Program-made: the position numbers and the translations under genes
Notes under the pieces: model-generated
Told to the model about the DNA's origin: nothing
Databases searched by the model: none
The model's input: the letters and a program-made list of their open reading frames with translations, nothing else
Shown here: positions 1-64,000 of the stretch, one piece after another
How positions within the stretch are numbered: position 1 is the first letter of the stretch
How the letters are laid out: the number at the start of each line of letters is the position of its first letter
Origin: Paenibacillus sp. Soil522
Lineage (GTDB): Bacteria; Bacillota; Bacilli; Paenibacillales; Paenibacillaceae
Reading direction: 5' to 3'
DNA: 64,000 nt
Assembly (NCBI RefSeq): GCF_001428245.1
Contig: NZ_LMRV01000099.1
Location: forward strand, 124,864-188,863

Positions 1-1
1 T

Positions 2-70
2 CAAAGGCGGCTTCTGGACGAAAATGATCGAGAGGTAGCTCCATTTTATTTGACTAAACATAAGTTCTAA
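2..70 (+). CDS. C-terminal end of an upstream gene (partial)
   Basis: An open frame enters from the left edge and stops with TAA at 68-70. It encodes 22 residues ending in DREVAPFYLTKHKF, which reads like ordinary protein sequence. A second open frame (stop TAG at 36-38) also enters from the left, so the frame is not certain. The product cannot be named from so short a tail. The strong hairpin at 105-142 lies downstream of either stop and could end this transcript. Confidence 0.35.
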   Translation, partial: QRRLLDENDREVAPFYLTKHKF

Positions 71-104
71 TGGTATATTGGAATGTATGCTTAGGAGATG
101 ATTT

Positions 105-142
105 GCACAAACGGCTGCGTGCTTGCACGCAGCCGTTTGTGC
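105..142. other. Perfect 18-bp-arm hairpin just upstream of the helicase RBS
   Basis: The arms GCACAAACGGCTGCGTGC and its exact reverse complement are separated by only TT. No U-tract follows (the next bases are CTATTATATGG), so it is not a textbook intrinsic terminator. The helicase RBS begins 9 bases after it. It may end the upstream transcript or influence translation or stability of the helicase mRNA. Confidence 0.6.
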
Positions 143-166
143 CTATTATATGGAGGCCAGCAACCC

Positions 167-2110
167 GTGAATAAATATCCGTTTGATTTTGACCCGAAAC
201 AGCCCTTTATCCAGCAGGCTAGCGATTGGATTGCCGATGTTTTTTATGAGAAGCTGCCCGAGGCCGGCTTTGAAATTAGAGACGAACAAATTTATATGGC
301 CTTTCAATTGGAACGAGCCTATGCGGATAAACAAACCATTTTTGCGGAAGCGGGAGTGGGTACCGGCAAGACATTCGTATACCTGCTGTATGCGATCAGC
401 TATGCTCGTTATACGAGAAAGCCGGCCATTATTGCTTGTGCCGATGAATCGTTAATCGAGCAGCTTGTGAAGCCCGAAGGCGATATCGCGAAGCTAGCCC
501 GCCACTTGGATTTAACGATCGACGCCAGATTAGGGAAATCCCCAGATCAGTATATTTGTTTGAATAAGCTGGACGATGCAAGAGCAGGACAAGATCATGC
601 AGAGCTGTTCGATAGTATTTATCGTGACCTTCCCAGCTTCGTGAATAAGCCGGATTCGATGCAAAGCTTCCACCATTACGGAAATCGCAAGGACTATCCA
701 AGCTTAAATGACGAGCAGTGGAATAAGATAGGCTGGGATGTATTCCAGGACTGCTTGGTGTGTGATGTCAGACATCGCTGCGGCCAAACGCTATCACGCG
801 ACCATTACCGCAAAGCGGCAGATGTCATCATATGCTCCCATGATTTTTATATGGAGCATATTTGGACTTATGAGGCTAGAAAGCGCGAAGGCCAGCTGCC
901 TCTGCTGCCAGAGCATAGCTCGGTCGTCTTCGACGAGGGACACTTGCTTGAAACAGCTGCACAGCAAGCGTTAACGTATAAGCTGAATCATGCCGTATTT
1001 GAAGGAATCGTTACGCGCCTGCTCCAAGAAGAGATTCGGGAATCGCTTGCTGTAGCCGTAGAGGATGCCATTACCCAAAGCGAATATTTGTTTAAAATGA
1101 TGAACAAGCACAGTAAGAAGGTGCCGGCTTCGGACCGAAAGGAAATCGTTTGGAGCACTGAGCTTATGCGCGAAATTAATCGTTTGCAGGATACGCTATC
1201 GGTCATTGAAGAAGAGCTCGTATTTGAAAGCGGCTTATATACGATTGATACGTATCAGTTGAAAATTGTCGAAGAGCATTTGGAAATGATACAATTTGCG
1301 CTTTCCTTATTCAAGAAAGAAGACAAGCCGATTTGCTGGGTGTCGCAGGATAAGGAAGGAATCTCACTCGTTATCATGCCGAAATGGGTGAAGGAAGTAT
1401 TGAAGGAGCAAGTATTTTCCCGTAAAATGCCAATCGTATTTTCATCCGCGACGCTTTCGGTTAACGGCTCATTCGATTATATGATGGATATTTTAGGAAT
1501 GGAAAGCTCCTTGTCCTTTTCGGTGCCATCTCCTTATGATTATGAGCACCAAATGACGGTGGCAAGCCCAACGGTTAATCATTTAATGGGGTTAAACGAT
1601 AAGGTAGAGGAAGCCTATCGATTGCTAAAGCAATCAGGCGGAAGAACGCTTATTTTATTCCCGTCCATGGAGCAATTAGAGCAGTTCAAGGCTGCATCGG
1701 ATATGCATGCTGATTCTTCGGCCTATACCTTCTTGTATGAGGGCTCAAGCGAAATTAGCTATCTGATTGAGCAGTTTCAAAATGATGAAGCGAGTATTTT
1801 ATGCGCGGTAACGCTCTGGGAAGGTTTAGATATTCCAGGGCCGTCCCTCTCGCAGGTCATTATGTGGGAGCTGCCGTTTCCGCCGAACGATCCGTTATTC
1901 GCGGCGAGACGGAATGATTCGGATTCGCCCTTTGAGAAGGTGGACATGCCTTACATGCTGCTGCGTCTCAGACAGGGAATCGGGCGTTTGATCCGAACTC
2001 GGGAGGATAGCGGTAAAATCGTTATTTTCGGCGAAAAAATGAATGACAGCTATGTGCGGGAGCAGGTTGGGAACGTACTGCCGAAAGGCGTAACGCTTAG
2101 TAATTGCTAA
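167..2110 (+). CDS. DinG/XPD-type ATP-dependent DNA helicase
   Basis: Superfamily 2 helicase of the Rad3/XPD/DinG group, 647 aa, expected to unwind DNA 5'-3' in the cytoplasm. Visible motifs are Walker A GVGTGKT (about residues 63-69), a DEAH-box variant VVFDEGH, the late motif LRQGIGRLIRT, and a cysteine cluster CLVCDVRHRC plus an upstream CLNK cysteine. In this family such cysteines ligate a 4Fe-4S cluster. GTG 167 is chosen because TGGAGG lies 10 bases upstream; the frame is open further upstream, but that part runs through the 105-142 hairpin. The gene is apparently monocistronic, with a terminator after it. No LexA box was seen, and the exact substrate is unknown. Confidence 0.85.
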   Translation: MNKYPFDFDPKQPFIQQASDWIADVFYEKLPEAGFEIRDEQIYMAFQLERAYADKQTIFAEAGVGTGKTFVYLLYAISYARYTRKPAIIACADESLIEQLVKPEGDIAKLARHLDLTIDARLGKSPDQYICLNKLDDARAGQDHAELFDSIYRDLPSFVNKPDSMQSFHHYGNRKDYPSLNDEQWNKIGWDVFQDCLVCDVRHRCGQTLSRDHYRKAADVIICSHDFYMEHIWTYEARKREGQLPLLPEHSSVVFDEGHLLETAAQQALTYKLNHAVFEGIVTRLLQEEIRESLAVAVEDAITQSEYLFKMMNKHSKKVPASDRKEIVWSTELMREINRLQDTLSVIEEELVFESGLYTIDTYQLKIVEEHLEMIQFALSLFKKEDKPICWVSQDKEGISLVIMPKWVKEVLKEQVFSRKMPIVFSSATLSVNGSFDYMMDILGMESSLSFSVPSPYDYEHQMTVASPTVNHLMGLNDKVEEAYRLLKQSGGRTLILFPSMEQLEQFKAASDMHADSSAYTFLYEGSSEISYLIEQFQNDEASILCAVTLWEGLDIPGPSLSQVIMWELPFPPNDPLFAARRNDSDSPFEKVDMPYMLLRLRQGIGRLIRTREDSGKIVIFGEKMNDSYVREQVGNVLPKGVTLSNC

Positions 2111-2133
2111 AAAGGTAATAAATGGATAATGCT

Positions 2134-2166
2134 AGAAGAAGGGGGATACCCTTCTTCTTTTTTTTT
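2134..2166 (+). terminator. Intrinsic terminator after the helicase gene
   Basis: The arms AGAAGAAGGG and CCCTTCTTCT enclose a short GGATA-type loop and are followed by a run of nine or more T. Confidence 0.85.
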
Positions 2167-2262
2167 CTTTGTAATCGTATGTATAGTGGTTTATAACCTT
2201 CTTTTTACGGCGAAAATGCTCATAATTCGACAAAGTTTATTGAGATAAGGAGCAGATGCCCA

Positions 2263-2388
2263 TTGTTTTACCGCGATATCATCCACATTCCTGAATGGTC
2301 CGTGTATCTGCAGGCTTTGATTTGCCTCTTGATTCCTCTCATTATTTCTTATGTAGTTAACCGGTTTCGTCAAACAGAGGATGAGTGA
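2263..2388 (+). CDS. 41-aa single-TM small protein coupled to the germination operon
   Basis: This short ORF starts at TTG 2263, with AAGGAG 10 bases upstream, and encodes 41 residues. The product has an aromatic N-terminus ([11 protein letters not shown]), one hydrophobic segment (about residues 15-32, [15 protein letters not shown]) and a charged tail ending RQTEDE. Its stop TGA (2386-2388) overlaps the GTG start of the A subunit (2385), a GTGA arrangement typical of translational coupling. Some GerA-type operons encode a small membrane 'D' protein, but those I know have two TM segments and usually follow the operon. It may be a comparable accessory subunit. No homologue is recognised. Confidence 0.5.
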
Positions 2389-3845
2389 TCCCGATGCATG
2401 AAAATATGTTTGAGAAGCTTGCTGCGATTCGTGAACAAATGATGGACCACTCGGATGTCATGATACGGGAATTTTCAATTGGCCGCAAGGGCATACCGGC
2501 AGCTATAGTGTTTGTGAATTGCTTGGCTGATCACGAGCTTATCGATCAACATATTTTACGGACATTAATGTCCTTGCGTGACCAAGACTTGTCCCTTACA
2601 AAATCGTATCTCAAGAATCAAGTGTTATCCGTAAGTCAAATATCGGAAACGAATGATATAGATGAACTGATGCCGAAGGTATTAATCGGTACTACGGCGC
2701 TAATCATCGATGGCCTCCCGGAAGCCTTTATGATCAACACGGTAAAAAATAAATCAAGAAGCATAGAGGAACCGATATCTGAAGCGCTGGTTAGAGGGCC
2801 GAGGGCGGGTTTTGTGGAGACCTTGTCAGATAATACAGCACTTCTGCGCAGACATGGTGAAAACGCCAGCTTAGCATTTATGAGTATGCAGGTCGGCGCA
2901 CGAGCCAAGAAGGAGCTGATTATTGCTTACATTAAAGATGTAGCCGATCCGGATTTAGTCGAAGAGGTTAGGAGGAGAGTCAGCAAAATCGATATCGATA
3001 ATCTTCCCGAATCGGGGTATGTCGAGCAATTAATTGAGGACGATTTTTTAAGTCCATTCCCGCAGATTCAGAGCACGGAAAGACCTGATCGGGTAATAAG
3101 CGCATTGATGGAAGGGCGGGTCGCCATCCTGCTCGACGGTACGCCGTTCGCCTTAATCGCTCCTGTTACCTTTAGCATGCTGCTGCAATCGCCTGAGGAT
3201 TACTACGAGCGTTGGCTGGCGGGCTCTTTGCTTAGAATATTGCGTTTTTTCGCTGCTTTAATCGCTTTATTGACACCAGCCCTGTATATCTCTTTCATTT
3301 CGTATCATCCGGGCTTAATTCCGACGAAGCTGGCTATTTCCATTGTAGGCGCCAGGGTAGGAGTTCCTTTTTCTTCGCTTGTAGAGGCGTTAATTATGGA
3401 GATAGCCATTGAAATATTACGTGAGGCGGGACTTCGTTTACCCAAGCCTATAGGTCCGGCAATGGGCATTGTTGGCGGTTTGATCATCGGCGAAGCAGCT
3501 GTGCAAGCGGGTATCGTGAGTCCGATTCTCGTTATCGTCGTAGCGGTAACTGCCATTTCGTCCTTTGCGATACCGCAATTTAGTGCAGGGATTGCATTAC
3601 GGATGCTGCGTTTTGTTACGATGTTCTGCGCTGCTGTATTCGGGTTGTACGGCGTTGTGTTGTTTTTCTTATTGTTATGCGCGCATATCGTCAAGCTGAA
3701 AAGCTTTGGCGTGCCTTACGCGAGCCCGGCAGTTCCTTATCGCGTTAGCGATTGGAAAGATTTTTTTGTTCGCATGCCTATTTTCATGATGAAACGAAGA
3801 CCTGAAATGCTGCATACAAAAAATCAGAGGAGAAAAAAGAAATAA
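2385..3845 (+). CDS. GerA-family spore germinant receptor, A subunit
   Basis: A 486-aa integral membrane subunit of a germinant receptor located in the inner spore membrane. The hydrophilic N-terminal half carries family signatures such as [13 protein letters not shown] and [16 protein letters not shown]. The second half has several TM segments and the conserved stretches [12 protein letters not shown] and [17 protein letters not shown]. Start GTG 2385 is favoured by overlap with the preceding small ORF; ATG 2394 is an alternative. It is first of an A-B-C operon, the order of gerA in B. subtilis. The germinant is not deducible. Expression would be expected in the forespore (sigma-G), but no convincing sigma-G site was found. 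Confidence 0.92.
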
Positions 3846-3869
3846 TATGGCGTTGAAAGAAGGCTCATC

Positions 3870-4961
3870 ATGACAAATAGCACGAAGGATCGAATTACCA
3901 CCGTCCAAACAGCTGTAATCGTATCTAATTTTATGTTAGGTTCAGGAATTCTGACGTTGCCCAGAGCAGCCGGGACAGAGGTGGAGACTCCAGATGTATG
4001 GATATCCGTGCTTATTGGAGGCATAATCGCGATTGCGGCAGGCGTGATCATGGCAGTGTTATCCAAATCACATGTTGGCCGATCTTTATTTCAGTATAGC
4101 CAGGACCTCCTTGGAAAATGGATAGGAGGAGTCATCAGTATCGCGTTTGTTATTTATTTTTTTATGACAGCAGCGTATCAGATTCGAGCTCTGGCTGAAG
4201 TAGCGGCTTTTTTCTTACTTGAAGGCACTCCGACGTGGGCAATCTTCATGGTATTTATGTGGGTAAGTCACTATTTGATGACTGGCGGCATCAATGCGAT
4301 TGCGCGTTTGTTCGAGATCATCCTTCCAATAACAATTGTCATCTATTTGTTAGTGATGTTAATGGCATTAAAAATTTTTGAGCTGGACAATCTGCGGCCT
4401 GTATTGGGACAAGGAATTATGTCTGTTTTAGCAGGCTTGAAAGCAACTTCGTTATCCTTTATCGGCTTTGAAATCATACTCATACTGACTGCTTTTATGA
4501 ATGAACCTAATAAATCGGTCAAAGCGGTTGTTTATGGGATCGCGATACCGCTGTGTCTGTATCTTCTAACCGTTGTTATCGTTATAGGATGCTTATCCTT
4601 GGATGGTGTTCTGACTAGATCATGGCCGACGCTAGATCTCGTCCGAAGCTTTGAATTGTCGGGCTTGATTTTTGAACGGTTCGAATCTTTATTGCTGGTC
4701 ATTTGGATCATGCAAATTTTTTCATCCTACACGAGTGCTTTTTATGCAGCTTCGCTTGGAGTATCACAGGTTTTCAATATAAATATGAATAAATGCCTGT
4801 ATATCCTGCTTCCGATTGTATTTATCATTGCAACACTTCCACAAAATACAACGGTTTTATTTGCATCCGGAGATTTGCTGGGCAACATCGCTATTTATTT
4901 ATTTATTTTAATACCTTTCCTATTGTTGCTGACGAAATGGAAGAAAAGGAGCAAAGGATGA
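3870..4961 (+). CDS. GerA-family spore germinant receptor, B subunit
   Basis: A 363-aa member of the GerAB family, distantly related to amino acid permeases of the APC superfamily, and largely hydrophobic with about ten TM segments. The N-terminus contains the typical LGSGILTLPRAAG stretch. It is thought to participate in germinant recognition within the receptor complex of the inner spore membrane. It follows the A gene by 24 bases, and its TGA stop (4959-4961) overlaps the ATG of the C gene (4958), so translation is probably coupled. Confidence 0.92.
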   Translation: MTNSTKDRITTVQTAVIVSNFMLGSGILTLPRAAGTEVETPDVWISVLIGGIIAIAAGVIMAVLSKSHVGRSLFQYSQDLLGKWIGGVISIAFVIYFFMTAAYQIRALAEVAAFFLLEGTPTWAIFMVFMWVSHYLMTGGINAIARLFEIILPITIVIYLLVMLMALKIFELDNLRPVLGQGIMSVLAGLKATSLSFIGFEIILILTAFMNEPNKSVKAVVYGIAIPLCLYLLTVVIVIGCLSLDGVLTRSWPTLDLVRSFELSGLIFERFESLLLVIWIMQIFSSYTSAFYAASLGVSQVFNINMNKCLYILLPIVFIIATLPQNTTVLFASGDLLGNIAIYLFILIPFLLLLTKWKKRSKG

Positions 4962-6175
4962 TGGTATTCCGTCGTATTAACTGGGGTCGTTGGTTTCTAT
5001 CTTGCCTTTGCTTACTTACGCTGCTCGTTCAAACGGGCTGCTGGAGCAAGGATGAGATTGAAGATCTAAGTATTTATGTGGGCATGGGATTGGATATGGC
5101 GAATGAAACGGCATTAGAAGATAAATTGGACAAGTTAGGATCAGGCTCTAGGAAAAAAAACTTGATTACATATACCGTGCAAATCGTTGATAAGCAATCG
5201 GAGGCAAAAAGCGGAGATACCAAAAGTAATCCAAGCTCCAAACCTTACTTAAATGTTTCTGTCACAGGGGATTCTCTCTTTGAAATGATTAGAGAATTTT
5301 CTACACGAATGGAGCGCCCTCTTATTGGTCATCACCTGAAAATAATCGTCATTAATGAAGATCTATCACGGCGTAACAATATGAATAATCTACTTGATTT
5401 CATTTTAAGGGATAACGATATACGGCCCAATTGTCTCGTCTTTATGAGCAGCGGCTTATCGAGAAAAGTGCTGGAGGCAAAAGGGAATTCGATTATTCCT
5501 TCCTTTCGCATTATAGGTATGGTCGATAATCGCTACCGGTCATTAAAAATATTGCCGTCCATGTCACTGATAAAGCTTGAAGCTAAAATGAATAGTAGAT
5601 CCAGTTATATGCTGCAAAATATAATTGCTGCTGACGGGGAAGTGAAGTTTTCGGGAGCAGCGGTTATTAAAGGTAAAACACAAAATTTTAGGGGGCGGTT
5701 ATCCGAAGAGGAGTTATTAGGCGTAACGTGGCTAAGCGGAAACGGCAAAGGGGGAGACGTCAAAAGCTATGATGAAAAGACAAAGCAGGTAATGACATAT
5801 GAACTGAAATCAATGAAAAGTAAAATCCATTCTTATGTAGATGGCGATAAAATAAAATTTCATGTAAACATACAATCCGAAGGGCGTTTGATCGAAGAAT
5901 GGATCAACTTAAACGAACCAATCCAAGCTGAATTAATGAAGAGGGCTGAGCAAGCAGCGGAGAAAGAGATCAAGCGAGTAATAAAGCTTGGATTAAATAA
6001 AATTCAAAAAGAATATAAAACCGACGTCGTCGGCTTCGGCACCCGATTAAGCATTGAACACCCTAAGATGTGGCAAAAGGTAAAGAAGGATTGGGATAAT
6101 GTTTTTAGTGATGTTCCAATCACCTATAGCGTAAAGCTTGCGATTACAGATACGGGTGCGAAGCAGTCCCGATAA
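4958..6175 (+). CDS. GerA-family spore germinant receptor, C subunit lipoprotein
   Basis: A 405-aa lipoprotein subunit of the receptor. The N-terminus has a basic head, a hydrophobic core (FLSCLCLLTLLV) and lipobox QTGC, followed by CWSKDEIEDLS, a typical GerC mature start. The open frame extends upstream to 4793, but that part overlaps the B gene. ATG 4958 overlaps the B stop by 4 bases and has AAGGAG upstream; ATG 4961 is equally possible. The C-terminal region KRAEQAAEKEIKRVI...VVGFG matches the family. Last gene of the operon, followed by a terminator. Confidence 0.9.
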   Translation: MMVFRRINWGRWFLSCLCLLTLLVQTGCWSKDEIEDLSIYVGMGLDMANETALEDKLDKLGSGSRKKNLITYTVQIVDKQSEAKSGDTKSNPSSKPYLNVSVTGDSLFEMIREFSTRMERPLIGHHLKIIVINEDLSRRNNMNNLLDFILRDNDIRPNCLVFMSSGLSRKVLEAKGNSIIPSFRIIGMVDNRYRSLKILPSMSLIKLEAKMNSRSSYMLQNIIAADGEVKFSGAAVIKGKTQNFRGRLSEEELLGVTWLSGNGKGGDVKSYDEKTKQVMTYELKSMKSKIHSYVDGDKIKFHVNIQSEGRLIEEWINLNEPIQAELMKRAEQAAEKEIKRVIKLGLNKIQKEYKTDVVGFGTRLSIEHPKMWQKVKKDWDNVFSDVPITYSVKLAITDTGAKQSR

Positions 6176-6211
6176 TTTTTATACGAAAATGGGCTGATTT
6201 TCGCTTCCAAA

Positions 6212-6250
6212 AAACTGCGTGAAATACATATTTCACGCAGTTTGCTTTTA
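6212..6250 (+). terminator. Intrinsic terminator after the first ger operon
   Basis: 14-bp arms, AAACTGCGTGAAAT and its complement, with a 4-base loop, followed by GCTTTTA. The T-tract is short. Confidence 0.75.
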
Positions 6251-6332
6251 TATCGGTTTTTCAGCTATGATACTAGAGTAGTGTTCACACATAAATAGAG
6301 TACATAGAAGCGATTTTGATGGAGGATTTGCC

Positions 6333-7274
6333 TTGCGAAAGAGACAATATGAGGTGTCGGATTGCTATGGAATCGAAATAGAGCTCTTTTCCATTTGGAT
6401 GAAAAATAAAGGGATGACCAAGTCGACGCATCAAGCCTACATAAGCGACGTAAGCGATTTTCTCCAGACTGTGCACCCGAAGGAAACGAAGCATATAGCG
6501 AAAATGGATATTATGCGTTATATGGCCGTATGCCGCGAGAAGGGAGCGGGGGATGAAGCGCGCAATCGAAAGCTGTCGTCCTTGCGTTCATTTTTTAAGG
6601 CAATGATTGAGATGGAGCATTTGGAAGCGAATCCTGCAGCGCTAATTGCGAAGTCAAAGCAGGAGAAAAACCGCATCCCGGTTTATTTAGAGGAAAATGA
6701 GCTGGAGGCGCTGCTCCACACGATAAAGGGCAAATATTATATCCGTAATGCAGCCATCGTTCTATTAATGGCGTATGCCGGCCTCCGCGTAGGGGAGGTG
6801 CACCGGATGAACTTGCAGGATTTTCGCCAGGACGGCTCGATTCATATTTTAGGAAAAGGGCGCAAGTGGCGCGTCGTACCGCTGCCGGACGCCTTGCAAC
6901 ACGTTTTGAATGAAGCGATTGCAGAACGCATGGAATCAAGGCAGAATAAGGAGCAGCCGTTTTTTGTATCGCAATTCGGTCGCAGGCTATCGATTCGGAT
7001 GATTCAGACTGTAGCCGACGATACGATTAAGCAGCTAAAGGAAGCGATGCCGTCACTTGCGGATAAACGGCTCTCCAGCCATAAGCTTCGCCATTCGTTC
7101 GCGACGATGCAAATTCGCAGCGGCACAGACATTCGGACGCTGCAGGAGCTGCTCGGGCATGCGAGCATCGAAACGACACAAATTTATACGCATATCGACA
7201 ATAAGCAGCTTCGGCATGCGATGAACAACATTTCAAGCAAGATTCCTATGAAATTCCAAAAACAATTAACGTAA
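6333..7274 (+). CDS. XerC/XerD-type tyrosine recombinase
   Basis: A 313-aa site-specific recombinase with an N-terminal SAM-like DNA-binding half and a C-terminal catalytic half. Catalytic residues are visible: Arg in AGLRVGE (about 151), Lys in GKGRKW, His-x-x-Arg in HKLRHSF (about 250-253), His in LGHAS (about 276) and the Tyr nucleophile in TQIYTHI (about 285). Start TTG 6333 has TGGAGG about 8 bases upstream. Base usage resembles the surrounding chromosome rather than the AT-rich segment to its right. Its last codons overlap the first dif-like site, so it borders the ger cassette. It could be a chromosomal Xer protein or an integrase. Confidence 0.88.
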   Translation: MRKRQYEVSDCYGIEIELFSIWMKNKGMTKSTHQAYISDVSDFLQTVHPKETKHIAKMDIMRYMAVCREKGAGDEARNRKLSSLRSFFKAMIEMEHLEANPAALIAKSKQEKNRIPVYLEENELEALLHTIKGKYYIRNAAIVLLMAYAGLRVGEVHRMNLQDFRQDGSIHILGKGRKWRVVPLPDALQHVLNEAIAERMESRQNKEQPFFVSQFGRRLSIRMIQTVADDTIKQLKEAMPSLADKRLSSHKLRHSFATMQIRSGTDIRTLQELLGHASIETTQIYTHIDNKQLRHAMNNISSKIPMKFQKQLT

Positions 7275-7291
7275 ATATAATTATGTAAACT
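7264..7291 (+). other. Left Xer/dif-like recombination site
   Basis: 28 bp with an 11-6-11 layout: left arm AATTAACGTAA, centre ATATAA, right arm TTATGTAAACT. The right arm equals the XerD half of the B. subtilis dif site as I recall it. The left arm matches the inverse of the right arm at 8 of 11 positions, the imperfect dyad typical of dif. It overlaps the stop codon of the recombinase gene. A second copy lies at 12040-12067 in the same orientation. Confidence 0.65.
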
Positions 7292-7663
7292 AAATAAAAA
7301 TTGAGGGTAATGCTCATGTCAATATCTATTTTGTGATATAGAAGCTGAACCCTTGCAAAACACAGGGAAGCACAGTAAGGAAGTAAACAAGAAGCCGGGG
7401 TGAGTAATTTCGCACATCCCGGCTTTTTTCGTGTTTCTAGATAAAATCAAATTTGTGTATAAACAGAGTGTCTCTTACTTAAGTAAATGTTCTAAAATAT
7501 TAAGCGAATATTCTAATCTGTACTTAGTGAAAGAATACTTATAATAGTAAATGGATGGATATCTTAATCGTATAAAAAAACTGGAAAATAGATATGCTAA
7601 ATAAATAGGGAACACATCAACGCTTCTTTCAATCACACTACACACTTGGAGTGTTATAAGAAA
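7292..7663. other. Intergenic region inside the cassette, left end
   Basis: AT-rich DNA with no convincing ORF. It contains the hairpin at 7392-7429 and, further right, an A/T-dominated stretch that should hold the promoter of the second ger operon. No sigma-A or sigma-G promoter could be assigned with confidence. Confidence 0.4.
7392..7429 (+). terminator. Hairpin with T-run in the cassette left end
   Basis: The arms AAGCCGGG and CCCGGCTT flank a loop with a further GTG/CAC pairing and are followed by TTTTTC. About 100 transcribed bases lie between the dif-like site and this hairpin. It may terminate the recombinase transcript or a short RNA. Confidence 0.6.
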
Positions 7664-9310
7664 ATGAACAGTGCATGGAATCGGTTAACAAAAACGCGAA
7701 AAAAAAGAAAGCAGACACTACAGTATGAGGAAACAGAAATAAACGCAAACAAACAGGAAATTAGTGAACATTTAGATGGAAACCTTACAAATATTAAAGA
7801 AGCTTTAGGCAACAGCAGTGACTTAGCCATTCGTGAATTTAAAATGGGTAAACCATCCCTGCATAAAGTTGCGATTGTATATATAAATGGGTTAGCCGAT
7901 AATGAACTCATTGGCCGTTTTATCATAGAAAAACTAATGGGTAACGTAAACAATACTGAAAGTGTTGATCCCGAATCACCGAGCCAATTATTTACATACA
8001 TTAAAGAGAATATTTTAATAGTTGGGACAGTTGAGGATATAACGGACTGGAACAAAATGCTGCTTTTTCTCTTATCTGGACAAACCATTCTTCTGATTGA
8101 TGGCTGGAATCAAGTCATTAGCTGTGCGGCACAAGGCGGGGAGATAAGAGCCATTACAGAACCTTCGGGAGAACCTGCTATTCGGGGGCCTAAAGAGAGC
8201 TTTGTTGAGGCGCTTATAACCAATACGGCCATGGTTCGCCACAGAATTAAAAGCCCTAATCTATGGGTTGAAACCATGAAGCTAGGGAAGATCACACAAA
8301 CAGATGTGGCCATTATGTATATAGAAGGGATTGTCAATGACAAGCTTCTTACTGAAGTCAAAGAGCGGCTGGGTAAAATTGAAGCTGATGAGATTACTGG
8401 TTCCAATACAATTGAAGAATGGATTAATGACGACACATGGACACCTTGGCCAACTATGTTAACAACGGAACGTCCGGATGTTGTGGCTGGAAATTTATTG
8501 GAAGGACGTGTCGCTATTTTCGTTGATGGGACACCGATTCCTTTAATTTTACCAGCGACATGGAATCAGTTTTTTCAAACGGCGGAAGATTATTACATGC
8601 GTTGGAATATTGCCAGCTTTTTGAGACTTCTACGATTTGTTTCATTTTTAATCACCCTTTTTGGACCGGCACTTTTCATTGCGTTTATTTCCTTTCACCC
8701 TGAAATGATTCCAACCCCTTTATTAGTAAGTCTGACAGCACAGCGCCAGGGAATTCCATTTCCGGTATTTATAGAGGCTTTGTTAATGGAGTTTACATTT
8801 GAGATTTTGCGGGAAGCCGGTGTTCGGATGCCGCGTCCGATTGGTCAGGCGGTTTCGATTGTTGGCGCACTTGTATTGGGAGAAGCAGCTGTTTCAGCAG
8901 GAATTGTATCAAGTTCCATGGTCATCGTGGTGGCTGGGACAGCAATTGCCAGTTTTACAATGCCCCATCATTCCCTGATGGATGCGACACGTTTACTTCG
9001 ATTTTTGATGATGATTTTGGCAGCTTCTTTTGGTCTTTACGGAATTGGACTCGGAGTCATTGTTTTAGTGGCACACACTTGCAGTATACGCTCTTTTGGT
9101 ATTCCGTATTTGGCACCCTTTACCCCGCTCATTTTTGCTGATTGGAAAGATACCTTGATTCGTTTACCAAAACCGTTTTTGTCAACACGTCCACGATTAA
9201 TCAGTCAAACGAAAATAAAGAGGACGGGTAATATCCAAAATCTCGGGCCGTCACCAAGGGAAAATCAAACAAAGGACAACGAATCAAAGAGGGGTTCCAA
9301 TGAAACATAG
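7664..9310 (+). CDS. GerA-family germinant receptor, A subunit (second operon)
   Basis: A 548-aa A subunit with a longer, lysine-rich hydrophilic N-terminus than the copy at 2385. Family signatures include VYINGLADNELIG, AIRGPKESFVEALI, REAGVRMPRPIGQA and LGEAAVSAGIVSS, followed by C-terminal TM segments. Start ATG 7664 has TTGGAG 12 bases upstream; TTG 7646 is an in-frame alternative. The operon order A-C-B is that of gerK in B. subtilis. Its base usage is clearly AT-richer than that of the first ger operon, which suggests separate ancestry and horizontal acquisition. Confidence 0.92.
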   Translation: MNSAWNRLTKTRKKRKQTLQYEETEINANKQEISEHLDGNLTNIKEALGNSSDLAIREFKMGKPSLHKVAIVYINGLADNELIGRFIIEKLMGNVNNTESVDPESPSQLFTYIKENILIVGTVEDITDWNKMLLFLLSGQTILLIDGWNQVISCAAQGGEIRAITEPSGEPAIRGPKESFVEALITNTAMVRHRIKSPNLWVETMKLGKITQTDVAIMYIEGIVNDKLLTEVKERLGKIEADEITGSNTIEEWINDDTWTPWPTMLTTERPDVVAGNLLEGRVAIFVDGTPIPLILPATWNQFFQTAEDYYMRWNIASFLRLLRFVSFLITLFGPALFIAFISFHPEMIPTPLLVSLTAQRQGIPFPVFIEALLMEFTFEILREAGVRMPRPIGQAVSIVGALVLGEAAVSAGIVSSSMVIVVAGTAIASFTMPHHSLMDATRLLRFLMMILAASFGLYGIGLGVIVLVAHTCSIRSFGIPYLAPFTPLIFADWKDTLIRLPKPFLSTRPRLISQTKIKRTGNIQNLGPSPRENQTKDNESKRGSNET

Positions 9311-10508
9311 AACATTCATCATTCTTTTTATGCTTCTATCTACTGTATTGCTGTCAGGCTGTTGGGATCGTGATGAATTACAAGACCTTGATCTCGTAAG
9401 TGCTATTGGAATTGATGAAGGCGGCGATGATGTGGAAAACAGATATCGCGTTACGGTCCAAATTATAAATGAAGGACAAATAGCCGGTGCGCCAGGGCAA
9501 GGAGGGAAAGCAGAATTGGCTCCTGTTACGACCTATTCGGATACAGGAAGCACCGTTGCGGAGACACTCCGAAAAATCACGCTAAAGACATCTAATGAAC
9601 TTTTTTTTCCTCATGTCCAATTGATGGTGATTGGGGAGGAGCTTGCGAGAAATAAAGGGATTCAAGATTTGTTTGATTGGATTGAACGTGATTCCAAATT
9701 TCGTACTCTATTTCCTATATTAATTGTCAGAGATAATACAGCAATGAATGTTCTCCAAATCACGACACCTTTAGAGACCGTTCCTTCTGCCAAGATTGTT
9801 GGCAGCCTAGAAACTACAAAAAAAATCTGGGGAGAGTATGCAAGTACCCGCGCTGATAAAGTCATTCAACAATTAGGCGGAGAAGGAGCGAATTTAACGG
9901 GGATTCGGATTACCGGAGACCCCAAAAAAGGGAACAGTTTAACAAACGTTCAACAAATATATCCAAAGGCTGATATAGAGATAAAGGGTCTTGCCATATT
10001 TAAAAAGGGTAAACTCATAAAATGGTTAGATGGAGATTCGGCACGCGGTGCAACATGGATTAATAATGAATTGACAAAAACGATTATAAATCTTGATTGT
10101 GAAAAGAAGAAAAAAGGGATTGCAGTAGAAATGATGCGCTCTAAAACGAAAATTAAAGTGGAAATAAGAAATAAAAAACCCGTAATTTATATCAAAGTTC
10201 GATCAGAAGGCCACATCTCAGAAGTCCATTGCCCAATTGATCTCGGTAATCATGAAACCATTCAAAAACTTGAAAAACAGATGGAGAAGGAAATAAATGA
10301 GGAAATCATGATAGCATTAGAAGCGGCCAAAGAACAAAAAAGCGATATTTTTCGTTTTGGCGAATATGTCAACCGTGAGGACTCAAAATTGTGGAAGAAG
10401 ATAAAGAAAAGATGGGATGATGAAATCTTTCCCGAAACAGAAGTCAACGTTAACGTACAAGCGTTTATTCGACGGTCAGGATTACGAACGAAACCGTATT
10501 TAAAATAA
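9300..10508 (+). CDS. GerA-family germinant receptor, C subunit lipoprotein (second operon)
   Basis: 402-aa lipoprotein. Signal peptide with hydrophobic core FIILFMLLSTVLL, lipobox LSGC and mature start CWDRDELQDLDLVSAIGID, the classic GerC sequence. The start overlaps the A subunit by 11 bases, with AGAGGGG just upstream, so expression is probably coupled. The region 9400-10500 is markedly A-rich (many AAA and ATT codons), unlike the genes outside 7.3-12.1 kb. Confidence 0.92.
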   Translation: MKHRTFIILFMLLSTVLLSGCWDRDELQDLDLVSAIGIDEGGDDVENRYRVTVQIINEGQIAGAPGQGGKAELAPVTTYSDTGSTVAETLRKITLKTSNELFFPHVQLMVIGEELARNKGIQDLFDWIERDSKFRTLFPILIVRDNTAMNVLQITTPLETVPSAKIVGSLETTKKIWGEYASTRADKVIQQLGGEGANLTGIRITGDPKKGNSLTNVQQIYPKADIEIKGLAIFKKGKLIKWLDGDSARGATWINNELTKTIINLDCEKKKKGIAVEMMRSKTKIKVEIRNKKPVIYIKVRSEGHISEVHCPIDLGNHETIQKLEKQMEKEINEEIMIALEAAKEQKSDIFRFGEYVNREDSKLWKKIKKRWDDEIFPETEVNVNVQAFIRRSGLRTKPYLK

Positions 10509-10546
10509 GGACAATTCAAGTCATAACGAAGGGAGGTTTCCACGCG

Positions 10547-11650
10547 ATGGAAAAAGCGAAGATTAGTGTTATTCAACTATTTGCTCTGATGTTTTTATTT
10601 GAACTTGGAAGCGCGCTTGTCGTAAGTCTTGGCAGTGATGCCAAAAAAGATGCCTGGCTTGCGGTTCTTTTAGGACTGTGCGGTGGAATTGTTTTGTTTT
10701 TTATTTATTACTTTTTATTTCGCCAATATCCAAATCTGCCGTTTACCGGATATGCCAGAAAAATATTTGGCAAGTACCTTGGATGGATGATTGGCTTGTT
10801 ATACACGGTATACTTCTTGTACGCATCTGCCCGGAATTTGCGTGACTTCAGTGATTTGCTGCTTACGTCGGCATTGCCGGAAACACCGTTATTGGCGATC
10901 AATATCTTATTAGTTCTTGTCATTTGTTATGTGCTTTATCTAGGGATTGAAGTAGTAGGGAGAACAGCCGAAGTATTTATTGTTATTTTGATCTTTATTG
11001 GACTTACAGGAAATTTTTTCATCGCTATTTCAGGTAATATTGATATCCATAATATACAGCCATTTCTAGAAAATGGATGGAAACCAATCATAACTACAGC
11101 CTTTCCGTTGATTACATATTTTCCTTTTGCAGAAATGTTTGTCTTTACGATGCTGCTTCCTTATTTAAATCGGCCTGAATTAGTGAAAAAAGTTTGGCTG
11201 TCTGCTTTGATTGTGAGTGGTCTCATCTTAAGTTATACAGTAAGTTTAAATATCGCCGTTCTCGGTGTTGAAGAAGTGGAGCGATCTACTTTTCCTTTGT
11301 TATCAACCATTGGAAAAGTCAACCTTTTCGAATTTATCCAACGACTCGATTCCCTTGTTGTCTTTACCTTTCTAATTACGATGTTTTTCAAAATATCCAT
11401 CTTTTTTTATGGTGCAGTCATCGGAATAGTCGATTTGTTCAAGTTAAAAAAACATCAACACATTCTATTGCCAGCTGGGGTGATACTCATTTTTTTATCT
11501 ATGGCGATTGCTTCAAATTTTTCGGAACATATTGAAGAAGGCCATGACATTACATCGTATTACATTCACATTCCTTTCCATATCATCATCCCGTTGTTCA
11601 TGCTGATTATTACCATCATTCGCAACCGTTTCAAAAATAAAGCTAACTAG
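10547..11650 (+). CDS. GerA-family germinant receptor, B subunit (second operon)
   Basis: 367-aa GerAB-type permease-like protein with about ten hydrophobic segments. The N-terminus (ISVIQLFALMFLFELGSALVV) is characteristic of the GerKB/YndE-like branch. ATG 10547 is preceded by AAGGGAGG at good spacing. Third gene of the A-C-B operon. Its last 8 bases overlap the end of the convergent small membrane protein gene at 11643-11879. Confidence 0.92.
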   Translation: MEKAKISVIQLFALMFLFELGSALVVSLGSDAKKDAWLAVLLGLCGGIVLFFIYYFLFRQYPNLPFTGYARKIFGKYLGWMIGLLYTVYFLYASARNLRDFSDLLLTSALPETPLLAINILLVLVICYVLYLGIEVVGRTAEVFIVILIFIGLTGNFFIAISGNIDIHNIQPFLENGWKPIITTAFPLITYFPFAEMFVFTMLLPYLNRPELVKKVWLSALIVSGLILSYTVSLNIAVLGVEEVERSTFPLLSTIGKVNLFEFIQRLDSLVVFTFLITMFFKISIFFYGAVIGIVDLFKLKKHQHILLPAGVILIFLSMAIASNFSEHIEEGHDITSYYIHIPFHIIIPLFMLIITIIRNRFKNKAN

Positions 11651-11879
11651 AACCATTTTGTTTGTTTTTTTTATCTTTTATGATGATTACGATTTGTTGA
11701 CCAATTGTAAGCAATAAAAAAAATCCTAACATTACATATTCTCCAGGTTCTATTACCCAAAACGGGTTTAGTAAATGGAATAATGCGTGAGAGAGATTAA
11801 TGCCTAAAAGAAGATCCATTCCTACGCTAAGTGCATTGGTTAATATAAGAATGAATATAAATATTCCTAACACTTTCAT
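11643..11879 (-). CDS. Two-TM small membrane protein, candidate germination D-type protein
   Basis: 78 aa with two hydrophobic segments (about residues 3-28 and 48-68) and a lysine-rich tail (KDKKNKQNGSS). AAGGAG precedes the ATG by 8 bases. GerA-family operons of several Bacillus species carry a short two-TM 'D' gene (for example gerKD) after the ABC genes. This protein has the right size and topology but lies on the opposite strand, convergent with the B subunit. It is inside the dif-flanked AT-rich segment, so it probably travelled with the operon. The D-subunit role is an inference from size, topology and location. Confidence 0.6.
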   Translation of the reverse strand: MKVLGIFIFILILTNALSVGMDLLLGINLSHALFHLLNPFWVIEPGEYVMLGFFLLLTIGQQIVIIIKDKKNKQNGSS

Positions 11880-12039
11880 ATTTTTTTCTCCTTATTTATA
11901 TGAGTTAAATATAGTCTTTATCAAAAGGCAATCTTTTATGTAGTTGCTAATCTAAAAGTGTTCCACTTACATAGCGACTGTTATTGTGAAAGTTAACCAC
12001 CCTGAGCCAAGTCCCTGCTAAGAGCAATAAAACACAATT

Positions 12040-12067
12040 TAATAACGTAATTTTAATTATGTAAACA
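12040..12067 (+). other. Right Xer/dif-like recombination site
   Basis: 28 bp with left arm TAATAACGTAA, centre TTTTAA and right arm TTATGTAAACA. It matches the site at 7264-7291 at 22 of the 24 positions from 12043 to 12066 and has the same orientation. The two differences are in the centre. The AT-rich ger segment ends here, and ordinary host-like sequence resumes beyond it. Confidence 0.65.
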
Positions 12068-12094
12068 ACATAGACGAAAAATAGCTATGATGAT

Positions 12095-12141
12095 TAAAAA
12101 AAGCTGTTGACGGATACGGGAGGTATCAGTCATCAGCTTTT
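12095..12141 (-). terminator. Terminator of the sugar isomerase gene
   Basis: Read on the minus strand, the arms AAAAGCTGATGAC and GTCAACAGCTTTT form a hairpin with one mismatch, followed by TTTTT. Confidence 0.7.
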
Positions 12142-12181
12142 CTGTCATAAATGAGACCGAGCAGCAACTAGCCTGCTTCTT

Positions 12182-13021
12182 TCATCGCGTTGCCACTATG
12201 AATGGCTCAACAATGGTTTTAACTCGTTCAAGCCCTTGCCACATATCCCCTGGACCATCATAAATGAGAACATAGGCGCGGTTATAGCCTACTTCCTGCA
12301 CCTTGTTCAGGTAGGAAATAAGCTCATCTTTATCCGGAAACCCAGCTTCATCATACGTTGGTTTCACATGAACCGATACACTCAGATGGGCTGTCGCACC
12401 AATTTCCGCTATTTTTCCCGCACCGTGATAATTGCCGAAATCGGTTATAAACCCTATTCCCTTACCGGCTTTAGTAAGCAGCTTGAGACTGCTCTCGGCT
12501 GTAGAGGTAAGAGATTTAAAATTTTCTGTAATGACGTGAACGCCTTTGGATGCAGCATAGTTCGCGAGCTCAGCCAAAGAGGCTGCCGAAATTTGAAGCG
12601 CTTTCTCATCGGTGGGCGCAGCTTCGCCGGCAATAACGCGAATTTGCTTGGCGCCGCAGAGAGACGCAATAGCTATCCATTTACGGATAAGAGAAAGGTC
12701 TGCTAATCTTTTTGTTTCATCGGAAGCCGTTAAATCGCCGTAGTCGAGAAGCAGCGTGTCGAATTTGACGCCAGCCGCTTGAAAAGAGCTGCGAAGCTGC
12801 TCTAGATAAGCCGGCTCCGTCGATGGAAAATGAAAATGACAAACTTCGATCGCTTGATAGCCTCTTTCAGCTGCTTCGGCAGGCAGCTCAAGCAGTGTAA
12901 AAATTTGCGGCTGTTCCTGCTCCTTTGTCTGATGGCTGCCGGTTTCCGCATCCCACACGGTCCAGCGAAGAGGACCCAGTATTCGATGCAAGCTCCATGT
13001 GCTTATAGATAGGTATGACAC
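12182..13021 (-). CDS. Sugar phosphate isomerase/epimerase (xylose isomerase-like TIM barrel)
   Basis: 279 aa of the AP endonuclease 2/xylose isomerase-like family. The features are the N-terminal SISTWSLHR strand, the Glu in YQAIEVCHFHFPS, the Glu in VHVITENF, and C-terminal metal-site-like residues in FITDFGNYH and SVHVKPTYDEAGFP. Start GTG 13021 has GAGGCGGGA upstream. The substrate is unknown; family members act on keto-sugars, inositols or tagaturonate-type intermediates. It is monocistronic, with its own terminator. Confidence 0.75.
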   Translation of the reverse strand: MSYLSISTWSLHRILGPLRWTVWDAETGSHQTKEQEQPQIFTLLELPAEAAERGYQAIEVCHFHFPSTEPAYLEQLRSSFQAAGVKFDTLLLDYGDLTASDETKRLADLSLIRKWIAIASLCGAKQIRVIAGEAAPTDEKALQISAASLAELANYAASKGVHVITENFKSLTSTAESSLKLLTKAGKGIGFITDFGNYHGAGKIAEIGATAHLSVSVHVKPTYDEAGFPDKDELISYLNKVQEVGYNRAYVLIYDGPGDMWQGLERVKTIVEPFIVATR

Positions 13022-13204
13022 TATTCATCCCGCCTCTTAATATAATGATTAAACTCATAATTAGCATAGCATTTAACGGGCCGAAAAAAAGTATCGCTTT
13101 TGGCTTATCATTCCTCTTGTTGGTGATTGTTGTCCAATAAGGCTTCATGCAGTGTTAGATTTATGGCTTGTCATCATGAGATACAAGAAGCAAGGGAGTG
13201 CTGG

Positions 13205-13825
13205 ATGACGATGGGGTTAAAAAGAGCGATACAGGAGAAATTATTATTTTTGTATCATTTTTTTTACAAGCCGGGACAAATCGGAAGCGTGACGCCAAGC
13301 TCTAAATATTTGGCGCAAAAAATGGTCGAGTGTGTACCCTGGCATGAGGTTAACTATATAGCGGAGCTGGGGGCGGGAACGGGAGCGATAACGAAGCACA
13401 TTCGGACGGCTGCTCAGCGTAATACAAAGGTTTTGCTTTTCGAGAAAGATCCGCATATGCTAAAAACGTTAAAAGTTGAATTTCCGAATTTCTCGTGCTA
13501 TAAGAATACGACAGAGCTCCAAGCGGTCGTATATGAGGAAGGAATCGAACAGCTGGACTGTATTATAAGCGGGCTTCCTTTTTTTAATTTTCCCCAAACG
13601 CTGAGAGATAAGCTGATCGAACAAATTACTGCCACTTTAAAAGATAATGGTCTGTTTATCGCCTTTCAGTATTCGCAGCAAATGAAAAAACAATTAAGCT
13701 ATCATTTTCATTTGGAGGAAATTAAATTTGTGCCGTTGAATGTTCCGCCTGCTTTTGTATACGTTTGCAGGAAGAAGGAGCAAAAGAGCTTGTTTGTTGC
13801 AGGCTTGAACAAGACTGAGCAGTAA
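13205..13825 (+). CDS. SAM-dependent methyltransferase, phospholipid/rRNA dimethylase-like
   Basis: 206 aa. The SAM-binding motif is AELGAGTGAITKHI (about residues 50-63), followed by an acidic strand-2 end (VLLFEKDPHML) and motif IV-like CIISGLPFFNF. The order and the N-terminal PGQIGSVTPSSKYLA resemble phospholipid N-methyltransferases and the KsgA/Erm fold. Start ATG 13205 is taken because AAGGGAG lies 6 bases upstream, although the frame is open from 13127. It ends with a terminator at 13911. The substrate is not deducible. Confidence 0.75.
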   Translation: MTMGLKRAIQEKLLFLYHFFYKPGQIGSVTPSSKYLAQKMVECVPWHEVNYIAELGAGTGAITKHIRTAAQRNTKVLLFEKDPHMLKTLKVEFPNFSCYKNTTELQAVVYEEGIEQLDCIISGLPFFNFPQTLRDKLIEQITATLKDNGLFIAFQYSQQMKKQLSYHFHLEEIKFVPLNVPPAFVYVCRKKEQKSLFVAGLNKTEQ

Positions 13826-13910
13826 ACAGATCTTATAAACCGTTATGGAGGAGAACACCCCTCATGTTAAGATGGTTAAAGATTTATCGCATTAATTAAT
13901 TTATGGATAG

Positions 13911-13938
13911 GAGCCTGCGGCATGCAGGCTCTTTTTTT
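13911..13938 (+). terminator. Intrinsic terminator
   Basis: The arms GAGCCTGC and GCAGGCTC, loop GGCAT, are followed by a run of T. It ends the methyltransferase transcript. Confidence 0.85.
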
Positions 13939-13943
13939 GATCG

Positions 13944-14744
13944 TTAGACGATTTTTTTTCGATAGTGGGAGGGGGATATGCCCTTTACTTTTTTGAACAT
14001 TTTCGAGAAGAGCAGCGGATCGGTATAGCCGACGGAATGGGAAATGTCCGATATGGACAACTGTTGATTGTTCATCAAATCGCAGGCTTTATCCATTCGA
14101 TAATGCAATAAATACATTTGCGGCGAAAGCTGCTCGACCTCTTTGAATAAAGAGGATAAATAAATCCGCTCTATTCCAATCAGCTTTGCCAGCTCGGATA
14201 TGCTGACTTTATTATAGTAGTTCATTTTTATATATTCGATCGCTTTGCTAACGTATACCTCCTTGGCCTTCGGCAGGTAACCGGTTTGATTAGGGGCGGT
14301 CAGCATGTCGATCCATTCCGCAATGAGGCGGTACAGGAGGCTATGAACGATAAGTCCGCTATTTTTCTCGAGTACTTGGGCATCTGTAAACTGATCCAGC
14401 CAAGGATCAAACCAGCCTGCGGGCGCAAATTGAAAATGAGGGCTTGATTTGCTTAAGTTTACTTGTGCAAGCAGACGATCGACGCTGGTGCCTTGGAAGG
14501 CGATCCACGAATAAACCCAAGGCTCGTGCTCATCGGCTGTCATCTGGCAAATCGTGTCCGGAAACACCATGAAGCCTTGCCCTTTTTTGAGCGCATACGT
14601 ACAGCCGTTGATTTGATAGCTGCCTTTGCCCTCGTGGATAAACAGTATTTTATAATGATCCTTAACCCCGGGTCCCCAATTATAGCCTGGCACGCAGTAC
14701 TGTTTGCCATGATAATAATAAATAAGTTCATAGCGCTCACACAT
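13944..14744 (-). CDS. AraC-family transcriptional regulator with cupin domain
   Basis: 266 aa: an N-terminal AraC-type ligand-binding cupin (GKGSYQINGCTYALKKGQ) and a C-terminal double helix-turn-helix (SISELAKLIGIERIYLSSLF; SISDISHSVGYTDPLLFSKMF; ending KGISPSHYRKK). Start ATG 14744 has GGAGCTG upstream. It is divergent from the aldo-keto reductase at 14931, with 186 bases between, so it probably controls that gene. The ligand, probably a sugar, is unknown. Confidence 0.88.
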   Translation of the reverse strand: MCERYELIYYYHGKQYCVPGYNWGPGVKDHYKILFIHEGKGSYQINGCTYALKKGQGFMVFPDTICQMTADEHEPWVYSWIAFQGTSVDRLLAQVNLSKSSPHFQFAPAGWFDPWLDQFTDAQVLEKNSGLIVHSLLYRLIAEWIDMLTAPNQTGYLPKAKEVYVSKAIEYIKMNYYNKVSISELAKLIGIERIYLSSLFKEVEQLSPQMYLLHYRMDKACDLMNNQQLSISDISHSVGYTDPLLFSKMFKKVKGISPSHYRKKIV

Positions 14745-14930
14745 CTATTTTCAGCTCCTGCTCACATTCCTTTAATATATTACATTATGCCATATAAAAC
14801 TTGCTTGTGGACATTCCATTTATTTGTACTGCTAAGCTATACTTTGAAAGTATTCATGGATGGCAGACATCATAATAGCATGCTTCCAGCGATGAATCAA
14901 TCCATTTTAGCAAAAGGGGAATGCTGACTA

Positions 14931-15935
14931 ATGCCTTACGTAGCTGATCAAACTCGATATTCCGATATGAAGTATATTCGCTCAGGAAAGAGCGGCATTA
15001 AGCTGCCGGCTATTTCGCTTGGCCTATGGCAAAATTTTGGCGGCAATCAGCCGCTGGAAAATTCACGTGCGATGATTTTAAAAGCGTTCGATCTTGGCAT
15101 CAATCATTTTGACCTGGCGAACAATTACGGGCCTCCTGCCGGCTCTGCCGAGGAAACATTCGGAGCGGTGTACAAGAAGGATTTGACGCCATACCGGGAT
15201 GAGCTGCTTATTTCAACAAAAGCAGGCTACTATATGTGGGAAGGGCCTTACGGCGAATGGGGCTCCCGCAAAAACCTGCTTTCGAGCCTGGATAGGAGCC
15301 TCACGCGAATGGGACTTGATTATGTCGATATTTTTTATTCGCATCGTCCAGATCCGGAAACGCCGCTTGAGGAAACGATTGGCGCGCTTGACCAAGCCGT
15401 GAGACAAGGCAAAGCATTGTATGTCGGCTTATCCAATTATAGTGCGGAGCAGACAAATGCAGCGCTCAAAATTTTGAAGCAGCTTGGTACGCCATGCCTT
15501 ATTCATCAGCCGAATTACTCGATGCTGAATCGTTGGATCGAAGACGGCCTGCAGGAAGTGTTGAATGAGAATGGCGTAGGCTCGATCGCCTATTGTCCGC
15601 TCGGAAGGGGACAGCTGACGAATAAATACATTGATAAAATCGAAGCGGAGTCCAAAGCTTCCTCCAGCACAATGAAGCCGGAAGCAATCACCGCGGAGCG
15701 TATTCAGAAATTCCGCAGCCTTGAGGCATTGGCAGCCAGAAGAGGACAAACCTTGTCCCAAATGGCGCTGTCATGGGTGCTGCGTGAGGGCGGCGTAACC
15801 TCGGCGCTCATCGGCGTCAGCCGCGTCAGCCAGATCGAAGAGAATGTGAAGGCGCTGGAAGGCGCGCCGTTATCGGCTGAGGAATTAGCGGAAATCGACG
15901 CGATCCTGCATCATATTGGCAATATTCCATGGTAA
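14931..15935 (+). CDS. Aldo/keto reductase, YghZ/Gpr-like
   Basis: 334 aa NAD(P)H-dependent aldo-keto reductase. Catalytic tetrad candidates are Asp in HFDLANNYGP with Tyr, Lys in LLISTKAGYYMW, and His in DIFYSHRPDP. The glycine-rich insertion GPPAGSAEETFG and the length resemble E. coli YghZ (L-glyceraldehyde 3-phosphate reductase). AAAAGGGGAATG precedes the start. The neighbouring AraC gene suggests induction by a carbohydrate. The substrate remains inferred. Confidence 0.85.
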   Translation: MPYVADQTRYSDMKYIRSGKSGIKLPAISLGLWQNFGGNQPLENSRAMILKAFDLGINHFDLANNYGPPAGSAEETFGAVYKKDLTPYRDELLISTKAGYYMWEGPYGEWGSRKNLLSSLDRSLTRMGLDYVDIFYSHRPDPETPLEETIGALDQAVRQGKALYVGLSNYSAEQTNAALKILKQLGTPCLIHQPNYSMLNRWIEDGLQEVLNENGVGSIAYCPLGRGQLTNKYIDKIEAESKASSSTMKPEAITAERIQKFRSLEALAARRGQTLSQMALSWVLREGGVTSALIGVSRVSQIEENVKALEGAPLSAEELAEIDAILHHIGNIPW

Positions 15936-15940
15936 AAACG

Positions 15941-15967
15941 AACCCAGGCACTATGCCTGGGTTTTTT
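15941..15967 (+). terminator. Intrinsic terminator after the aldo-keto reductase
   Basis: AACCCAGGCA, loop CTA-like, TGCCTGGGTT, then a T-run. Confidence 0.88.
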
Positions 15968-16146
15968 ATATGGGCAGAGAGCAGCAGATTAGCTCCAAAA
16001 GCAGGAAATGTAGTTGCGTGCGCTTTTCCGTCATAAAATGCAAGTTTTGACCATAGATATGGTAATGGGAGATGTTCGTTAGGTTAGGTGAAACGGGAGG
16101 AGAGGCCGCAGCGAAGGAGCATTACCTGCAGCTGGGAGGGATTGTA

Positions 16147-16227
16147 ATGAGTATCGAATTGCTCATTCAACTACTCGTGCTTATTGTAATGATCATCGAT
16201 ATGGCCAACAGATCAAAGGATTCTTAG
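16147..16227 (+). CDS. 26-aa hydrophobic peptide ORF (type I toxin-like)
   Basis: ATG 16147 follows GGGAGGG at 6 bases and encodes 26 residues. A single hydrophobic stretch (LLIQLLVLIVMIIDM) is followed by a polar tail NRSKDS. The stop is followed within 10 bases by a long hairpin terminator. A tiny membrane peptide with a strong RBS and its own terminator resembles type I toxin peptides of Bacillales, but no antisense RNA promoter was identified and no family match is claimed. Confidence 0.45.
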   Translation: MSIELLIQLLVLIVMIIDMANRSKDS

Positions 16228-16235
16228 CCAATGAA

Positions 16236-16275
16236 GAAGACAAAGCATCCGAATCGGATGTTTTGTCTTCTTTTT
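16236..16275 (+). terminator. Long intrinsic terminator after the 26-aa ORF
   Basis: 16-bp arms starting GAAGACAAAGCATCCG with one G-U pair and a 3-base AAT loop, followed by TTCTTTTTC. Confidence 0.88.
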
Positions 16276-16353
16276 CGTGCTCAATAAGGATTACAGAAAA
16301 AGGAAACCATTGAGAAGCAACGAATTACTTATATCAGTTTAATCAGATTATAG

Positions 16354-16569
16354 AATGAGCTGGAAAAACTCCTGCTAAACTTACTCACATGCTTCTTTTT
16401 AGGTAAAAGCTACTTTTATGGATCATTTGATCATTTAGAGGGAGAAATTCCTGATAAATGGATTCCGAAAGGCTACATAAGCAAAATAGCGGGAGCTATT
16501 CCTGTTGCTTTATACGCATTCGAAAATATATCAAGACTACGTATAGCTAAAGCGAGAAAGGAAGATTAA
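16354..16569 (+). pseudogene. Gene remnant without start codon
   Basis: An open frame of 71 codons between an in-frame TAG at 16351 and TAA at 16567. It has protein-like content (for example DHLEGEIPDKWIPKGYISK and YAFENISRLRIAKARKED) but no ATG, GTG or TTG with an RBS at its beginning. It looks like the C-terminal part of a decayed gene, possibly with a frameshift near 16350. It ends one base before the zinc-ribbon gene, so that gene may once have been coupled to it. The family is not recognised. Confidence 0.35.
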
Positions 16570-16570
16570 A

Positions 16571-16921
16571 ATGATTGAATGTCCTTGGTGCAGCAGGGAA
16601 GTACTATTGGATCAAAATGTTTGTCCGGCTTGTAAGCACGAGGTTCTAGCCGAGCATTTGGAGCCTAGCCTAATTGATCAGGATAACAATTCGGTTGAGT
16701 CCGAAATCGCTCTGGACGAGCTTGATATGGAAGCTATTATTGCCAATGAGTTCGAATGCTCTAAATGTAAGCATGATGAGTGTGAGATTAATGAAATCGC
16801 CATGACAGGTGCGGGTCTAAGTAAAGTGTTAAATATTCAATACCATCATTATTTATATGCTTCTTGCTTGCAATGCGGGTTTGTTGAAATATATAATCCG
16901 AACTTATTAAACCGCAGATGA
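16571..16921 (+). CDS. Small protein with two zinc ribbons
   Basis: 116 aa. The N-terminal ribbon has CPWC...CPAC (residues 4-7 and 17-20), followed by an acidic linker. A second ribbon has CSKC and CLQC (about residues 62-65 and 103-106). The second half (ECSKCKHDECEINEIAMTG...YASCLQCGFVEIYN) resembles the YpzJ-like predicted nucleic-acid-binding zinc-ribbon family. AGAAAGGAAG lies just upstream of ATG 16571. The function is unknown. Confidence 0.7.
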   Translation: MIECPWCSREVLLDQNVCPACKHEVLAEHLEPSLIDQDNNSVESEIALDELDMEAIIANEFECSKCKHDECEINEIAMTGAGLSKVLNIQYHHYLYASCLQCGFVEIYNPNLLNRR

Positions 16922-17009
16922 TACATAGATCTGCCGATCGTTTATGGCAGTACCGGAACGTGGACTTTGCTTGTACTTTCGTAAGCGAGATCGACAGGAG
17001 GATATTTAA

Positions 17010-17693
17010 ATGAAATACGAGGTTATTTTGTTTGATGCGGATGATACATTATTTGATTATTCACTGGCAGAGGCGCACGCTCTTAAAAGTGTGTTTCTGG
17101 AACACCAAATCGAGCTAATGCATTCTCATGTTGAGCTGTATCGCTTGGTGAATCAGCAGCTATGGAATGATTATGAGAAAGGGAAGGTTACTCTCGATTT
17201 TTTGCGTCATGAACGATTTAGAAGGTTATTCGCTGATATTCAGGTAGAGATGGATGCCGTTTATTTTAGCGAGCGATATGTTCAATATTTGGGGGAAGGC
17301 TCTTTTCTCATAGAAGGCGCGGATGCCCTTATTCAGCAGCTGCTAAAAAACGGTCACCGTGCAGCAATCATTACAAACGGGATTAAACAGACGCAGCAAA
17401 GCAGAATCGGAAGATCCAGCTTGGCGAATTCGTTTGAGCATATTATTATTTCCGAGGATACAGGCTATTCGAAGCCGCATACGGGCATATTTGATTACGC
17501 CTTTGAAAAGATGAACCTATCAGATAAGACTACGATGCTTATTGTCGGGGATTCATTAAGCTCTGATATTCAAGGCGGTATTAATTATGGCATCGATACA
17601 TGCTGGTTTAATCCGAAGAAAATAACGAATGTGTCTGCGATTAGACCTACTTACGAAATCCAGCGTTTAGAAGAGCTTCTTCTCATTTCATAA
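17010..17693 (+). CDS. HAD-superfamily nucleotidase, YjjG/YfnB type
   Basis: 227 aa. HAD motif I is ILFDADDTLFDY (residues 6-17), motif II AAIITNG, motif III Lys in GYSKPH, and motif IV IVGDSLSSDI. The DADDTLFDY form and overall length match non-canonical pyrimidine nucleotidases of the YjjG family, which dephosphorylate nucleoside monophosphates. A strong AGGAGG precedes the start. It stands alone in the sense direction. Confidence 0.85.
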   Translation: MKYEVILFDADDTLFDYSLAEAHALKSVFLEHQIELMHSHVELYRLVNQQLWNDYEKGKVTLDFLRHERFRRLFADIQVEMDAVYFSERYVQYLGEGSFLIEGADALIQQLLKNGHRAAIITNGIKQTQQSRIGRSSLANSFEHIIISEDTGYSKPHTGIFDYAFEKMNLSDKTTMLIVGDSLSSDIQGGINYGIDTCWFNPKKITNVSAIRPTYEIQRLEELLLIS

Positions 17694-17972
17694 AGATATT
17701 AAAAGAAAAAAAAGATCCGCTCCCATCGTCGTAAAGGTGGGGGCTATTTGACGCTCGCTTCCACGAAGTCTTCTGTTTTTTCTTCATCATCATCAATTCC
17801 TCCTCTATGAAATGCAATCCTTATTGCGACAAGTTTAAAGTAAATTATGGAACCATTTTTCATAAATAGGAGATATTTAAACGGTTTGAATTCTGTTGCT
17901 AACAAGAAAGTGCGAGTCGGGCAAAAAAATCCTAAACCGTTATAGGCTGTCCATTCATCGATTATTTGTTAT

Positions 17973-18092
17973 ATGCAAAAAGTTCTTATTGATGGAAAAT
18001 ACTCACTTGTAATAGGTACAAGACGCTATATCCCACGGGTAGAGAAGAACTTGTCCTATCACGCTCAATTATTTATTGAGATGTGGAAATAG
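17973..18092 (+). CDS. Possible 39-aa protein (or gene remnant)
   Basis: An ATG-initiated frame whose product begins MQKVLIDGKYSLVIGTRRYI and ends HAQLFIEMWK. The content looks protein-like, and a hairpin follows the stop by 14 bases. There is no recognisable RBS, so it may be a fragment of a larger lost gene. No family was recognised. Confidence 0.25.
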   Translation: MQKVLIDGKYSLVIGTRRYIPRVEKNLSYHAQLFIEMWK

Positions 18093-18105
18093 TTGAATAT
18101 GCAGG

Positions 18106-18137
18106 AACGGGCAGGCCGCTGCAGCGGCCTGCCCGTT
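18106..18137 (+). terminator. 32-base perfect palindrome, terminator-like
   Basis: AACGGGCAGGCCGCTG followed directly by its exact reverse complement, then TTGTTG. The T-tract is modest and only on the plus strand. It would end a plus-strand transcript such as the 39-aa ORF. Confidence 0.55.
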
Positions 18138-18233
18138 TTGTTGCGAGGAAGGATAGAACAACGAATACGACTTATCGTTTATTAATGGACCGCATAATCG
18201 ATCCTGACTTGCTTTCGTACGCTATGCAATCCG

Positions 18234-19424
18234 TCAATTAAGCTCCCATGCCTGCAGCAGCATAATAGCCGCGCCGGCGGTAACCGCATCCTCTGTCAGC
18301 TGTCCTTGCGTAAATTTTGGTTCATATTGCTGAGAATAATAAATATTGCTGCGGGCGACCTGAATGACCGTTTCATAAATGGACTTGTGCACATTAACGA
18401 GCGGACCGCCTAAAATAACAGCCTCGGGATGCAAAATGTTGATCAGATTGGCAATGCCAATGCCGAGGTATGCTGCCGTTTGCAAAAATTGCTCCGTTAT
18501 GAAAGCATCCTTCTGTATAAAAGCTCTTTGCAAGGCTTCAAATTGAATTTGCTCCGGTGGTATGCCATTTAACGAGCTTGTTCTTCCCAGCTTCAGCTGC
18601 GAGCGGATCTTCTTCTCCAATGCGGGAATGGAAACAAACGCTTCAAGCGCGCCGTAGTTGCCCTCATCGCCGAGACGCGGACCGTCTGTCTGAATGATCA
18701 TTTGCCCGAAGGAGCCTTCCATATCCACGGCACCCCTCACAATTTGGCCGCCTGACATCATCGAGGTCCGTAAGCCAACGCCGGCATGCACATAAAGCAT
18801 ATGCTTCACTTCTTCATTTCGCAGCGCCCAATGCTCGCCAATAATAGCTGTATTCGCTCCATTATCGAGCATAGCCGGCAGTCCGAGCCGCTCCTCCAGC
18901 CAGTCACAGATCGGTACATTGCTCCAGCCTTCTGCCGGAAAATAGCGGGGCTTCAGCATAATTCCTTCTTCGCCGCTCAGCGGACCGACTGCACCGATTC
19001 CAATTCCTATCACTTTCTCGCGTTCAATCTGACATTCACTCATCATGCGTTCTGCGAGCTGCGTTATTTTGGTTAGCAGCCTCTCCGGCGTCATTCGTTC
19101 ATCCATCTTCCATCTCTCGAACGCTAGGGGCCTTAGGTTTAAATCGTATAGACCGATAGAGGAGGAGAACCGTGATATTTCCAAACCGAATACAGCGCGA
19201 TGGGACGGATTTACACAATAAAGGATCGGCTTTCGACCGCCTGTAGACCGACCCAGCTCAGAAGCAAGAATTAAACCGTCATTCAGCAATTCCTCGAGCA
19301 ATCTCGATAGGCTGGTGCTTGTTATCGTTAGCCGTTTCATTAAGGCAGCTTTGGACACTAAACCATTGCGGATAATAAAATCAAAAACTTGTTTTTTGAT
19401 TGTCGGATTCTTCACGTTCATCAT
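18234..19424 (-). CDS. ROK-family transcriptional repressor (NagC/XylR type)
   Basis: 396 aa. The N-terminal winged helix (SKAALMKRLTITSTSLSRLLEELLNDGLI, about residues 20-48) is followed by a ROK sugar-kinase-like domain. The ATP-site region reads GIGIGAVGPLSGEEG, with later signatures ANTAIIGEHWA and HPEAVILGGPLV. The usual ROK zinc-site cysteines (CGxxGC) are not seen, as in several regulator-only ROKs. Start ATG 19424 has GGAGATTTT upstream. It probably represses sugar genes, and the palindrome at 19448 is a candidate self-operator. No terminator was found for it. Confidence 0.88.
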   Translation of the reverse strand: MMNVKNPTIKKQVFDFIIRNGLVSKAALMKRLTITSTSLSRLLEELLNDGLILASELGRSTGGRKPILYCVNPSHRAVFGLEISRFSSSIGLYDLNLRPLAFERWKMDERMTPERLLTKITQLAERMMSECQIEREKVIGIGIGAVGPLSGEEGIMLKPRYFPAEGWSNVPICDWLEERLGLPAMLDNGANTAIIGEHWALRNEEVKHMLYVHAGVGLRTSMMSGGQIVRGAVDMEGSFGQMIIQTDGPRLGDEGNYGALEAFVSIPALEKKIRSQLKLGRTSSLNGIPPEQIQFEALQRAFIQKDAFITEQFLQTAAYLGIGIANLINILHPEAVILGGPLVNVHKSIYETVIQVARSNIYYSQQYEPKFTQGQLTEDAVTAGAAIMLLQAWELN

Positions 19425-19447
19425 AAAATCTCCAATTGTCCAAGTAA

Positions 19448-19462
19448 TTATATCGGATATAA
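19448..19462. promoter_or_regulatory. Candidate ROK operator
   Basis: Perfect inverted repeat TTATATC-G-GATATAA, 24 bases upstream of the ROK start codon. Assigning it to the ROK protein is an inference from position. Confidence 0.45.
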
Positions 19463-19609
19463 ACCAATCTCTATTATATGCTGTAGTTGGAAGCGTGACT
19501 AGATACTCGTAATAAATAAGTTGGACAGTTCAATACAACAAGAATATTACGATCTAAGGCACCTTACCGGTAAGCCAGCAAGTTTGTTAAAATTCGACAA
19601 AATATTCGG

Positions 19610-19638
19610 TTGTCTCGACGGGAATTAAGCTCTATAAT
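19610..19638 (+). promoter_or_regulatory. Sigma-A promoter of the GntR gene
   Basis: -35 TTGTCT, 17-base spacer, -10 TATAAT. The first operator copy begins 15 bases after the -10. Confidence 0.75.
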
Positions 19639-19653
19639 AACGCTATGGAGCAA

Positions 19654-19665
19654 ATTATCGATAAT
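19654..19665. promoter_or_regulatory. GntR-type operator copy 1
   Basis: Perfect 12-base palindrome ATTATCGATAAT located at about +9 to +20 from the predicted start of transcription. The same sequence recurs 85 bases downstream. Confidence 0.6.
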
Positions 19666-19738
19666 CTGAAACGGATAGGAGGTAAATAGCGCTCACTCTT
19701 TATAGGAATTTTAGCAACGCTTTCTTTTTTTGATCTGT

Positions 19739-19757
19739 ATTATCGATAATCGATAAT
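19739..19757. promoter_or_regulatory. GntR-type operator copy 2, with extra half-site
   Basis: The palindrome ATTATCGATAAT again, followed in overlap by CGATAAT, giving three consecutive half-sites just before the GntR gene. Two well-spaced copies suggest autoregulation by the encoded GntR protein, possibly with DNA looping. Confidence 0.6.
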
Positions 19758-19779
19758 ATGAAATGGAGATGTGAGTGCG

Positions 19780-20427
19780 ATGAATGGTAACGTACCTATT
19801 TCACCTGTTAACTCGATAAGCGAGCATGTATATACCAATTTAAAGAAAGAAATTCTTGCAGGCGATTTGCAGCCGGGCGCGCGCTTACTCGTGCTTGAAA
19901 TTGCAAAAAAGTTTAATATAAGCCAGGCGCCTGTTCGCGAAGCGCTGGAGAGACTGAAGTCAGCCGGTTATATTACAAGCATTCCGAACAAGGGTTCAGT
20001 CGTCTCCAACATTACGTCTAAGGAAATTAAAGATATTTTCGAGCTAAGGGAAATTATCGAGGGCTTTGCGGTCCGGCAATCGATGCAGCATTTAACCGAA
20101 AGTGATTTTAGTTATTTAGAAGGAATTACCCGGAAAATGCACCTTGCTCATGAGCAAATTGATATCTTGAACATATTGGAGCTGGACATGGAGTTCCATG
20201 GCTTCTTTTATAAACGCTGCGATAATCATATGATCCTCGAGATGTGGAATCGTATGCGGATCAAAGTGATGCGGTTTATGGCCATCTCCAATCGCCATTA
20301 CACAACGGATGGGCTCGCTGATTGGCATCTCCGTCTCGTTGAAGTGCTGCGCTCCGGCGATGCGGACCTGGCGGAACAAACGTTCATCGAACATATGCAC
20401 TCTTACAAAATGATTCATCTGAATTAA
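19780..20427 (+). CDS. GntR-family regulator, FCD (FadR) subfamily
   Basis: 215 aa. The N-terminal winged helix reads ILAGDLQPGARLLVLEIAKKFNISQAPVREALERLKSAGYI (canonical GntR), with a C-terminal all-helical FCD ligand domain. Start ATG 19780 has GGAG 11 bases upstream; GTG 19771 is in frame but too close to that RBS. It is first in a locus with an AraC regulator, ABC importer and mannonate dehydratase, so it probably senses a hexuronate or aldonate and controls the locus through the TTATCGATAA-type boxes. Confidence 0.88.
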   Translation: MNGNVPISPVNSISEHVYTNLKKEILAGDLQPGARLLVLEIAKKFNISQAPVREALERLKSAGYITSIPNKGSVVSNITSKEIKDIFELREIIEGFAVRQSMQHLTESDFSYLEGITRKMHLAHEQIDILNILELDMEFHGFFYKRCDNHMILEMWNRMRIKVMRFMAISNRHYTTDGLADWHLRLVEVLRSGDADLAEQTFIEHMHSYKMIHLN

Positions 20428-20472
20428 TGTCATGCATCTCGTAAGTCATCCTTACAAAAGGGGAAATGGAGC

Positions 20473-21642
20473 ATGCTGCAAGAGGGTTTATTGTTTAAAG
20501 AGGATGTCATCCTTACTTGGATGAGAGATCGTTTTTTGCGAAATTTGATGTCGGATAGCGGTGCCGTGAAGTCGGATTTAAAGGAAAGCCTGGCTCGGTT
20601 ACAGCTAAATCCTTATTACACCTTTCCTGCATTGGCTTTGCTGGAGCCGACCGCTCATTTTGACGACGAGCATGAGAAAATCCTTTATCTGGAGCAAATG
20701 CGGGATTACATGCAGAAAAAAATATCAGATGGCAGCGTCGTATTCGTTGACGAGGAGGGCAGAGTCGGTCTGCTCTTCTCATGGGTGTCGAAGGCTTCGG
20801 TCGAAACGATTCAGGCTATGCTGAAAGAGCAGTTTCAGCAGCCGTTCAATATCGGAGTAGGGAAACCGTGCAGCCATCTGTACGATATCGTTCATTCCTA
20901 CCGGCAGGCATCGCGCGCGCTGCAGTTTAAATTTTACCGTGGAACGGGCAAGATCATTTATTACAGCGAGCTTGGAAGGTATGAATCGCTGCAGCACTAT
21001 CCTTCAGATAAGGAGAAGGAGCTGTTCGACGCTTATAAAGCAGCGGAGACGGCTGCCGAGATTGAAGATTGCGTTCTGCTTTTTTACGGCGAGATGCTTC
21101 GAAAGGGACCGCTCGATACGCAGAGCGTTTACGATTTGACGGTTAGGCTGCTTGTCGGAATCGAAAAGCGGGTGCTTGCGGAGGCAGATAATGTAAGCGC
21201 ATACGAACGATTCGACGTCATGTCGATTGTGAAGCTGGAGACGCTGGAGGAAATCAAGCAATATGTCATTCACTTTCTGATCGGGCTTAAGGATGTGCTC
21301 TCGCACAGCCAGAAGGAAAGCCACCGCAGCATCATCAAAAAAACGATTCATCACATGGAGCAGGAATGCCAATTTGCCTCTCTGCAGAGTGTCGCTCAGA
21401 AGGTGTATATGACGCCGACCTATTTGAGCCTCTTATTCAAAATGAACACCGGAAAAAGATTTATCGAGCATTTAACCGATATTCGGATTGATAAAGCGAA
21501 GGACATTCTGAAGAGCACCCATTTCAAAAATTATGAGGTCGCGGAAAAGGTAGGGTATCAGGATCCGCGATATTTTAGCCAAATCTTTAAGAAGAAGGTT
21601 GGTTTGTCGCCTAGCGAATACAGGGAATCGATCGGTAAATAA
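20473..21642 (+). CDS. AraC-family regulator, YesN-like without receiver domain
   Basis: 389 aa. Residues 1 to about 280 lack a recognisable receiver domain but contain a degenerate sensor-like region. The C-terminal AraC DNA-binding domain is clear: ASLQSVAQKVYMTPTYLSLLF and NYEVAEKVGYQDPRYFSQIF, ending GLSPSEYRESIGK. This layout is common next to carbohydrate ABC importers in Paenibacillus. It follows the GntR gene by 45 bases and is probably co-transcribed with it, ending at the terminator at 21648. Confidence 0.85.
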   Translation: MLQEGLLFKEDVILTWMRDRFLRNLMSDSGAVKSDLKESLARLQLNPYYTFPALALLEPTAHFDDEHEKILYLEQMRDYMQKKISDGSVVFVDEEGRVGLLFSWVSKASVETIQAMLKEQFQQPFNIGVGKPCSHLYDIVHSYRQASRALQFKFYRGTGKIIYYSELGRYESLQHYPSDKEKELFDAYKAAETAAEIEDCVLLFYGEMLRKGPLDTQSVYDLTVRLLVGIEKRVLAEADNVSAYERFDVMSIVKLETLEEIKQYVIHFLIGLKDVLSHSQKESHRSIIKKTIHHMEQECQFASLQSVAQKVYMTPTYLSLLFKMNTGKRFIEHLTDIRIDKAKDILKSTHFKNYEVAEKVGYQDPRYFSQIFKKKVGLSPSEYRESIGK

Positions 21643-21647
21643 ACGCA

Positions 21648-21686
21648 AGCCTTTGCCGTCATTTGACGGCAAAGGCTCTTTTTTAT
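21648..21686 (+). terminator. Intrinsic terminator after the AraC gene
   Basis: 14-base arms AGCCTTTGCCGTCA and complement, TT loop, then TCTTTTTT. It overlaps the 3' end of the convergent RraA-like gene. Confidence 0.88.
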
Positions 21687-22588
21687 AGACGAACATCGCT
21701 TTGAGGACCGTTTCGCTCCGTATTGCGCGCATTCTCCAGCTCGGCTTCCCACGTAAGATAACGGTATTCCTCCGCTGCGGCATCATTTTCGAACCAATTT
21801 AAGAAATCCGTCCAGAGCGCTACGTCCCAAGCCGCATCGATTTGTGCAGTCGAATATACGCTGTCGCGCAGTCGAACGAATCCGAACACATCGCGTACTT
21901 GCGATTTCTCCGCTTGAACGACGGTTAGCTCCGCCAGGTGAGGCGGGATGAAAATGACACCCGAGGGAGTACCGAGCACGACATCGCCGGGCATGCAAAT
22001 GGCTTTACCTATGCGTGTCGGCACGTTCATCCCTACCATCGTTACATCCGCAATGGCTGTCGGGTCGCTGCCGCGATAGAACACATTGATGTTTTCGATT
22101 TCCACCACCTGCTGATTATCGCGAATACCGCCCCAGATAACCGCTCCGCCGCGCTTCGTGCGGGTGGAGATTGCCGTCGATAGATTTCCGCCTACATAGG
22201 TGCCGAGATGCACTTTATCGAACATGTCCACGACTGCGACATCATCCTCAACCAAAGCATCGATGACCCATTGATTGAAGAAGCCCTTGCGATCCTCCTG
22301 CTCGTGACCGTATTTGAGCAGAGTATCATGCAGATCCGGCCGCTTCGGCACCATCACGGCCGTTACGGCGCGTCCGACCATTACTTTATCCGGATGGATG
22401 ATTTTGAAATCTCCTTCGAATTGAAAGGCATAGCCTCTGTTCCAAAGAGGGCCCCAGGCTTCCTCCAATGTAATTTTACGCATGCGTCGAAGAACATCCT
22501 CGGACACTTTAGGGCGGCCATTGGGAAATCGTTCTCCCTCCCAGTGCGGCGTGAGCTGAATCATATCTTCCGGATTATCAAATTTCAT
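21683..22588 (-). CDS. RraA-like / HMG aldolase family protein
   Basis: 301 aa, longer than canonical RraA (about 160 aa). The core includes DKVMVGRAVTAVMVPKRPD, DVAVVDMFDKVHLGTYVGGNLST, KRGGAVIWGGIRDNQQV and MPGDVVLGTPSGVIFIPPH. The last two correspond to the G-G-x-R-D and GDxxxGD elements of the RraA/4-hydroxy-4-methyl-2-oxoglutarate aldolase fold. Start ATG 22588 has AAAGAGGTG upstream; the longer frame to 22660 has no RBS. It is divergent from the ABC importer and most likely a lyase acting on a keto-acid from the imported sugar. The reaction is unknown. Confidence 0.75.
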   Translation of the reverse strand: MKFDNPEDMIQLTPHWEGERFPNGRPKVSEDVLRRMRKITLEEAWGPLWNRGYAFQFEGDFKIIHPDKVMVGRAVTAVMVPKRPDLHDTLLKYGHEQEDRKGFFNQWVIDALVEDDVAVVDMFDKVHLGTYVGGNLSTAISTRTKRGGAVIWGGIRDNQQVVEIENINVFYRGSDPTAIADVTMVGMNVPTRIGKAICMPGDVVLGTPSGVIFIPPHLAELTVVQAEKSQVRDVFGFVRLRDSVYSTAQIDAAWDVALWTDFLNWFENDAAAEEYRYLTWEAELENARNTERNGPQSDVRL

Positions 22589-22766
22589 GTGAGCACCTCT
22601 TTCGTATTTGTGTTTTGCAGGCTGGCTTGACTCCGTTTCTAAGTCTATTGTTAGGGACATTCCCGTATTTGTCGATGCGACTTTCTTAAGGCGTTTTTAT
22701 GGAAATCTATGAATTTTTCACACTATATAAAATCAAACAATTTCATAATTTCTTCCCCTTCAATCA

Positions 22767-22786
22767 TGTAACCGCTTTCGTTTACA
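22767..22786. promoter_or_regulatory. Candidate CcpA catabolite-responsive element
   Basis: On the minus strand TGTAAACGAAAGCG fits the cre core TGNAARCGNWWNC and misses only the flanking consensus bases. The wider 20 bases form a partial dyad (TGTAA...TTACA). It sits between the divergent RraA-like and ABC importer genes, as expected for carbon catabolite control. Confidence 0.5.
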
Positions 22787-22827
22787 GTTAGAGAACATTA
22801 TCCACGAAGGGGGAGGAGATTATTGAG

Positions 22828-23781
22828 GTGAAAGCGGAGACGGCGTCTATCACAGGATTGAAAAGCAAGCTGGCAAAACCTGCGTTAAAGCAAAAAGGGG
22901 CTAATCATTTAGCAGGTTATGTTTTTATATCACCATGGCTAATCGGTTTTTTACTTCTGACGCTTTGGCCAATCGCACAATCGTTTTATTTGTCTTTCAC
23001 CGACTATTCATTATTAGAGGAACCGGTTTGGACGGGGGCGGACAACTATACGAAAATATTAACAAGCGATGCCACCTTCACGAAGTCGCTCAGCGTCACG
23101 TTTATGTTTGTCCTATTTTCCGTTCCGCTCAAGCTGTTTTTCTCGCTTATGGTTGCTTTGGCTCTGGTCAAAAGCATTCGGGGCATGAACATTTACCGGA
23201 CGGCTATCTATTTTCCATCCTTGATCGGAGGGAGCATAGCGGTAGCGGCGCTTTGGCGCAATATGTTCGGAATCGACGGCTATATCAATCAGATGCTGGC
23301 CTGGTTCGGGATTGAGGGAGTAGGCTGGATCTCCAATCCGGATACGTCGCTGGGTACGCTGATTTTGCTCAATACGTGGCAATTCGGCTCTACGATGGTC
23401 ATTTTTCTGGCAGGGTTAAAACAGGTGCCGCAGGAGCTTTATGAATCGGCATCCGTAGATGGAGCGGGCAAGGTGAGGAAGTTCATCAGCATTACGCTTC
23501 CTATGCTCTCGCCGGTCATGTTCTTTAATCTTGTGCTGGGAATTATCGGGTCATTCCAGACGTTCACGTCTGCCTTCATCATCACGAAGGGCGGACCGAT
23601 TAATTCGACCTACATGTATGCGATGTTTCTATACGAGAAAGCGTTCAAGCATTATCAGATGGGCTATGCGTCCGCTCTTGCTTGGATATTGCTTTCGATC
23701 GTAGCCATTCTTACGGTCATTAATTTCATGGCTTCGAAATACTGGGTGTTTTACGAGTCGGATGGGGGGAAAACGAAATGA
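22828..23781 (+). CDS. Carbohydrate ABC transporter permease 1 (MalF/UgpA-like)
   Basis: 317 aa, six predicted TM helices. The EAA loop reads ELYESASVDGAGKVRKFISITLPMLSP (about residues 205-231), which docks the ATPase. The N-terminal motif SPWLIGFLLLTLWPIAQSFYLSF is typical of CUT1 sugar permeases. Start GTG 22828 follows GGGGGAGGAG. First of a permease-permease-binding protein operon with no ATPase gene here; a shared MsmX-type ATPase encoded elsewhere is likely. Confidence 0.9.
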   Translation: MKAETASITGLKSKLAKPALKQKGANHLAGYVFISPWLIGFLLLTLWPIAQSFYLSFTDYSLLEEPVWTGADNYTKILTSDATFTKSLSVTFMFVLFSVPLKLFFSLMVALALVKSIRGMNIYRTAIYFPSLIGGSIAVAALWRNMFGIDGYINQMLAWFGIEGVGWISNPDTSLGTLILLNTWQFGSTMVIFLAGLKQVPQELYESASVDGAGKVRKFISITLPMLSPVMFFNLVLGIIGSFQTFTSAFIITKGGPINSTYMYAMFLYEKAFKHYQMGYASALAWILLSIVAILTVINFMASKYWVFYESDGGKTK

Positions 23782-24608
23782 ATTCGCTGCGTTCAAAGCT
23801 GACGAGCCATTTGTATTTGTCGCTTTTCTCCTTTCTGATGCTGTATCCGGTCATCTGGTGGACAGGAGCCTCCTTGAAAAAGACAGAGGAGCTCAGCCTG
23901 CCGACCATTTGGCCGTCAACGCCCATGTGGAGCAACTACTGGGATGGCTGGCACTTCTCAGCCGAATATACGTTTGCCCATTTTTTTGGCAACACGCTGC
24001 TTATGGAGCTGGGCAATGTCCTCGGCGGCGTTGCCACGGCAGCGATAGTCGCTTACGGATTTGGCAGATTGCACTTTAAGCTGCGCGGCTTCTGGTTCTC
24101 CATCCTGCTCCTGACGATGATGCTTCCCGGACAGGTGACGGTCGTCCCGCAGTACATATTGTTCAATAAGCTCGGGTTTGTCGATAGCTATGTACCGTTA
24201 GTGCTTCCGCATTTTTTTGGCGGAGGAGCCTTCTTTATCTTCTTGCTCGTGCAATTCATCCGCGGCATTCCGAAAGACCTCGATGAGGCTGCAACGATAG
24301 ACGGTGCGAGCGTTTACGGTATCTTTTTACGCGTGATATTGCCTTTGCTGAAGCCTGCGCTTGTAACGGTTGCGATCTTCACATTCATCTGGAGCTGGGA
24401 TGATTTCTTCGCTCAGGTGCTTTACTTAAGCTCCGTCGATAAATTTACTGTCGGTCTCGCGCTGCGTATGTTCATTGATCAATTCGACATTCAGTGGGGA
24501 CAATTGCTTGCTATGTCTTTACTGTCGATCTTTCCTTCGGTCATTATCTTTTTCCTTGCACAGAAGCACTTTGTCGAAGGAATAGCTACTACAGGCTTAA
24601 AAGGGTAA
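23778..24608 (+). CDS. Carbohydrate ABC transporter permease 2 (MalG/UgpE-like)
   Basis: 276 aa, six TM helices. EAA loop DLDEAATIDGASVYGIFLRVILPLLKPA. ATG 23778 overlaps the stop of permease 1 by 4 bases (ATGA), indicating coupled translation. It partners permease 1 in the membrane channel. Confidence 0.9.
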   Translation: MNSLRSKLTSHLYLSLFSFLMLYPVIWWTGASLKKTEELSLPTIWPSTPMWSNYWDGWHFSAEYTFAHFFGNTLLMELGNVLGGVATAAIVAYGFGRLHFKLRGFWFSILLLTMMLPGQVTVVPQYILFNKLGFVDSYVPLVLPHFFGGGAFFIFLLVQFIRGIPKDLDEAATIDGASVYGIFLRVILPLLKPALVTVAIFTFIWSWDDFFAQVLYLSSVDKFTVGLALRMFIDQFDIQWGQLLAMSLLSIFPSVIIFFLAQKHFVEGIATTGLKG

Positions 24609-24641
24609 AGGCATCACATTTTACTAATGTAAAGGGGATGT

Positions 24642-25997
24642 ATGGGAATGAAAAATGGAGGGTCGAAGAGCTTCGGATTGCTAATGCTGGCTTTACTGCT
24701 TATGTTGACCGCATGCAGCGGAGGCGGAGGCGGCAATAACGGTAAGCAAACGAATGAAGAGGCTAACAACACAGCAAAGCCAGACAATAATGGCGGTAAG
24801 GAAGCGGTCGGCGGCACTACGCTGAGCATTATGTGGTGGGGGCCGGATGCCCGTCACGAGGCGACGAAGAAAGCGCTGGAGATTTATTCGCAGCAAAATG
24901 CGAACGTGACGTTTAAGCCGGAATTTATGGCATGGGATGCGTTCTGGCAAAAGCTTCCGACACTCGCCGCATCGAAATCGATTACGGACGTGCTGCAAAT
25001 GGATGCCGCTTACATTCAAGAATATGTGTCACGCGGACAGCTGGAGGATCTCTCCGATATTGATCTAAGCGGCATCGTCGATCCGTCGGTCATTGAAAAT
25101 TTGAAAATTGACGGAAAGCTTTACGGTATCCCGCTCAGCCAAAATGCGCAAGGGATCGCTTTCAACAAAACCGAGCTGGAGCAATACGGTATTCCGCTGC
25201 CGCATAAGGATTGGACTTACGATGAGTTTTTTGGATGGGCAAGGGATGCAAGAGCCAAGCTTCCGGAAGGAAAGTATCCAATCGGCGATACAACGACATG
25301 GGACAGCTTTAACTACTATCAGACGTCGATGGGCAAAGCTCCGGTTATGTCCGATGGCGGCAAAACGTTCACGCTCGACAAAGATTTGTTTATGACCTTC
25401 TATCAGACGTACGAGGATTTCCGTAAAGCGAAAATCGTACCTTCAGCTGAGAAAGCAGCCGCTTTCCTGGAAAATGACCCGCAGGCCGATCCTATGGCAT
25501 CCGGTGTAGTGATGACAAGAGGCGCGACAACCGGCTCCGTCAGCGCATTAGAGCAGTTAATGCCTGGAAAAGTAGGCGTCGTGAATCTGCCTGTAGGACC
25601 AGCTGGCGGCGGCTGGGCGCAATCAACGATCTTTTTAAGCGTCAGCGCGAACTCCAAAAATAAAGAAGAAGCAAAAAAGTTCGTGAAATGGTTTATTACC
25701 GATAATGAAGCCGGTAAAGCGCTTGGCTTAACGCGCGGCATTCCGATTAATCCTGAAATTTATAGTGCGCTTGAGCCTACACTTGAAGCGAAGGATAAGC
25801 TGGGCAAGGAAATTTATGACCTGTCGCTGGACAAGGCTTTACCGTTCTACCCGCCGGCAGCAGGGTTCTCGGAATGGGTCGATACGTATAAGAAAGAGAT
25901 GGAGGCTGTTACGTTCGGCCAGCAATCCATCGAAGACGCCTTTAACAAGATAGAAAAAATGGGCAAGGAGCTTGCAGCTAAAGCAGGCGGCCAATAA
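24642..25997 (+). CDS. Sugar ABC transporter substrate-binding lipoprotein
   Basis: 451 aa. Lipoprotein signal with core LLMLALLLMLTAC and lipobox LTAC, then a Gly/Asn/Lys-rich linker (about residues 27-60). The type 1 extracellular binding domain starts TTLSIMWWGPDARHEATKKALEIY. It follows permease 2 by 33 bases. Start ATG 24642 has AAAGGGG 5 bases upstream; ATG 24648 is the alternative. It captures the substrate outside the membrane. The context (UxuA, GntR, RraA-like) suggests an oligouronide or related sugar acid. Confidence 0.9.
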   Translation: MGMKNGGSKSFGLLMLALLLMLTACSGGGGGNNGKQTNEEANNTAKPDNNGGKEAVGGTTLSIMWWGPDARHEATKKALEIYSQQNANVTFKPEFMAWDAFWQKLPTLAASKSITDVLQMDAAYIQEYVSRGQLEDLSDIDLSGIVDPSVIENLKIDGKLYGIPLSQNAQGIAFNKTELEQYGIPLPHKDWTYDEFFGWARDARAKLPEGKYPIGDTTTWDSFNYYQTSMGKAPVMSDGGKTFTLDKDLFMTFYQTYEDFRKAKIVPSAEKAAAFLENDPQADPMASGVVMTRGATTGSVSALEQLMPGKVGVVNLPVGPAGGGWAQSTIFLSVSANSKNKEEAKKFVKWFITDNEAGKALGLTRGIPINPEIYSALEPTLEAKDKLGKEIYDLSLDKALPFYPPAAGFSEWVDTYKKEMEAVTFGQQSIEDAFNKIEKMGKELAAKAGGQ

Positions 25998-26022
25998 ACG
26001 AATAAGAGAGAGGTGTACTTAA

Positions 26023-27021
26023 ATGCAGCTTGCAGAATTTTTCTCGTCTCAACCAAACCGGCTTTGGCATTTGGCGAAGCAGCTCGATGTGAATTATGCA
26101 GTTGGAGGATTGCCTTGGGAGGAAAAGCAGGAGAAGCCATGGGATCCGATGCCGCTCATTCGTATGAAGCAGAGATATGCCGATTCCGGTCTGAAGCTGA
26201 CGGTTATTGAATCGATGCCGCCTAGCAATGAGATTAAGCTTGGAACCGCCGGCCGGGATGCCGAAATAGAAGTGTTTCAACAGTTCATCAGAAATATGGG
26301 GGCAGCCGGCATTCCCGTTCTCTGCTATAACTTTATGGCACAGTTCAATTGGTTCAGGACATCTACGACAACGCGGGCGCGCGGCGGAGCACTTGTCTCC
26401 AGCTACGATCATAGCCTGATGCAGGATGCTCCGCTTACCGAAGCCGGGATCGTGAGCGAGGAGCAGCTATGGGAAAATCTCCAATACTTTATGGAGCGCA
26501 TCGTTCCGGTAGCGGAGCAGGCGAGGGTGAAGCTGGCGCTTCATCCCGATGATCCTCCGATTACGCCGATAAGGGGCGTATCGCGAATTTTGACCAGCGC
26601 TGCCGCCTTACAGCGGGCCATCGATTTAGTTCCGAGCAAGTATAACGGCATTACGCTATGCCAAGGTACGCTGGCTACAGCTGGAGAAGACATTCCAAGC
26701 GTTATCCGGCATTTTGCCAAGCAGGATAAACTATTTTTCGTACATTTCCGCGACGTAAAAGGAACGCCGGAGAAGTTTGAGGAAACATTCCATGATAACG
26801 GAAAAACGAATATGCTCGAGGCGATGCACACGTATTACGAGGTAGGTTTCAACGGACCGGCCAGACCGGATCATGTGCCGACTATGGAAGGCGAGGACAA
26901 CTCGAATCCAGGGTATGAGCTGCTGGGCCGTTTATACGGAATCGGGTATATTCGCGGTTTGATGGAAGCAGCCGCGGCTGCCCGGTCGGTGAATGGATCT
27001 AAGGTAAGTGCCGGCATTTAA
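26023..27021 (+). CDS. uxuA: D-mannonate dehydratase
   Basis: 332 aa. Signatures of the UxuA TIM barrel are visible: VIESMPPSNEIKLG, VLCYNFMAQFNWFRT, LALHPDDPP (metal-binding His/Asp), GITLCQGT and FFVHFRDVKG (His). It converts D-mannonate to 2-keto-3-deoxygluconate in hexuronate catabolism. It follows the binding-protein gene by 25 bases with GAGAGGTG upstream, so it belongs to the importer operon. It is slightly shorter than E. coli UxuA but all the expected motifs are present. Confidence 0.88.
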   Translation: MQLAEFFSSQPNRLWHLAKQLDVNYAVGGLPWEEKQEKPWDPMPLIRMKQRYADSGLKLTVIESMPPSNEIKLGTAGRDAEIEVFQQFIRNMGAAGIPVLCYNFMAQFNWFRTSTTTRARGGALVSSYDHSLMQDAPLTEAGIVSEEQLWENLQYFMERIVPVAEQARVKLALHPDDPPITPIRGVSRILTSAAALQRAIDLVPSKYNGITLCQGTLATAGEDIPSVIRHFAKQDKLFFVHFRDVKGTPEKFEETFHDNGKTNMLEAMHTYYEVGFNGPARPDHVPTMEGEDNSNPGYELLGRLYGIGYIRGLMEAAAAARSVNGSKVSAGI

Positions 27022-27089
27022 GCAGCAGGTATGAAGGATTGCCCTATAAAGGTACGACCGAATTGCGGTCAACCCCATAATGTGTAGAA

Positions 27090-27136
27090 AAGAACCTTCA
27101 TAACCACTTTAGAAGTGGATCTGAAGGTTCTTTTTT
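27090..27136 (+). terminator. Terminator of the importer-uxuA operon
   Basis: The arms AGAACCTTCA and TGAAGGTTCT, with inner CCACTT/AAGTGG pairing, are followed by TTTTTT. Confidence 0.85.
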
Positions 27137-27224
27137 AGAGCAATTTCACCATTACGCAATTAGCTGGTTTTCCCGTCCAAGGCTGTCGGGGCATTTCAAA
27201 TGGTTGTTTTTCATAATAAAGAGA

Positions 27225-27254
27225 TTGACATTTTTATACAAGTGACTTTACAAT
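27225..27254 (+). promoter_or_regulatory. Promoter of the ArsR-rhodanese gene
   Basis: -35 TTGACA, 18-base spacer, -10 TACAAT. The operator dyad starts 4 bases after the -10, a position suited to repression. Confidence 0.7.
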
Positions 27255-27257
27255 ATG

Positions 27258-27283
27258 ATTATTCAAGTGATTTATTGAATAAT
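27258..27283. promoter_or_regulatory. ArsR/SmtB-type operator dyad
   Basis: 9-base inverted repeat ATTATTCAA / TTGAATAAT with an 8-base spacer. A related CAAGTGACTTTA element occurs between -35 and -10 and is echoed as CAAGTGATTTA in the spacer. The TTCAA/TTGAA dyad is typical of ArsR-family sites. Confidence 0.65.
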
Positions 27284-27315
27284 TGAGGAGTGGGATTATA
27301 GTTACTATCGAAAGA

Positions 27316-27960
27316 ATGTGGAAAGACCGCCTTTATCAGGAATTTGCGCGTATTGGAAAAAGCTTTTCCAGCCCTAAACGATTGGAACTCCTTGACTTAT
27401 TGGCACAAGGTCCAAAATCTGTGGAGGCTTTATCTAGAAGCACTGGTATGAGTATTGCGAATGTATCGCAGCATTTACAAACGTTGTATGAAGCGAGATT
27501 GGTCCGTTTCACGAAAAAAGGCACTTTTGTTATTTATGAACTTGTAGATGCATCTGTGGCTGATTTTATGCTGTCCTTACACAGTTTGTGTGAAAAACAG
27601 TTAGTAGAGATTCAAAGAATTAAAACTGAAATATTACAACACCATGTCAGTATGGAACCCATTTCACTGGAAGGTTTCGTTAAGCGAATGGAGAAAGGCG
27701 AAGTCTTGTTGTTAGATGTAAGACCTAGAGAAGAATATGAAACAGATCATATTCCAGGTGCAATTTCAATTCCCATTGAAGAACTGGAACAGCATATATC
27801 TTCTTTACCAGCGAGTAAGGAAATTGTTGCATACTGCCGTGGACCATATTGTCTGATGTCGGCTCAAGCAGTAGAAATCTTGAACAGAGAAGGGCATAAA
27901 GCTTTTCGTTTGGAAGAGGGAGTACACGAATGGCGCCAGTATGCTGAGCAGCAACATTAA
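27316..27960 (+). CDS. ArsR-family regulator fused to a rhodanese domain
   Basis: 214 aa from ATG 27316. The N-terminal ArsR winged helix (PKRLELLDLLAQGPKSVEALSRSTGMSIANVSQHL) lacks an obvious metal-binding CxC motif. The C-terminal rhodanese domain (VLLLDVRPREEYETDHIPGAISIPIEELE) has active-site loop CRGPYC. The start is uncertain: GAGGAG ends at 27290, so a start nearer 27299 is possible, but only non-standard codons are there in frame; TTG 27283 overlaps the RBS. The fusion suggests a sensor of sulfane sulfur or another thiol-reactive ligand controlling the following exporter. Confidence 0.85.
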   Translation: MWKDRLYQEFARIGKSFSSPKRLELLDLLAQGPKSVEALSRSTGMSIANVSQHLQTLYEARLVRFTKKGTFVIYELVDASVADFMLSLHSLCEKQLVEIQRIKTEILQHHVSMEPISLEGFVKRMEKGEVLLLDVRPREEYETDHIPGAISIPIEELEQHISSLPASKEIVAYCRGPYCLMSAQAVEILNREGHKAFRLEEGVHEWRQYAEQQH

Positions 27961-28005
27961 TTATATCTAGGTACCAATTTTGCAATTGAAAGGTGGTTCT
28001 GAGCG

Positions 28006-29334
28006 ATGTCGCATGCACCCCATGAGTTAGGAATAATTGAAAGTCAAACATCCAGATTTCGGAGTTACATTGATTCCCCGGAAATGCAGGCACGATTATA
28101 TAAACGGACGTTGCTGATCGTCGTCATTTCACAAATTTTTGGCGGCGCAGGACTTGCAGCGGGAGTAACGGTCGGAGCGCTCCTCGCCCAGGATATATTA
28201 GGTACGGAAAGTTCTGCAGGTATTCCTGCCGCGTTATTCACCCTTGGCTCTGCCGTGGCCGCGCTGCTTATTGGGAGACTCTCTCAACGTTTCGGACGTC
28301 GTTCAGGACTCGCGACTGGATTCTTAACTGGAGGCATTGGCGCAATCGGGGTATTGATTGCAGCAATAGATCACAATATTCTACTTCTGTTTGCTTCGCT
28401 GCTAATCTATGGTGCAGGCACCGCTTCAAACTTGCAAACACGCTATGCAGGAACAGACTTAGCAAAACCTGCACAGCGTGCAAAAGCAGTCAGTATTGCA
28501 ATGGTTTCAACTACCTTCGGTGCCGTTTCAGGTCCAAACTTAGTTGATGTAATGGGCCGATTCGCTATGTCAATCGGTATCCCAGCCTTAGCTGGTCCTT
28601 TCATTTTAGCTGCCGCTGCCTACATACTTGCCGGGCTGGTCCTTTTAGCTTTTCTTCGTCCAGATCCATTCGTCGTTGCGAAAGTAATCACCGAAGCACA
28701 GAATTCGGATCAGAGCGGCCCCTCAAACATGAATTCGAATATACTTGCAATCAACAGCCGGGGGATCATTGTTGGTGCTACCGTAATGATCTTAACCCAA
28801 ATCGTTATGGTCGCAATTATGACAATGACTCCAATACACATGAAGCACCACGGACATAGTTTGGGTGAGGTAGGATTAGTAATCGGTATCCATATCGGCG
28901 CGATGTATCTCCCATCCCTCATAACAGGTGTTCTCGTTGACAAGGTCGGACGCACTGCTATGTCGTGTGCCTCTGGTGCCGTTCTGCTTGCCGCTGGTAT
29001 TTTTGCTGCTGTTGCGCCTGCCGATTCCATGCTGGGCCTCATCATCGCTCTCGCACTGCTAGGAATTGGCTGGAACTTTGGCATAATTAGTGGCACAGCT
29101 CTCATCGTTGATGCAACTCAACCAGCCACTCGAGCAAAAATACAAGGAACTATTGATGTCTTGATTGCTTTGGCTGGGGCATCTGGTGGAGTACTTTCTG
29201 GCATACTTGTAGCAAACTCTAGTTACGCAACACTTTCATTTATCGGGGGCACCCTTTCACTGCTGTTGATACCAGTCATTATCTGGTACCGAAACAATCG
29301 CAAAATGGAGAGATCCAAAAATATGCCATTTTAA
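28006..29334 (+). CDS. MFS transporter downstream of the ArsR-rhodanese regulator
   Basis: 442 aa, about 12 TM segments. The MFS loop 2-3 motif reads GRLSQRFGRRSGL and a second-half equivalent reads GVLVDKVGRTAM. Start ATG 28006 with GAAAGGTGG upstream, 45 bases after the regulator gene, so an operon is likely. A hydrophobic transporter controlled by an ArsR-rhodanese protein is probably an exporter of a toxic small molecule or a sulfur compound. The substrate is unknown. Confidence 0.85.
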   Translation: MSHAPHELGIIESQTSRFRSYIDSPEMQARLYKRTLLIVVISQIFGGAGLAAGVTVGALLAQDILGTESSAGIPAALFTLGSAVAALLIGRLSQRFGRRSGLATGFLTGGIGAIGVLIAAIDHNILLLFASLLIYGAGTASNLQTRYAGTDLAKPAQRAKAVSIAMVSTTFGAVSGPNLVDVMGRFAMSIGIPALAGPFILAAAAYILAGLVLLAFLRPDPFVVAKVITEAQNSDQSGPSNMNSNILAINSRGIIVGATVMILTQIVMVAIMTMTPIHMKHHGHSLGEVGLVIGIHIGAMYLPSLITGVLVDKVGRTAMSCASGAVLLAAGIFAAVAPADSMLGLIIALALLGIGWNFGIISGTALIVDATQPATRAKIQGTIDVLIALAGASGGVLSGILVANSSYATLSFIGGTLSLLLIPVIIWYRNNRKMERSKNMPF

Positions 29335-29411
29335 TACAGGTAAGCATAACGCAAAAAAGCGAAACGCAGGTTCACGTTCCGCTCTTGGACTACTTATGCT
29401 ATGCCGAACGG

Positions 29412-30800
29412 TCAGCTCCAAAGCCGATCGTTGGAGTGGTAATGATTCCAGTTATCTGTCGACTCCCACAGGCCTGGAATTTGCGGATGAAGATGCTGAG
29501 CCAGCACCTCATCATTCAGATCGTCGATGCCAAGTCCGGGTGCATCGGTCATGTGGATAAAGCCATTCTGAACGAGCTTCTTCGGAAGCTTGCCGCTAAT
29601 GATGATATCATCCCACCAGGGAACTTCGCACGAGTGATACTCAAGCGCCATGAAATTCTCCGTAGCTGCGGCGACATGGGCGGCTGCGAGGCAAGCGATC
29701 GGGCTTTCCGCCATATGAATCGCCATGGCAACACCGTATTCCTGCGCCATATCACCGATTTTTTTCGTTTCCAATATACCGCCGGTCGTCAGCACATCAG
29801 GATGGATAACGGATACACCGCCAGCCTGTAGTAGAGGGCGGAAGTTTTCCTTCAAATAAATATCCTCGCCCGTGCAAATCGGGGTGGCGACCGCACGCGA
29901 CAGCTTGGCGTATTGCTCCGTGTACTGCCATGGCAGCATATCCTCCATCCAGGCAAGATTGAATTTATCGACGCGTCGTCCAAGCTTAATGCAATCCTCA
30001 AGGCCGATATGGCCAAAATGATCAACTGCAAGCGGTACCTCATAACCGATAACCGCACGCACATCCGCAACGTATTGCTCAAGCATATCCAGCCCTTTTT
30101 CAGTTACATGAATCGCGGTGAAAGGATGAGGGATGTTGTAAATATCATAATGTTGGTTACGAATATCGCGAATATCGTCCTCTGTTAACGTACCGGTATT
30201 CGCACGATAACGGTTTTTCGATTTGCTGCGCATTTCCTCCAAAAAACCGAGCGGGGCGCTTAACGTGCCGGGCTCGTTAATAATTTGACCAATGCCGAGA
30301 TCCATCTTCAGAAAGGTGAAGCCTTCCTCCATACGCTTCTTAAGCGCTACACCCATGGCCGTGCCCGTATCCTTGCCGACTACTTCGGTATCGCAGTACA
30401 TCCGGATTTTTTCACGGAACTTGCCGCCCAGCATTTGATAGATAGGAACACCATAAGCTTTTCCCGCCAAATCCCATAATGCGATTTCGAGCCCGCTGAC
30501 ACCGCCGCCTTGACGGGCATGGCCGCCAAACTGCTTGATGCGGCGAAAAAGTTTGTCGATATTGCAAGGATTTTCGCCTAACAGCCGACCTTTAAGCATT
30601 TGGGCATACACCTTATCCGCGCCGTCACGCACCTCGCCAAATCCGACCAGCCCTTGGTTGGTGTACACCTTAATTAGACTGCTATGAAACGGACCGCCAA
30701 CAATATCGGTAAACCGAATATCGGTAATGCGAAGCGTAGACGGGCTGGAAAAAGTGCTGACATGGGCAATCGTTTCTTCGTAGGATTGGCTGTTGGACAT
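29412..30800 (-). CDS. Mandelate racemase/muconate lactonizing enzyme family dehydratase
   Basis: 462 aa, enolase superfamily. Metal-ligand candidates are Asp in VPLAVDHFGHI, Glu in AWMEDMLPW and Glu in CTGEDIY; a base candidate is His in AMAIHMAESP. The barrel start carries FLKMDLG. The N-terminal capping domain is complete (LRITDIRFTDIVGGPFHSSLIKVYTNQGLVGFGEVRDG). It probably dehydrates a sugar acid, fitting the uronate theme. AAGGAG precedes ATG 30800. It is third in a minus-strand operon after two SDR genes. The exact acid sugar cannot be told. Confidence 0.85.
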   Translation of the reverse strand: MSNSQSYEETIAHVSTFSSPSTLRITDIRFTDIVGGPFHSSLIKVYTNQGLVGFGEVRDGADKVYAQMLKGRLLGENPCNIDKLFRRIKQFGGHARQGGGVSGLEIALWDLAGKAYGVPIYQMLGGKFREKIRMYCDTEVVGKDTGTAMGVALKKRMEEGFTFLKMDLGIGQIINEPGTLSAPLGFLEEMRSKSKNRYRANTGTLTEDDIRDIRNQHYDIYNIPHPFTAIHVTEKGLDMLEQYVADVRAVIGYEVPLAVDHFGHIGLEDCIKLGRRVDKFNLAWMEDMLPWQYTEQYAKLSRAVATPICTGEDIYLKENFRPLLQAGGVSVIHPDVLTTGGILETKKIGDMAQEYGVAMAIHMAESPIACLAAAHVAAATENFMALEYHSCEVPWWDDIIISGKLPKKLVQNGFIHMTDAPGLGIDDLNDEVLAQHLHPQIPGLWESTDNWNHYHSNDRLWS

Positions 30801-30854
30801 GGAATATCACTCCTTGATTTTTATTATTTAGCGTTATTATTCAACCGGTCCGGA

Positions 30855-31640
30855 TTAAAGCAGCATGCTGCCGCCGTCAAGCCTAATAGAAGAGCCCGTC
30901 ATGAACTCGCTCTCATCCGATGCGATATAACAAACGAGCTGCGCTACATCGAGTGGGCGGCCGACTCTGCCAAGCGGGAATTTATCGCGAATTGAGCGGG
31001 TCGTTTTTTTGTGCTTCTCGAGATCTTCTGCGGTCATAATCGGCCTGGATTCCCTGGCGCTCTGTTTGCCGACATCCACAGCGCCGGGCTCGATCGTATT
31101 AACGGTAATGCCATATTGGGCGAGCTCGATTGCGCTTTCCCTGCCGAGCATGCGGATGCCGCCCTTGGTCATGGCGTAGACGACGTCGAAGTCGGTAGGC
31201 CGCTTACTATGAACCGATGACATATTAATGATGCGGCCGGATTGTTTCTGCTTCATGTAAGGGACTACGGCCTGCATGCATTGCCAATAGCCCTTCACGT
31301 TGATGCTCATCATGCGATCGAATGAGGACTCGACATAGTCGAAGAAATCATAGTTGAGCTGCAGGGCGGCATTATTAACGAGGATGTCAATGCCTCCGAA
31401 GTGATCCGCGACTTTTCCGATCATCTGATCAATTTCCCGCTTATGCGCGACATTAGCCTGTACGATCATGGTGTCACCGCCGAAGTCATCAATTTGCTGC
31501 TTCGTATGAAGCGCACCGGCATCGCTTTGATTGTAATGAACCGCGACTAGGACCCCGCGGCGCGCGAGCTCAATAGCTACACCCTTGCCAATACCTGTTC
31601 CGGCGCCGGTCACTAAAGCGATTTTGCCTGCAATACTCAT
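30855..31640 (-). CDS. Short-chain dehydrogenase/reductase (SDR) 1
   Basis: 261 aa classical SDR. Cofactor motif VTGAGTGIGKG (about residues 10-20), NNA motif DILVNNAALQ, and catalytic Ser-Tyr-Lys in MSSVHSKRPTDFDVVYAMTKGG. The C-terminal end IRLDGGSMLL is typical. GGAGGTG precedes ATG 31640. It is middle gene of the operon 32441-29412, probably an aldonate or keto-sugar oxidoreductase. Confidence 0.88.
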   Translation of the reverse strand: MSIAGKIALVTGAGTGIGKGVAIELARRGVLVAVHYNQSDAGALHTKQQIDDFGGDTMIVQANVAHKREIDQMIGKVADHFGGIDILVNNAALQLNYDFFDYVESSFDRMMSINVKGYWQCMQAVVPYMKQKQSGRIINMSSVHSKRPTDFDVVYAMTKGGIRMLGRESAIELAQYGITVNTIEPGAVDVGKQSARESRPIMTAEDLEKHKKTTRSIRDKFPLGRVGRPLDVAQLVCYIASDESEFMTGSSIRLDGGSMLL

Positions 31641-31661
31641 GCTACACCTCCATACCGGCGG

Positions 31662-32441
31662 TTAACGTCGTTTCATCTTGAAATTCATATAGTGCAGCAG
31701 AAAACCCCCGTCAAGCCTAATATCTGATCCGTTTATGTAGCGCGCTTCGTCTGATGTCAGAAATAAGATAAGCTCGGCAAGATCATCATAGCTGCCTAAA
31801 ACAGCGTTTGGAACCTTGCATTCGTACTCGTTATATAGTGTGGAGATCGAACTTTGAAATAGCTCATCGTCGCCTTCCAGCGGACCTAATTCGATCGTAT
31901 TTACACTGACACCGAATCGGCCCAGCACGAGAGCAGCTTCCTTCGAGAGCATTTTGACCGCGCCTTTGGAGAGGCTGTACGTGAAGGCGGAGCCTGTCGG
32001 CTTCTCGGCATGAATGGAGGAGACGTAGATGATTTTTCCGGCTTGCTTCTCCCGCATCTGTTTGCCGACCGCCTGCGTACAAATAAAAGCGGATTTCGCA
32101 TTCACATTTAAGCTTTGCAAAAAAAGCTCTTCTTCGCCGTGTTCGACCGTGCTTGGGTAGACAGCTTTATTATTATGTATGAGCACATCTACCTTGCCTA
32201 GCTGCTGCTCCGCAAATTGAAGCATGTCTGCAACCTCGGCGCTTTTACAAAGGTCAATATTGACAACGATCGCTTGTAAGCCTGCCTCATGGATAAGCGC
32301 TAATTCCCGAGTGAGCTTTGCGCCTTCTGAATAACTGTTCAAAATAAAATGAGCGCCTTTTTGAGACAAACGACTTATGACAGCTTTGCCGCTGCTGCTA
32401 TCCGAATCCGTAATAAAGACAATCTTTTTTTGCAGATTCAT
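31662..32441 (-). CDS. SDR-family protein 2 with degenerate cofactor motif
   Basis: 259 aa, a paralogue of the downstream SDR. The Ser/Tyr/Lys active site is intact (YVSSIHAEKPTGSAFTYSLSKGA), as is the C-terminal DIRLDGGFLLHY. The glycine-rich motif, however, reads ITDSDSSSGKAV instead of TGxxxGxG. Start ATG 32441 has GGAGGGGATCT upstream; the longer frame to 32516 has no RBS. Loss of two glycines may change cofactor affinity or leave a non-catalytic partner of SDR 1. First gene of the minus-strand operon. Confidence 0.82.
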   Translation of the reverse strand: MNLQKKIVFITDSDSSSGKAVISRLSQKGAHFILNSYSEGAKLTRELALIHEAGLQAIVVNIDLCKSAEVADMLQFAEQQLGKVDVLIHNNKAVYPSTVEHGEEELFLQSLNVNAKSAFICTQAVGKQMREKQAGKIIYVSSIHAEKPTGSAFTYSLSKGAVKMLSKEAALVLGRFGVSVNTIELGPLEGDDELFQSSISTLYNEYECKVPNAVLGSYDDLAELILFLTSDEARYINGSDIRLDGGFLLHYMNFKMKRR

Positions 32442-32755
32442 AGATCCCCTCCATAAAAGCAGACATGTGTTGATGAAAGCCCTTGCAGCTAATTTTAGTA
32501 AGTTTGACCCTCGCATGGCGATGCCGTAAAGTTATGATTTTGTTTGTTTTTTTTCAAACCGTCCATTTGCCTCAGAAGTATATCATTTTCAAATATTAAA
32601 AGATTTGCGCATATGGTACTATTAATTGTGCGAAGCGGTCATCAAGGCGCGAGCGCTATTAAATCCGGCAAGAAAGCAAGCCTGCTGAAACGTCACACCA
32701 TAAGCCAGCTATTTAGATCGTAACGGATTCCATTGACAAAGAGGAGCGATTGACG

Positions 32756-33763
32756 ATGAAGGTATTGTTTATTGGTGGAACTGGTTTGATAAGCGAAGCT
32801 GTGTCCAGGCTTGCAATAGCAAGAGGAATTGAGCTCTATCTATTTAACAGAGGGAAGCGGGACGGCTTCGTACCTGACGGCGCTAAGGTAATAACCGGCG
32901 ATATCCGCGATGCTCATGCTGCGGCTGCGGCGCTCCAGGGACATGTTTTCGACGTTGTTGTCGATTGGATTGCTTTTACGCCAGAGCATGTCAGCGTTGA
33001 CATCGAGCTGTTTCGCGGACGCACGAAGCAATACATATTTATAAGCTCGGCCTCCGCTTACCAGAAGCCGCCAAAGCACTATATGATAACGGAGGAAGCA
33101 ACGCCGCTTGAAAATCGCTACTGGCAATACTCGCGCGATAAGATTGCATGCGAGCAGCTGCTGCTAGAGAAGCAGGCAGAAGCGGAGTTTCCTGTCACCA
33201 TTGTTAGACCGTCGTTTACATACGGAGACACGATGATCCCGGCGGCACTAAACAGCTGGCCTCATCCTTGGTCACTAATCGCTAGAATGCGAGAGGGACG
33301 TCCTGTTATTGTCCATGGAGACGGTTCATCACTCTGGACGATGACCCACAATACCGATTTCGCCAAAGGCTTTGTCGGGTTGCTCGGACGAGAGGAAGCG
33401 ATTGGGCAAGCTTATCATATTACCTCGGATGAAGTATTAACCTGGAATCAAATTTATGAAGCGATAGGTGAGGCAGCCGGCGTAGAGCCGAAGCTCGTAC
33501 ATATTTCAACCGATTTTCTCGTATCGCATGACCCAGATCTCGAGGGCGGCCTGCTGGGCGATAAATCGGTTACGAGTGTGTTTGATAACAGCAAGATCAA
33601 GAGCTTGGTTCCCGAATTTGAAGCAACCCTATCGTTTGCGGAAGGCATTAAACGTACGGTCGCTTGGTTTGAAGCGCATCCTGAGCGCTGCAGCGTGGAC
33701 GAGGCTTGGAACGAGCAGATGGATTCGATTATCGCTGCCCATGCTGCCGGTTTAAAAAAATAA
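32756..33763 (+). CDS. NAD-dependent epimerase/dehydratase (extended SDR)
   Basis: 335 aa. N-terminal MKVLFIGGTGLISEAVSRLA (GGTGxI motif). The active-site region is YIFISSASAYQKP and YWQYSRDKIACE (Tyr-x3-Lys), with FTYGDTMIP further on. GAGGAG lies 9 bases before ATG 32756, which is preferred over TTG 32750. It is divergent from the SDR operon and followed by a terminator. Substrates of this group are nucleotide sugars or other sugar-like molecules. No specific assignment. Confidence 0.82.
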   Translation: MKVLFIGGTGLISEAVSRLAIARGIELYLFNRGKRDGFVPDGAKVITGDIRDAHAAAAALQGHVFDVVVDWIAFTPEHVSVDIELFRGRTKQYIFISSASAYQKPPKHYMITEEATPLENRYWQYSRDKIACEQLLLEKQAEAEFPVTIVRPSFTYGDTMIPAALNSWPHPWSLIARMREGRPVIVHGDGSSLWTMTHNTDFAKGFVGLLGREEAIGQAYHITSDEVLTWNQIYEAIGEAAGVEPKLVHISTDFLVSHDPDLEGGLLGDKSVTSVFDNSKIKSLVPEFEATLSFAEGIKRTVAWFEAHPERCSVDEAWNEQMDSIIAAHAAGLKK

Positions 33764-33775
33764 ATGGTTAATCAC

Positions 33776-33813
33776 AAAAAAGCTCTTATTCTCTAAGGAA
33801 TAAGAGCTTTTTT
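33776..33813 (+). terminator. Intrinsic terminator after the epimerase gene
   Basis: 16-base arms AAAAAAGCTCTTATTC and exact complement with a 6-base loop. The hairpin ends in TTTTTT on both strands and is potentially bidirectional. Confidence 0.9.
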
Positions 33814-34043
33814 GTGTCTAAATATGCACTCCGCAGGCGTGACTATAACCATGAGGATTTAGTTTAAAATTTTCTCATAATTAGCTTTTTCACGGAAATC
33901 CGTATAAAACCTCGTCTTTTGGAGGAGACAGCGACATATACTCATCACAGACCGTCCACTTATTATTCTTACTTATGAATTTAATCCATCTAACTTATAT
34001 CGTAACAGGTATACTTCATTAACTTAAAAGGAGAGATATCTAC

Positions 34044-35117
34044 ATGCGAAAAAAGTTAAATCAGCATTTATTCGTTTATTTACTTATTTTATCCCTAGTT
34101 ATTACATTAGGGATGTATGTGAAGCCTTTAAATAACGCCGCGGAAGCCGATTTGTCTGAGGCGCCGCAGAAGCTGGCGGTTGAAGCCACAAGCGCGATAA
34201 CGACTGCCGCTCCCGGCAGCGATCCAATCGTATCCACCGTCCATTTAGCGATCCCCTCATCCACCTCTAATCCAACAACTGCCAGTACGCCGGATATCCC
34301 GATCGAACAACCCCCGAGCACCCTTCCAAAGAAGCAAATCCAAGCTGAAAAAGAACAGGCTATCGACGAAAAGCCTGATACATACGAGGTTACTGCGTTT
34401 TACCTTAACGTACGTACAAAACCGAGCGCGCAGTCGGATATTATAAAGGTCGTAAAGCAAGGTACGCGGTTAAAGGTAACGGCAAAAACCGATAATGGCT
34501 GGCTCGAGCTGCAAGGCGAAGGCTTCGTTCATGGAGGCTATGCCGAAAAAATAAAAGGGGAAGTATCCGTGTTATCCTTCTCAGCTGCAAGCAATCGTGT
34601 GCCCGCAATCGAAATTAATGATGCCGGCGCAGAGAGAGAGCGGCAATCCGAAAGGATAGAAGAGCCAGAAGTGGAAGAGCTTAACCAGCCGACTTCGATC
34701 GTTGAGTCTGATTCTGGCCTGACCGAAGCGCATATCGCAAAAATATTCGAAGGCACCGCGCTATCCGGCCACAATTTGGAACAAGCTATCCTAGAGATCG
34801 AGGAGGAGTACGGCATTAACGCTTATTTTACGATCGCCGTCATGAAGCTGGAGAGCGGCAACGGCAAAAGCTGGTTGGCCAAAAAGAAAAATAATTTATT
34901 CGGCCTGAATGCGATAGATGGCAATAAATATAATAAAGCCTTCAGCTTTAAAACGAAGGGAGACAGCGTTCGGAAATTTGGAAAGCTGCTTTCTAGGAAT
35001 TATGTCAACAAAGGGCTGACCACAATTGAGAAGGTAGCCCGAAAATATTGCCCCGCCAATTCGAGATGGTCGAGCTTAGTTAAAAATATTATGAAAAGAG
35101 ATTACAATAAGCTTTAA
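34044..35117 (+). CDS. Secreted SH3b-glucosaminidase (peptidoglycan hydrolase)
   Basis: 357 aa. N-terminal signal or anchor segment (LFVYLLILSLVITLGMYV), then a Ser/Thr/Pro-rich linker (residues about 35-105). A bacterial SH3 domain follows (AFYLNVRTKPSAQSDIIKVVKQGTRLKV, about 118-165). The C-terminal LytD-type endo-beta-N-acetylglucosaminidase domain has the catalytic Glu in VMKLESGNGKSW and the NNLFGLNA motif. It is exported to cleave the glycan strands of peptidoglycan. AAAAGGAGAG precedes the start. It stands alone. Confidence 0.88.
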   Translation: MRKKLNQHLFVYLLILSLVITLGMYVKPLNNAAEADLSEAPQKLAVEATSAITTAAPGSDPIVSTVHLAIPSSTSNPTTASTPDIPIEQPPSTLPKKQIQAEKEQAIDEKPDTYEVTAFYLNVRTKPSAQSDIIKVVKQGTRLKVTAKTDNGWLELQGEGFVHGGYAEKIKGEVSVLSFSAASNRVPAIEINDAGAERERQSERIEEPEVEELNQPTSIVESDSGLTEAHIAKIFEGTALSGHNLEQAILEIEEEYGINAYFTIAVMKLESGNGKSWLAKKKNNLFGLNAIDGNKYNKAFSFKTKGDSVRKFGKLLSRNYVNKGLTTIEKVARKYCPANSRWSSLVKNIMKRDYNKL

Positions 35118-35194
35118 CTTGGCATTTTCGCAGCAAGTATGTTATTTTCATCTCCTAAGTAACTTTTGTAAAGAATACATAGGAGGTCACCAGC

Positions 35195-35722
35195 ATGATG
35201 GAAACCGTTCAAAAGATGCCGTTCGGCTATGAACCGCCAAAGGATGAACGAAAGGGTACGATCGTTTATTATGATTCATTCGAGCATACGACGGAACGGG
35301 AGCTTGATCTAGCGGCTTACATTGCCAAAGAACGGTTATTTCTTAAGCTTGTTCTCTATCCGCTGCATGAGCAAAGCGTAAAACGGATGACGAGGGAAGA
35401 GGTTAGTCCGTTCTATAAGCGGGAAGACCGGCTGCATGAATGGAAGCGTGATCGCAAAGAGGAGAATGTCGTCGTTGAGCGGCTCGAAGTCAAACGGAAA
35501 AAGTATACGCCAATCGATTCTGCGCTGCGGCATTTGGCGGAAACCTATCCTAAACCGCTATTTTTGCTCATGACCGGGGAGATGGCTAATTTATTCGCGT
35601 CGTTCTCCTCATTCGAGGAATGGATTGTGAAAATTAGATTATTGCTGACGGAGGAGCCGGCAAAGCTGCATCCGCGGCTTATACAATACCGTCATCGGTG
35701 GGAGCCTGTTATCAATAAATGA
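35195..35722 (+). CDS. Conserved hypothetical protein, 175 aa
   Basis: 175 aa, soluble and highly charged, with no signal peptide or TM segment. Notable stretches are FGYEPPKDERKGTIVYYDSF and RREDRLHEWKRDRKE-like basic/acidic runs in the middle, with a more hydrophobic PKPLFLLMTGEMANLFASF near residues 118-136. AGGAGGTCACC upstream is a near-perfect RBS, so the gene is surely translated. Start ATG 35195 or 35198. No family is recognised. Confidence 0.7.
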   Translation: MMETVQKMPFGYEPPKDERKGTIVYYDSFEHTTERELDLAAYIAKERLFLKLVLYPLHEQSVKRMTREEVSPFYKREDRLHEWKRDRKEENVVVERLEVKRKKYTPIDSALRHLAETYPKPLFLLMTGEMANLFASFSSFEEWIVKIRLLLTEEPAKLHPRLIQYRHRWEPVINK

Positions 35723-35742
35723 TGTCAAAGCAACAGAAGCGA

Positions 35743-35790
35743 AAAGAGCTGCCCGTGAGAGAACCTCAAGGACAGCTCTTTGCCGTTTTA
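35743..35790. terminator. Hairpin between the 175-aa gene and the convergent small gene
   Basis: Arms AAAGAGCTG and CAGCTCTTT with a long loop, then GCCGTTTT. It is a weak to moderate terminator, possibly serving both convergent genes. Confidence 0.55.
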
Positions 35791-35806
35791 TCAGTGCTGC
35801 TGCAAG

Positions 35807-35953
35807 CTAGCCCGTAGAAGGGCTGTTTGGCACATGGCCTTTTTGATTGCGATTATCGTCTGTTGAAGCTGCCACGGCATTCTCCGCATCCTTAGAGCTT
35901 GCTTCAAATGCCTGATTTTTGCTTGCAATCGACTTATTTTTGTTGCGAGCCAT
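35807..35953 (-). CDS. 48-aa hydrophilic small protein (spore-type candidate)
   Basis: Encodes 48 residues beginning MARNKNKSIASKNQAFEASS and ending GHVPNSPSTG. The RBS GGAGGTAATACG sits 7 bases before the ATG. It is very rich in Asn, Lys, Ser, Ala and Asp, and has no Cys or Trp and only one aromatic residue. That composition is typical of small acid-soluble or coat-associated spore proteins, but it does not match the SspK/N/O/P sequences I remember. It overlaps a longer frame on the same strand (35791-35988) that has a worse start. Confidence 0.6.
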   Translation of the reverse strand: MARNKNKSIASKNQAFEASSKDAENAVAASTDDNRNQKGHVPNSPSTG

Positions 35954-36035
35954 CGTATTACCTCCACAAGCTTGATTGCCTTAAACAATGAGGCAAGTAT
36001 AGGTTATCCAAGTTTTATTGAATTAATCTTCCGTA

Positions 36036-36926
36036 TTACACCACGACATGCTCTTCGCATTCAGTCGAGCAGAAGCCCTGCTTCGTCTCTTCGCATTCTG
36101 TACATACGATATGCTGACGATGGCAGGAATCATCCGCACAGTTGATGTAAGTATCCGCCGGCTGCTCGCAGTGGTAGCATTTACCGACAACGACCGCTTC
36201 ATCCGTCTGATTAATCTCAACAGATGTTCTCTCATCGAATACGTAGCATTTTCCGTCAAACAGTCTGCCTTGCACATCCTCGTCTTTGCCGTAGGTTACA
36301 ATTCCGCCCTCTAATTGATAAACGTCACTGAAGCCCTCGCTAAGCATTACACCGGTCAGCTTCTCGCAGCGAATGCCGCCCGTGCAGTACGTGAGGATCG
36401 GCTTGTCTTTGAAATCGGCCATATTCTCCCGGAGCCACTCCGGAAATTCCTTGAACGTCTCCAGATCAGGTCTGATCGCATTGCGGAAATGCCCAAGATC
36501 GTATTCGTAGTCGCTTCTTCCGTCAAGCACAATGACATCTTCTCTTTGCAAATATTCATGAAACTCTTTAGGGGAGAGATGCGTGCCGCTTAGCGTATTC
36601 GGATCCAGCGGCTTATCGTAACGCAGTGTTACAAGCTCTTTTTTGTAGCGGACGAATATTTTTTTGAAAGCATGCTTATCGGTCTCATCGATTTTGAACA
36701 CGATGTCCGAGAATAACGGATTGGCACGCAAGTGCGCCATGTATTGCTCGGTTTGCTCGATTGTGCCGGAGAGCGTACCGTTAATGCCTTCATCGGCAAT
36801 CAGAATACGGCCCTTCACGTTTAATTCCTTACAATATGCAAGATGCTCGGCAGCGAATTGCTCCGCATCGGGTACAGCTATAAATTTATAATACAATAAA
36901 ACTCGAAAATGATTAGCATCGCTCAT
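36036..36926 (-). CDS. trhO: tRNA uridine(34) hydroxylase
   Basis: 296 aa. The N-terminal TrhO domain (FRVLLYYKFIAVPDAEQFAAEHLAYCKELNVKGRILIADEGINGTLSG) is followed by a rhodanese domain (VIVLDGRSDYEYDLGHFRNAIRPD) with active-site Cys in TYCTGGIRCEK. A C-terminal cysteine-rich tail (CYHCEQPAD...CTECEETKQGFCSTECEEH) may bind zinc. The enzyme makes 5-hydroxyuridine at the wobble position of tRNA (prephenate-independent route). Start ATG 36926 has GGAAAGGAAAA upstream. Downstream of, but probably separate from, the LysR gene. Confidence 0.88.
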   Translation of the reverse strand: MSDANHFRVLLYYKFIAVPDAEQFAAEHLAYCKELNVKGRILIADEGINGTLSGTIEQTEQYMAHLRANPLFSDIVFKIDETDKHAFKKIFVRYKKELVTLRYDKPLDPNTLSGTHLSPKEFHEYLQREDVIVLDGRSDYEYDLGHFRNAIRPDLETFKEFPEWLRENMADFKDKPILTYCTGGIRCEKLTGVMLSEGFSDVYQLEGGIVTYGKDEDVQGRLFDGKCYVFDERTSVEINQTDEAVVVGKCYHCEQPADTYINCADDSCHRQHIVCTECEETKQGFCSTECEEHVVV

Positions 36927-37069
36927 CGTAGTTTTTCCTTTCCGGTAAACAAATAAAAGCATACTATATTATAGTTGACCGAAAAGATTTTTTCAACAGA
37001 TAACAAAATCTTTCACGCTATAAGGTAAGTCCGAATCGCTTCAGCTCAATAAAGACAGGGAGGCTGTTT

Positions 37070-37951
37070 CTATGATCCGAGCAGCTCAGTAAAGCGCTTT
37101 GCAATGATCGGTAAGGAGCCTTCCTTTCTTATTGCAAATCCGACGGAGCGTGCAGGAACCGGTTTATGGGTATGCAATTGAAATAAATTCCCTTCTTCGA
37201 GCTCTTGTTCGATGAAGGATTTCGTAACAAAAGCAGCGCCATAGCCGCGTCCGGCCAGCTCAATCAGCATATCCATACTGCTAAGCTCCATGTCGGCTTC
37301 AATTGAAGTGCCTTGAGAAGAAAACCAGCTCTCGACAAACTGTCTGGTACTGCTTCCTTCGGAGAGCAGCAGCAGTGGAATTTGCGATAACTCCTGCGAG
37401 GTTAAAGGTGCGCCGGCCAAATGCCGAAACGCCTCTCCCACAACAAAGCAGTCCTCTATATCAGTCAGATGCGAAACGGTAAGCTCTTCATCCGAAAAAG
37501 GCAAATGGACAAGTCCAACGTCGATTATTCCCGATTTTAAGCGCGTGCGAATATCGGATGTTTTTCCTTGCGAGAGACGTATGCGTACAGTCGGATGCTC
37601 CATATGGAACGTATCGAGGAGCGGAAGCAGCAGATGCTTGATAATGGGACCGCTAGCTCCAATCCGCAGCTCACCGGCCGTTAAATTTTTGAGAGATAAC
37701 AATTTGATTTCGCCTGCATGCAGAATAGAGAAGGATTTCTCCACGTAATGAAGCAGTTCCATGCCCTCGGGAGTAAGCTTCACGCCTTTGGAAAGCCGAT
37801 CAAACAGCTTCACCTCAAGCTGTGCTTCCAGCTGTTTGATGGCGTAGCTGACCGAAGGCTGAGTAATATGCAGCTCCTGTGCCGCTTTCGTCAAATTACC
37901 TAATTTGGCCGTATGCAAAAATATGCGGTACCACTCCATATTCATCAGCAT
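37070..37951 (-). CDS. LysR-family transcriptional regulator
   Basis: 293 aa. N-terminal winged helix MEWYRIFLHTAKLGNLTKAAQELHITQPSVSYAIKQLEAQL and a periplasmic-binding-like effector domain. Start ATG 37951 has GAGAGGA upstream; the frame is open to 38005 without an RBS. It is divergent from the chorismate synthase gene with 116 bases between. LysR regulators usually control the divergent neighbour, and a T-N11-A type dyad lies in this gap. The effector may be an aromatic compound. Confidence 0.88.
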   Translation of the reverse strand: MLMNMEWYRIFLHTAKLGNLTKAAQELHITQPSVSYAIKQLEAQLEVKLFDRLSKGVKLTPEGMELLHYVEKSFSILHAGEIKLLSLKNLTAGELRIGASGPIIKHLLLPLLDTFHMEHPTVRIRLSQGKTSDIRTRLKSGIIDVGLVHLPFSDEELTVSHLTDIEDCFVVGEAFRHLAGAPLTSQELSQIPLLLLSEGSSTRQFVESWFSSQGTSIEADMELSSMDMLIELAGRGYGAAFVTKSFIEQELEEGNLFQLHTHKPVPARSVGFAIRKEGSLPIIAKRFTELLGS

Positions 37952-37998
37952 GATATAGATCCTCTCTATGACAATGTTCCGATATTTGAATTTCATTA

Positions 37999-38014
37999 AT
38001 TTCATTATAGAAAT
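37999..38014. promoter_or_regulatory. Candidate LysR binding dyad
   Basis: Interrupted palindrome ATTTC-ATTATA-GAAAT containing the T-N11-A pattern. It is immediately followed by a TATAAT hexamer (38015-38020) that could be the -10 of the chorismate synthase gene. Confidence 0.45.
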
Positions 38015-38067
38015 TATAATGGATCTATAACGGATGCGTCAAAGCATAGACTCGGGAGGAACGGACA

Positions 38068-39123
38068 ATGGCAGGAAATACTTATGGAAATTGCTTTAAA
38101 ATTACAACCTTCGGTGAATCTCACGGTGAGGCGGTTGGGGTCATTGTAGATGGCATAACGCCCGGTATCGAGCTGGATGAGCAATATATTCAGACGCAGA
38201 TGGATCGAAGGAAGCCGGGGCAATCCTCCGTTACTTCGCCCCGCAAGGAATATGATGTCATTCGCATACTTTCCGGCATGTTTGAGGGGAAGACGACAGG
38301 GACACCGCTTTTTATTATGCTTCACAATACGGATATGAAACCCGAAGCCTATACCGATATCCAGCACTCCTTCCGGCTGGGACATGCCGATTTCACGTAC
38401 TTGAAAAAATATGGCATTCGCGATCACCGCGGCAGCGGAAGGGCATCGGGAAGAGAAACGGCAGGCCGTGTAGCGGGTGGGGCAGTTGCGCGAAAGCTGT
38501 TAGAAAATAGAGGAGTAAGCGTTGTAGCTTATACGAAGGAAATTGGTGGCATCAAATGCGAAACCTATCTCGAGGATGAGATTGAAAAAAATGCGGTTAG
38601 AGCTTGCGACCCGGAAGCTGCCCTTCGCATGATCGAGAAGATCGAGCATTTAGCATCCGTGGGGGATAGCTGCGGCGGAATTGTAGAATGCAGAATAAGA
38701 GGCGTACTGCCCGGCATTGGCGAGCCCGTATTTGATAAGCTGGATGCTGAGCTGGCTAAGGCGATGCTGTCGATCGGCGCCGTTAAAGGGATCGAATTCG
38801 GTGCAGGATTTGCGGCAGCCGAAATGCTAGGCAGCGAGCATAACGACGAGATGAGCAAGAGCGGTTTCTTAAGCAACAACGCGGGTGGAATCGTTGGCGG
38901 CATAAGCACGGGCGAGGAGATTGTATTTCGGGTGGCGGTTAAGCCGACCTCTTCGATTTCTTTGCCGCAGCATACGATAGATATCCATGGACAGGAAAAA
39001 ATGATTGCGACGATCGGCCGGCATGATCCTTGCATTTGTCCTCGCATTATTCCTGTCGTAGAAGCTATGGCTTGTATCGTGGTTGAGGATCTTATTAAGC
39101 GGCAGGCGGCTATGTACGAATAA
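38068..39123 (+). CDS. aroC: Chorismate synthase
   Basis: 351 aa. Signatures are GNCFKITTFGESHGEAVGVIVDG (N-terminal), FRLGHADFTYLKKYGIRDHRGSGRASGRETAGRVAGGAVA and GDSCGGIVECRIRG. It catalyses the last step of the common aromatic pathway (EPSP to chorismate, using reduced flavin). It is shorter than the about 390-aa Bacillus AroF type and closer in length to Gram-negative/clostridial AroC. It stands alone beside a LysR gene instead of in an aro operon, so it could be a second copy. Confidence 0.92.
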   Translation: MAGNTYGNCFKITTFGESHGEAVGVIVDGITPGIELDEQYIQTQMDRRKPGQSSVTSPRKEYDVIRILSGMFEGKTTGTPLFIMLHNTDMKPEAYTDIQHSFRLGHADFTYLKKYGIRDHRGSGRASGRETAGRVAGGAVARKLLENRGVSVVAYTKEIGGIKCETYLEDEIEKNAVRACDPEAALRMIEKIEHLASVGDSCGGIVECRIRGVLPGIGEPVFDKLDAELAKAMLSIGAVKGIEFGAGFAAAEMLGSEHNDEMSKSGFLSNNAGGIVGGISTGEEIVFRVAVKPTSSISLPQHTIDIHGQEKMIATIGRHDPCICPRIIPVVEAMACIVVEDLIKRQAAMYE

Positions 39124-39193
39124 TCTAAGCTTCACGATCATCGCTCCTGATGTGATATGCTAATTAATGATGATTGCTGAGAGGAGAATGTTT

Positions 39194-40162
39194 ATGAAAC
39201 CATCTGTATTTATTGATCGCAAAATACCGAGTGAGGTAGAAGCGTACATAGCCGAGCACTGCGTTGTCGATAAATGGGAAGGCTTGACTCCGATTCCGCG
39301 TCAGCAGCTGCTTGAAAAAATCGCGAAAACGAACGGATTGCTGACGGCAGGTGCGAAAATTGATTCCGAGCTGCTGAAGCAAGCCCCGCATTTAAAAGTC
39401 GTAAGCAGCATTAGCGTCGGATACAATCATTTTGATCTTGCAGCTATGAAAGAACGGGGCATTATCGGAACGCATACGCCCCATGTTTTGGACGATACGG
39501 TTGCGGATCTGGCAATAGCTCTCCTATTAGGAACGGCAAGACGAGTAGCGGAGTTAGACCGTTATGTAAAAGAAGGACAATGGAAAACTGGCGACGGCGT
39601 AAAATTGTTCGGCACAGACGTCCATCACGCTAAGCTCGGCATTATCGGCATGGGGCGAATCGGCGAGGCGGTGGCCCGCCGTGCAAAGTTTGGCTTTGAG
39701 ATGGATGTTGTATATTTCAATCGCAGCCGCAAGCCGGAAGCGGAAGAGAAGCTTGGCGTTCGTTATGCACCATTAAATGAGCTGCTGGCAGCTTCGGATT
39801 TTGTCGTGATGCTGGCGCCCTTAACGGCGGAAACGACTAAGCTGATTGGACGCAAACAATTTCAGCTCATGAAATCAACCTCAATTTTTATTAATATTTC
39901 GCGCGGTCAAACGATAGACGAGGAGGCGCTAATCGAAGCGCTTCAGGAAGGCACGATTGCGGCAGCCGGTCTTGACGTTTTTGAGAAAGAGCCGATCAAT
40001 GCTGATCATCCATTTCTAAAGATGGCGAATGTGCTGACTCTGCCGCATATCGGCTCGGCTACGACACAAACCAGGTTTGATATGGCCATGCTTGCAGCGC
40101 AAAATCTGGTAAGCGGAGTAACCGGACAAACTGCTCCAAATATTGTGGACGAGCTTAAATAA
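39194..40162 (+). CDS. D-isomer 2-hydroxyacid dehydrogenase (glyoxylate/hydroxypyruvate reductase type)
   Basis: 322 aa. NAD(P) motif LGIIGMGRIGEAVARRAKFGFEMDV, catalytic Arg in NISRGQTIDEEAL, Glu in LDVFEKEPIN and His in LPHIGSAT. The length and the ISVGYNHFDL/GTHTPHVLDDTVADLA stretches match GyaR/GhrB-like enzymes. Start ATG 39194 follows GAGAGGAGAATG; the frame extends to 39167 without need. It ends before a repeat-rich gap. Confidence 0.88.
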   Translation: MKPSVFIDRKIPSEVEAYIAEHCVVDKWEGLTPIPRQQLLEKIAKTNGLLTAGAKIDSELLKQAPHLKVVSSISVGYNHFDLAAMKERGIIGTHTPHVLDDTVADLAIALLLGTARRVAELDRYVKEGQWKTGDGVKLFGTDVHHAKLGIIGMGRIGEAVARRAKFGFEMDVVYFNRSRKPEAEEKLGVRYAPLNELLAASDFVVMLAPLTAETTKLIGRKQFQLMKSTSIFINISRGQTIDEEALIEALQEGTIAAAGLDVFEKEPINADHPFLKMANVLTLPHIGSATTQTRFDMAMLAAQNLVSGVTGQTAPNIVDELK

Positions 40163-40174
40163 TACGAGCATTTT

Positions 40175-40265
40175 AAAAACAATATACTTGTTTCCACTCT
40201 TTCGCATCCTCGCGCATGCAGCTTCGAGGCTCGCTTGGCAGCGCTGTCTGACACGGTTGCCCGCG
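40175..40265 (+). repeat. Direct repeat copy 1
   Basis: Begins AAAAACAATATACTTGTTTC. The first 33 bases are identical to copy 2 at 40468, the first 55 differ at three positions, and similarity fades after about 85 bases with a small gap. It starts 12 bases after the stop of the dehydrogenase gene. Confidence 0.75.
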
Positions 40266-40298
40266 AAATGAAGAACATTTAAATTTAGGTTGATTGAG

Positions 40299-40350
40299 GG
40301 CATCGGCAGTATTGGACTTAATTTAGAGTCCGATGCTGCCGATGCTCTTT
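40299..40350 (+). terminator. Long hairpin terminator
   Basis: Outer arms GCATCGGCAG and CTGCCGATGC with inner TTGGAC/GTCCGA, then TCTTTATTT. It probably ends the dehydrogenase transcript. Confidence 0.7.
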
Positions 40351-40467
40351 ATTTCGTTCACTTTAAACATTGTACGATTACTTCGTGCCTCATGCGACCG
40401 TTTCATCACACAAAAACGTGTTTCACCAGGCGATAAACGATAAACCTTTAATGTAAGCAACAACCGT

Positions 40468-40555
40468 AAAAACAATATACTTGTTTCCACTCTTTCGCAT
40501 TCTCGCCCATGCAGCTTCGCGGCTCGGCGGCGCTGCCTGCCACGTTTTCCCGCTC
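40468..40555 (+). repeat. Direct repeat copy 2
   Basis: Second copy of the AAAAACAATATACTTGTTTC element, 293 bases downstream of copy 1, same orientation. Together with the inverted copy near 41066 it forms the left end of an about 600-base segment with imperfect inverted ends. Confidence 0.75.
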
Positions 40556-40668
40556 CGCATACCTACTCCGTTCGCTCGTCTGCCGCTGCTTATTCATTGC
40601 TATCGAATCCTGCTGCACACCACTTCTTTATTTCATTCCGGTTTCCGGGGCATTTTTTCAAGTTCCGA

Positions 40669-40800
40669 TTATGCCGCCTGCTGCAATGCCGCCGGACTTG
40701 CAGCTATCGGCGCTAGTTGCTGGCCTGCACCGTATGGTGAGCTCTGATATACATTTGTATTGACTTCTACTTTGGGGTGTGGTAATCCAGTTTCGGCCAT
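40669..40800 (-). CDS. Possible 43-aa Ala/Pro/Gln-rich protein
   Basis: ATG 40800 on the minus strand encodes a 43-residue product starting MAETGLPHPKVEVNTNVYQS and ending PAALQQAA. The frame stays open upstream to 40926, where it would add a hydrophobic N-terminus. No RBS is visible for either start. Composition looks protein-like, so it is kept as a weak candidate. Confidence 0.22.
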   Translation of the reverse strand: MAETGLPHPKVEVNTNVYQSSPYGAGQQLAPIAASPAALQQAA

Positions 40801-41018
40801 GTTTTGGTTTCGCGAAGCGTGCGGCGGCCCCCCCGACGATCGATTTCTGCTGCTAAATTCGGATTTAGTTGCAGAGATGAGATTTGCAACTAGAAAAAAG
40901 AAAAGCAAAAGGATAAAAACGTACAAAGCAGCAAAACAGAAATCTGCAATCTAAGTACGAATCTAGACACAGAAGAGGTAGAAAACCGGGTAGAAAGGAG
41001 ATAGATAAGGAAAAATCG

Positions 41019-41066
41019 AAATGGTGCACGAGCGGATGACGAAAGGGTGGTAACAAGTATATTGAT
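41019..41066 (-). repeat. Inverted degenerate copy of the repeat
   Basis: Read on the minus strand it begins TCAATATACTTGTTACCAC and continues CCTTTCGTCATCC. It matches copies 1 and 2 at most of the first 28 positions. Its outer end abuts the promoter at 41062. Confidence 0.6.
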
Positions 41067-41089
41067 TACAGTCCTATTTGTGGTATAAT
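41062..41089 (+). promoter_or_regulatory. Promoter upstream of the winged-helix/Rad52-like genes
   Basis: -35 TTGATT, 16-base spacer, -10 TATAAT. It overlaps the end of the inverted repeat copy. The SOS-like box follows at +5 to +18 or so from the expected start. Confidence 0.7.
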
Positions 41090-41098
41090 ATGGGTATG

Positions 41099-41112
41099 CG
41101 AATATATGTTCG
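41099..41112. promoter_or_regulatory. Candidate LexA (SOS/DinR) box
   Basis: CGAATATATGTTCG differs at one base from the Firmicute LexA consensus CGAACNNNNGTTCG. It is placed just downstream of the -10, where LexA repressors commonly bind. Confidence 0.5.
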
Positions 41113-41125
41113 CGTTCCTGCTTAC

Positions 41126-41148
41126 AACCGGCGTCGCGCTCGGTTTTT
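41126..41148 (+). terminator. Terminator-like hairpin in the 5' leader
   Basis: AACCGGCG, loop TCG, CGC with one bulged T, then CGGTT followed by TTTGG; five consecutive T in all. It lies about 30 bases after the predicted transcription start and more than 150 bases before the first gene, so it may attenuate the downstream genes or end a short RNA. Confidence 0.5.
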
Positions 41149-41302
41149 GGGGGCAGGAGGTGGAAAAGCTGTTGTCGAATTATAGTTTATACAGGTTTTT
41201 TGCCCCTCTCCTCTTCCTATAAGCTGGATTTGCTCGCTGCAGTCTGATTTCTACGGAAAGCTGTTGTAACCTCAGATTCATCAATTTGAAAGGGTGAATA
41301 CT

Positions 41303-41701
41303 ATGGCTCGCAATGAACATCCCATCGAGAAAACGGAATCTCTTGGCCACGTCGTCAAGGTACAGCAGGTCATCGACTTTATTGTGCTGTCTGAGCTTCA
41401 GAACGGACAAATGTACGCGAGTGAATTAGAGCAGCGAATCATCCAAACGTTAGGCAGCCATGTAGGAGTCAATGACGCTTACCTTAGCCAGCGCCTTAAA
41501 ACACTTGCAGAAAACGGTCATGTTTTTCGGAAATGGGAGGGAGATAGCCGTTATAACCGATACTACCGGATAACGGATACCGGCATGGAGTATTTCAAGG
41601 GACTTCTCCGCGAGCTGCCTGATCGGGTCAAGAAAGCCCAGCAAGTGTACAGCAGCTTCGATAGCTACATGAGCAAGTTTGGAAAAATGAGCACGAAATA
41701 A
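41303..41701 (+). CDS. PadR-like winged-helix protein
   Basis: 132 aa. Helices around QQVIDFIVLSELQNGQMYASELEQRI and VNDAYLSQRLKTLAENGHVFRKWEGDSRYNRYYRITDTG form a PadR-type winged helix with its wing. Start ATG 41303 has AAAGGGTGA upstream (GTG 41294 overlaps that RBS). It precedes the Rad52-like gene by 15 bases, so an operon is likely. It may repress its own operon or act with the annealing protein. Confidence 0.78.
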   Translation: MARNEHPIEKTESLGHVVKVQQVIDFIVLSELQNGQMYASELEQRIIQTLGSHVGVNDAYLSQRLKTLAENGHVFRKWEGDSRYNRYYRITDTGMEYFKGLLRELPDRVKKAQQVYSSFDSYMSKFGKMSTK

Positions 41702-41716
41702 GGAGAGGAGCAAGGG

Positions 41717-42397
41717 ATGGACGATTTTGACTATAAGGAAGCCATCGATCGTATTAAGGCTGCGTTTCCGCCCGGCACCGTCCAAAAACGCGGGGACAAT
41801 GGCCGGGCTTATATTCCGAACCAGGTCTATACGGACCGCGTCGAGGAAGCTACAGGCAGCCGCTGGAACAGAGAGATTAGAGACGTCGAAATCAACATCC
41901 CTCACGGATTTGTAAAAGTTGTGGCACGCGTTACGATCGGGGAGCATTACCGGGACGGCATCGGGTTCTCCGAGATTGAGCAGGATGCGAGCGGTAAAGG
42001 GAAGTCCGTCTCGAATAAGGTAGATCAAGCATATGCCGAAGCGGTCCGAGAAGCGCTCGATACGTGGCAAATCGGCTGGAAAAATCTTGCGCCCTATTAT
42101 CAAGAGGAAAAGGATTGGGCAAAGAATCCTGCGCTTCATCATTTACTTCAATCCCAGGCGCCGGGTGAAGCTGGCCGTAACTCCGTTATGCAGGCGCGCG
42201 CTGTCGTAGAACACTACTGCATTTTCGCGAAATGCGGCAAGCAGCTGTCGCGTGACGAATGGGATTTTCTAAGCTTAATTCCAGCTCTTAACAGAGATAA
42301 AATGAAATTCTGTTTTGAGCATGTTCCGAATCATCTTAAGAAAAAGGCTCCGGCAGACGTGCTAAAAAGCTATGAAGAAAAATTTAAGCCTAAATAA
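41717..42397 (+). CDS. Rad52/Rad22-family single-strand annealing protein
   Basis: 226 aa. Residues about 8-115 resemble the Rad52 core: an N-terminal R...G...YI, then EATGSRWNREIRDVEI, a beta-strand HGFVKVVARVTIG, the turn GIGFSEI, and the helical AYAEAVREALDTWQIGW. This parallels the human Rad52 order (GYNGW, VRVQL, GYGVSEG, EAVTDGLKRALRSFG). Such proteins anneal complementary ssDNA and load recombinases. AAGGAGAGGAG precedes the start. The upstream SOS-like box fits a DNA-damage role. Assignment by pattern only, but the pattern is strong. Confidence 0.72.
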   Translation: MDDFDYKEAIDRIKAAFPPGTVQKRGDNGRAYIPNQVYTDRVEEATGSRWNREIRDVEINIPHGFVKVVARVTIGEHYRDGIGFSEIEQDASGKGKSVSNKVDQAYAEAVREALDTWQIGWKNLAPYYQEEKDWAKNPALHHLLQSQAPGEAGRNSVMQARAVVEHYCIFAKCGKQLSRDEWDFLSLIPALNRDKMKFCFEHVPNHLKKKAPADVLKSYEEKFKPK

Positions 42398-42431
42398 TGA
42401 AATCTCAAATAAGTAAAGGGGCATGCCGAGA

Positions 42432-43037
42432 ATGAAACTGCTGCTGATCGGATCAACTGGCAAGACCGGGCAATTTATCCGCCGCTTCTTGGAGGAAAAG
42501 GGCGTACAGGTAAGGCGCTTTGTGCGCTCTGCCGAGCAAGTGGAGCCAGGAAGTTTTCTGGGCGATATTCGAAATCGACACGATGTGTTTGAGGCGATGG
42601 CAGGCGTAGACGGAGTCATATGTTCGTTAAATACAGAAGGAAACGGTACGCTTGCCAGCGGTATGGACAATGTAATCGCCGCGATGCTGGAGCTCAAAAT
42701 AAGCAGGCTCATTACGATTGGTACCGCTGGCATATTGCAAAGCGAGCTGCAGCCTGAATTATTAAGGTATCAGTCAACCGAAAACAAACGGGTTAATCAC
42801 GAGGCCGCGATGGAGCATGAGCATGTTTACCGGCAATTAACTAAATCATCTCTGGATTGGACGATCGTTTGTCCGACGAGACTCGTGCAGGAGGAGCAGA
42901 GAGGCAGCTACCGCGTTCAGAAGAATGTGCTTCCCTCCGGCGGCTCGTTTATTTCCTTTGCCGATACAGCCGAGTTTGCTGTTTCCGAATATTTGAACTC
43001 AGCTTATGTCCGCGAACGAGTCGGAATTTGCTATTAA
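42432..43037 (+). CDS. NAD(P)-binding SDR-like protein (NmrA/YwnB type)
   Basis: 201 aa atypical SDR. N-terminal MKLLLIGSTGKTGQFIRRFLEEKG (GxxGxxG), then VRRFVRSAEQ, and DGVICSL instead of a catalytic strand; the C-terminal SLDWTIVCPTRLVQEEQRG is typical of NAD(P)H-binding oxidoreductases of this group. Start ATG 42432 lies 10 bases after AAAGGGG; ATG 42423 is too close. It follows the Rad52-like gene by 34 bases and could share its transcript. Ends with a terminator. Confidence 0.8.
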   Translation: MKLLLIGSTGKTGQFIRRFLEEKGVQVRRFVRSAEQVEPGSFLGDIRNRHDVFEAMAGVDGVICSLNTEGNGTLASGMDNVIAAMLELKISRLITIGTAGILQSELQPELLRYQSTENKRVNHEAAMEHEHVYRQLTKSSLDWTIVCPTRLVQEEQRGSYRVQKNVLPSGGSFISFADTAEFAVSEYLNSAYVRERVGICY

Positions 43038-43050
43038 TCGATTACTGCAA

Positions 43051-43095
43051 AAAAAACCTGAATTCCCTAATAACAGGAGTTCAGGTTTTTTCTTT
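43051..43095. terminator. Intrinsic terminator, potentially bidirectional
   Basis: Arms AAAAAACCTGAA and TTCAGGTTTTTT. It separates the SDR-like gene from the convergent molybdopterin oxidoreductase gene. Confidence 0.88.
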
Positions 43096-43105
43096 TGCCG
43101 CTGGA

Positions 43106-45157
43106 TTAATTCTGATCTATACGCAGCACTTCCACGCGGTTGGAGAAAAAGGTGGCGCCGCCGCCCATATCCGCAAGCCGCTGCGGCGTAAGGGCATTGA
43201 CAGCTTGCCGGCCTATTTGATGATCTTCCCACCACAAGCCTTGCGTAACGAGTACACCCGGCAGCACATCATTTCCGATTCGCAGCGTCATTTCTACAGC
43301 GCCTCTATCGTTGCGGATTTTTACGCGTTCCCCATCGTCGAAGCCGAGCGCTGCCGCATCATCCGCATGCATATGAAGCTGCGGTTTCTTCTCAAGCTTC
43401 TGCAAACGTTCTTGATTAGCGAAGGTCGAGTTGATGAAGCTGTGGTTCGGGCCGGTTACCAGCCAAAACGGATAGGTGTCCGGCTCGCGCAGCGGCGAGT
43501 GAACGGGTACCGGCGGCAAGCCGGCCTTCAGCATGGACTCCGAAAAAAGCTCGATTTTACCGGATGGCGTCGGAATGATTGATGTGATAGGAGGAAGCAG
43601 ACCGCCTCCAGCTTTCATCCATGTTTTCGCCTGCAGCTCATCGAAGGTGATGCCTTTCAGGAATGGGTTGTGCTCGCTATCCAGCGCCTCGCGTATCATT
43701 TGCTCCTCGCTTATGTCAAATAGCTCTTGCTCAAAGCCTAGCCGGAGCGCCAATTCCTTAAAGAGAGTAAAGTTCGATTTGCATTCTCCCATAGGGTCCA
43801 TAATCGGCTCGTGAAGCTGCAAATACAGATGCCAATAAGACGTGTATAAATCTAAATTTTCAAAATGAGAGGTAGCCGGCAGCACAATATCCGAATATTT
43901 GCAGGTGTCCGTTAAAAACAAATCATGCGTGACCGTAAAGAGGTCGCTGCGCAGAAGCCCTTCGCGCACGCGGTTCTGATCCGGCGCAACGATTGCCGGG
44001 TTGCTGTTATAGACGAACAGCATCCGGACAGGAGGAGCCAAATCGAGAAGGGCATCTCCAAGCTGGTTCATGCTGACGGTGCGGACATCCGGGTCCGGCA
44101 GCAAATCCGGCCGCTCGATTTTTAGGCCGTTAAGTCGCGAGTACCAGCTGTTTCCCTTCATGGCGCCTCCGCCGCGAACCCCCCATTGACCGGTTAAGGC
44201 AGGCAGACATGAAATCGTTCTAACGATCATGCCTCCGTTGTCGTGATGCTGTAACCCGTTTCCAATGCGAATAAAGGAAGGGCTTGTTGTACCGTATAGG
44301 CGGCCAAGCTCTTCGATCTCTGCTGCAGGCACGCCGGTAATCGCTTCGACACGCTCAGGCGTATATTCCGCTGCTTGCAGAGCCAGCTCCTTGTAGCCTA
44401 TTGCGTGCTGTTCGAGAAATGCCGTATGCGCAAGTCCGTCTCGAATGATGACATGCATCATGCCAAGCGCAAGTGCAGCATCGGTTCCCGGCTTTACATG
44501 GATGAAGCGATCCGCCCATGCAGAGGTGCGGTTGCGGTGAACGTCGATATGGATAACCGTTGCTCCATTTCTTCTGGCTTCCGTTGCCAGCATCGTCTGA
44601 TGCATATTGGTAGATACCAAGTTACATCCCCAAATCAGGAATAGCTTCGTATGTACCGTATCCTCCGGATCAATACCAATGGAGCCTCCCATCGTATATG
44701 TATATCCTTCAGCTCCAGCCGCGTTACAAATGGACCGATCAAGCTGACTCGCGCCGAGACGGTGGAAGAAACGGCGATCCATGCCTTCGGCATTCAGCAC
44801 GCCCATATTGCCATAGAAGCTGTAAGGCAATATGGCGTCGGCGCCGTGCTCTGTCTTGATGCTCTGCATACGCGCCGCAATTTCCTCGTATGCTTCCTCC
44901 CAAGTGATGCGCTCGAAAGAAAGATCTCCCTTAGGCCCGATGCGGCGCATCGGATAAAGCAGCCGCTCCGGATGATATACCCGGTCACTTAATTGTCTAA
45001 CCTTGTTGCATATCGCGCCGCGAGTGACGGGATGCTCCGTATCTCCGGTTATTTGAGTAATTTTTCCTTCTTCGAGGGTGACGCTAAGCCCGCAAGTATC
45101 GGGACAGTCAAAAGGACAAACGGAACGCACTGTTCTGTTTACCACAGGTCTACTCAT
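43106..45157 (-). CDS. Molybdopterin oxidoreductase (DMSO reductase superfamily)
   Basis: 683 aa. The N-terminal 4Fe-4S ligand set is CPFDCPDTC...C (Cys 14, 18, 22, 50). The molybdopterin region includes SICNAAGAEGY, LIWGCNLVSTNMHQ, YNSNPAIVAPDQ and LPATSHFEN, followed by a C-terminal MGD-binding domain (LVTGPNHSFINSTFAN, HADDAAALGFDDGERVKIRNDRG). No Tat signal is visible, so it is cytoplasmic. B. subtilis YyaE is a similar orphan. Start ATG 45157 has AGGAGTG upstream. The substrate is unknown. It lacks partner subunits here. Confidence 0.88.
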   Translation of the reverse strand: MSRPVVNRTVRSVCPFDCPDTCGLSVTLEEGKITQITGDTEHPVTRGAICNKVRQLSDRVYHPERLLYPMRRIGPKGDLSFERITWEEAYEEIAARMQSIKTEHGADAILPYSFYGNMGVLNAEGMDRRFFHRLGASQLDRSICNAAGAEGYTYTMGGSIGIDPEDTVHTKLFLIWGCNLVSTNMHQTMLATEARRNGATVIHIDVHRNRTSAWADRFIHVKPGTDAALALGMMHVIIRDGLAHTAFLEQHAIGYKELALQAAEYTPERVEAITGVPAAEIEELGRLYGTTSPSFIRIGNGLQHHDNGGMIVRTISCLPALTGQWGVRGGGAMKGNSWYSRLNGLKIERPDLLPDPDVRTVSMNQLGDALLDLAPPVRMLFVYNSNPAIVAPDQNRVREGLLRSDLFTVTHDLFLTDTCKYSDIVLPATSHFENLDLYTSYWHLYLQLHEPIMDPMGECKSNFTLFKELALRLGFEQELFDISEEQMIREALDSEHNPFLKGITFDELQAKTWMKAGGGLLPPITSIIPTPSGKIELFSESMLKAGLPPVPVHSPLREPDTYPFWLVTGPNHSFINSTFANQERLQKLEKKPQLHMHADDAAALGFDDGERVKIRNDRGAVEMTLRIGNDVLPGVLVTQGLWWEDHQIGRQAVNALTPQRLADMGGGATFFSNRVEVLRIDQN

Positions 45158-45352
45158 TACCGTTTCACTCCTTTCAGCAGTTGTTTCATGTCTTTCTATC
45201 ATAACATAGGAGAAGCTGTTAATAGTGCCTTATTGCCCGCAGCGCACGGACAGACATGCCGCCATAGACGTTTCCAGCTGTTTGTCTATTGACAGTACCT
45301 CACTTGTTATGTAAGATTTAATCTGCTGAACATGAAGCCGTACAACTAAATC

Positions 45353-45428
45353 ATTCGTATAACCTCACAGATTTAAGCTTGAATAGGGTGAGGGTCTCTA
45401 CGGGAAGCCTAACTTCCTAACTACGAAT
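45353..45428 (+). ncRNA. Purine riboswitch aptamer (guanine-type, variant loops)
   Basis: P1 ATTCGTA/TACGAAT is perfectly paired. J1/2 carries TATAAC, P2 is CCTCAC/GTGAGG, J2/3 reads GTCTCTAC, P3 is GGGAAG/CTTCC and J3/1 reads AACTAC. These are the core positions of the xpt class, and the C of ACTA (position 74) indicates guanine/hypoxanthine. L2 is longer than the usual 7 bases (about 19), but still ends GAATAGG, and L3 has CCTAA, so the loop-loop GG/CC contacts can form. It precedes an EamA transporter. Confidence 0.8.
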
Positions 45429-45446
45429 ATGCGATCATTTCACTTT

Positions 45447-45475
45447 GATCCTGTATTCGTCGTTAGGATTTTTTT
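45447..45475 (+). terminator. Riboswitch expression-platform terminator
   Basis: ATCCT/AGGAT stem followed by TTTTTTT. Its loop contains TATTCGT, which can pair with ACGAATA at the 3' strand of P1 (45423-45429). Ligand-stabilised P1 should therefore favour termination (OFF switch). Confidence 0.7.
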
Positions 45476-45525
45476 GTGCGTTCATATGGAAATTTGCGAT
45501 ACTTCAGGAAGGAGAAATGTACGGG

Positions 45526-46464
45526 ATGAAATATTTATTATCGGTTTTTCTGGGTGCGGCAAGCTATGGCATTTTATCCACAATCGTCGTTTTGGCTTAT
45601 GGCAACGGTTATATGCTTGGCGAAGTGGTTGGCAGTCAGCTGCTTACGGGCTTCGTACTCGCGTGGATGCTTGCTTTATTTATGAAGTGGAGGAAGAAGA
45701 GCAGCAAAGGAGCAAGCAAGGGGTTTGTTGCTGTCGTCGCTTCGGAGAGCGTGACGAAGCTAACCTGGAAGCATCGTCTGCTCCTGATGGCGGCGGGAAC
45801 GCCATCAGCTGTAACCGGCCTGCTTTATTATCAATCGCTTCGTTACATTCCGGCTTCATTGGCCATTATTTTATTATTCCAATTCACATGGATCGGTGTT
45901 CTCATTCAAGCCGTAAGCAAGCGAAAACGTCCTAACGGCATTATGTTTTTCACGATTGCCATCTTGTTCGGAGGAACGGTGCTTGCTGCCGGCATCATGG
46001 AGCAAGGCACAGGCATGTTTAATATAACAGGTGTAATTTTGGGCCTGCTATCTGCAATAAGCTACTCGCTGTTTATTTTATTTAGCGGAAAGGCAGTTCC
46101 CTCCGTACATCCGGCGTATCGCAGCGTGTGGATGATAACCGGCGGCATGCTGCTTGTATTTATTTTGTTTCCGCCGTTGTTTTTGTTCAATGGTCTTTTT
46201 TGGAGCCATTTAATGCTTTATGGTTTTTTGCTTGGCTTGTTCGGCGCATTTATTCCACCTGTTCTGTTTGCAGTCGGTGTGCCGCATATCGGTGAGGGGA
46301 TGGCTGGCATTGTTGGCGCATCGGAGCTTCCTGTAGCGGTACTGCTTTCGTCCTTTATTCTCAATGAGCATGTGAGTGTGCTGCAGTGGACTGGAGTTAT
46401 CGTCGTATTGATCGGAATCGCGCTGCCCGAGCTGTTGAAGCGAAGACGAATAAGCATGGAGTAG
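45526..46464 (+). CDS. EamA/DMT-superfamily transporter under purine riboswitch control
   Basis: 312 aa, ten predicted TM helices in two EamA repeats (SVFLGAASYGILSTIVVLAYG; FNITGVILGLLSAISYSLFILFSG). Start ATG 45526 is 11 bases after AAGGAG; ATG 45517 is too close to it. The purine riboswitch upstream implies expression falls when guanine-type ligand is plentiful, which suggests uptake of a purine or related compound. That transport role is an inference; EamA proteins carry varied metabolites. Confidence 0.85.
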   Translation: MKYLLSVFLGAASYGILSTIVVLAYGNGYMLGEVVGSQLLTGFVLAWMLALFMKWRKKSSKGASKGFVAVVASESVTKLTWKHRLLLMAAGTPSAVTGLLYYQSLRYIPASLAIILLFQFTWIGVLIQAVSKRKRPNGIMFFTIAILFGGTVLAAGIMEQGTGMFNITGVILGLLSAISYSLFILFSGKAVPSVHPAYRSVWMITGGMLLVFILFPPLFLFNGLFWSHLMLYGFLLGLFGAFIPPVLFAVGVPHIGEGMAGIVGASELPVAVLLSSFILNEHVSVLQWTGVIVVLIGIALPELLKRRRISME

Positions 46465-46470
46465 CCTTAC

Positions 46471-46511
46471 AGCCAGCAAGCTCTTCCCGGATGAGCAGCT
46501 GGCTTTCTTTT
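46471..46511 (+). terminator. Terminator of the EamA gene
   Basis: Arms AGCCAGC and GCTGGCT with inner GCTC/GAGC, then TTCTTTT. Confidence 0.8.
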
Positions 46512-46538
46512 GTCAAGGACATAAGCCGTTCATATATT
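46510..46538 (+). promoter_or_regulatory. Promoter of the thioredoxin-reductase-like gene
   Basis: -35 TTGTCA, 17-base spacer, -10 TATATT, about 85 bases before the start codon. Confidence 0.65.
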
Positions 46539-46624
46539 CGTTGAATAACGGGTACACATTTCATTAATAATAAAGAATCATTTGTTATTGAATTCGATTA
46601 GCTGGCAGGGCAGGAGGATTTAGG

Positions 46625-47521
46625 GTGCAATATGACTGTGTGATTGTAGGGGGAGGCATTGCAGGTCTACAAGCTGCTATACAATTAGGAAGATATCGTC
46701 ATCATGTAGCCGTGATTGACAGCGGCGATGGACGATCTACCGTATGCAGAAGCTACCATAACCTAATCGGCTTTCCGAATGGCATTAGCGGTGCCGAGCT
46801 TCTTGCTTCAGGAAAAAAGCAAGCAGAGAAGCTGGGCATAAGATTTATAAAGGCTACAGTCGTACGTGCGGAGAGGGATGCTGATGGCTTACGGTTAATT
46901 ACCTCCGATGAAATGAGCTTTCGAGGTAAACGGCTGCTGCTCGCAACGGGTGTAAAGGACCGGCTCCCTAATTTCCCTATGCTTTTTCCTTGCATGGGAA
47001 TTAGTGTTTACGTTTGTCCGGACTGCGACGGTTACGAAGTATCCGGCAAGCAAACGCTTGTGCTGGGAGCCGGAAATACGGGTGCGCAAATGGCGCTTAC
47101 CCTCACGCATTGGACGGTAGATCTCATCTATGTGAATCATGAACGGTCACCGGTTGATGAAGAGCTTCGCCGTCGTCTTGCAGAGAAAAGGATCCTATAC
47201 ATCGAAAAATCGATCCGAACGGTCATTGCCGATCAGGCTCAGTTCCAAGGCATTATATTGGAAGACGGCTCGAGTATTTACCGCGAGCGGTGCTTTGTCG
47301 CTTTCGGAGGCAACGAAGTGCGCTCCGCTATCGCCAATCAGCTTGGGGCTCAGCTGATGGATAATAAGCATATACTCGTTGATCAGCGTACCAAGCTCAC
47401 TAGCGCCGAGCATGTTTGGGCTGCGGGGGACGTTACCGCACATTCCGAAATGGTAACCATTGCGATGGGAGACGGAAGTCAAGCGGCCATTTGGATTCAC
47501 AAGAGTCTAATCGCTACATAG
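46625..47521 (+). CDS. Thioredoxin reductase-like FAD/NAD(P) oxidoreductase
   Basis: 298 aa. FAD motif [20 protein letters not shown], redox pair CPDC in [12 protein letters not shown] (about residues 136-139), NAD(P) motif [16 protein letters not shown] and a C-terminal FAD motif [10 protein letters not shown]. It is a little shorter than TrxB (about 310-320 aa) and divergent, so the partner protein may be other than thioredoxin. Start GTG 46625 with CAGGAGG upstream. It converges on and overlaps the ClpP-like gene by 8 bases. Confidence 0.85.
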
Positions 47522-48101
47522 ATGTAATCACCTTGTCGATTATTCCGTATTCCAACGCTTCTTCAGATGACATATAATAGTCACGATCCATATCTTTTTC
47601 GATTTTTTCGAGCGGTTGACCTGTTCTTTCGGCGGAGATTTGATTTAATTTTGTCCGAATGTTCAAGATCCGCTTTGCACTAATTGCGATGTCGCTCGCT
47701 TGCCCCTGTACACCGCCGTGAGGCTGATGAATCATAATTTCGCTATTAGGCAGCGCGGATCGATGACCTTTCTCGCCTGCTAGCAAGAGGATGGCGGCGA
47801 AGGAAGCGGCAAATCCGGTACAAATCGTATGCACAGGAGGCTTGACGAATTGCATCGTATCAAGGATAGCGAAGCCGGCAGAGGTGGAGCCCCCGGGACT
47901 GTTAATGTACATTGAAATTTCTTTATCCGGATCCTCCGCTGCCAGAAACAATAATTGAGCGATGATGCTGTTCGCGACATTATCGTCAATCGCCGACCCT
48001 AAGAACACGATCCGATCTTTCAAAAGTCTGGAATAAATGTCGTAAGATCTTTCGCCGCGACTTGATTGCTCAACCACATATGGAACATAATGACTCATCA
48101 T
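47514..48101 (-). CDS. ClpP-family protease paralogue
   Basis: 195 aa, standard ClpP length. Serine site [24 protein letters not shown] (canonical GMAASMGAFLL), His in [16 protein letters not shown], Asp and the [22 protein letters not shown] end. The substitutions around the active serine suggest a second ClpP rather than the housekeeping one. It would form a tetradecameric chamber with a Clp ATPase. Start ATG 48101 (or 48098) follows GGGAGG. It is divergent from an ECF sigma factor gene. Confidence 0.88.
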
Positions 48102-48278
48102 TTTAACCTCCCGATTCATTTTGCTGTTTTCGATCTGTAAACGAATAGGAGCCGGGAAAGGATACGGCGTTTTTTTAACGATCTTTGCGTATCCTTTGTC
48201 ATTCTCCATTCGTTTACTTATGTAAGGATAACTCCCTTTACCTAGCGTAAGACGGGATAGAGCTGAGGAGGCTGAATT

Positions 48279-49016
48279 ATGATTTTAGCGGATACTTTAA
48301 CAAATAAGGAAGCGCGCAGCGAAGAAAAAAACATGGAGCAGCTGCAAGCAGTCGTACAGCGTTATTGCTTGTCTCTTACAAGGTCAAGGTGGGATGCCGA
48401 GGATTTAGCGCAGGAAACTTGGTTAAAAGGAATGCGGGCCGCAATAAACGCAACCCATGATAACCGTGAGGCTCTATTGCTGCGTATTGCCAAAAATACA
48501 TGGATCGATCAATCGCGCAGACGGAATCAATACGCTCGTCTCTTAATGCAAGAGAAACAAGTGGAGGCAGCGTCGAATACGGGCAGCCTGGAGCTTGAGG
48601 AGGCATTGTATGCGCTCATGAAGCATTTATCCCCGCTTCAACGCACCGTTTTTATGCTTCGAGATGTTTTAGGTTTCTCCGCTCGGGAGACAGCGAAGCT
48701 GCTCAACTCGACGGCTGGAGCAATGAAAGCAGCGCTGCATCGTGCTCGGGAAGCCTTGCATGAGGTTAGAAGGGAACTGCAAGCAGAAGCTGGCCTATCC
48801 TCCACAGATGAGGAAACGAGAAGTTTCATTTGGGCGATGGCTGCGGCGTATCAAGCTGGAGATCTGGCGCTTCTTATTGAGCTCGCGCAACGGGATGTCG
48901 GGGAAGCCGCGATGATCACGGGTATCATTCAAAATAACCGGCTGCAAGCAAGCAGCCTTGGTCAACAAGCCCGTGCAAAATACAATAAACCGTATACGAT
49001 CGAGATGGCTGCTTAA
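48279..49016 (+). CDS. ECF RNA polymerase sigma factor with C-terminal extension
   Basis: 245 aa. Region 2: [30 protein letters not shown], with helix 2.4-like [14 protein letters not shown]. Region 4: [44 protein letters not shown]. About 75 residues follow region 4, resembling the extended ECF groups whose activity is controlled in cis. No anti-sigma gene is adjacent. GAGGAGG precedes ATG 48279. The divergent ClpP-like gene suggests shared control or regulated proteolysis, which is inference. Confidence 0.85.
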
Positions 49017-49071
49017 GCTGTTCATTTTTCAAATAAATGGGAATAACGAGATAATCTCACTTAGAGTCAAT

Positions 49072-49116
49072 AAAATAAACAGATGCCTATTGGTGTCGGT
49101 TTATTTTGTTTTTTTC
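49072..49116 (+). terminator. Terminator of the sigma factor gene
   Basis: Outer arms AAAATAAAC and GTTTATTTT, then GTTTTTTT. Confidence 0.75.
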
Positions 49117-49188
49117 GATTGAGACGCGGACGTACATGAATTGTGTATAATTAAGCAAACGAAAAAATGGGACTGAGGGCAGATGGTT

Positions 49189-49968
49189 ATGACGAAAAAG
49201 CTTATATTTTTTGATATCGATGGCACATTGGTTGATCACGAGAAAAAAATTCCGCCCTCGACAGAGCAAGCCATTGCGGAATTGAAGGAAGCCGGACATG
49301 AAGTTGTCATTGCGACAGGCAGAGGGCCCTTCATGCTGAAACCCGTCAGTGAAGCGCTAAGCATCGAATCCTACGTTAGCTTTAACGGTTCGTACGTTGT
49401 CTATAACGGTGAAGTGGTATACAGTCATTCCATTGATCCTGTTCGTTTAGCAGAACTTTCCCGAATTTCGATAGCGAATAAGCATCCTTTAGTCTATATG
49501 ACTCCGGAGGGGATGCGAACGAGCACGCATCAAACAGCTTATAGGGATGATGATAATGAACCCTTGAAATTAAGACTCCCGCCACTCGAGCCCGATTATT
49601 ATTTAGGAAAAGAGATTTACCAATGCCTGCTTTATTGTAAGGAAGAAGACGAGGTCTACTATAAAGAAAACTTTTCAGAACTCGGCTATATCCGTTGGCA
49701 TCTATACGGCAGCGATATACTCCCGCCAGGAGGCTCGAAAGCAAGAGGCATTCAAGCGTTAATCGAACGTGCAGGTTTCAACAATGAGGATGTCTATGCT
49801 TTTGGCGATGGGTTGAATGATCTCGAAATGCTGCAATATGTTTATCATAGCGTCGCCATGGGCAATTCGCCTGAAGAAGTGAAGCAAGCAGCTCGTTATG
49901 TCACGAAGGCCGTAACGGAAGATGGAATTATGCATGGACTGAAAATGCTTGGCTTACTAAAAAGCTAG
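49189..49968 (+). CDS. Cof-type HAD hydrolase
   Basis: 259 aa from ATG 49189 (49183 is a second option). Motif I FFDIDGTLVDH, motif II VVIATGR, a C2B-type cap, Lys in PPGGSKARGI and motif IV VYAFGDGLNDLEML. This is the Cof/YkrA-like phosphatase architecture acting on sugar phosphates, nucleotides or pyridoxal phosphate. GAGGG lies 9 bases before 49189. Monocistronic. Confidence 0.85.
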   Translation: MTKKLIFFDIDGTLVDHEKKIPPSTEQAIAELKEAGHEVVIATGRGPFMLKPVSEALSIESYVSFNGSYVVYNGEVVYSHSIDPVRLAELSRISIANKHPLVYMTPEGMRTSTHQTAYRDDDNEPLKLRLPPLEPDYYLGKEIYQCLLYCKEEDEVYYKENFSELGYIRWHLYGSDILPPGGSKARGIQALIERAGFNNEDVYAFGDGLNDLEMLQYVYHSVAMGNSPEEVKQAARYVTKAVTEDGIMHGLKMLGLLKS

Positions 49969-50108
49969 ACGATTTGCGCGGTTATGAACGTCTTTCCCAT
50001 TATTGGTAAAGTTCTTTTATAAATGTTTTTGCACTTTCGCTAGTCTCATATGTCGATATATACTGATGAAGTCGGGCCGACAAATGATGAGGAAAGGAGC
50101 TGATCGAA

Positions 50109-50141
50109 TTGATTAACAAAATGGAGGTGATCTCCGTTTAA
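50109..50141 (+). CDS. Possible 10-aa leader peptide
   Basis: TTG 50109 after AAAGGAG encodes MINKMEVISV and stops inside the perfect palindrome at 50126-50153. Translation through the 5' arm would alter folding of the palindrome, as in attenuator leaders, but no regulated gene directly follows the terminator at 50159. Confidence 0.25.
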   Translation: MINKMEVISV

Positions 50142-50153
50142 ACGGAGATCACC
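50126..50153. repeat. 28-base perfect palindrome
   Basis: GGTGATCTCCGTTT followed directly by its exact reverse complement. It is followed after 5 bases by a separate terminator hairpin. The 5' arm includes GGAGGTGATCTCC-like anti-SD-complementary sequence, so the structure would hide a potential ribosome site. Confidence 0.7.
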
Positions 50154-50158
50154 CATAT

Positions 50159-50187
50159 GAAGGAGACCGCAGGGTCTCCTTCTTTTT
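50159..50187 (+). terminator. Intrinsic terminator
   Basis: GAAGGAGACC, loop GCAG, GGTCTCCTTC, then TTTTT. Confidence 0.88.
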
Positions 50188-50235
50188 CTGAACTTCATCA
50201 CATAAAACTTTAATGGAAATATTGTTAAACATTTC

Positions 50236-50264
50236 TTGTCATCTGAAAAGGCTTACAATATACT
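50236..50264 (+). promoter_or_regulatory. Promoter upstream of the CD3324-like gene
   Basis: -35 TTGTCA, 17-base spacer, -10 TATACT. The first downstream ORF with a good RBS begins at 50378. Confidence 0.6.
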
Positions 50265-50377
50265 TGTAATGTAATTATACGAAAGAGCTTGCATGAACAT
50301 GGAGGACATCCCCTTCATGGATTTTTTGTTTTTCAGATTGGATTGGCTTTACAAATAATCGAAGGGAGGCCGCAAAG

Positions 50378-50479
50378 ATGTTGATGAAAACCGCAACGAT
50401 TAATCTTACAAAGATTAGCCTGTTCGAGGAGGACGTTTATTGTGAACTACAAAAATGGGAGAGATGTGCTTCCCCCTAG
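50378..50479 (+). CDS. 33-aa ORF overlapping the CD3324-like gene
   Basis: ATG 50378 with GGGAGG 8 bases upstream encodes 33 residues beginning MLMKTATINLTKISLFEEDV. It overlaps the next gene by 38 bases in another frame. The good RBS suggests it is translated, perhaps to couple translation of the downstream gene. Not a recognised family. Confidence 0.35.
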   Translation: MLMKTATINLTKISLFEEDVYCELQKWERCASP

Positions 50480-50708
50480 CTTATTGAAAGAGCTGCAAAA
50501 ATACATCCAAGGTGATTTGATTTACGTACCGAAGGCAACGGAGAAACGCGCGAATTGGGGAGAGGTTAGCGGAACACGGAAGCTGCTGGCCGAGCGTAAT
50601 AAGGAGATATTCCTTTTTTACACAAATGGGTGGTCTGTTGCCGATCTGGAAAGCAAATATCATTTATCGGGCGAGAGCATCCGCAAAATTATCGTTAAAG
50701 CGCGATAA
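50442..50708 (+). CDS. CD3324-family / Mor-like small DNA-binding protein
   Basis: 88 aa. The N-terminal NYKNGRDVLPPSLLKELQKYIQGDLIYVPK and the C-terminal helix-turn-helix WSVADLESKYHLSGESIRKIIVKAR match the CD3324-type family, related to Mor transcription activators. The segment EKRANWGEVSGTRKLLAERNKEI is also typical. Start GTG 50442 follows GAGGAGG. Probably a small transcription regulator. Target genes unknown. Confidence 0.75.
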   Translation: MNYKNGRDVLPPSLLKELQKYIQGDLIYVPKATEKRANWGEVSGTRKLLAERNKEIFLFYTNGWSVADLESKYHLSGESIRKIIVKAR

Positions 50709-50857
50709 CTTTCGCAAGCAGTACGATACAGATGAACGAACTGTCGAATGTCGAATGATATCATGTAGATTTACGGCGTTATTTGTCGATAAATTATGTG
50801 CACCTTGAAGCGGACGACTGCGGGCAGTCAAATCGTTACCGCTGAATAGAGTAAAAC

Positions 50858-50892
50858 AAAAACCGCATTCCAACCGGAAAGCGGTTTTTTTT
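50858..50892 (+). terminator. Intrinsic terminator
   Basis: AAAAACCGC and GCGGTTTTT arms with inner TCC/GGA, then a T-run. Potentially bidirectional, serving also the minus-strand 96-aa gene. Confidence 0.8.
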
Positions 50893-50968
50893 ATGTGCAA
50901 CAAATCCATCCAGAATATAAAACATAACTGGTGATGATTGCAGATTTGATTCCTTCGGCGGAATCCTG

Positions 50969-51259
50969 TTAACGAGTAGTTGCGGCAGGCAGTTCCACAA
51001 CGGAATGCGGGTACTTATAATCATTCCGGTAGCAATTAGTATCCGAATCATATGTCGATTGCGATAGCTTATGGGAGATCGCAAATATAGACAGTTTCGG
51101 ATTTACATGCAAAGCGGACTCAAAGAAAGAACATCTTTCGAAATTGAAATCCATGGTGGAGATGATAATTACACAGTTCGTGAATGTACAACCAATAAAG
51201 CTGAATCCATCAAAAGTAATCGTTTCATTTTTAAAATGTTCATTAGATATTCTATTCAT
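50969..51259 (-). CDS. 96-aa protein with pentapeptide-like segment
   Basis: Start ATG 51259 on the minus strand with AGGAGCG 7 bases upstream; the frame continues to 51316 but without an RBS. The product, starting MNRISNEHFKNETITFDG, contains SFIGCTFTNCVII...FNFERCSFFES, alternating F and C residues typical of short pentapeptide-like beta-helix proteins in Bacillales. No known function. Confidence 0.55.
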   Translation of the reverse strand: MNRISNEHFKNETITFDGFSFIGCTFTNCVIIISTMDFNFERCSFFESALHVNPKLSIFAISHKLSQSTYDSDTNCYRNDYKYPHSVVELPAATTR

Positions 51260-51506
51260 TATCGACGCTCCTATTCTGTGATGGGACAACCTAATAAAAA
51301 TACTAACAGAAATCATATGTGATGTTTGTCGCTTATTGTTTTAAAAAATAAATAATTAACGACATAAATAGCGGTCATTCGAACTTTGACGCAAAGAAAA
51401 GGAGATATATAAGGCGCTTAATAGGCAATACCGTTAGGTATTCACCTAATTGATCTGCTATGAGTATCTTAATGCTAAAGAGACCCTTAACATTGGAGGA
51501 ATTAGC

Positions 51507-52316
51507 TTGGGATATTACGTGGCAGTGGAGCCTGATGTGAAGATTTATGTAGAGGACGTAAATCCGACTAGCAATAAGGTCATCTTCTTTATTCATGGCT
51601 GGCCTGCTAATCACCATCTGTTCGAGTACCAGTTTAATGTATTTCCTGCCTTGGGCTACCGCTGCATTGGCATCGATCTTAGAGGCTTCGGTCAATCCGA
51701 TAAACCTTACAATGGCTACAATTATGACCGGTTAGCCGACGATGTACGAGCAGTTGTTGATGCTCTTAAACTGCAAAGCTTTACCCTTGCAGGCCATTCT
51801 GTAGGCGGGGCGATCTCCATACGTTATATGGCGCGTCATAACGGCTATGGCGTTGCTAAACTTGTGTTGCTGGCTGCGGCAGCCCCAAGCTTTACTCAGC
51901 GGCCGAACTACCCGTATGGGCTGCCTAAAGATGAAGTGACCAAGCTTATACAAGCTGCTCGCAATGACCGTCCTAAAATGCTTCGAGATCTCGGTGAAAT
52001 GTTCTTTTTCCAAAACGTCACCGAACCTTTCACCGATTGGTTTTTTCAACTCGGCTTACAGGCAGCGGGTTACTCTACTGCAGCTCTGCTCGAATCACTG
52101 AGGGATGAAAGCTTATTCACTGATCTTAGCAAAATAAAAGCTCCGACTTTAATTTTCCAAGGTAAACATGATCAGATCGTGCTTCCGCAGCTTGCTATGG
52201 CGCTCAAGGAAAGTATTCAGGGCTCGAAGCTCATATGGCTGGAATACAGCGGACACGGCTTGTTCTGGGAACAGCGCGATAAAATCAATGAAGAGATGTC
52301 GAAGTTTATCGGCTGA
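51507..52316 (+). CDS. Alpha/beta hydrolase (non-heme chloroperoxidase/esterase type)
   Basis: 269 aa. Oxyanion HGWPANHH, nucleophile elbow LAGHSVGGAIS (Ser about residue 95), acid Asp in FQGKHDQIV and His in YSGHGLFWE. The fold and SDKPYNGYNYDRLADDVRAVVDAL resemble arylesterase/perhydrolase-like enzymes. Start TTG 51507 has TTGGAGGA upstream; the frame is open to 51450 but with poorer signals. Substrate unknown; monocistronic. Confidence 0.8.
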   Translation: MGYYVAVEPDVKIYVEDVNPTSNKVIFFIHGWPANHHLFEYQFNVFPALGYRCIGIDLRGFGQSDKPYNGYNYDRLADDVRAVVDALKLQSFTLAGHSVGGAISIRYMARHNGYGVAKLVLLAAAAPSFTQRPNYPYGLPKDEVTKLIQAARNDRPKMLRDLGEMFFFQNVTEPFTDWFFQLGLQAAGYSTAALLESLRDESLFTDLSKIKAPTLIFQGKHDQIVLPQLAMALKESIQGSKLIWLEYSGHGLFWEQRDKINEEMSKFIG

Positions 52317-52602
52317 TACATGTAACGTAGATTTACTATAATTAGCGCCGATATGATGGGTGGTATCCATGTCTTAAAACGTGGAAGCCGCCTTTTTTTG
52401 GTATTCAATCATTTGGACGGCTGATATAATATTGGGATGGAAAACGGGAGTGACAACGCTCCTTTCTTAGGTTAATGTCAAACTATGAAATGGTTGCTAG
52501 GCAGCTTGCTGTATTTCAATGTATATAATAACGGCCTTATTATTGTATTAGGCAGTATCAAACATTATGATGATTCTTAATCAAAAAGGCAGAGGTGTAA
52601 AG

Positions 52603-53271
52603 ATGGAATCAAAAAGAATAGCTGCGGAAAAAGCTGTAGAGTTTATTAAGGATGGCATGATTGTTGGGCTCGGGACAGGCTCAACCGCTTATTGGGCGAT
52701 TCAAAAAATCGGTCAAAGAGTGAAGGAAGGGCTATCGGTCAAAGCGATCGCTACGTCTAATCAATCTGAGGATTTGGCGAGAGAACTTGGCATAAGCTTG
52801 CTTTCTACTGCAGAAATTGAAACCATCGATATTACGATTGATGGCGCTGATGAAGTTGATGCGGATTGGAATCTAATAAAAGGCGGCGGCGGAGCGCTGC
52901 TTCGCGAAAAAATTGTCGCAGCCTCTAGCAAGCAGCTAATCATTATCGTTGATGAAAGCAAGCTAGTCAAGCAACTAGGCCATTTCCCTTTGCCTGTCGA
53001 GATCGTTCGGTTTGGTTATGAAATAACGGTCAACAAGCTGCGCAAGCTCGGTGCTGAGCCTACACTAAGAAAAATCGGTGAGCAGCCTTATTTAACGGAT
53101 AACGGAAATTATATCGCCGATTGTCACTTTGGAAAAATAGATCGGCCAGATGAGCTGCATCACGCTCTCAATCTCATTCCAGGCGTTGTAGACAACGGCC
53201 TCTTCATTGGCATGGCAACACATGTAATCGCAGGCTATCAGGATGGAACGGTCAAGGAGCAGCTGAGATAA
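52603..53271 (+). CDS. rpiA: Ribose-5-phosphate isomerase A
   Basis: 222 aa. Typical signatures VGLGTGSTAYWAI (about residues 22-34), DITIDGADEVD, IKGGGGALLREKIVA with the catalytic Glu, and IVDESKLV. It interconverts ribose 5-phosphate and ribulose 5-phosphate in the pentose phosphate pathway. Start ATG 52603 follows AGAGGTG; the frame extends to 52567 without an RBS. Single gene with its own terminator. Confidence 0.93.
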   Translation: MESKRIAAEKAVEFIKDGMIVGLGTGSTAYWAIQKIGQRVKEGLSVKAIATSNQSEDLARELGISLLSTAEIETIDITIDGADEVDADWNLIKGGGGALLREKIVAASSKQLIIIVDESKLVKQLGHFPLPVEIVRFGYEITVNKLRKLGAEPTLRKIGEQPYLTDNGNYIADCHFGKIDRPDELHHALNLIPGVVDNGLFIGMATHVIAGYQDGTVKEQLR

Positions 53272-53297
53272 TCAAGCTTGCTCTAACCATTACTCAT

Positions 53298-53339
53298 AAA
53301 ACCTTGTTTGACCATACTATCGGTCATCAAGGTTTTTTG
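53298..53339 (+). terminator. Terminator of rpiA
   Basis: AAAACCTTG/CAAGGTTTT arms with inner TTTGACC/GGTCATC-type pairing, then TTTTTT. Confidence 0.85.
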
Positions 53340-53570
53340 TATTTCTGTACGGGGAGGGCAGACAAATGTCCTGAATGGTTTGGGGGCTTAATGATTAACT
53401 ACGGTTAATTGGTTTGCTTTAAAGCGTATGACCGATGACTAAACAAACTTAGAGATGTAAAAGCTAAACGTGATTAATATTTCCAAAATAAAAGGGAAGA
53501 TGCGATTTTCATCATAGATGGATTACAGATTTGTAATCCCATACCGAATTGTAAATTTGTGTAATGTGTG

Positions 53571-53587
53571 TGTCAATATAGCTCACA
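53571..53587. promoter_or_regulatory. TnrA/GlnR-type box upstream of nasBC
   Basis: TGTCAATATAGCTCACA has TGTNA and TNACA half-sites at the right spacing for the TnrA consensus (TGTNA-N7-TNACA, 17 bp). A -10-like TATTAT at 53617-53622 puts the box centre about 50 bases upstream of the expected start, the spacing of TnrA-activated nas promoters in B. subtilis. Nitrogen-limited activation is therefore likely. Confidence 0.65.
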
Positions 53588-53635
53588 CAAAAATTTTTAT
53601 TTTTCAAAAATGAGCGTATTATTGTGTTATATATA

Positions 53636-53664
53636 TTGACATACCATACGTCATGAACTAATCT
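53636..53664 (+). promoter_or_regulatory. Alternative sigma-A promoter of the nas leader
   Basis: -35 TTGACA, 17-base spacer, -10 TAATCT. The -10 is imperfect. It may be an alternative to the TnrA-positioned start near 53629. Confidence 0.4.
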
Positions 53665-53691
53665 TACATTATAGAACGATTAGAGCACAGC

Positions 53692-53749
53692 GGCGTGCCA
53701 ACTCAAACGGCAATGATGCCTTTTCCCCGAATCCGGGAAAGGGCTTTTT
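53692..53749 (+). promoter_or_regulatory. nas leader attenuator: alternative hairpins and terminator
   Basis: A first hairpin pairs GGC-TGCC (53692-53699) with GGCA-GCC (53709-53720). The same GCC starts an intrinsic terminator, GCCTTTTCCC with GGGAAAGGGC and TTTTT (53718-53749). The two structures share bases and exclude each other, as in antitermination leaders of nitrate assimilation operons regulated by ANTAR proteins (NasR/NasT). The regulator here is not known. Confidence 0.6.
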
Positions 53750-53788
53750 ATGTACATTTTTGCTCAAACATATCGTTGGGGGGATACT

Positions 53789-53863
53789 ATGTTTAATATA
53801 ACTGCGCTACACCCGCTGACAAACGACTTAGTAAATTGCATGAGTGGATGTGAACATAAATGA
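53789..53863 (+). CDS. 24-aa ORF translationally coupled to nasB
   Basis: ATG 53789 has GGGGGG 6 bases upstream and encodes 24 residues beginning MFNITALHPLTNDLVN and ending CMSGCEHK. Its TGA (53861-53863) overlaps the nasB ATG (53860) as ATGA. nasB itself has only a weak RBS, so ribosomes finishing this ORF probably start nasB. The CxxxCxH ending could bind a metal or cofactor, but a pure coupling role is equally possible. Confidence 0.5.
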   Translation: MFNITALHPLTNDLVNCMSGCEHK

Positions 53864-56010
53864 GTAAGGAAAAACTTGTAGTCATTGGTAATGGCATGGC
53901 AGGCATCAAATGTGTCGATGAAATTATAAAGCTTGCACCGGAAAAATTTCAAATAACAGTAATTGGCAATGAGCCGCATCCGAATTATAACCGAATATTG
54001 TTGTCAAAAGTATTGCAAGGTGATTCCGACATTGAAAGTATCGTGATCAATGATTGGGCTTGGTATGATGAAAGGGGAATCCACCTCTTTACGGGTGAGA
54101 CTGTCACTCAAATTCATTCGGAAGCACAATATGTTACGACCTTATCCGGTATTCGTATCGATTTTGATTACCTTATTATAGCAACCGGCTCCTCAGCCTT
54201 CATTCCGCCCATAGCTGGCGTTCATAAGTCTGGTGTCATCTCATTCCGGAACATCGAGGATTGCCAGACGATGATAAAGTATGCAAAAAAATATAAAAAA
54301 GCTGCCGTCATCGGTGGAGGCTTGTTAGGTCTTGAAGCCGCAAGAGGCTTGTTGAATCTCGGCATGGAGACGGATGTGATCCACAATGCGCCTTACCTGA
54401 TGAACCGCCAGCTTGATCGCAAGGCTGCAGAAATGCTTCGTAAGGAATTAGAAGAGCAGGGCATGCGGTTTTGGCTAAGCAAAGAAACGGAAAGCATTAC
54501 CGGTTTGAATCGTGCCAAAGGTATTCGCTTCACGAACGGAAGCTCATTGGAAGCTGATTTGATCGTCATTTCTGTAGGAATTCGTCCTAACATCGAGCTC
54601 GCCAAAAAAAGCGGCATCGAAACGAATAGAGCGATCGTCGTCGACGATTATATGCGTACGAGCATGCCTAACGTTTATGCGGTTGGCGAATGCGCAGAGC
54701 ATCGTGGAGTCGCTTACGGTCTGGTCGCGCCGCTATATGAGCAAGGTAAGGTGCTTGCCAGCATTATTTGTGGAGAAGAATCAGAGCCCTACAAGGGTTC
54801 TGTCCCTTATGCACAGCTTAAGGTATCTGGAGTAGAGGTCTTCTCGGTAGGCAATATTAATAAAGAAGAAGCAGATACAGCGATTCAGCTGTATGACGGT
54901 ATTCGCGGCACTTACAAAAAAGTGACGATGATAGACGGAAAGGTTCGCGGCGCTATTTTGTTCGGCGATACGGCAGAAGGAACCTCTTTGCTTGGCTTAG
55001 TGAAAAGAGGGGCATCCATTTCAGAGCTAACCGCTCCTTCGAGCGCAGCAGACAGCGGCGGACTGGATGAGGCAGCCGCAAATATGCCAGACCGTGAGAC
55101 GGTCTGTGCCTGCAACGCAGTCAATAAATCGGCTATCATGTGCGCTGTTATTGAAGATGGTCTGCAAACGACGGAGCAGGTTCGCGACTGTACGAAGGCA
55201 TCAAGCTCCTGCGGCGGCTGTCGTCCTATGGTTGCGGCAGTTGTGCAATATGCGCTTCGGCATGGTAAAGAAGCTCTTGCAGCAACGGCTCCCCCAGTCT
55301 GCGGCTGCACGGATGTCAGTCATGAAATGCTTAAGGCTTCCATTGCTGCCCATTCATATTCTAATATGAATGAGGTTAAGACCGCTTTAGGCTGGAAAAG
55401 CATATCCGGATGTTCAATCTGTACATCTGCCATCGACTATTATTCGGCGCTATATCATTCAGAAGCTGCCAAACAAAACTACTCGAACAGTACAGATGAA
55501 AGCTGCAACGACCTCTCGGTTGGCGTTCATCCGGACAAGGAAGCGCGCATCGATGCTAAATTTGATTCGCGGTTGCTAGGGCGGGAGCTTCAAAGCTATT
55601 ATGACGGCTTGCCTTTTCCTTCACCAGTGAGAGCAGCCGTTACGTCCAGCCTTCGAAATCCGGCTGGGGTGCTTGTACATGACATTGGCATAACCGGAGC
55701 ACCCGCCGGCTGGGAAATCTATGCGGGAGGACATTCTGAGCTTCCGGTTAAGCAAGGTCAGCTAGTCGGAATAGCTGAGTCCGATAATGACGCCGTGATG
55801 CTTTCCGTATCTTGCCTTCAGCTCTACCGGGAAAGAGCGGACTATGGCGAACCGCTCTGGAAGTGGATCGAGAGAGAAGGAATCGTAGAGATCAGAGAGA
55901 TGTTATTTGACGGGGATTACCGTATGGACCTTGTCGATCGAGCAGAAGCATCAGCCATAACGAAAAAAAATGAGGAAAGGCTCGGTGAAAGCATATGCGG
56001 CAATTGTTAA
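53860..56010 (+). CDS. nasB: Assimilatory nitrate reductase electron-transfer subunit
   Basis: 716 aa. An FAD/NADH module fills residues 1 to about 400 (VVIGNGMAGIKCVDEI, AAVIGGGLLGLEAARGL, VYAVGECAEH). Two BFD-type 2Fe-2S modules follow (CAC...CGGC about 415-450; CGC...CSIC about 481-519). The C-terminal part resembles the nitrite/sulfite reductase half domain of NirB but with lost cysteines (TSSLRNPAG where NirB has SGCPRNCAEA). It passes NADH electrons to NasC. It overlaps nasC by 16 bases. Confidence 0.88.
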   Translation: MSKEKLVVIGNGMAGIKCVDEIIKLAPEKFQITVIGNEPHPNYNRILLSKVLQGDSDIESIVINDWAWYDERGIHLFTGETVTQIHSEAQYVTTLSGIRIDFDYLIIATGSSAFIPPIAGVHKSGVISFRNIEDCQTMIKYAKKYKKAAVIGGGLLGLEAARGLLNLGMETDVIHNAPYLMNRQLDRKAAEMLRKELEEQGMRFWLSKETESITGLNRAKGIRFTNGSSLEADLIVISVGIRPNIELAKKSGIETNRAIVVDDYMRTSMPNVYAVGECAEHRGVAYGLVAPLYEQGKVLASIICGEESEPYKGSVPYAQLKVSGVEVFSVGNINKEEADTAIQLYDGIRGTYKKVTMIDGKVRGAILFGDTAEGTSLLGLVKRGASISELTAPSSAADSGGLDEAAANMPDRETVCACNAVNKSAIMCAVIEDGLQTTEQVRDCTKASSSCGGCRPMVAAVVQYALRHGKEALAATAPPVCGCTDVSHEMLKASIAAHSYSNMNEVKTALGWKSISGCSICTSAIDYYSALYHSEAAKQNYSNSTDESCNDLSVGVHPDKEARIDAKFDSRLLGRELQSYYDGLPFPSPVRAAVTSSLRNPAGVLVHDIGITGAPAGWEIYAGGHSELPVKQGQLVGIAESDNDAVMLSVSCLQLYRERADYGEPLWKWIEREGIVEIREMLFDGDYRMDLVDRAEASAITKKNEERLGESICGNC

Positions 56011-58157
56011 GTGCTCCGATAAGTACGGAATCGAGCTTTGTCACGGAAACGCAATGTCCGTTTTGCAGCGTACAGTGTAAAATGCGCATAACGAAAGAGC
56101 TGCCGATACCTGGCTCACGCCGGTATTCATATGCGGTTGAAGGCATACCGAACGCCGCTTCGGAAGGACGCTTATGCGTGAAAGGCATGAATTCCTATCA
56201 GCATGCGACAAGCACGGACCGCTTGCTTCAGCCTCTAGTAAGGAAGGATGGCCAGCTTGTTCCGGCAACTTGGGAGGAAGCTTTAAATACGATTCATAAC
56301 AAATTCCAAGCTATCAGCAAGGAGCACGGCCCCGATTCGCTAGGCGTATATGGCGGGGGATCACTGACAAACGAGTCTGCCTATTTACTGGGTAAGTTCG
56401 CAAGGGTAGCGCTGGGAACCAAATATATAGACTATAACGGCAGGTTTTGCATGTCGGCTGCCGCTTCTGCCGGCAATAAAACATTCGGCATCGATCGTGG
56501 ACTAACTTGTCGATTAGCGGATATCCCGCTTGCACGCTGCATCATTTTGGCCGGAACGAACATAGCCGAATGCCAGCCGACTTTGATGCCTTATTTCACG
56601 AAAGCTAAGGAAAATGGAGCCATTATCATCGTCATTGATCCAAGGGTTACAGCAACCGCTGCAATTGCAGACATTCATTTGCAGATCAAGACCGGTACAG
56701 ATGCCGCGCTTGCAAACGGCATGCTTAAAGTGCTGCTGGAAGAAAAGCTGATGGATGAAGCGTTCATCGCCAAAAGAACGAACGGGTTTGCGGAGTTGAA
56801 GGAGCATCTGTCTTCCATCCAACTTAATGAAGTGGCCGAGTTAACGGGCTTGAATGAGGAAACGATCCATAAGGCGGCGATTGCTTACGGGCAAGCGGAA
56901 ACAGGCATTATTTTCACGGCAAGAGGTGTAGAGCAGCAGACAGACGGGCATGTGGCGGTGCGGAACTTCCTGAACATGGTCATCGCTACAGGGAAAATCG
57001 GCAAGCCTGGCTGCGGCTACGGCGCCGTTACCGGTCAAGGCAATGGGCAGGGCGGCAGAGAACACGGACAGAAAAGCGATCAATTGCCAGGCTACCGGAA
57101 CATTGAAGATGAGCAGGACCGCGCTTATGTCGCTGGCGTATGGGGAATTGATCCGGCAGAACTCCCGCGTAAGGGCGTATCAGCATATGAAATGATGGAG
57201 CTTGTTCACCAGCGGGTCATTCGGTCTTTGTTCGTAATGGGCTCGAATCCTGTCGTATCTAATCCGAATGCTGATTTGGTCGAGGAAGGACTATCCGGGT
57301 TAGACTTCTTAGTTGTAGCGGATATGTTCATGTCCGAGACGGCGCGGATGGCCGATGTCGTATTGCCCGTCACGTCATATCTAGAGAATGATGGAACTTT
57401 AACCAATCTTGAGGGCCGCGTGCTCTTGAGAGAATCTACTATTTCTTCCCCTGGCGAGACGAGGCATGACTGGAAGATTTTATGCCAAATTGCCGAAGGG
57501 CTCGGAAAACATGAATATTTCCCATTTCATACAGCTGAGCAAATATTCGATGAGCTCAGAATCGCAAGCCGCGGCGGTCTGGCTGACTATTACGGCATCA
57601 CCTATGATAAGCTGCGGCGGACTGGCGGTGTCTATTGGCCTTGTACGTCAATCGAGGAGACCGGCAACCAGGGGATCATGTTCGAGCATGCCTTTGCCCA
57701 TTCGGACGGAAAAGCGATTTTTATGCCTGTATCCAGCAGGCAGCCTCAGGAGACGCCAAACGAGGAGTTCCCGCTCACGATGACTAATGGAAGACTGCTG
57801 TCTCATTATTTGACAGGAGTCCAAACACGCAGAAGTCCTTCACTAGCCGCGCGAAATGTAGACAATTACATTGAAATCCATCCGAAAACAGCAAAGAAGT
57901 ATCGGATAGAGGATGGCGAATGGGTGGAGGTCACCTCTCGCAGAGGCAGCTTCAGCGTTAGAAGCCGTTTCACGGATAAAATTAGAGAGGATACGTTATT
58001 CGTTCCGATGCATTGGGGCGGGGTGCAAAACGTGAACAAGGCGACTAGTCCTGAGCTTGATCCTAATTGTAAAATGCCAGGCTTTAAAACCTCGACCGTT
58101 ACCATAAGCCCTCTGCGTTTGCAGCATCCAAGCAAGTCGCAAGCGCAGCATGTATAG
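55995..58157 (+). CDS. nasC: Assimilatory nitrate reductase catalytic subunit
   Basis: 720 aa, close to B. subtilis NasC. 4Fe-4S ligands CPFCSVQC...CVKG (Cys about 21, 24, 28, 60). Mo-bis-MGD regions include YNGRFCMSAAASAGNKTFG with the likely Mo-ligand Cys, LAGTNIAECQPTLMPYF, GYGAVTGQGNGQGGREHGQKSDQLPGYR and a C-terminal MGD domain. Reduces nitrate to nitrite in the cytoplasm. There is no nitrite reductase or nitrate transporter gene nearby, so those must be elsewhere. Confidence 0.9.
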   Translation: MRQLLSAPISTESSFVTETQCPFCSVQCKMRITKELPIPGSRRYSYAVEGIPNAASEGRLCVKGMNSYQHATSTDRLLQPLVRKDGQLVPATWEEALNTIHNKFQAISKEHGPDSLGVYGGGSLTNESAYLLGKFARVALGTKYIDYNGRFCMSAAASAGNKTFGIDRGLTCRLADIPLARCIILAGTNIAECQPTLMPYFTKAKENGAIIIVIDPRVTATAAIADIHLQIKTGTDAALANGMLKVLLEEKLMDEAFIAKRTNGFAELKEHLSSIQLNEVAELTGLNEETIHKAAIAYGQAETGIIFTARGVEQQTDGHVAVRNFLNMVIATGKIGKPGCGYGAVTGQGNGQGGREHGQKSDQLPGYRNIEDEQDRAYVAGVWGIDPAELPRKGVSAYEMMELVHQRVIRSLFVMGSNPVVSNPNADLVEEGLSGLDFLVVADMFMSETARMADVVLPVTSYLENDGTLTNLEGRVLLRESTISSPGETRHDWKILCQIAEGLGKHEYFPFHTAEQIFDELRIASRGGLADYYGITYDKLRRTGGVYWPCTSIEETGNQGIMFEHAFAHSDGKAIFMPVSSRQPQETPNEEFPLTMTNGRLLSHYLTGVQTRRSPSLAARNVDNYIEIHPKTAKKYRIEDGEWVEVTSRRGSFSVRSRFTDKIREDTLFVPMHWGGVQNVNKATSPELDPNCKMPGFKTSTVTISPLRLQHPSKSQAQHV

Positions 58158-58188
58158 TCCTTTCAATTCATAAGTGAATCCAAATTTT

Positions 58189-58230
58189 AGGACCGTTCTG
58201 AGCTGCCCATATGGAGCCGAACGGTCCTTT
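58189..58230 (+). terminator. Terminator of nasBC
   Basis: AGGACCGTTC and GAACGGTCCT arms, 20-base loop, then TT. Short T-tract. Confidence 0.65.
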
Positions 58231-58347
58231 GCTGTGACAAGCTTGACACAACGGCTGCGAGTGGTTTAAAACCATATACAGAGGTATACCGACTAAAAGC
58301 TATTTTTATAAGAAGCAATACGAGAATGAGCAGTGGAGATGAGCTAG

Positions 58348-59256
58348 TTGACGACTTTATATCAGCTCAATACGATTTTTATCAGCATGGTGATGGAAGC
58401 TATTCCTTTTGTGTTGGTTGGTGTCCTTATTTCCGGATTGATTCAAACCTTCGTCAAGGAGAGATGGATCGCGCGCATCATGCCGCAAAATCGTTATTTA
58501 GCCACGATGTTCGGCTGCGGGATCGGCATTTTTTTTCCTTCCTGCGAATGCGGGATCGTTCCGATAACGAGAAAATTAATAAACAAAGGCATGCCGCTGC
58601 ACGCCGGTATTGCCTTTATGCTAACCGGCCCGATTATAAATCCGATCGTGTTGTTCTCTACTTATATCGCCTTCGGGAATGATTGGCAAATGGTCGGCAT
58701 TCGCGCAGGGCTTTCGATTGCGGTCGCTTTCTCGGTTTCGATCATCCTTTCATTTTTGATTAAGGAGCTGCCTTTCCGTATTCAAGATGGGCAAACTGCT
58801 GCGGCAATTGCGCATGGATCGGAACATCTCGCTGCCCGTCTTCCGCTTAACAAGAGACTTTATGAGGTTGTCGCGCACGCGGTCGATGAATTTTTTTCCG
58901 TCGGAAAATATTTAGTGCTCGGAGCCTTTATCGCCGCATGCATGCAGACATTCGTACCGACCTCGTACTTGCTGCATCTTGGCAGCAATCCGGTGACATC
59001 ATCGCTCGTTATGATTGCCTTGGCCTTTATTATTTCGCTTTGCTCGGAAGCGGATGCCTTCATTGCAGCTTCCTTCAGAAGCACATTCACGGTCGGCTCA
59101 TTATCTGCATTTTTAGTTTTTGGACCGATGATTGATATCAAAAACACGCTTATGCTGCTCGGAACATACCATAGAAAATTTGTTTTCACTTTGATAGCTT
59201 TGGTAGCGATCTTTACCTTAACCGGATCGTTAATCGTAGGGAGGTTATTCGGATGA
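58348..59256 (+). CDS. YcgR/YraQ-type permease (DUF318 family)
   Basis: 302 aa, about eight TM segments. Family signatures are GIFFPSCECGIVPITRKL (Cys-Glu-Cys), MLTGPIINPIVLFSTYIAF and LCSEADAFIAASFRSTF. The start at TTG 58348 follows GGAGATGAG. The downstream gene overlaps by 4 bases and encodes the matching YcgQ-type subunit, as in B. subtilis ycgR-ycgQ. Probably a metal-related or small-anion permease; the substrate is not established. Confidence 0.85.
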   Translation: MTTLYQLNTIFISMVMEAIPFVLVGVLISGLIQTFVKERWIARIMPQNRYLATMFGCGIGIFFPSCECGIVPITRKLINKGMPLHAGIAFMLTGPIINPIVLFSTYIAFGNDWQMVGIRAGLSIAVAFSVSIILSFLIKELPFRIQDGQTAAAIAHGSEHLAARLPLNKRLYEVVAHAVDEFFSVGKYLVLGAFIAACMQTFVPTSYLLHLGSNPVTSSLVMIALAFIISLCSEADAFIAASFRSTFTVGSLSAFLVFGPMIDIKNTLMLLGTYHRKFVFTLIALVAIFTLTGSLIVGRLFG

Positions 59257-60242
59257 TTCGATTTTTCATATTGTTCGGATTTTCTTTCATGTTTTTCATG
59301 CTGCATTATACCGGTGATATTAATAAATATATCAACATGAAATATGCCTACTTATCGATTAGCGCTGTCGTCATTTTGGGGCTGTTAAGCATCTTTGAAT
59401 TCGTACGCGTCTCGCGTCTGCAGATTGCTGAGGAGAAGAAGCAGGCGGCTGCCGCCGGTTCGAATGAGGATGATGAGGCATCCCGGCACGGCGAGCAAAC
59501 GAGTCATGAGCATCGCACGCATAAAGGTCATGTACATGATCACCACGCACATGACGATCACACACATCTTCATGCGCACGCGCATGAGCATCATCACGAC
59601 CATGGCCATTCACACGGCAACGATACTAAGCTTAAGCGATTTTTCAGCTACCTTATCTTATTTGTGCCAATTATAACGGGGCTTTTCCTGCCGGCGCATG
59701 CGCTAGACTCAAGCTTCGTGAAGGCAAAGGGTTTTTCCTTTCCGAGCTTTGAAGAAAATATAGAAAAAAATCCCGGCGCCCATCAGTTTTTGAAGCCTGA
59801 TTCAAGCGTATTTTATCGTAAGGAAGATTACACGCAAGTAAAAAATAAAGAGCTTGCACAATTCATTAACCGCCAAGCAATCACTCTTACCGATGCGGAT
59901 TATTTAAAAGGCATGGAGGTCATTTACAATTCGCCGGACGCCTTTATGGGCAAGACAATCGGCTTCGACGGCTTCGCCTACAAAGGGCAGCAGGTGGACG
60001 GTAATCATTATTTCGTCTTCCGCTTCGGCTTCATTCATTGTGTTGCGGATTCCGGTGTTTTTGGGATGCTGGTCGAATTTCCGAAAAATACGCAAATCAA
60101 GGATGATGATTGGGTGCATGTATCGGGTAAGCTGACCTGGGAGCTGTATCAGCCGTTTAAACAAACGATTCCTGTCTTAAAGGTAAACGATTGGAAGCCT
60201 ATAGAGGCGCCTAAAGACCCTTATGTTTATCGCACAACTTAA
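59253..60242 (+). CDS. YcgQ-type permease-associated protein with His-rich loop (TIGR03943 family)
   Basis: 329 aa. Two N-terminal TM segments, then a very His/Asp-rich segment (residues about 75-128, for example VHDHHAHDDHTHLHAHAHEH). A third TM follows (about 133-150), then a C-terminal domain (IGFDGFAYKGQQVDGNHYFVFRFGFIHCVADSGVFGMLVEFP). The His-rich loop strongly suggests zinc or other divalent metal binding. ATG 59253 overlaps the YcgR stop. Ends with a terminator at 60258. Confidence 0.85.
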   Translation: MIRFFILFGFSFMFFMLHYTGDINKYINMKYAYLSISAVVILGLLSIFEFVRVSRLQIAEEKKQAAAAGSNEDDEASRHGEQTSHEHRTHKGHVHDHHAHDDHTHLHAHAHEHHHDHGHSHGNDTKLKRFFSYLILFVPIITGLFLPAHALDSSFVKAKGFSFPSFEENIEKNPGAHQFLKPDSSVFYRKEDYTQVKNKELAQFINRQAITLTDADYLKGMEVIYNSPDAFMGKTIGFDGFAYKGQQVDGNHYFVFRFGFIHCVADSGVFGMLVEFPKNTQIKDDDWVHVSGKLTWELYQPFKQTIPVLKVNDWKPIEAPKDPYVYRTT

Positions 60243-60257
60243 TTTAGATAGGGCAAG

Positions 60258-60287
60258 AAGTCAACCATTACAGGTTGGCTTTTTTTG
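60258..60287 (+). terminator. Terminator of the permease pair
   Basis: AAGTCAACC and GGTTGGCTT arms with one mismatch, then TTTTTT. Confidence 0.8.
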
Positions 60288-60443
60288 TTTGGCGTGTCCT
60301 TTCTAATCATAGGTGAGCCGTATATAAACTGAACCTAAGAAAGTCATTTTTAAGGAGACAGCATTCATATAATACGATACAAGCGGATACTGCCGTGCTT
60401 TGTCCATCTAACTTGGCCTGCCATAAGAAAGGGAGGGAGGGAG

Positions 60444-61583
60444 ATGCTTTTTTCTTTATCCGAAGAGCTGGAGATGACCCGTTCGGTCATAAGAGAATTT
60501 GCGGAAAGCAAGGTTGCTCCAAATGCCGGGGAAAGAGATGAGGAAGAAACTTTTGATCGTTCGATTTTCGAAAAAATGGGGGAGCTCGGCATCACGGGAA
60601 TTCCAATCGGCGAGCCTTACGGCGGTGCCGGAAGCGATTGGATGACGTTTACCGTTGTGTTAGAAGAGCTCTCACGAGTATGCGCTTCGACGGCGGCTGC
60701 ACTCGCTGCACATACCGTTTATGCGGCTTGGCCGATTTACGCTTTTGGCAGCGAGGAGACAAAAGCTTCCTTTCTGAAGGAATTGGCGAGCGGTAAAAGG
60801 CTGGGAGCATGTGCACTGCCAAGTGCCATAAACGAAAAAGCCAGAATGGATGACGGCATTACCGCCCGCCTGAATGGGGAAAATTGGGAACTGAACGGTA
60901 AACATTCCTTCGTTATCCAGGCGGAGATTGCGGATTGCTGCGTCGTGTTTGCGCAAATCGGTAAAGGAAAAAGGAAGTCCGGTTTCGACGTATTTCTAGT
61001 TGAGAGCGGAACGGCTGGATTCGAAACCGGAAATAAAGTGCGAAAGCTGGGCTTGCGTTCTTTAATGACTGAAGAAATCAGATTTAAGCAGTGTATGATT
61101 CCGAAGAAAAATAGAATTGGCCAAGAAGGACAAGGTCAAGAAATGGCTATGTCGTTAATAGAAACCAGCCATATTAGTGCAGCTGCGCAAGCTGTTGGCA
61201 TCGCACAGGGAGCGCTGGAGGCGGCGGCCGCTTATGCTAAGGAGCGCAAGCAATTTGGCACTCCGATCGGAAAGCAGCAGGGAATTTCCTTTAAGCTCGC
61301 TGATATGTCGGCCAAAATCGAGGCCGCCCGTCTGCTCGCCTATCAGGCAGCATGGCGTAAGGACGCAGGCTTAGACTGTAGCAGGGAATCTGCTATAGCC
61401 CGTAAATTCACGGCAGATACAGCTGTCGCTGTAACGATTGAAGCCGTCCAAATATTTGGCGGCTATGGTTATATGCGGGAATATCGAATGGAGCGATATT
61501 TGCGTGATGCCAAATGCTTGGAAACCGAAATTGGAACCGGCGGTATGGAGACGGATTGCATTTACCGCATGTTGACGGAATAG
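60444..61583 (+). CDS. Acyl-CoA dehydrogenase 1
   Basis: 379 aa, typical length. FAD/substrate regions [28 protein letters not shown] [16 protein letters not shown] and [18 protein letters not shown]. The C-terminal [21 protein letters not shown] has the helix that carries the catalytic Glu region (short-chain type). It oxidises acyl-CoA to enoyl-CoA. First gene of a beta-oxidation operon with AAGGGAGGGAGGGAG before the start. The SCAD-like features suggest short or branched acyl-CoA. Confidence 0.88.
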
Positions 61584-61606
61584 GGAGGCAGGGAGGCGAT
61601 TCCATC

Positions 61607-62779
61607 ATGCGTCATACGGTTGTTGTCGGCGGGCGAAGAACGGCTTTTGGTAAATTCGGCGGCATGTTCAAGGATGTAAAGGCAGTAGAGCTGGGAGCAG
61701 CCGCGATTAAGGGAGCGATGCAGCAAACGGGAATATCAGCTAATCAAGTGGATGCAGTCATGATGGGCATGGTGCTCCAAGCGGGCTGCGGGCAAAATCC
61801 GGCGCGCCAAGCTGCGAGGCTGGCGGGTATCGATTGGAGCGTCCCATCGGAAACGATCAATAAAGTATGCGCCTCAGGGCTGCGCGCCATAACGCTGGCG
61901 GATCAAATTATCCGCACAGGAGATGCGGATATGATTGTGGCTGGCGGAATGGAAAGCATGAGTCATGCGCCATTCGCTATCCGGACCGCCAGATGGGGCA
62001 GCAAGCTGGGAAATACCGAGTTAACCGATATTTTAATCAACGACGGACTTCTTTGTCCATACGACGATGTTCTGATGGCTGTTCACGGCAACCGGGTCGC
62101 TGCTGAACTTGGCATAAGCCGTACCGAGCAGGATGAGTGGGCATTAAGAAGCCATTACCGCGCGAGTTCCGTTAGCGCTAGACGTTTTTTCGAGGAGGAA
62201 ATCGTATCCTGTCTGGCAACGGCAAGCGCTATGACCGATATCGACGAAGGTCCGCGCGCCGATACGAATGAGAAGAAGCTGGCGCAGCTTAAGCCCATCC
62301 ACACTTCTAACGGAACGATTACTGCGGGAAATGCTCCAGGCGTAAATGATGGCGCAGCGGCATTAATCCTGATGTCTAACGAGAAGGCGCTTCGAGACGG
62401 ATGCATACCGGTTGCCAAAATAATCGGGCATTGCACGATCGGAACGGAAGCTCCCTATCTTGCTACGGCTCCCGCCCTAGCCATCCGGAAGCTTTTGCAA
62501 AAAACGGGCGTTTCGATGAAGGATATCGATGTTTTTGAGGTGAATGAAGCATTCGCTTCCGTCGTTTTGACATGCGGCAAAATACTCGGATGGGATGCTG
62601 AGAAGGTTAATGTGAACGGAGGAGCAATTGCGCTCGGTCATCCGATTGGGGCAAGCGGAGCTAGAATTATGCTTACCCTAATTCATGAATTGCAGCGCAG
62701 AGGCGGCGGTCTTGGAATTGCTGCCATTTGCAGCGGCGGGGCGCAAGGAGATGCGGTATTGGTTCAGGTTGATGGATGA
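61607..62779 (+). CDS. Acetyl-CoA acetyltransferase (thiolase)
   Basis: 390 aa. Catalytic Cys in [13 protein letters not shown] (about residue 87), His in [17 protein letters not shown] and Cys in [14 protein letters not shown], the three canonical thiolase sites. Start ATG 61607 with GGGAGGCG upstream; the frame extends to 61514 but overlaps the previous gene. It cleaves or forms acetoacetyl-CoA. Second gene of the operon, 23 bases after the acyl-CoA dehydrogenase. Confidence 0.92.
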
Positions 62780-62795
62780 AGCTGGGATGGTGACC

Positions 62796-63659
62796 ATGAC
62801 TATTCGAAACGTAATGGTAATTGGAGCTGGACAAATGGGCAGCGGAATTGCCCAGACACTTGCCCAAAGCGGACTGCAGGTAACGCTTTACGATATCGAG
62901 ACGGCAGCGGTCAATCAAGGCATATCCTCGATTGGCGCCAATCTGTCGCGGCTCGTCGCGAAGGGAAAAATGACCGAGGAGCAGCGAGAGCTGCTATTAA
63001 CCAAAATTGCCGTTTCGACGGATTTGGAAAGTGCTGAACATGCGGAGCTTGTTATTGAGGCGGCGCCGGAGCAGATGGACACAAAAAAAATGTTATTTAG
63101 GCGGCTTGATCAAATTTGCCGGCCGAATACGATATTAGCGACAAATACGTCTTCGCTGTCGATTACAGATATTGCTGCAGCGACAAAACGGCCGCAGCTC
63201 GTCATCGGTATGCATTTCATGAATCCTGTGCCTGTTATGCCGCTCGTCGAGATCATCCGAGGGCTTGCGACATCGGATGAAACTCTCGATAGCATTCAAA
63301 CGCTAGCTCTAACACTTGGAAAAACGCCGGTGGAGGTGCATGATTTTCCAGGCTTTGTCTCTAACCGCATTCTGATGCCGATGATCAATGAAGCCATTTA
63401 CACGGTCTATGAAGGGGTAGCTGAACCGGAGGCTGTAGACCAGGTGATGAGGCTGGGAATGAAGCATCCGATGGGACCGCTCTCTCTCGCCGATTTCATT
63501 GGGCTTGATACATGCTTAGCCATTATGGAGACGCTGCACGATGGATTTGGGGATTCGAAATATAGGCCTTGTCCGCTGCTGCGAAAATATGTGCAGGCTG
63601 GCTGGCTGGGCCGCAAGAGCGGACGAGGGTTTTACATTTACGAAAAAGGGCGGGGATAG
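62796..63659 (+). CDS. 3-hydroxyacyl-CoA dehydrogenase (3-hydroxybutyryl-CoA type)
   Basis: 287 aa from ATG 62796 (ATG 62787 and 62772 are in-frame alternatives; none has a strong RBS). NAD motif VMVIGAGQMGSGIAQTLAQSG, catalytic His in GMHFMNPVPVMPLVEIIRG with Asn, and C-terminal FVSNRILMPMINEA and LADFIGLDTCLAIME. It oxidises 3-hydroxyacyl-CoA with NAD. The shortest start overlaps nothing; the longest overlaps the thiolase stop, so coupling is likely. Confidence 0.9.
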   Translation: MTIRNVMVIGAGQMGSGIAQTLAQSGLQVTLYDIETAAVNQGISSIGANLSRLVAKGKMTEEQRELLLTKIAVSTDLESAEHAELVIEAAPEQMDTKKMLFRRLDQICRPNTILATNTSSLSITDIAAATKRPQLVIGMHFMNPVPVMPLVEIIRGLATSDETLDSIQTLALTLGKTPVEVHDFPGFVSNRILMPMINEAIYTVYEGVAEPEAVDQVMRLGMKHPMGPLSLADFIGLDTCLAIMETLHDGFGDSKYRPCPLLRKYVQAGWLGRKSGRGFYIYEKGRG

Positions 63660-63679
63660 GTTCAGCAGGAAAGGGGTGC

Positions 63680-64000
63680 ATGGCGTTGGAGCTCCGGTAT
63701 ACTCAAGAGCAAGTAGAACGGCAGAGAGCGGTCCAACAATTTGCAGAGACAGTAGTTGCCAAATTCGTGCCGGATATGGAGCTAAAGGATGAATTTCCTC
63801 GCACGCTTATCGCCAAAATGGCTCAATTTGGACTTATGGGCATTCCTGTTCCCAAGCAATGGGGCGGAGCAGGCGCCGATTTTATATCGTATATTCTTGC
63901 TATTAACGAGATATCGAAAGTGAGCGCCGCAGTTGGCGTCATCCTATCCGTTCATACATCTGTCGGAACTTTTCCGATTTTGCAGTATGGCTCCCAGGAG
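63680..64000 (+). CDS. Acyl-CoA dehydrogenase 2 (partial, runs off the right edge)
   Basis: The first 107 residues of a second acyl-CoA dehydrogenase. The N-terminal helix (LRYTQEQVERQRAVQQFAETVV), FGLMGIPVPKQWGGAGADFISYILAINEISKVSAAVGVILSVHTS and ILQYGSQE match the family. Start ATG 63680 has GGAAAGGGG upstream. Fourth gene of the beta-oxidation operon. The rest is outside the window. Confidence 0.85.
   Translation, partial: MALELRYTQEQVERQRAVQQFAETVVAKFVPDMELKDEFPRTLIAKMAQFGLMGIPVPKQWGGAGADFISYILAINEISKVSAAVGVILSVHTSVGTFPILQYGSQE

Follow-up and report, generated by a model that had tools for sequence, protein, structure and literature searches.

How did a whole germinant receptor operon come to lie between two short recombination-type sites in Paenibacillus sp. 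Soil522? In the window (the whole analyzed stretch of 64,000 nucleotides), a 4776-bp (4.8 kb) segment is bounded on both sides by 28-bp Xer-type sites of 11-6-11 layout: site 1 at positions 7264–7291, AATTAACGTAA-ATATAA-TTATGTAAACT, and site 2 at 12040–12067, TAATAACGTAA-TTTTAA-TTATGTAAACA. As in the original prediction, the two are in the same orientation, both on the + strand, and share 22 of 24 core positions (4–27); over the full length 23 of 28 are identical, with mismatches at positions 1, 3, 12, 14, and 28. The core pattern has two exact matches in the window, sites 1 and 2; with three mismatches allowed, 0.04 matches are expected by chance, and two were reached in none of 100 shuffles. 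A search of the 6.4-Mb genome for the 28-bp pattern with up to three mismatches gave three sites and no control match, the third site (two mismatches) lying beyond the window, at a distance of 26.3 kb upstream from site 1. The motif proved rare as well in a whole-genome pattern search of 24 genomes of the genus, where it occupies one to four distinct places per genome; the reversed pattern used as control had no match in 23 of them and one in G009.

The segment between the sites, hereafter the cassette, is a four-gene germinant-receptor unit in which the predicted A-C-B operon and an additional small gene were recovered. The A, C, and B subunit genes, all of normal length and on the + strand, are gerA2 (7664–9310; 617 bits with the GerA profile), gerC2 (9300–10508; Spore_GerAC and its N-terminal domain, TIGR02887 over cut-off), and the permease-like gerB2 (10547–11650; Spore_permease, TIGR00912 over cut-off). 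For gerA2, the listed ORF begins from TTG at 7646, and the ATG at 7664 is our choice. Upstream of this gene, a sigma-G-like pattern had no match in its strict form and one in its loose form. The small gene, on the − strand (11643–11879), encodes a hydrophobic protein of 78 aa with 57 homologues, its own copy included, and without a match over threshold among Pfam and NCBIfam profiles. Two-TM proteins of about 77 aa in or beside ger operons are described in the available part of an earlier report (PMC4661057), and the 78-aa protein is a possible receptor D subunit. Neither a transposase nor a recognized phage, replication, or transfer gene was found among the cassette ORFs by the ORF list and profile searches. 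The cassette is indeed AT-richer than its surroundings (GC 0.380 vs. 0.436 and 0.443 in the 5-kb flanks), and the suggested k-mer check gave a tetranucleotide distance of 0.397 for the cassette against 0.161 (SD 0.032) for windows of its contig; none of 205 such windows, which overlap one another, is as extreme in GC and tetranucleotides. Another germinant receptor operon, ger1 (A-B-C; 2385–6175, + strand), lies in the left flank outside the cassette and has an ordinary composition.

The operon had also been called foreign, and this holds for gerC2 and the 78-aa gene, the two genes covered by the homologue searches. The gerC2 product is 80–82% identical to named Bacillus-family proteins and at most 44% identical to the other GerC proteins that 51 genomes of the genus yielded; one further relative, on a 114-kb contig, reaches 95%. 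Of the 57 homologues of the 78-aa protein, 13 are on contigs equal in size to one with a gerC2 homologue. Judging from these similarities, the receptor is apparently of Bacillus-family origin. Searches for a donor found none: among 398 genomes of the class, its own genome was the sole match at E 1e-140, in 94 plasmid records with relatives, all were less than 60% identical to gerC2, and phage records searched in near mode had no match. In 22 stretches picked out of viral contigs by a motif scan, tblastn of 17 window proteins had no match at 1e-5, so that no vehicle was found there.

The empty locus with a single site, which the original prediction suggested looking for, is present in eight relatives (L045–L052), which have one site each and lack the cassette. 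By blastn and alignment, the part of the window to the left of site 1 agrees with the left flank of all eight and the part to the right of site 2 with the right flank of seven, the exception being L046, whose right flank is no better than shuffles; the cassette is thus precisely present or absent at one site. At the level of sequence, this flank pattern is the signature of a site-specific insertion of 4776 bp. Just right of site 2 lies a terminator-like inverted repeat (12096–12142). Sequence and alignment show its counterpart on the right-hand side of the lone site in most of these relatives, and in the window the repeat is followed by a TIM-barrel gene (12182–13021, − strand), identified by profile search and comparison of related loci as the conserved right flank. 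A FhuF-like gene of the relatives is missing from the window, and so the right flank has also changed in another way. Other contents were found elsewhere. For example, L055 has at the same place an unrelated AT-rich segment (GC 0.385 in a locus of 0.540), L199 harbors an array of six sites, and other species have unrelated cassettes at the spot next to the tyrosine recombinase gene x313 described below. Neighboring sites mostly point in the same direction, with seven adjacent pairs of opposite orientation in one set and one in the other; the count of tandem sites leaves out L061, whose sites overlap at a spacing of 20 bp, and L062, whose sites are 8.6 kb apart. Shuffles for the site scan of related loci kept base composition and nothing more.

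The gene x313 (6333–7274, + strand; 313 aa; Phage_integrase E 3.9e-36) is resident and ends, as predicted, inside site 1, its stop codon being at 7274. Six residues are invariant in 25 sequences, R152, K175, H250, R253, H276, and Y285, which we take to be catalytic-type positions. The protein scores 205 bits with the XerC model (curated cut-off 335), below the cut-off with XerD, 104 bits with XerS (cut-off 267), and 136 bits with the integron integrase (cut-off 265), and in the tree it forms its own clade apart from XerC, XerD, and XerS; the family score rules it out as the XerC of the cell. At E 1e-50, among the matches listed, x313 is present in 151 and missing in 46 of 197 genomes of the family. 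A site was found within 200 bp of all 19 close orthologues (1.6 expected) and of 11 of 61 distant ones (4.8 expected), 18 of which have no site anywhere in the locus. Adjacency in orthologues and family-wide occurrence rule out that x313 is a chance neighbor of the sites. The original prediction had placed the recombinase outside the cassette; the position stands, with the amendment that x313 is probably part of the recombination system.

Among the matches listed for 21 x313-bearing genomes of the genus, 44 of 48 sites share a contig with x313 at a distance of no more than 35 kb, and four do not. Across the family, clustering near x313 likewise refers to the matches listed, among which 22 of 197 genomes lack a site, one match in the complete genome G556 lies apart, and the reversed control has, by our reading, one match each in four genomes. 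Site scores near x313 are partly circular because sites from that neighborhood went into the first site profile; the whole-genome pattern searches (24 genus and 197 family genomes) are independent of that profile. The counts are not independent of each other because the named loci and the G genomes overlap. Sites without x313 in the genome, again among the matches listed, occur in G004, G007, and G020, and G007, where the site adjoins homologues of the FhuF-like and TIM-barrel genes, rules out that site and x313 are inseparable.

How far are these sites dif sites? In the dif site of B. subtilis, the XerD half is presumably TTATGTAAACT, the right arm of site 1. This arm is also consistent with canonical sites of other families: five genomes, all with XerD, have a canonical site with the same right arm and a different left arm. 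The predicted likeness to dif stands for the right arm, and the left arm differs from that of the canonical sites. One of the five, G034, has a XerC of 332 bits, under the cut-off of 335, and a sixth canonical match, in G032, is doubtful. No canonical site with up to three mismatches was found in G026, G028, G030, and G033, all with XerC over the cut-off. In G000, neither the canonical left arm, AC(G/T)TCCGATAA, nor the B. subtilis arm was found with up to three mismatches, the reversed control giving one match. G028 has no strong x313 among the matches listed, yet two weak palindromic sites, and G032 has one, with two control matches. XerC over the curated cut-off was found in none of 19 genomes of the family searched.

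The DNA itself shows that the sites are rare, that the cassette with its two sites stands where the relatives have one site, that composition, gerC2, and the 78-aa gene are foreign, and that such sites bound unrelated DNA in other species. Very probably, Xer-type site-specific recombination brought a Bacillus-family receptor cassette of 4776 bp into the dif-like site with which the 3′ end of x313 overlaps. The empty relatives, the composition shift, and the rare motif thus support the mobile cassette with a whole germinant receptor originally proposed, and the findings that would count against it, namely site-less relatives with the ger operon, uniform composition, or a frequent motif, were not encountered. 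Deletion of an old ger unit between direct sites would likewise leave one site in the relatives, but eight relatives without the unit, the foreign composition, and Bacillus-family proteins as the closest named relatives of gerC2 make this very improbable. Arrival by homologous recombination or a transposon, with incidental sites, might be suggested by ger1 and an operon in L068, both near x313 and not bounded by sites; it is quite improbable, since homology to the relatives breaks off at the sites and the cassette has no transposase among its ORFs. The palindrome might instead be an operator of a DNA-binding regulator, considering that six genomes have a XerS-like gene preceded by a site at about 40 bp (not a general feature, just five of 20 fetched loci and the own genome) and that in a distant clade a site precedes an NlpC/P60-like gene at roughly 100 bp. 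The few places per genome, the concentration near x313 among the matches listed, the 11-6-11 layout with the canonical right arm, and the insertion between copies leave an operator very improbable.

Under the favored insertion, the incoming DNA would be a circle with one site, XerD would act on the constant right arm and x313 on the left arm, and recombination at the resident site would leave the cassette flanked by two directly oriented sites; the cassette may still be able to leave. A platform for dif modules, on which XerD and x313 perhaps act together, is the likeliest reading of the locus. Alternatively, x313 might act without XerD, the gene and the site at its 3′ end forming a one-recombinase unit comparable to XerS/difSL or to an integron integrase and its attachment site. 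The site beside every close orthologue and the nearly perfect palindromes of some sites, as one protein would like, are in line with this, and so are XerS/difSL and XerH/difH, gene-linked units in the available part of PMC5357621, in which the recombinase gene adjoins the presumed site as here; unlike those enzymes, x313 has 313 aa, a low XerS score, and a separate clade. Action by x313 alone is rather unlikely given the right arm shared with canonical sites in five genomes with XerD and the three genomes with a site and without x313 among the matches listed. It is quite possible, though somewhat less likely than not, that in Paenibacillaceae XerC has been replaced by x313, a third Xer protein with its gene near dif, which would form a hybrid pair with XerD, the left arm being changed to match, in an integron-like platform that gains and sheds multi-gene cassettes; whole germinant receptors among these would change the signals to which the spore awakens. 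A bacterial family apparently without XerC and with dif-type sites makes XerC replacement directly testable.

Modules of this kind are already known: in Acinetobacter, pdif modules and chromosomal dif module islands consist of genes bounded by 28-bp Xer sites (PMC12907356), and the present locus would be a variant with germinant receptor cargo. As far as the accessible text of that source goes, both have several sites in a row, a chromosomal location, and short multi-gene modules that need no internal recombinase. In Acinetobacter, the sites alternate between C/D and D/C and the cargo includes resistance genes, whereas here neighbors mostly point one way and the genes carried encode a germinant receptor; the presence of a resident Xer-type gene beside the site and a host in Paenibacillaceae are further differences. 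IMEX elements integrate at dif via host Xer proteins according to the portion of PMC5357621 at hand; as with these elements, the insert has a site at either end after entering a dif-like target and contains no integrase, and unlike them the cassette has no recognized phage, replication, or transfer gene. A tyrosine recombinase gene beside the first of a row of sites bounding changing genes resembles integrons, from which the double-arm dif-like sites, the low integron-integrase score of x313, and a whole operon in one cassette differ. Plasmid-borne ger operons (Priestia and others) also put germinant receptors on accessory DNA, but their C subunits are less than 60% identical to gerC2. The cassette points to a specific way, open to checking, in which complete germination receptors, and hence spore-waking signals, could be exchanged among spore-formers. 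As for the GC-skew switch, there is none on the own contig; in G011, about 2% of the genome separates the sites from the switch.

In the window, a germinant receptor unit is bounded by two dif-like 28-bp sites (site 1, 7264-7291; site 2, 12040-12067) with a common 11-6-11 layout, the same orientation, and 23 of 28 bases identical, much as the original prediction described. The 4776-bp cassette between them carries gerA2, gerC2, and gerB2 and, on the opposite strand, a gene for a 78-aa hydrophobic protein; also as predicted, a 313-aa tyrosine recombinase gene (x313; 6333..7274, forward strand) ends inside site 1, which overlaps its 3′ end. The core pattern has two exact matches in the window against 0.04 expected with three mismatches, and a pattern search of the whole 6.4-Mb genome, where the window lies on contig NZ_LMRV01000099.1, found three sites and zero control matches, so that chance does not account for the sites. 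The motif is likewise rare in 24 of 24 Paenibacillus genomes (one mismatch allowed), which have 1-4 sites each at 52 distinct places by our count; the control pattern gave no match in 23 of them and one match in the other.

The nearest named loci belong to Paenibacillus and to two strains labelled Bacillus sp. Among 80 named loci fetched with x313, the eight closest (L045-L052) indeed represent the empty locus that was sought in relatives: each has a single site at the 3′ end of x313, followed by a FhuF-like gene (so labelled from a weak, sub-threshold match in L045) and a TIM-barrel gene. Upstream, dinG is present in seven of the eight (it was not found in the stretch examined of L048), and the ger1 operon, which in the window occupies 2385..6175 (forward strand) outside the cassette, in six. 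In pairwise alignments, the left flank (60 bp) of each of the eight relatives gives 0.65-0.83 with the left of site 1 and 0.45-0.55 with the left of site 2. For the right flank (100 bp), every relative gives 0.51-0.56 with the right of site 1, and seven give 0.63-0.70 with the right of site 2, each beyond the highest of 50 shuffles; in L046, the value for the right of site 2 is 0.55, not above shuffles. Since left flanks fit site 1 and right flanks fit site 2, the insert evidently starts and stops at the sites, which at the sequence level amounts to a precise insertion. The FhuF-like gene was not found at that place in the window, a change separate from the insertion. As for the ger1 operon, among the window, L050, L051, and L053-L055 it is present in some and missing in others between dinG and x313, without bounding sites. 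Other ger operons occur downstream of x313 in P. pasadenensis (L068:13189-17239) and P. vini (L107:10956-14753), and no dif-like site was found beside them.

The composition shift anticipated for the cassette is evident: its GC content is 0.380, its tetranucleotide distance from the contig is 0.397 against an average of 0.161 (sd 0.032) for 205 overlapping windows of the same length, and in neither measure does any of them reach the value of the cassette. Upstream, ger1 is compositionally ordinary (distance 0.191). To judge from these values, the cassette is foreign in composition, and protein comparisons point to foreign ancestry for two of its four genes, gerC2 and the 78-aa gene. The gerC2 product shares 82% identity with proteins of Bacillus fengqiuensis and of Bacillus sp. 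ISL-46, 80% with those of Priestia abyssalis and Ectobacillus funiculus, and 95% with one further protein; within 51 Paenibacillus genomes, the best non-self match (44%) is a second operon of the same genome, and the best-scoring matches in other genomes are 40-42%. The 78-aa protein has 57 homologues including itself, with named hosts such as Alteribacillus, Bacillus, and Ectobacillus. By our reading, 13 of the 57 are on contigs as long as that of a gerC2 homologue, which suggests that this pair of genes, at least, moves as a unit. Receptor D subunits are described as ~77-aa proteins with two membrane helices, encoded within or beside receptor operons (PMC4661057); the 78-aa protein may be such a subunit, and the ger unit would function as a receptor.

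Content between sites varies in other species. At least two separate successive sites follow x313 in 8 of 19 close loci (L053-L059 and L063; L061 and L062 are left out of the count), spaced 39-333 bp apart in six of the eight. In L063, 0.9 kb with only short ORFs lies between sites, and in P. arenilitoris (L055) 3.5 kb with a GC of 0.385 against 0.540 for the locus, with genes for two proteins (174 and 164 aa) that lack a Pfam match, besides several shorter ORFs. A six-site array in L199 (5859, 5908, 5969, 8903, 12526, and 13992) bounds two APH-family genes and one small gene, next an ATP-grasp gene, a transporter, and a short gene, and then a gene without assigned function. Segments elsewhere hold a YebC gene and a hydrolase (L198), a transporter (L197, by eye), or an Mrr-type nuclease (L202; GC 0.349 against 0.445 for the locus); GC of the L197 and L198 segments is close to that of their loci, so not all segments look foreign. 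Adjacent sites up to 15 kb apart run in the same direction in 23 cases, opposite in 7, and unclear in 18 (window and 80 named loci), and in 14, 1, and 4 cases, respectively, in 20 further loci, a set overlapping the former in part. In L058 and L059, three to four dif-like sites, one per 39 bp, follow x313 at 10762-11073 with nothing between. In L053, a 559-aa ORF (11520-13199) that by eye resembles glutaminyl-tRNA synthetase occupies the place of the FhuF-like gene; a tandem pair of sites, 60 bp apart, lies on one side of it and the TIM-barrel gene on the other, and a second bounding site is lacking.

In Acinetobacter, plasmids and, in arrays, the chromosome are described to carry modules set between Xer sites (PMC12907356), which the cassette resembles in being bounded by such sites; IMEX and gene-linked single recombinases are treated in a review (PMC5357621). 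Among the top matches listed in open-licence full texts, none dealt with cassettes of this kind in Paenibacillus or with a germinant receptor as cargo, which is weak evidence of absence.

In Paenibacillus, 44 of 48 site places are within 35 kb of x313 on its contig (the 21 of 24 genomes with x313; our count). Of 197 Paenibacillaceae genomes, 175 have a site match and 151 have x313 (E 1e-50), single-copy in all but two. All 19 close orthologues of x313 have a site no more than 200 bp away, where random positions would give 1.6; among 61 distant orthologues, 11 do (4.8 expected), and the fetched locus contains a site at some position in 43 of these 61. In a distant clade (L078:6903 and 12739; similar in L079-L083), two dif-like sites ~5.8 kb apart flank x313, one near an AraC-like gene and the other upstream of an NlpC/P60-like gene.

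In G011, a genome in one contig, the sign of the GC skew switches near 3.70-3.71 Mb; between 3.60 and 3.88 Mb there are just two dif-like sites, at 3.856 and 3.874 Mb, 2.0-2.3% of the genome away. In a survey (PMC3025954), one standard deviation spans 0-1.39%, and outliers do not exceed 3%. In G019, the skew switch is between 3.12 and 3.25 Mb and x313 at 3.105 Mb. From these skew positions, the place of the site and x313 is near the chromosome terminus, and the site is a candidate for the working dif.

By profile, x313 is neither XerC (205 bits, cut-off 335) nor XerD (193 bits, cut-off 330). A maximum-likelihood tree of 30 proteins places it in a group by itself (100/99), separate from both XerC (96/92) and XerS, although the program warns of possible attraction between the long branches of x313 and XerS; the canonical Xer from six Paenibacillaceae genomes and from one of another family groups with XerD (99/97). 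A 278-aa piece of the strain's own canonical Xer already scores above the XerD cut-off. Judged by profile scores, XerC over the cut-off is found in 0 of 19 genomes of the family and in 8 of 11 other genomes of the order. The site arms follow this distribution. Outside the family, G025, G027, G031, G034, and G035 each have one canonical dif-type site, AC(G/T)TCCGATAA-N6-TTATGTAAACT, and XerC over the cut-off in four, G034 being just under. This type was not found in the strain itself (G000), G001, G007, G011, G029, or G036, nor the palindromic type of the window in G027, G031, G034, or G035. G025 has XerC, a XerD, and x313, and both site kinds tens of kilobases apart. The right arm is constant between the two types and the left arm differs; we infer that XerD and x313 work as a pair. 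Exceptions include G026, G028, G030, and G033, in which XerC exceeds the cut-off and a search with up to three mismatches gave no canonical site. Xer-type recombination would have moved the cassette, probably from a circular intermediate, and might still do so.

The third dif-like site of the genome (contig positions 105812-105839; L003:1501-1528), 26.3 kb upstream of site 1, precedes a divergent XerS-type gene (366 aa; 390 bits against a cut-off of 267) by ~40 bp; such a site is also present in 5 of the 20 XerS loci that were fetched from relatives. Upstream of XerS in L125, L130, L132, L134, and L143, a different common stretch, GTAACC...AATTACAT...TTTGCTAA or TTTACTAA (by eye), may be the XerS site of those genomes. 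Two groups of viral contigs (L253, L260, L261, L263, L266, L271, and L272; L255-L259, L262, L264, and L269) each have one dif-like motif common to the group.
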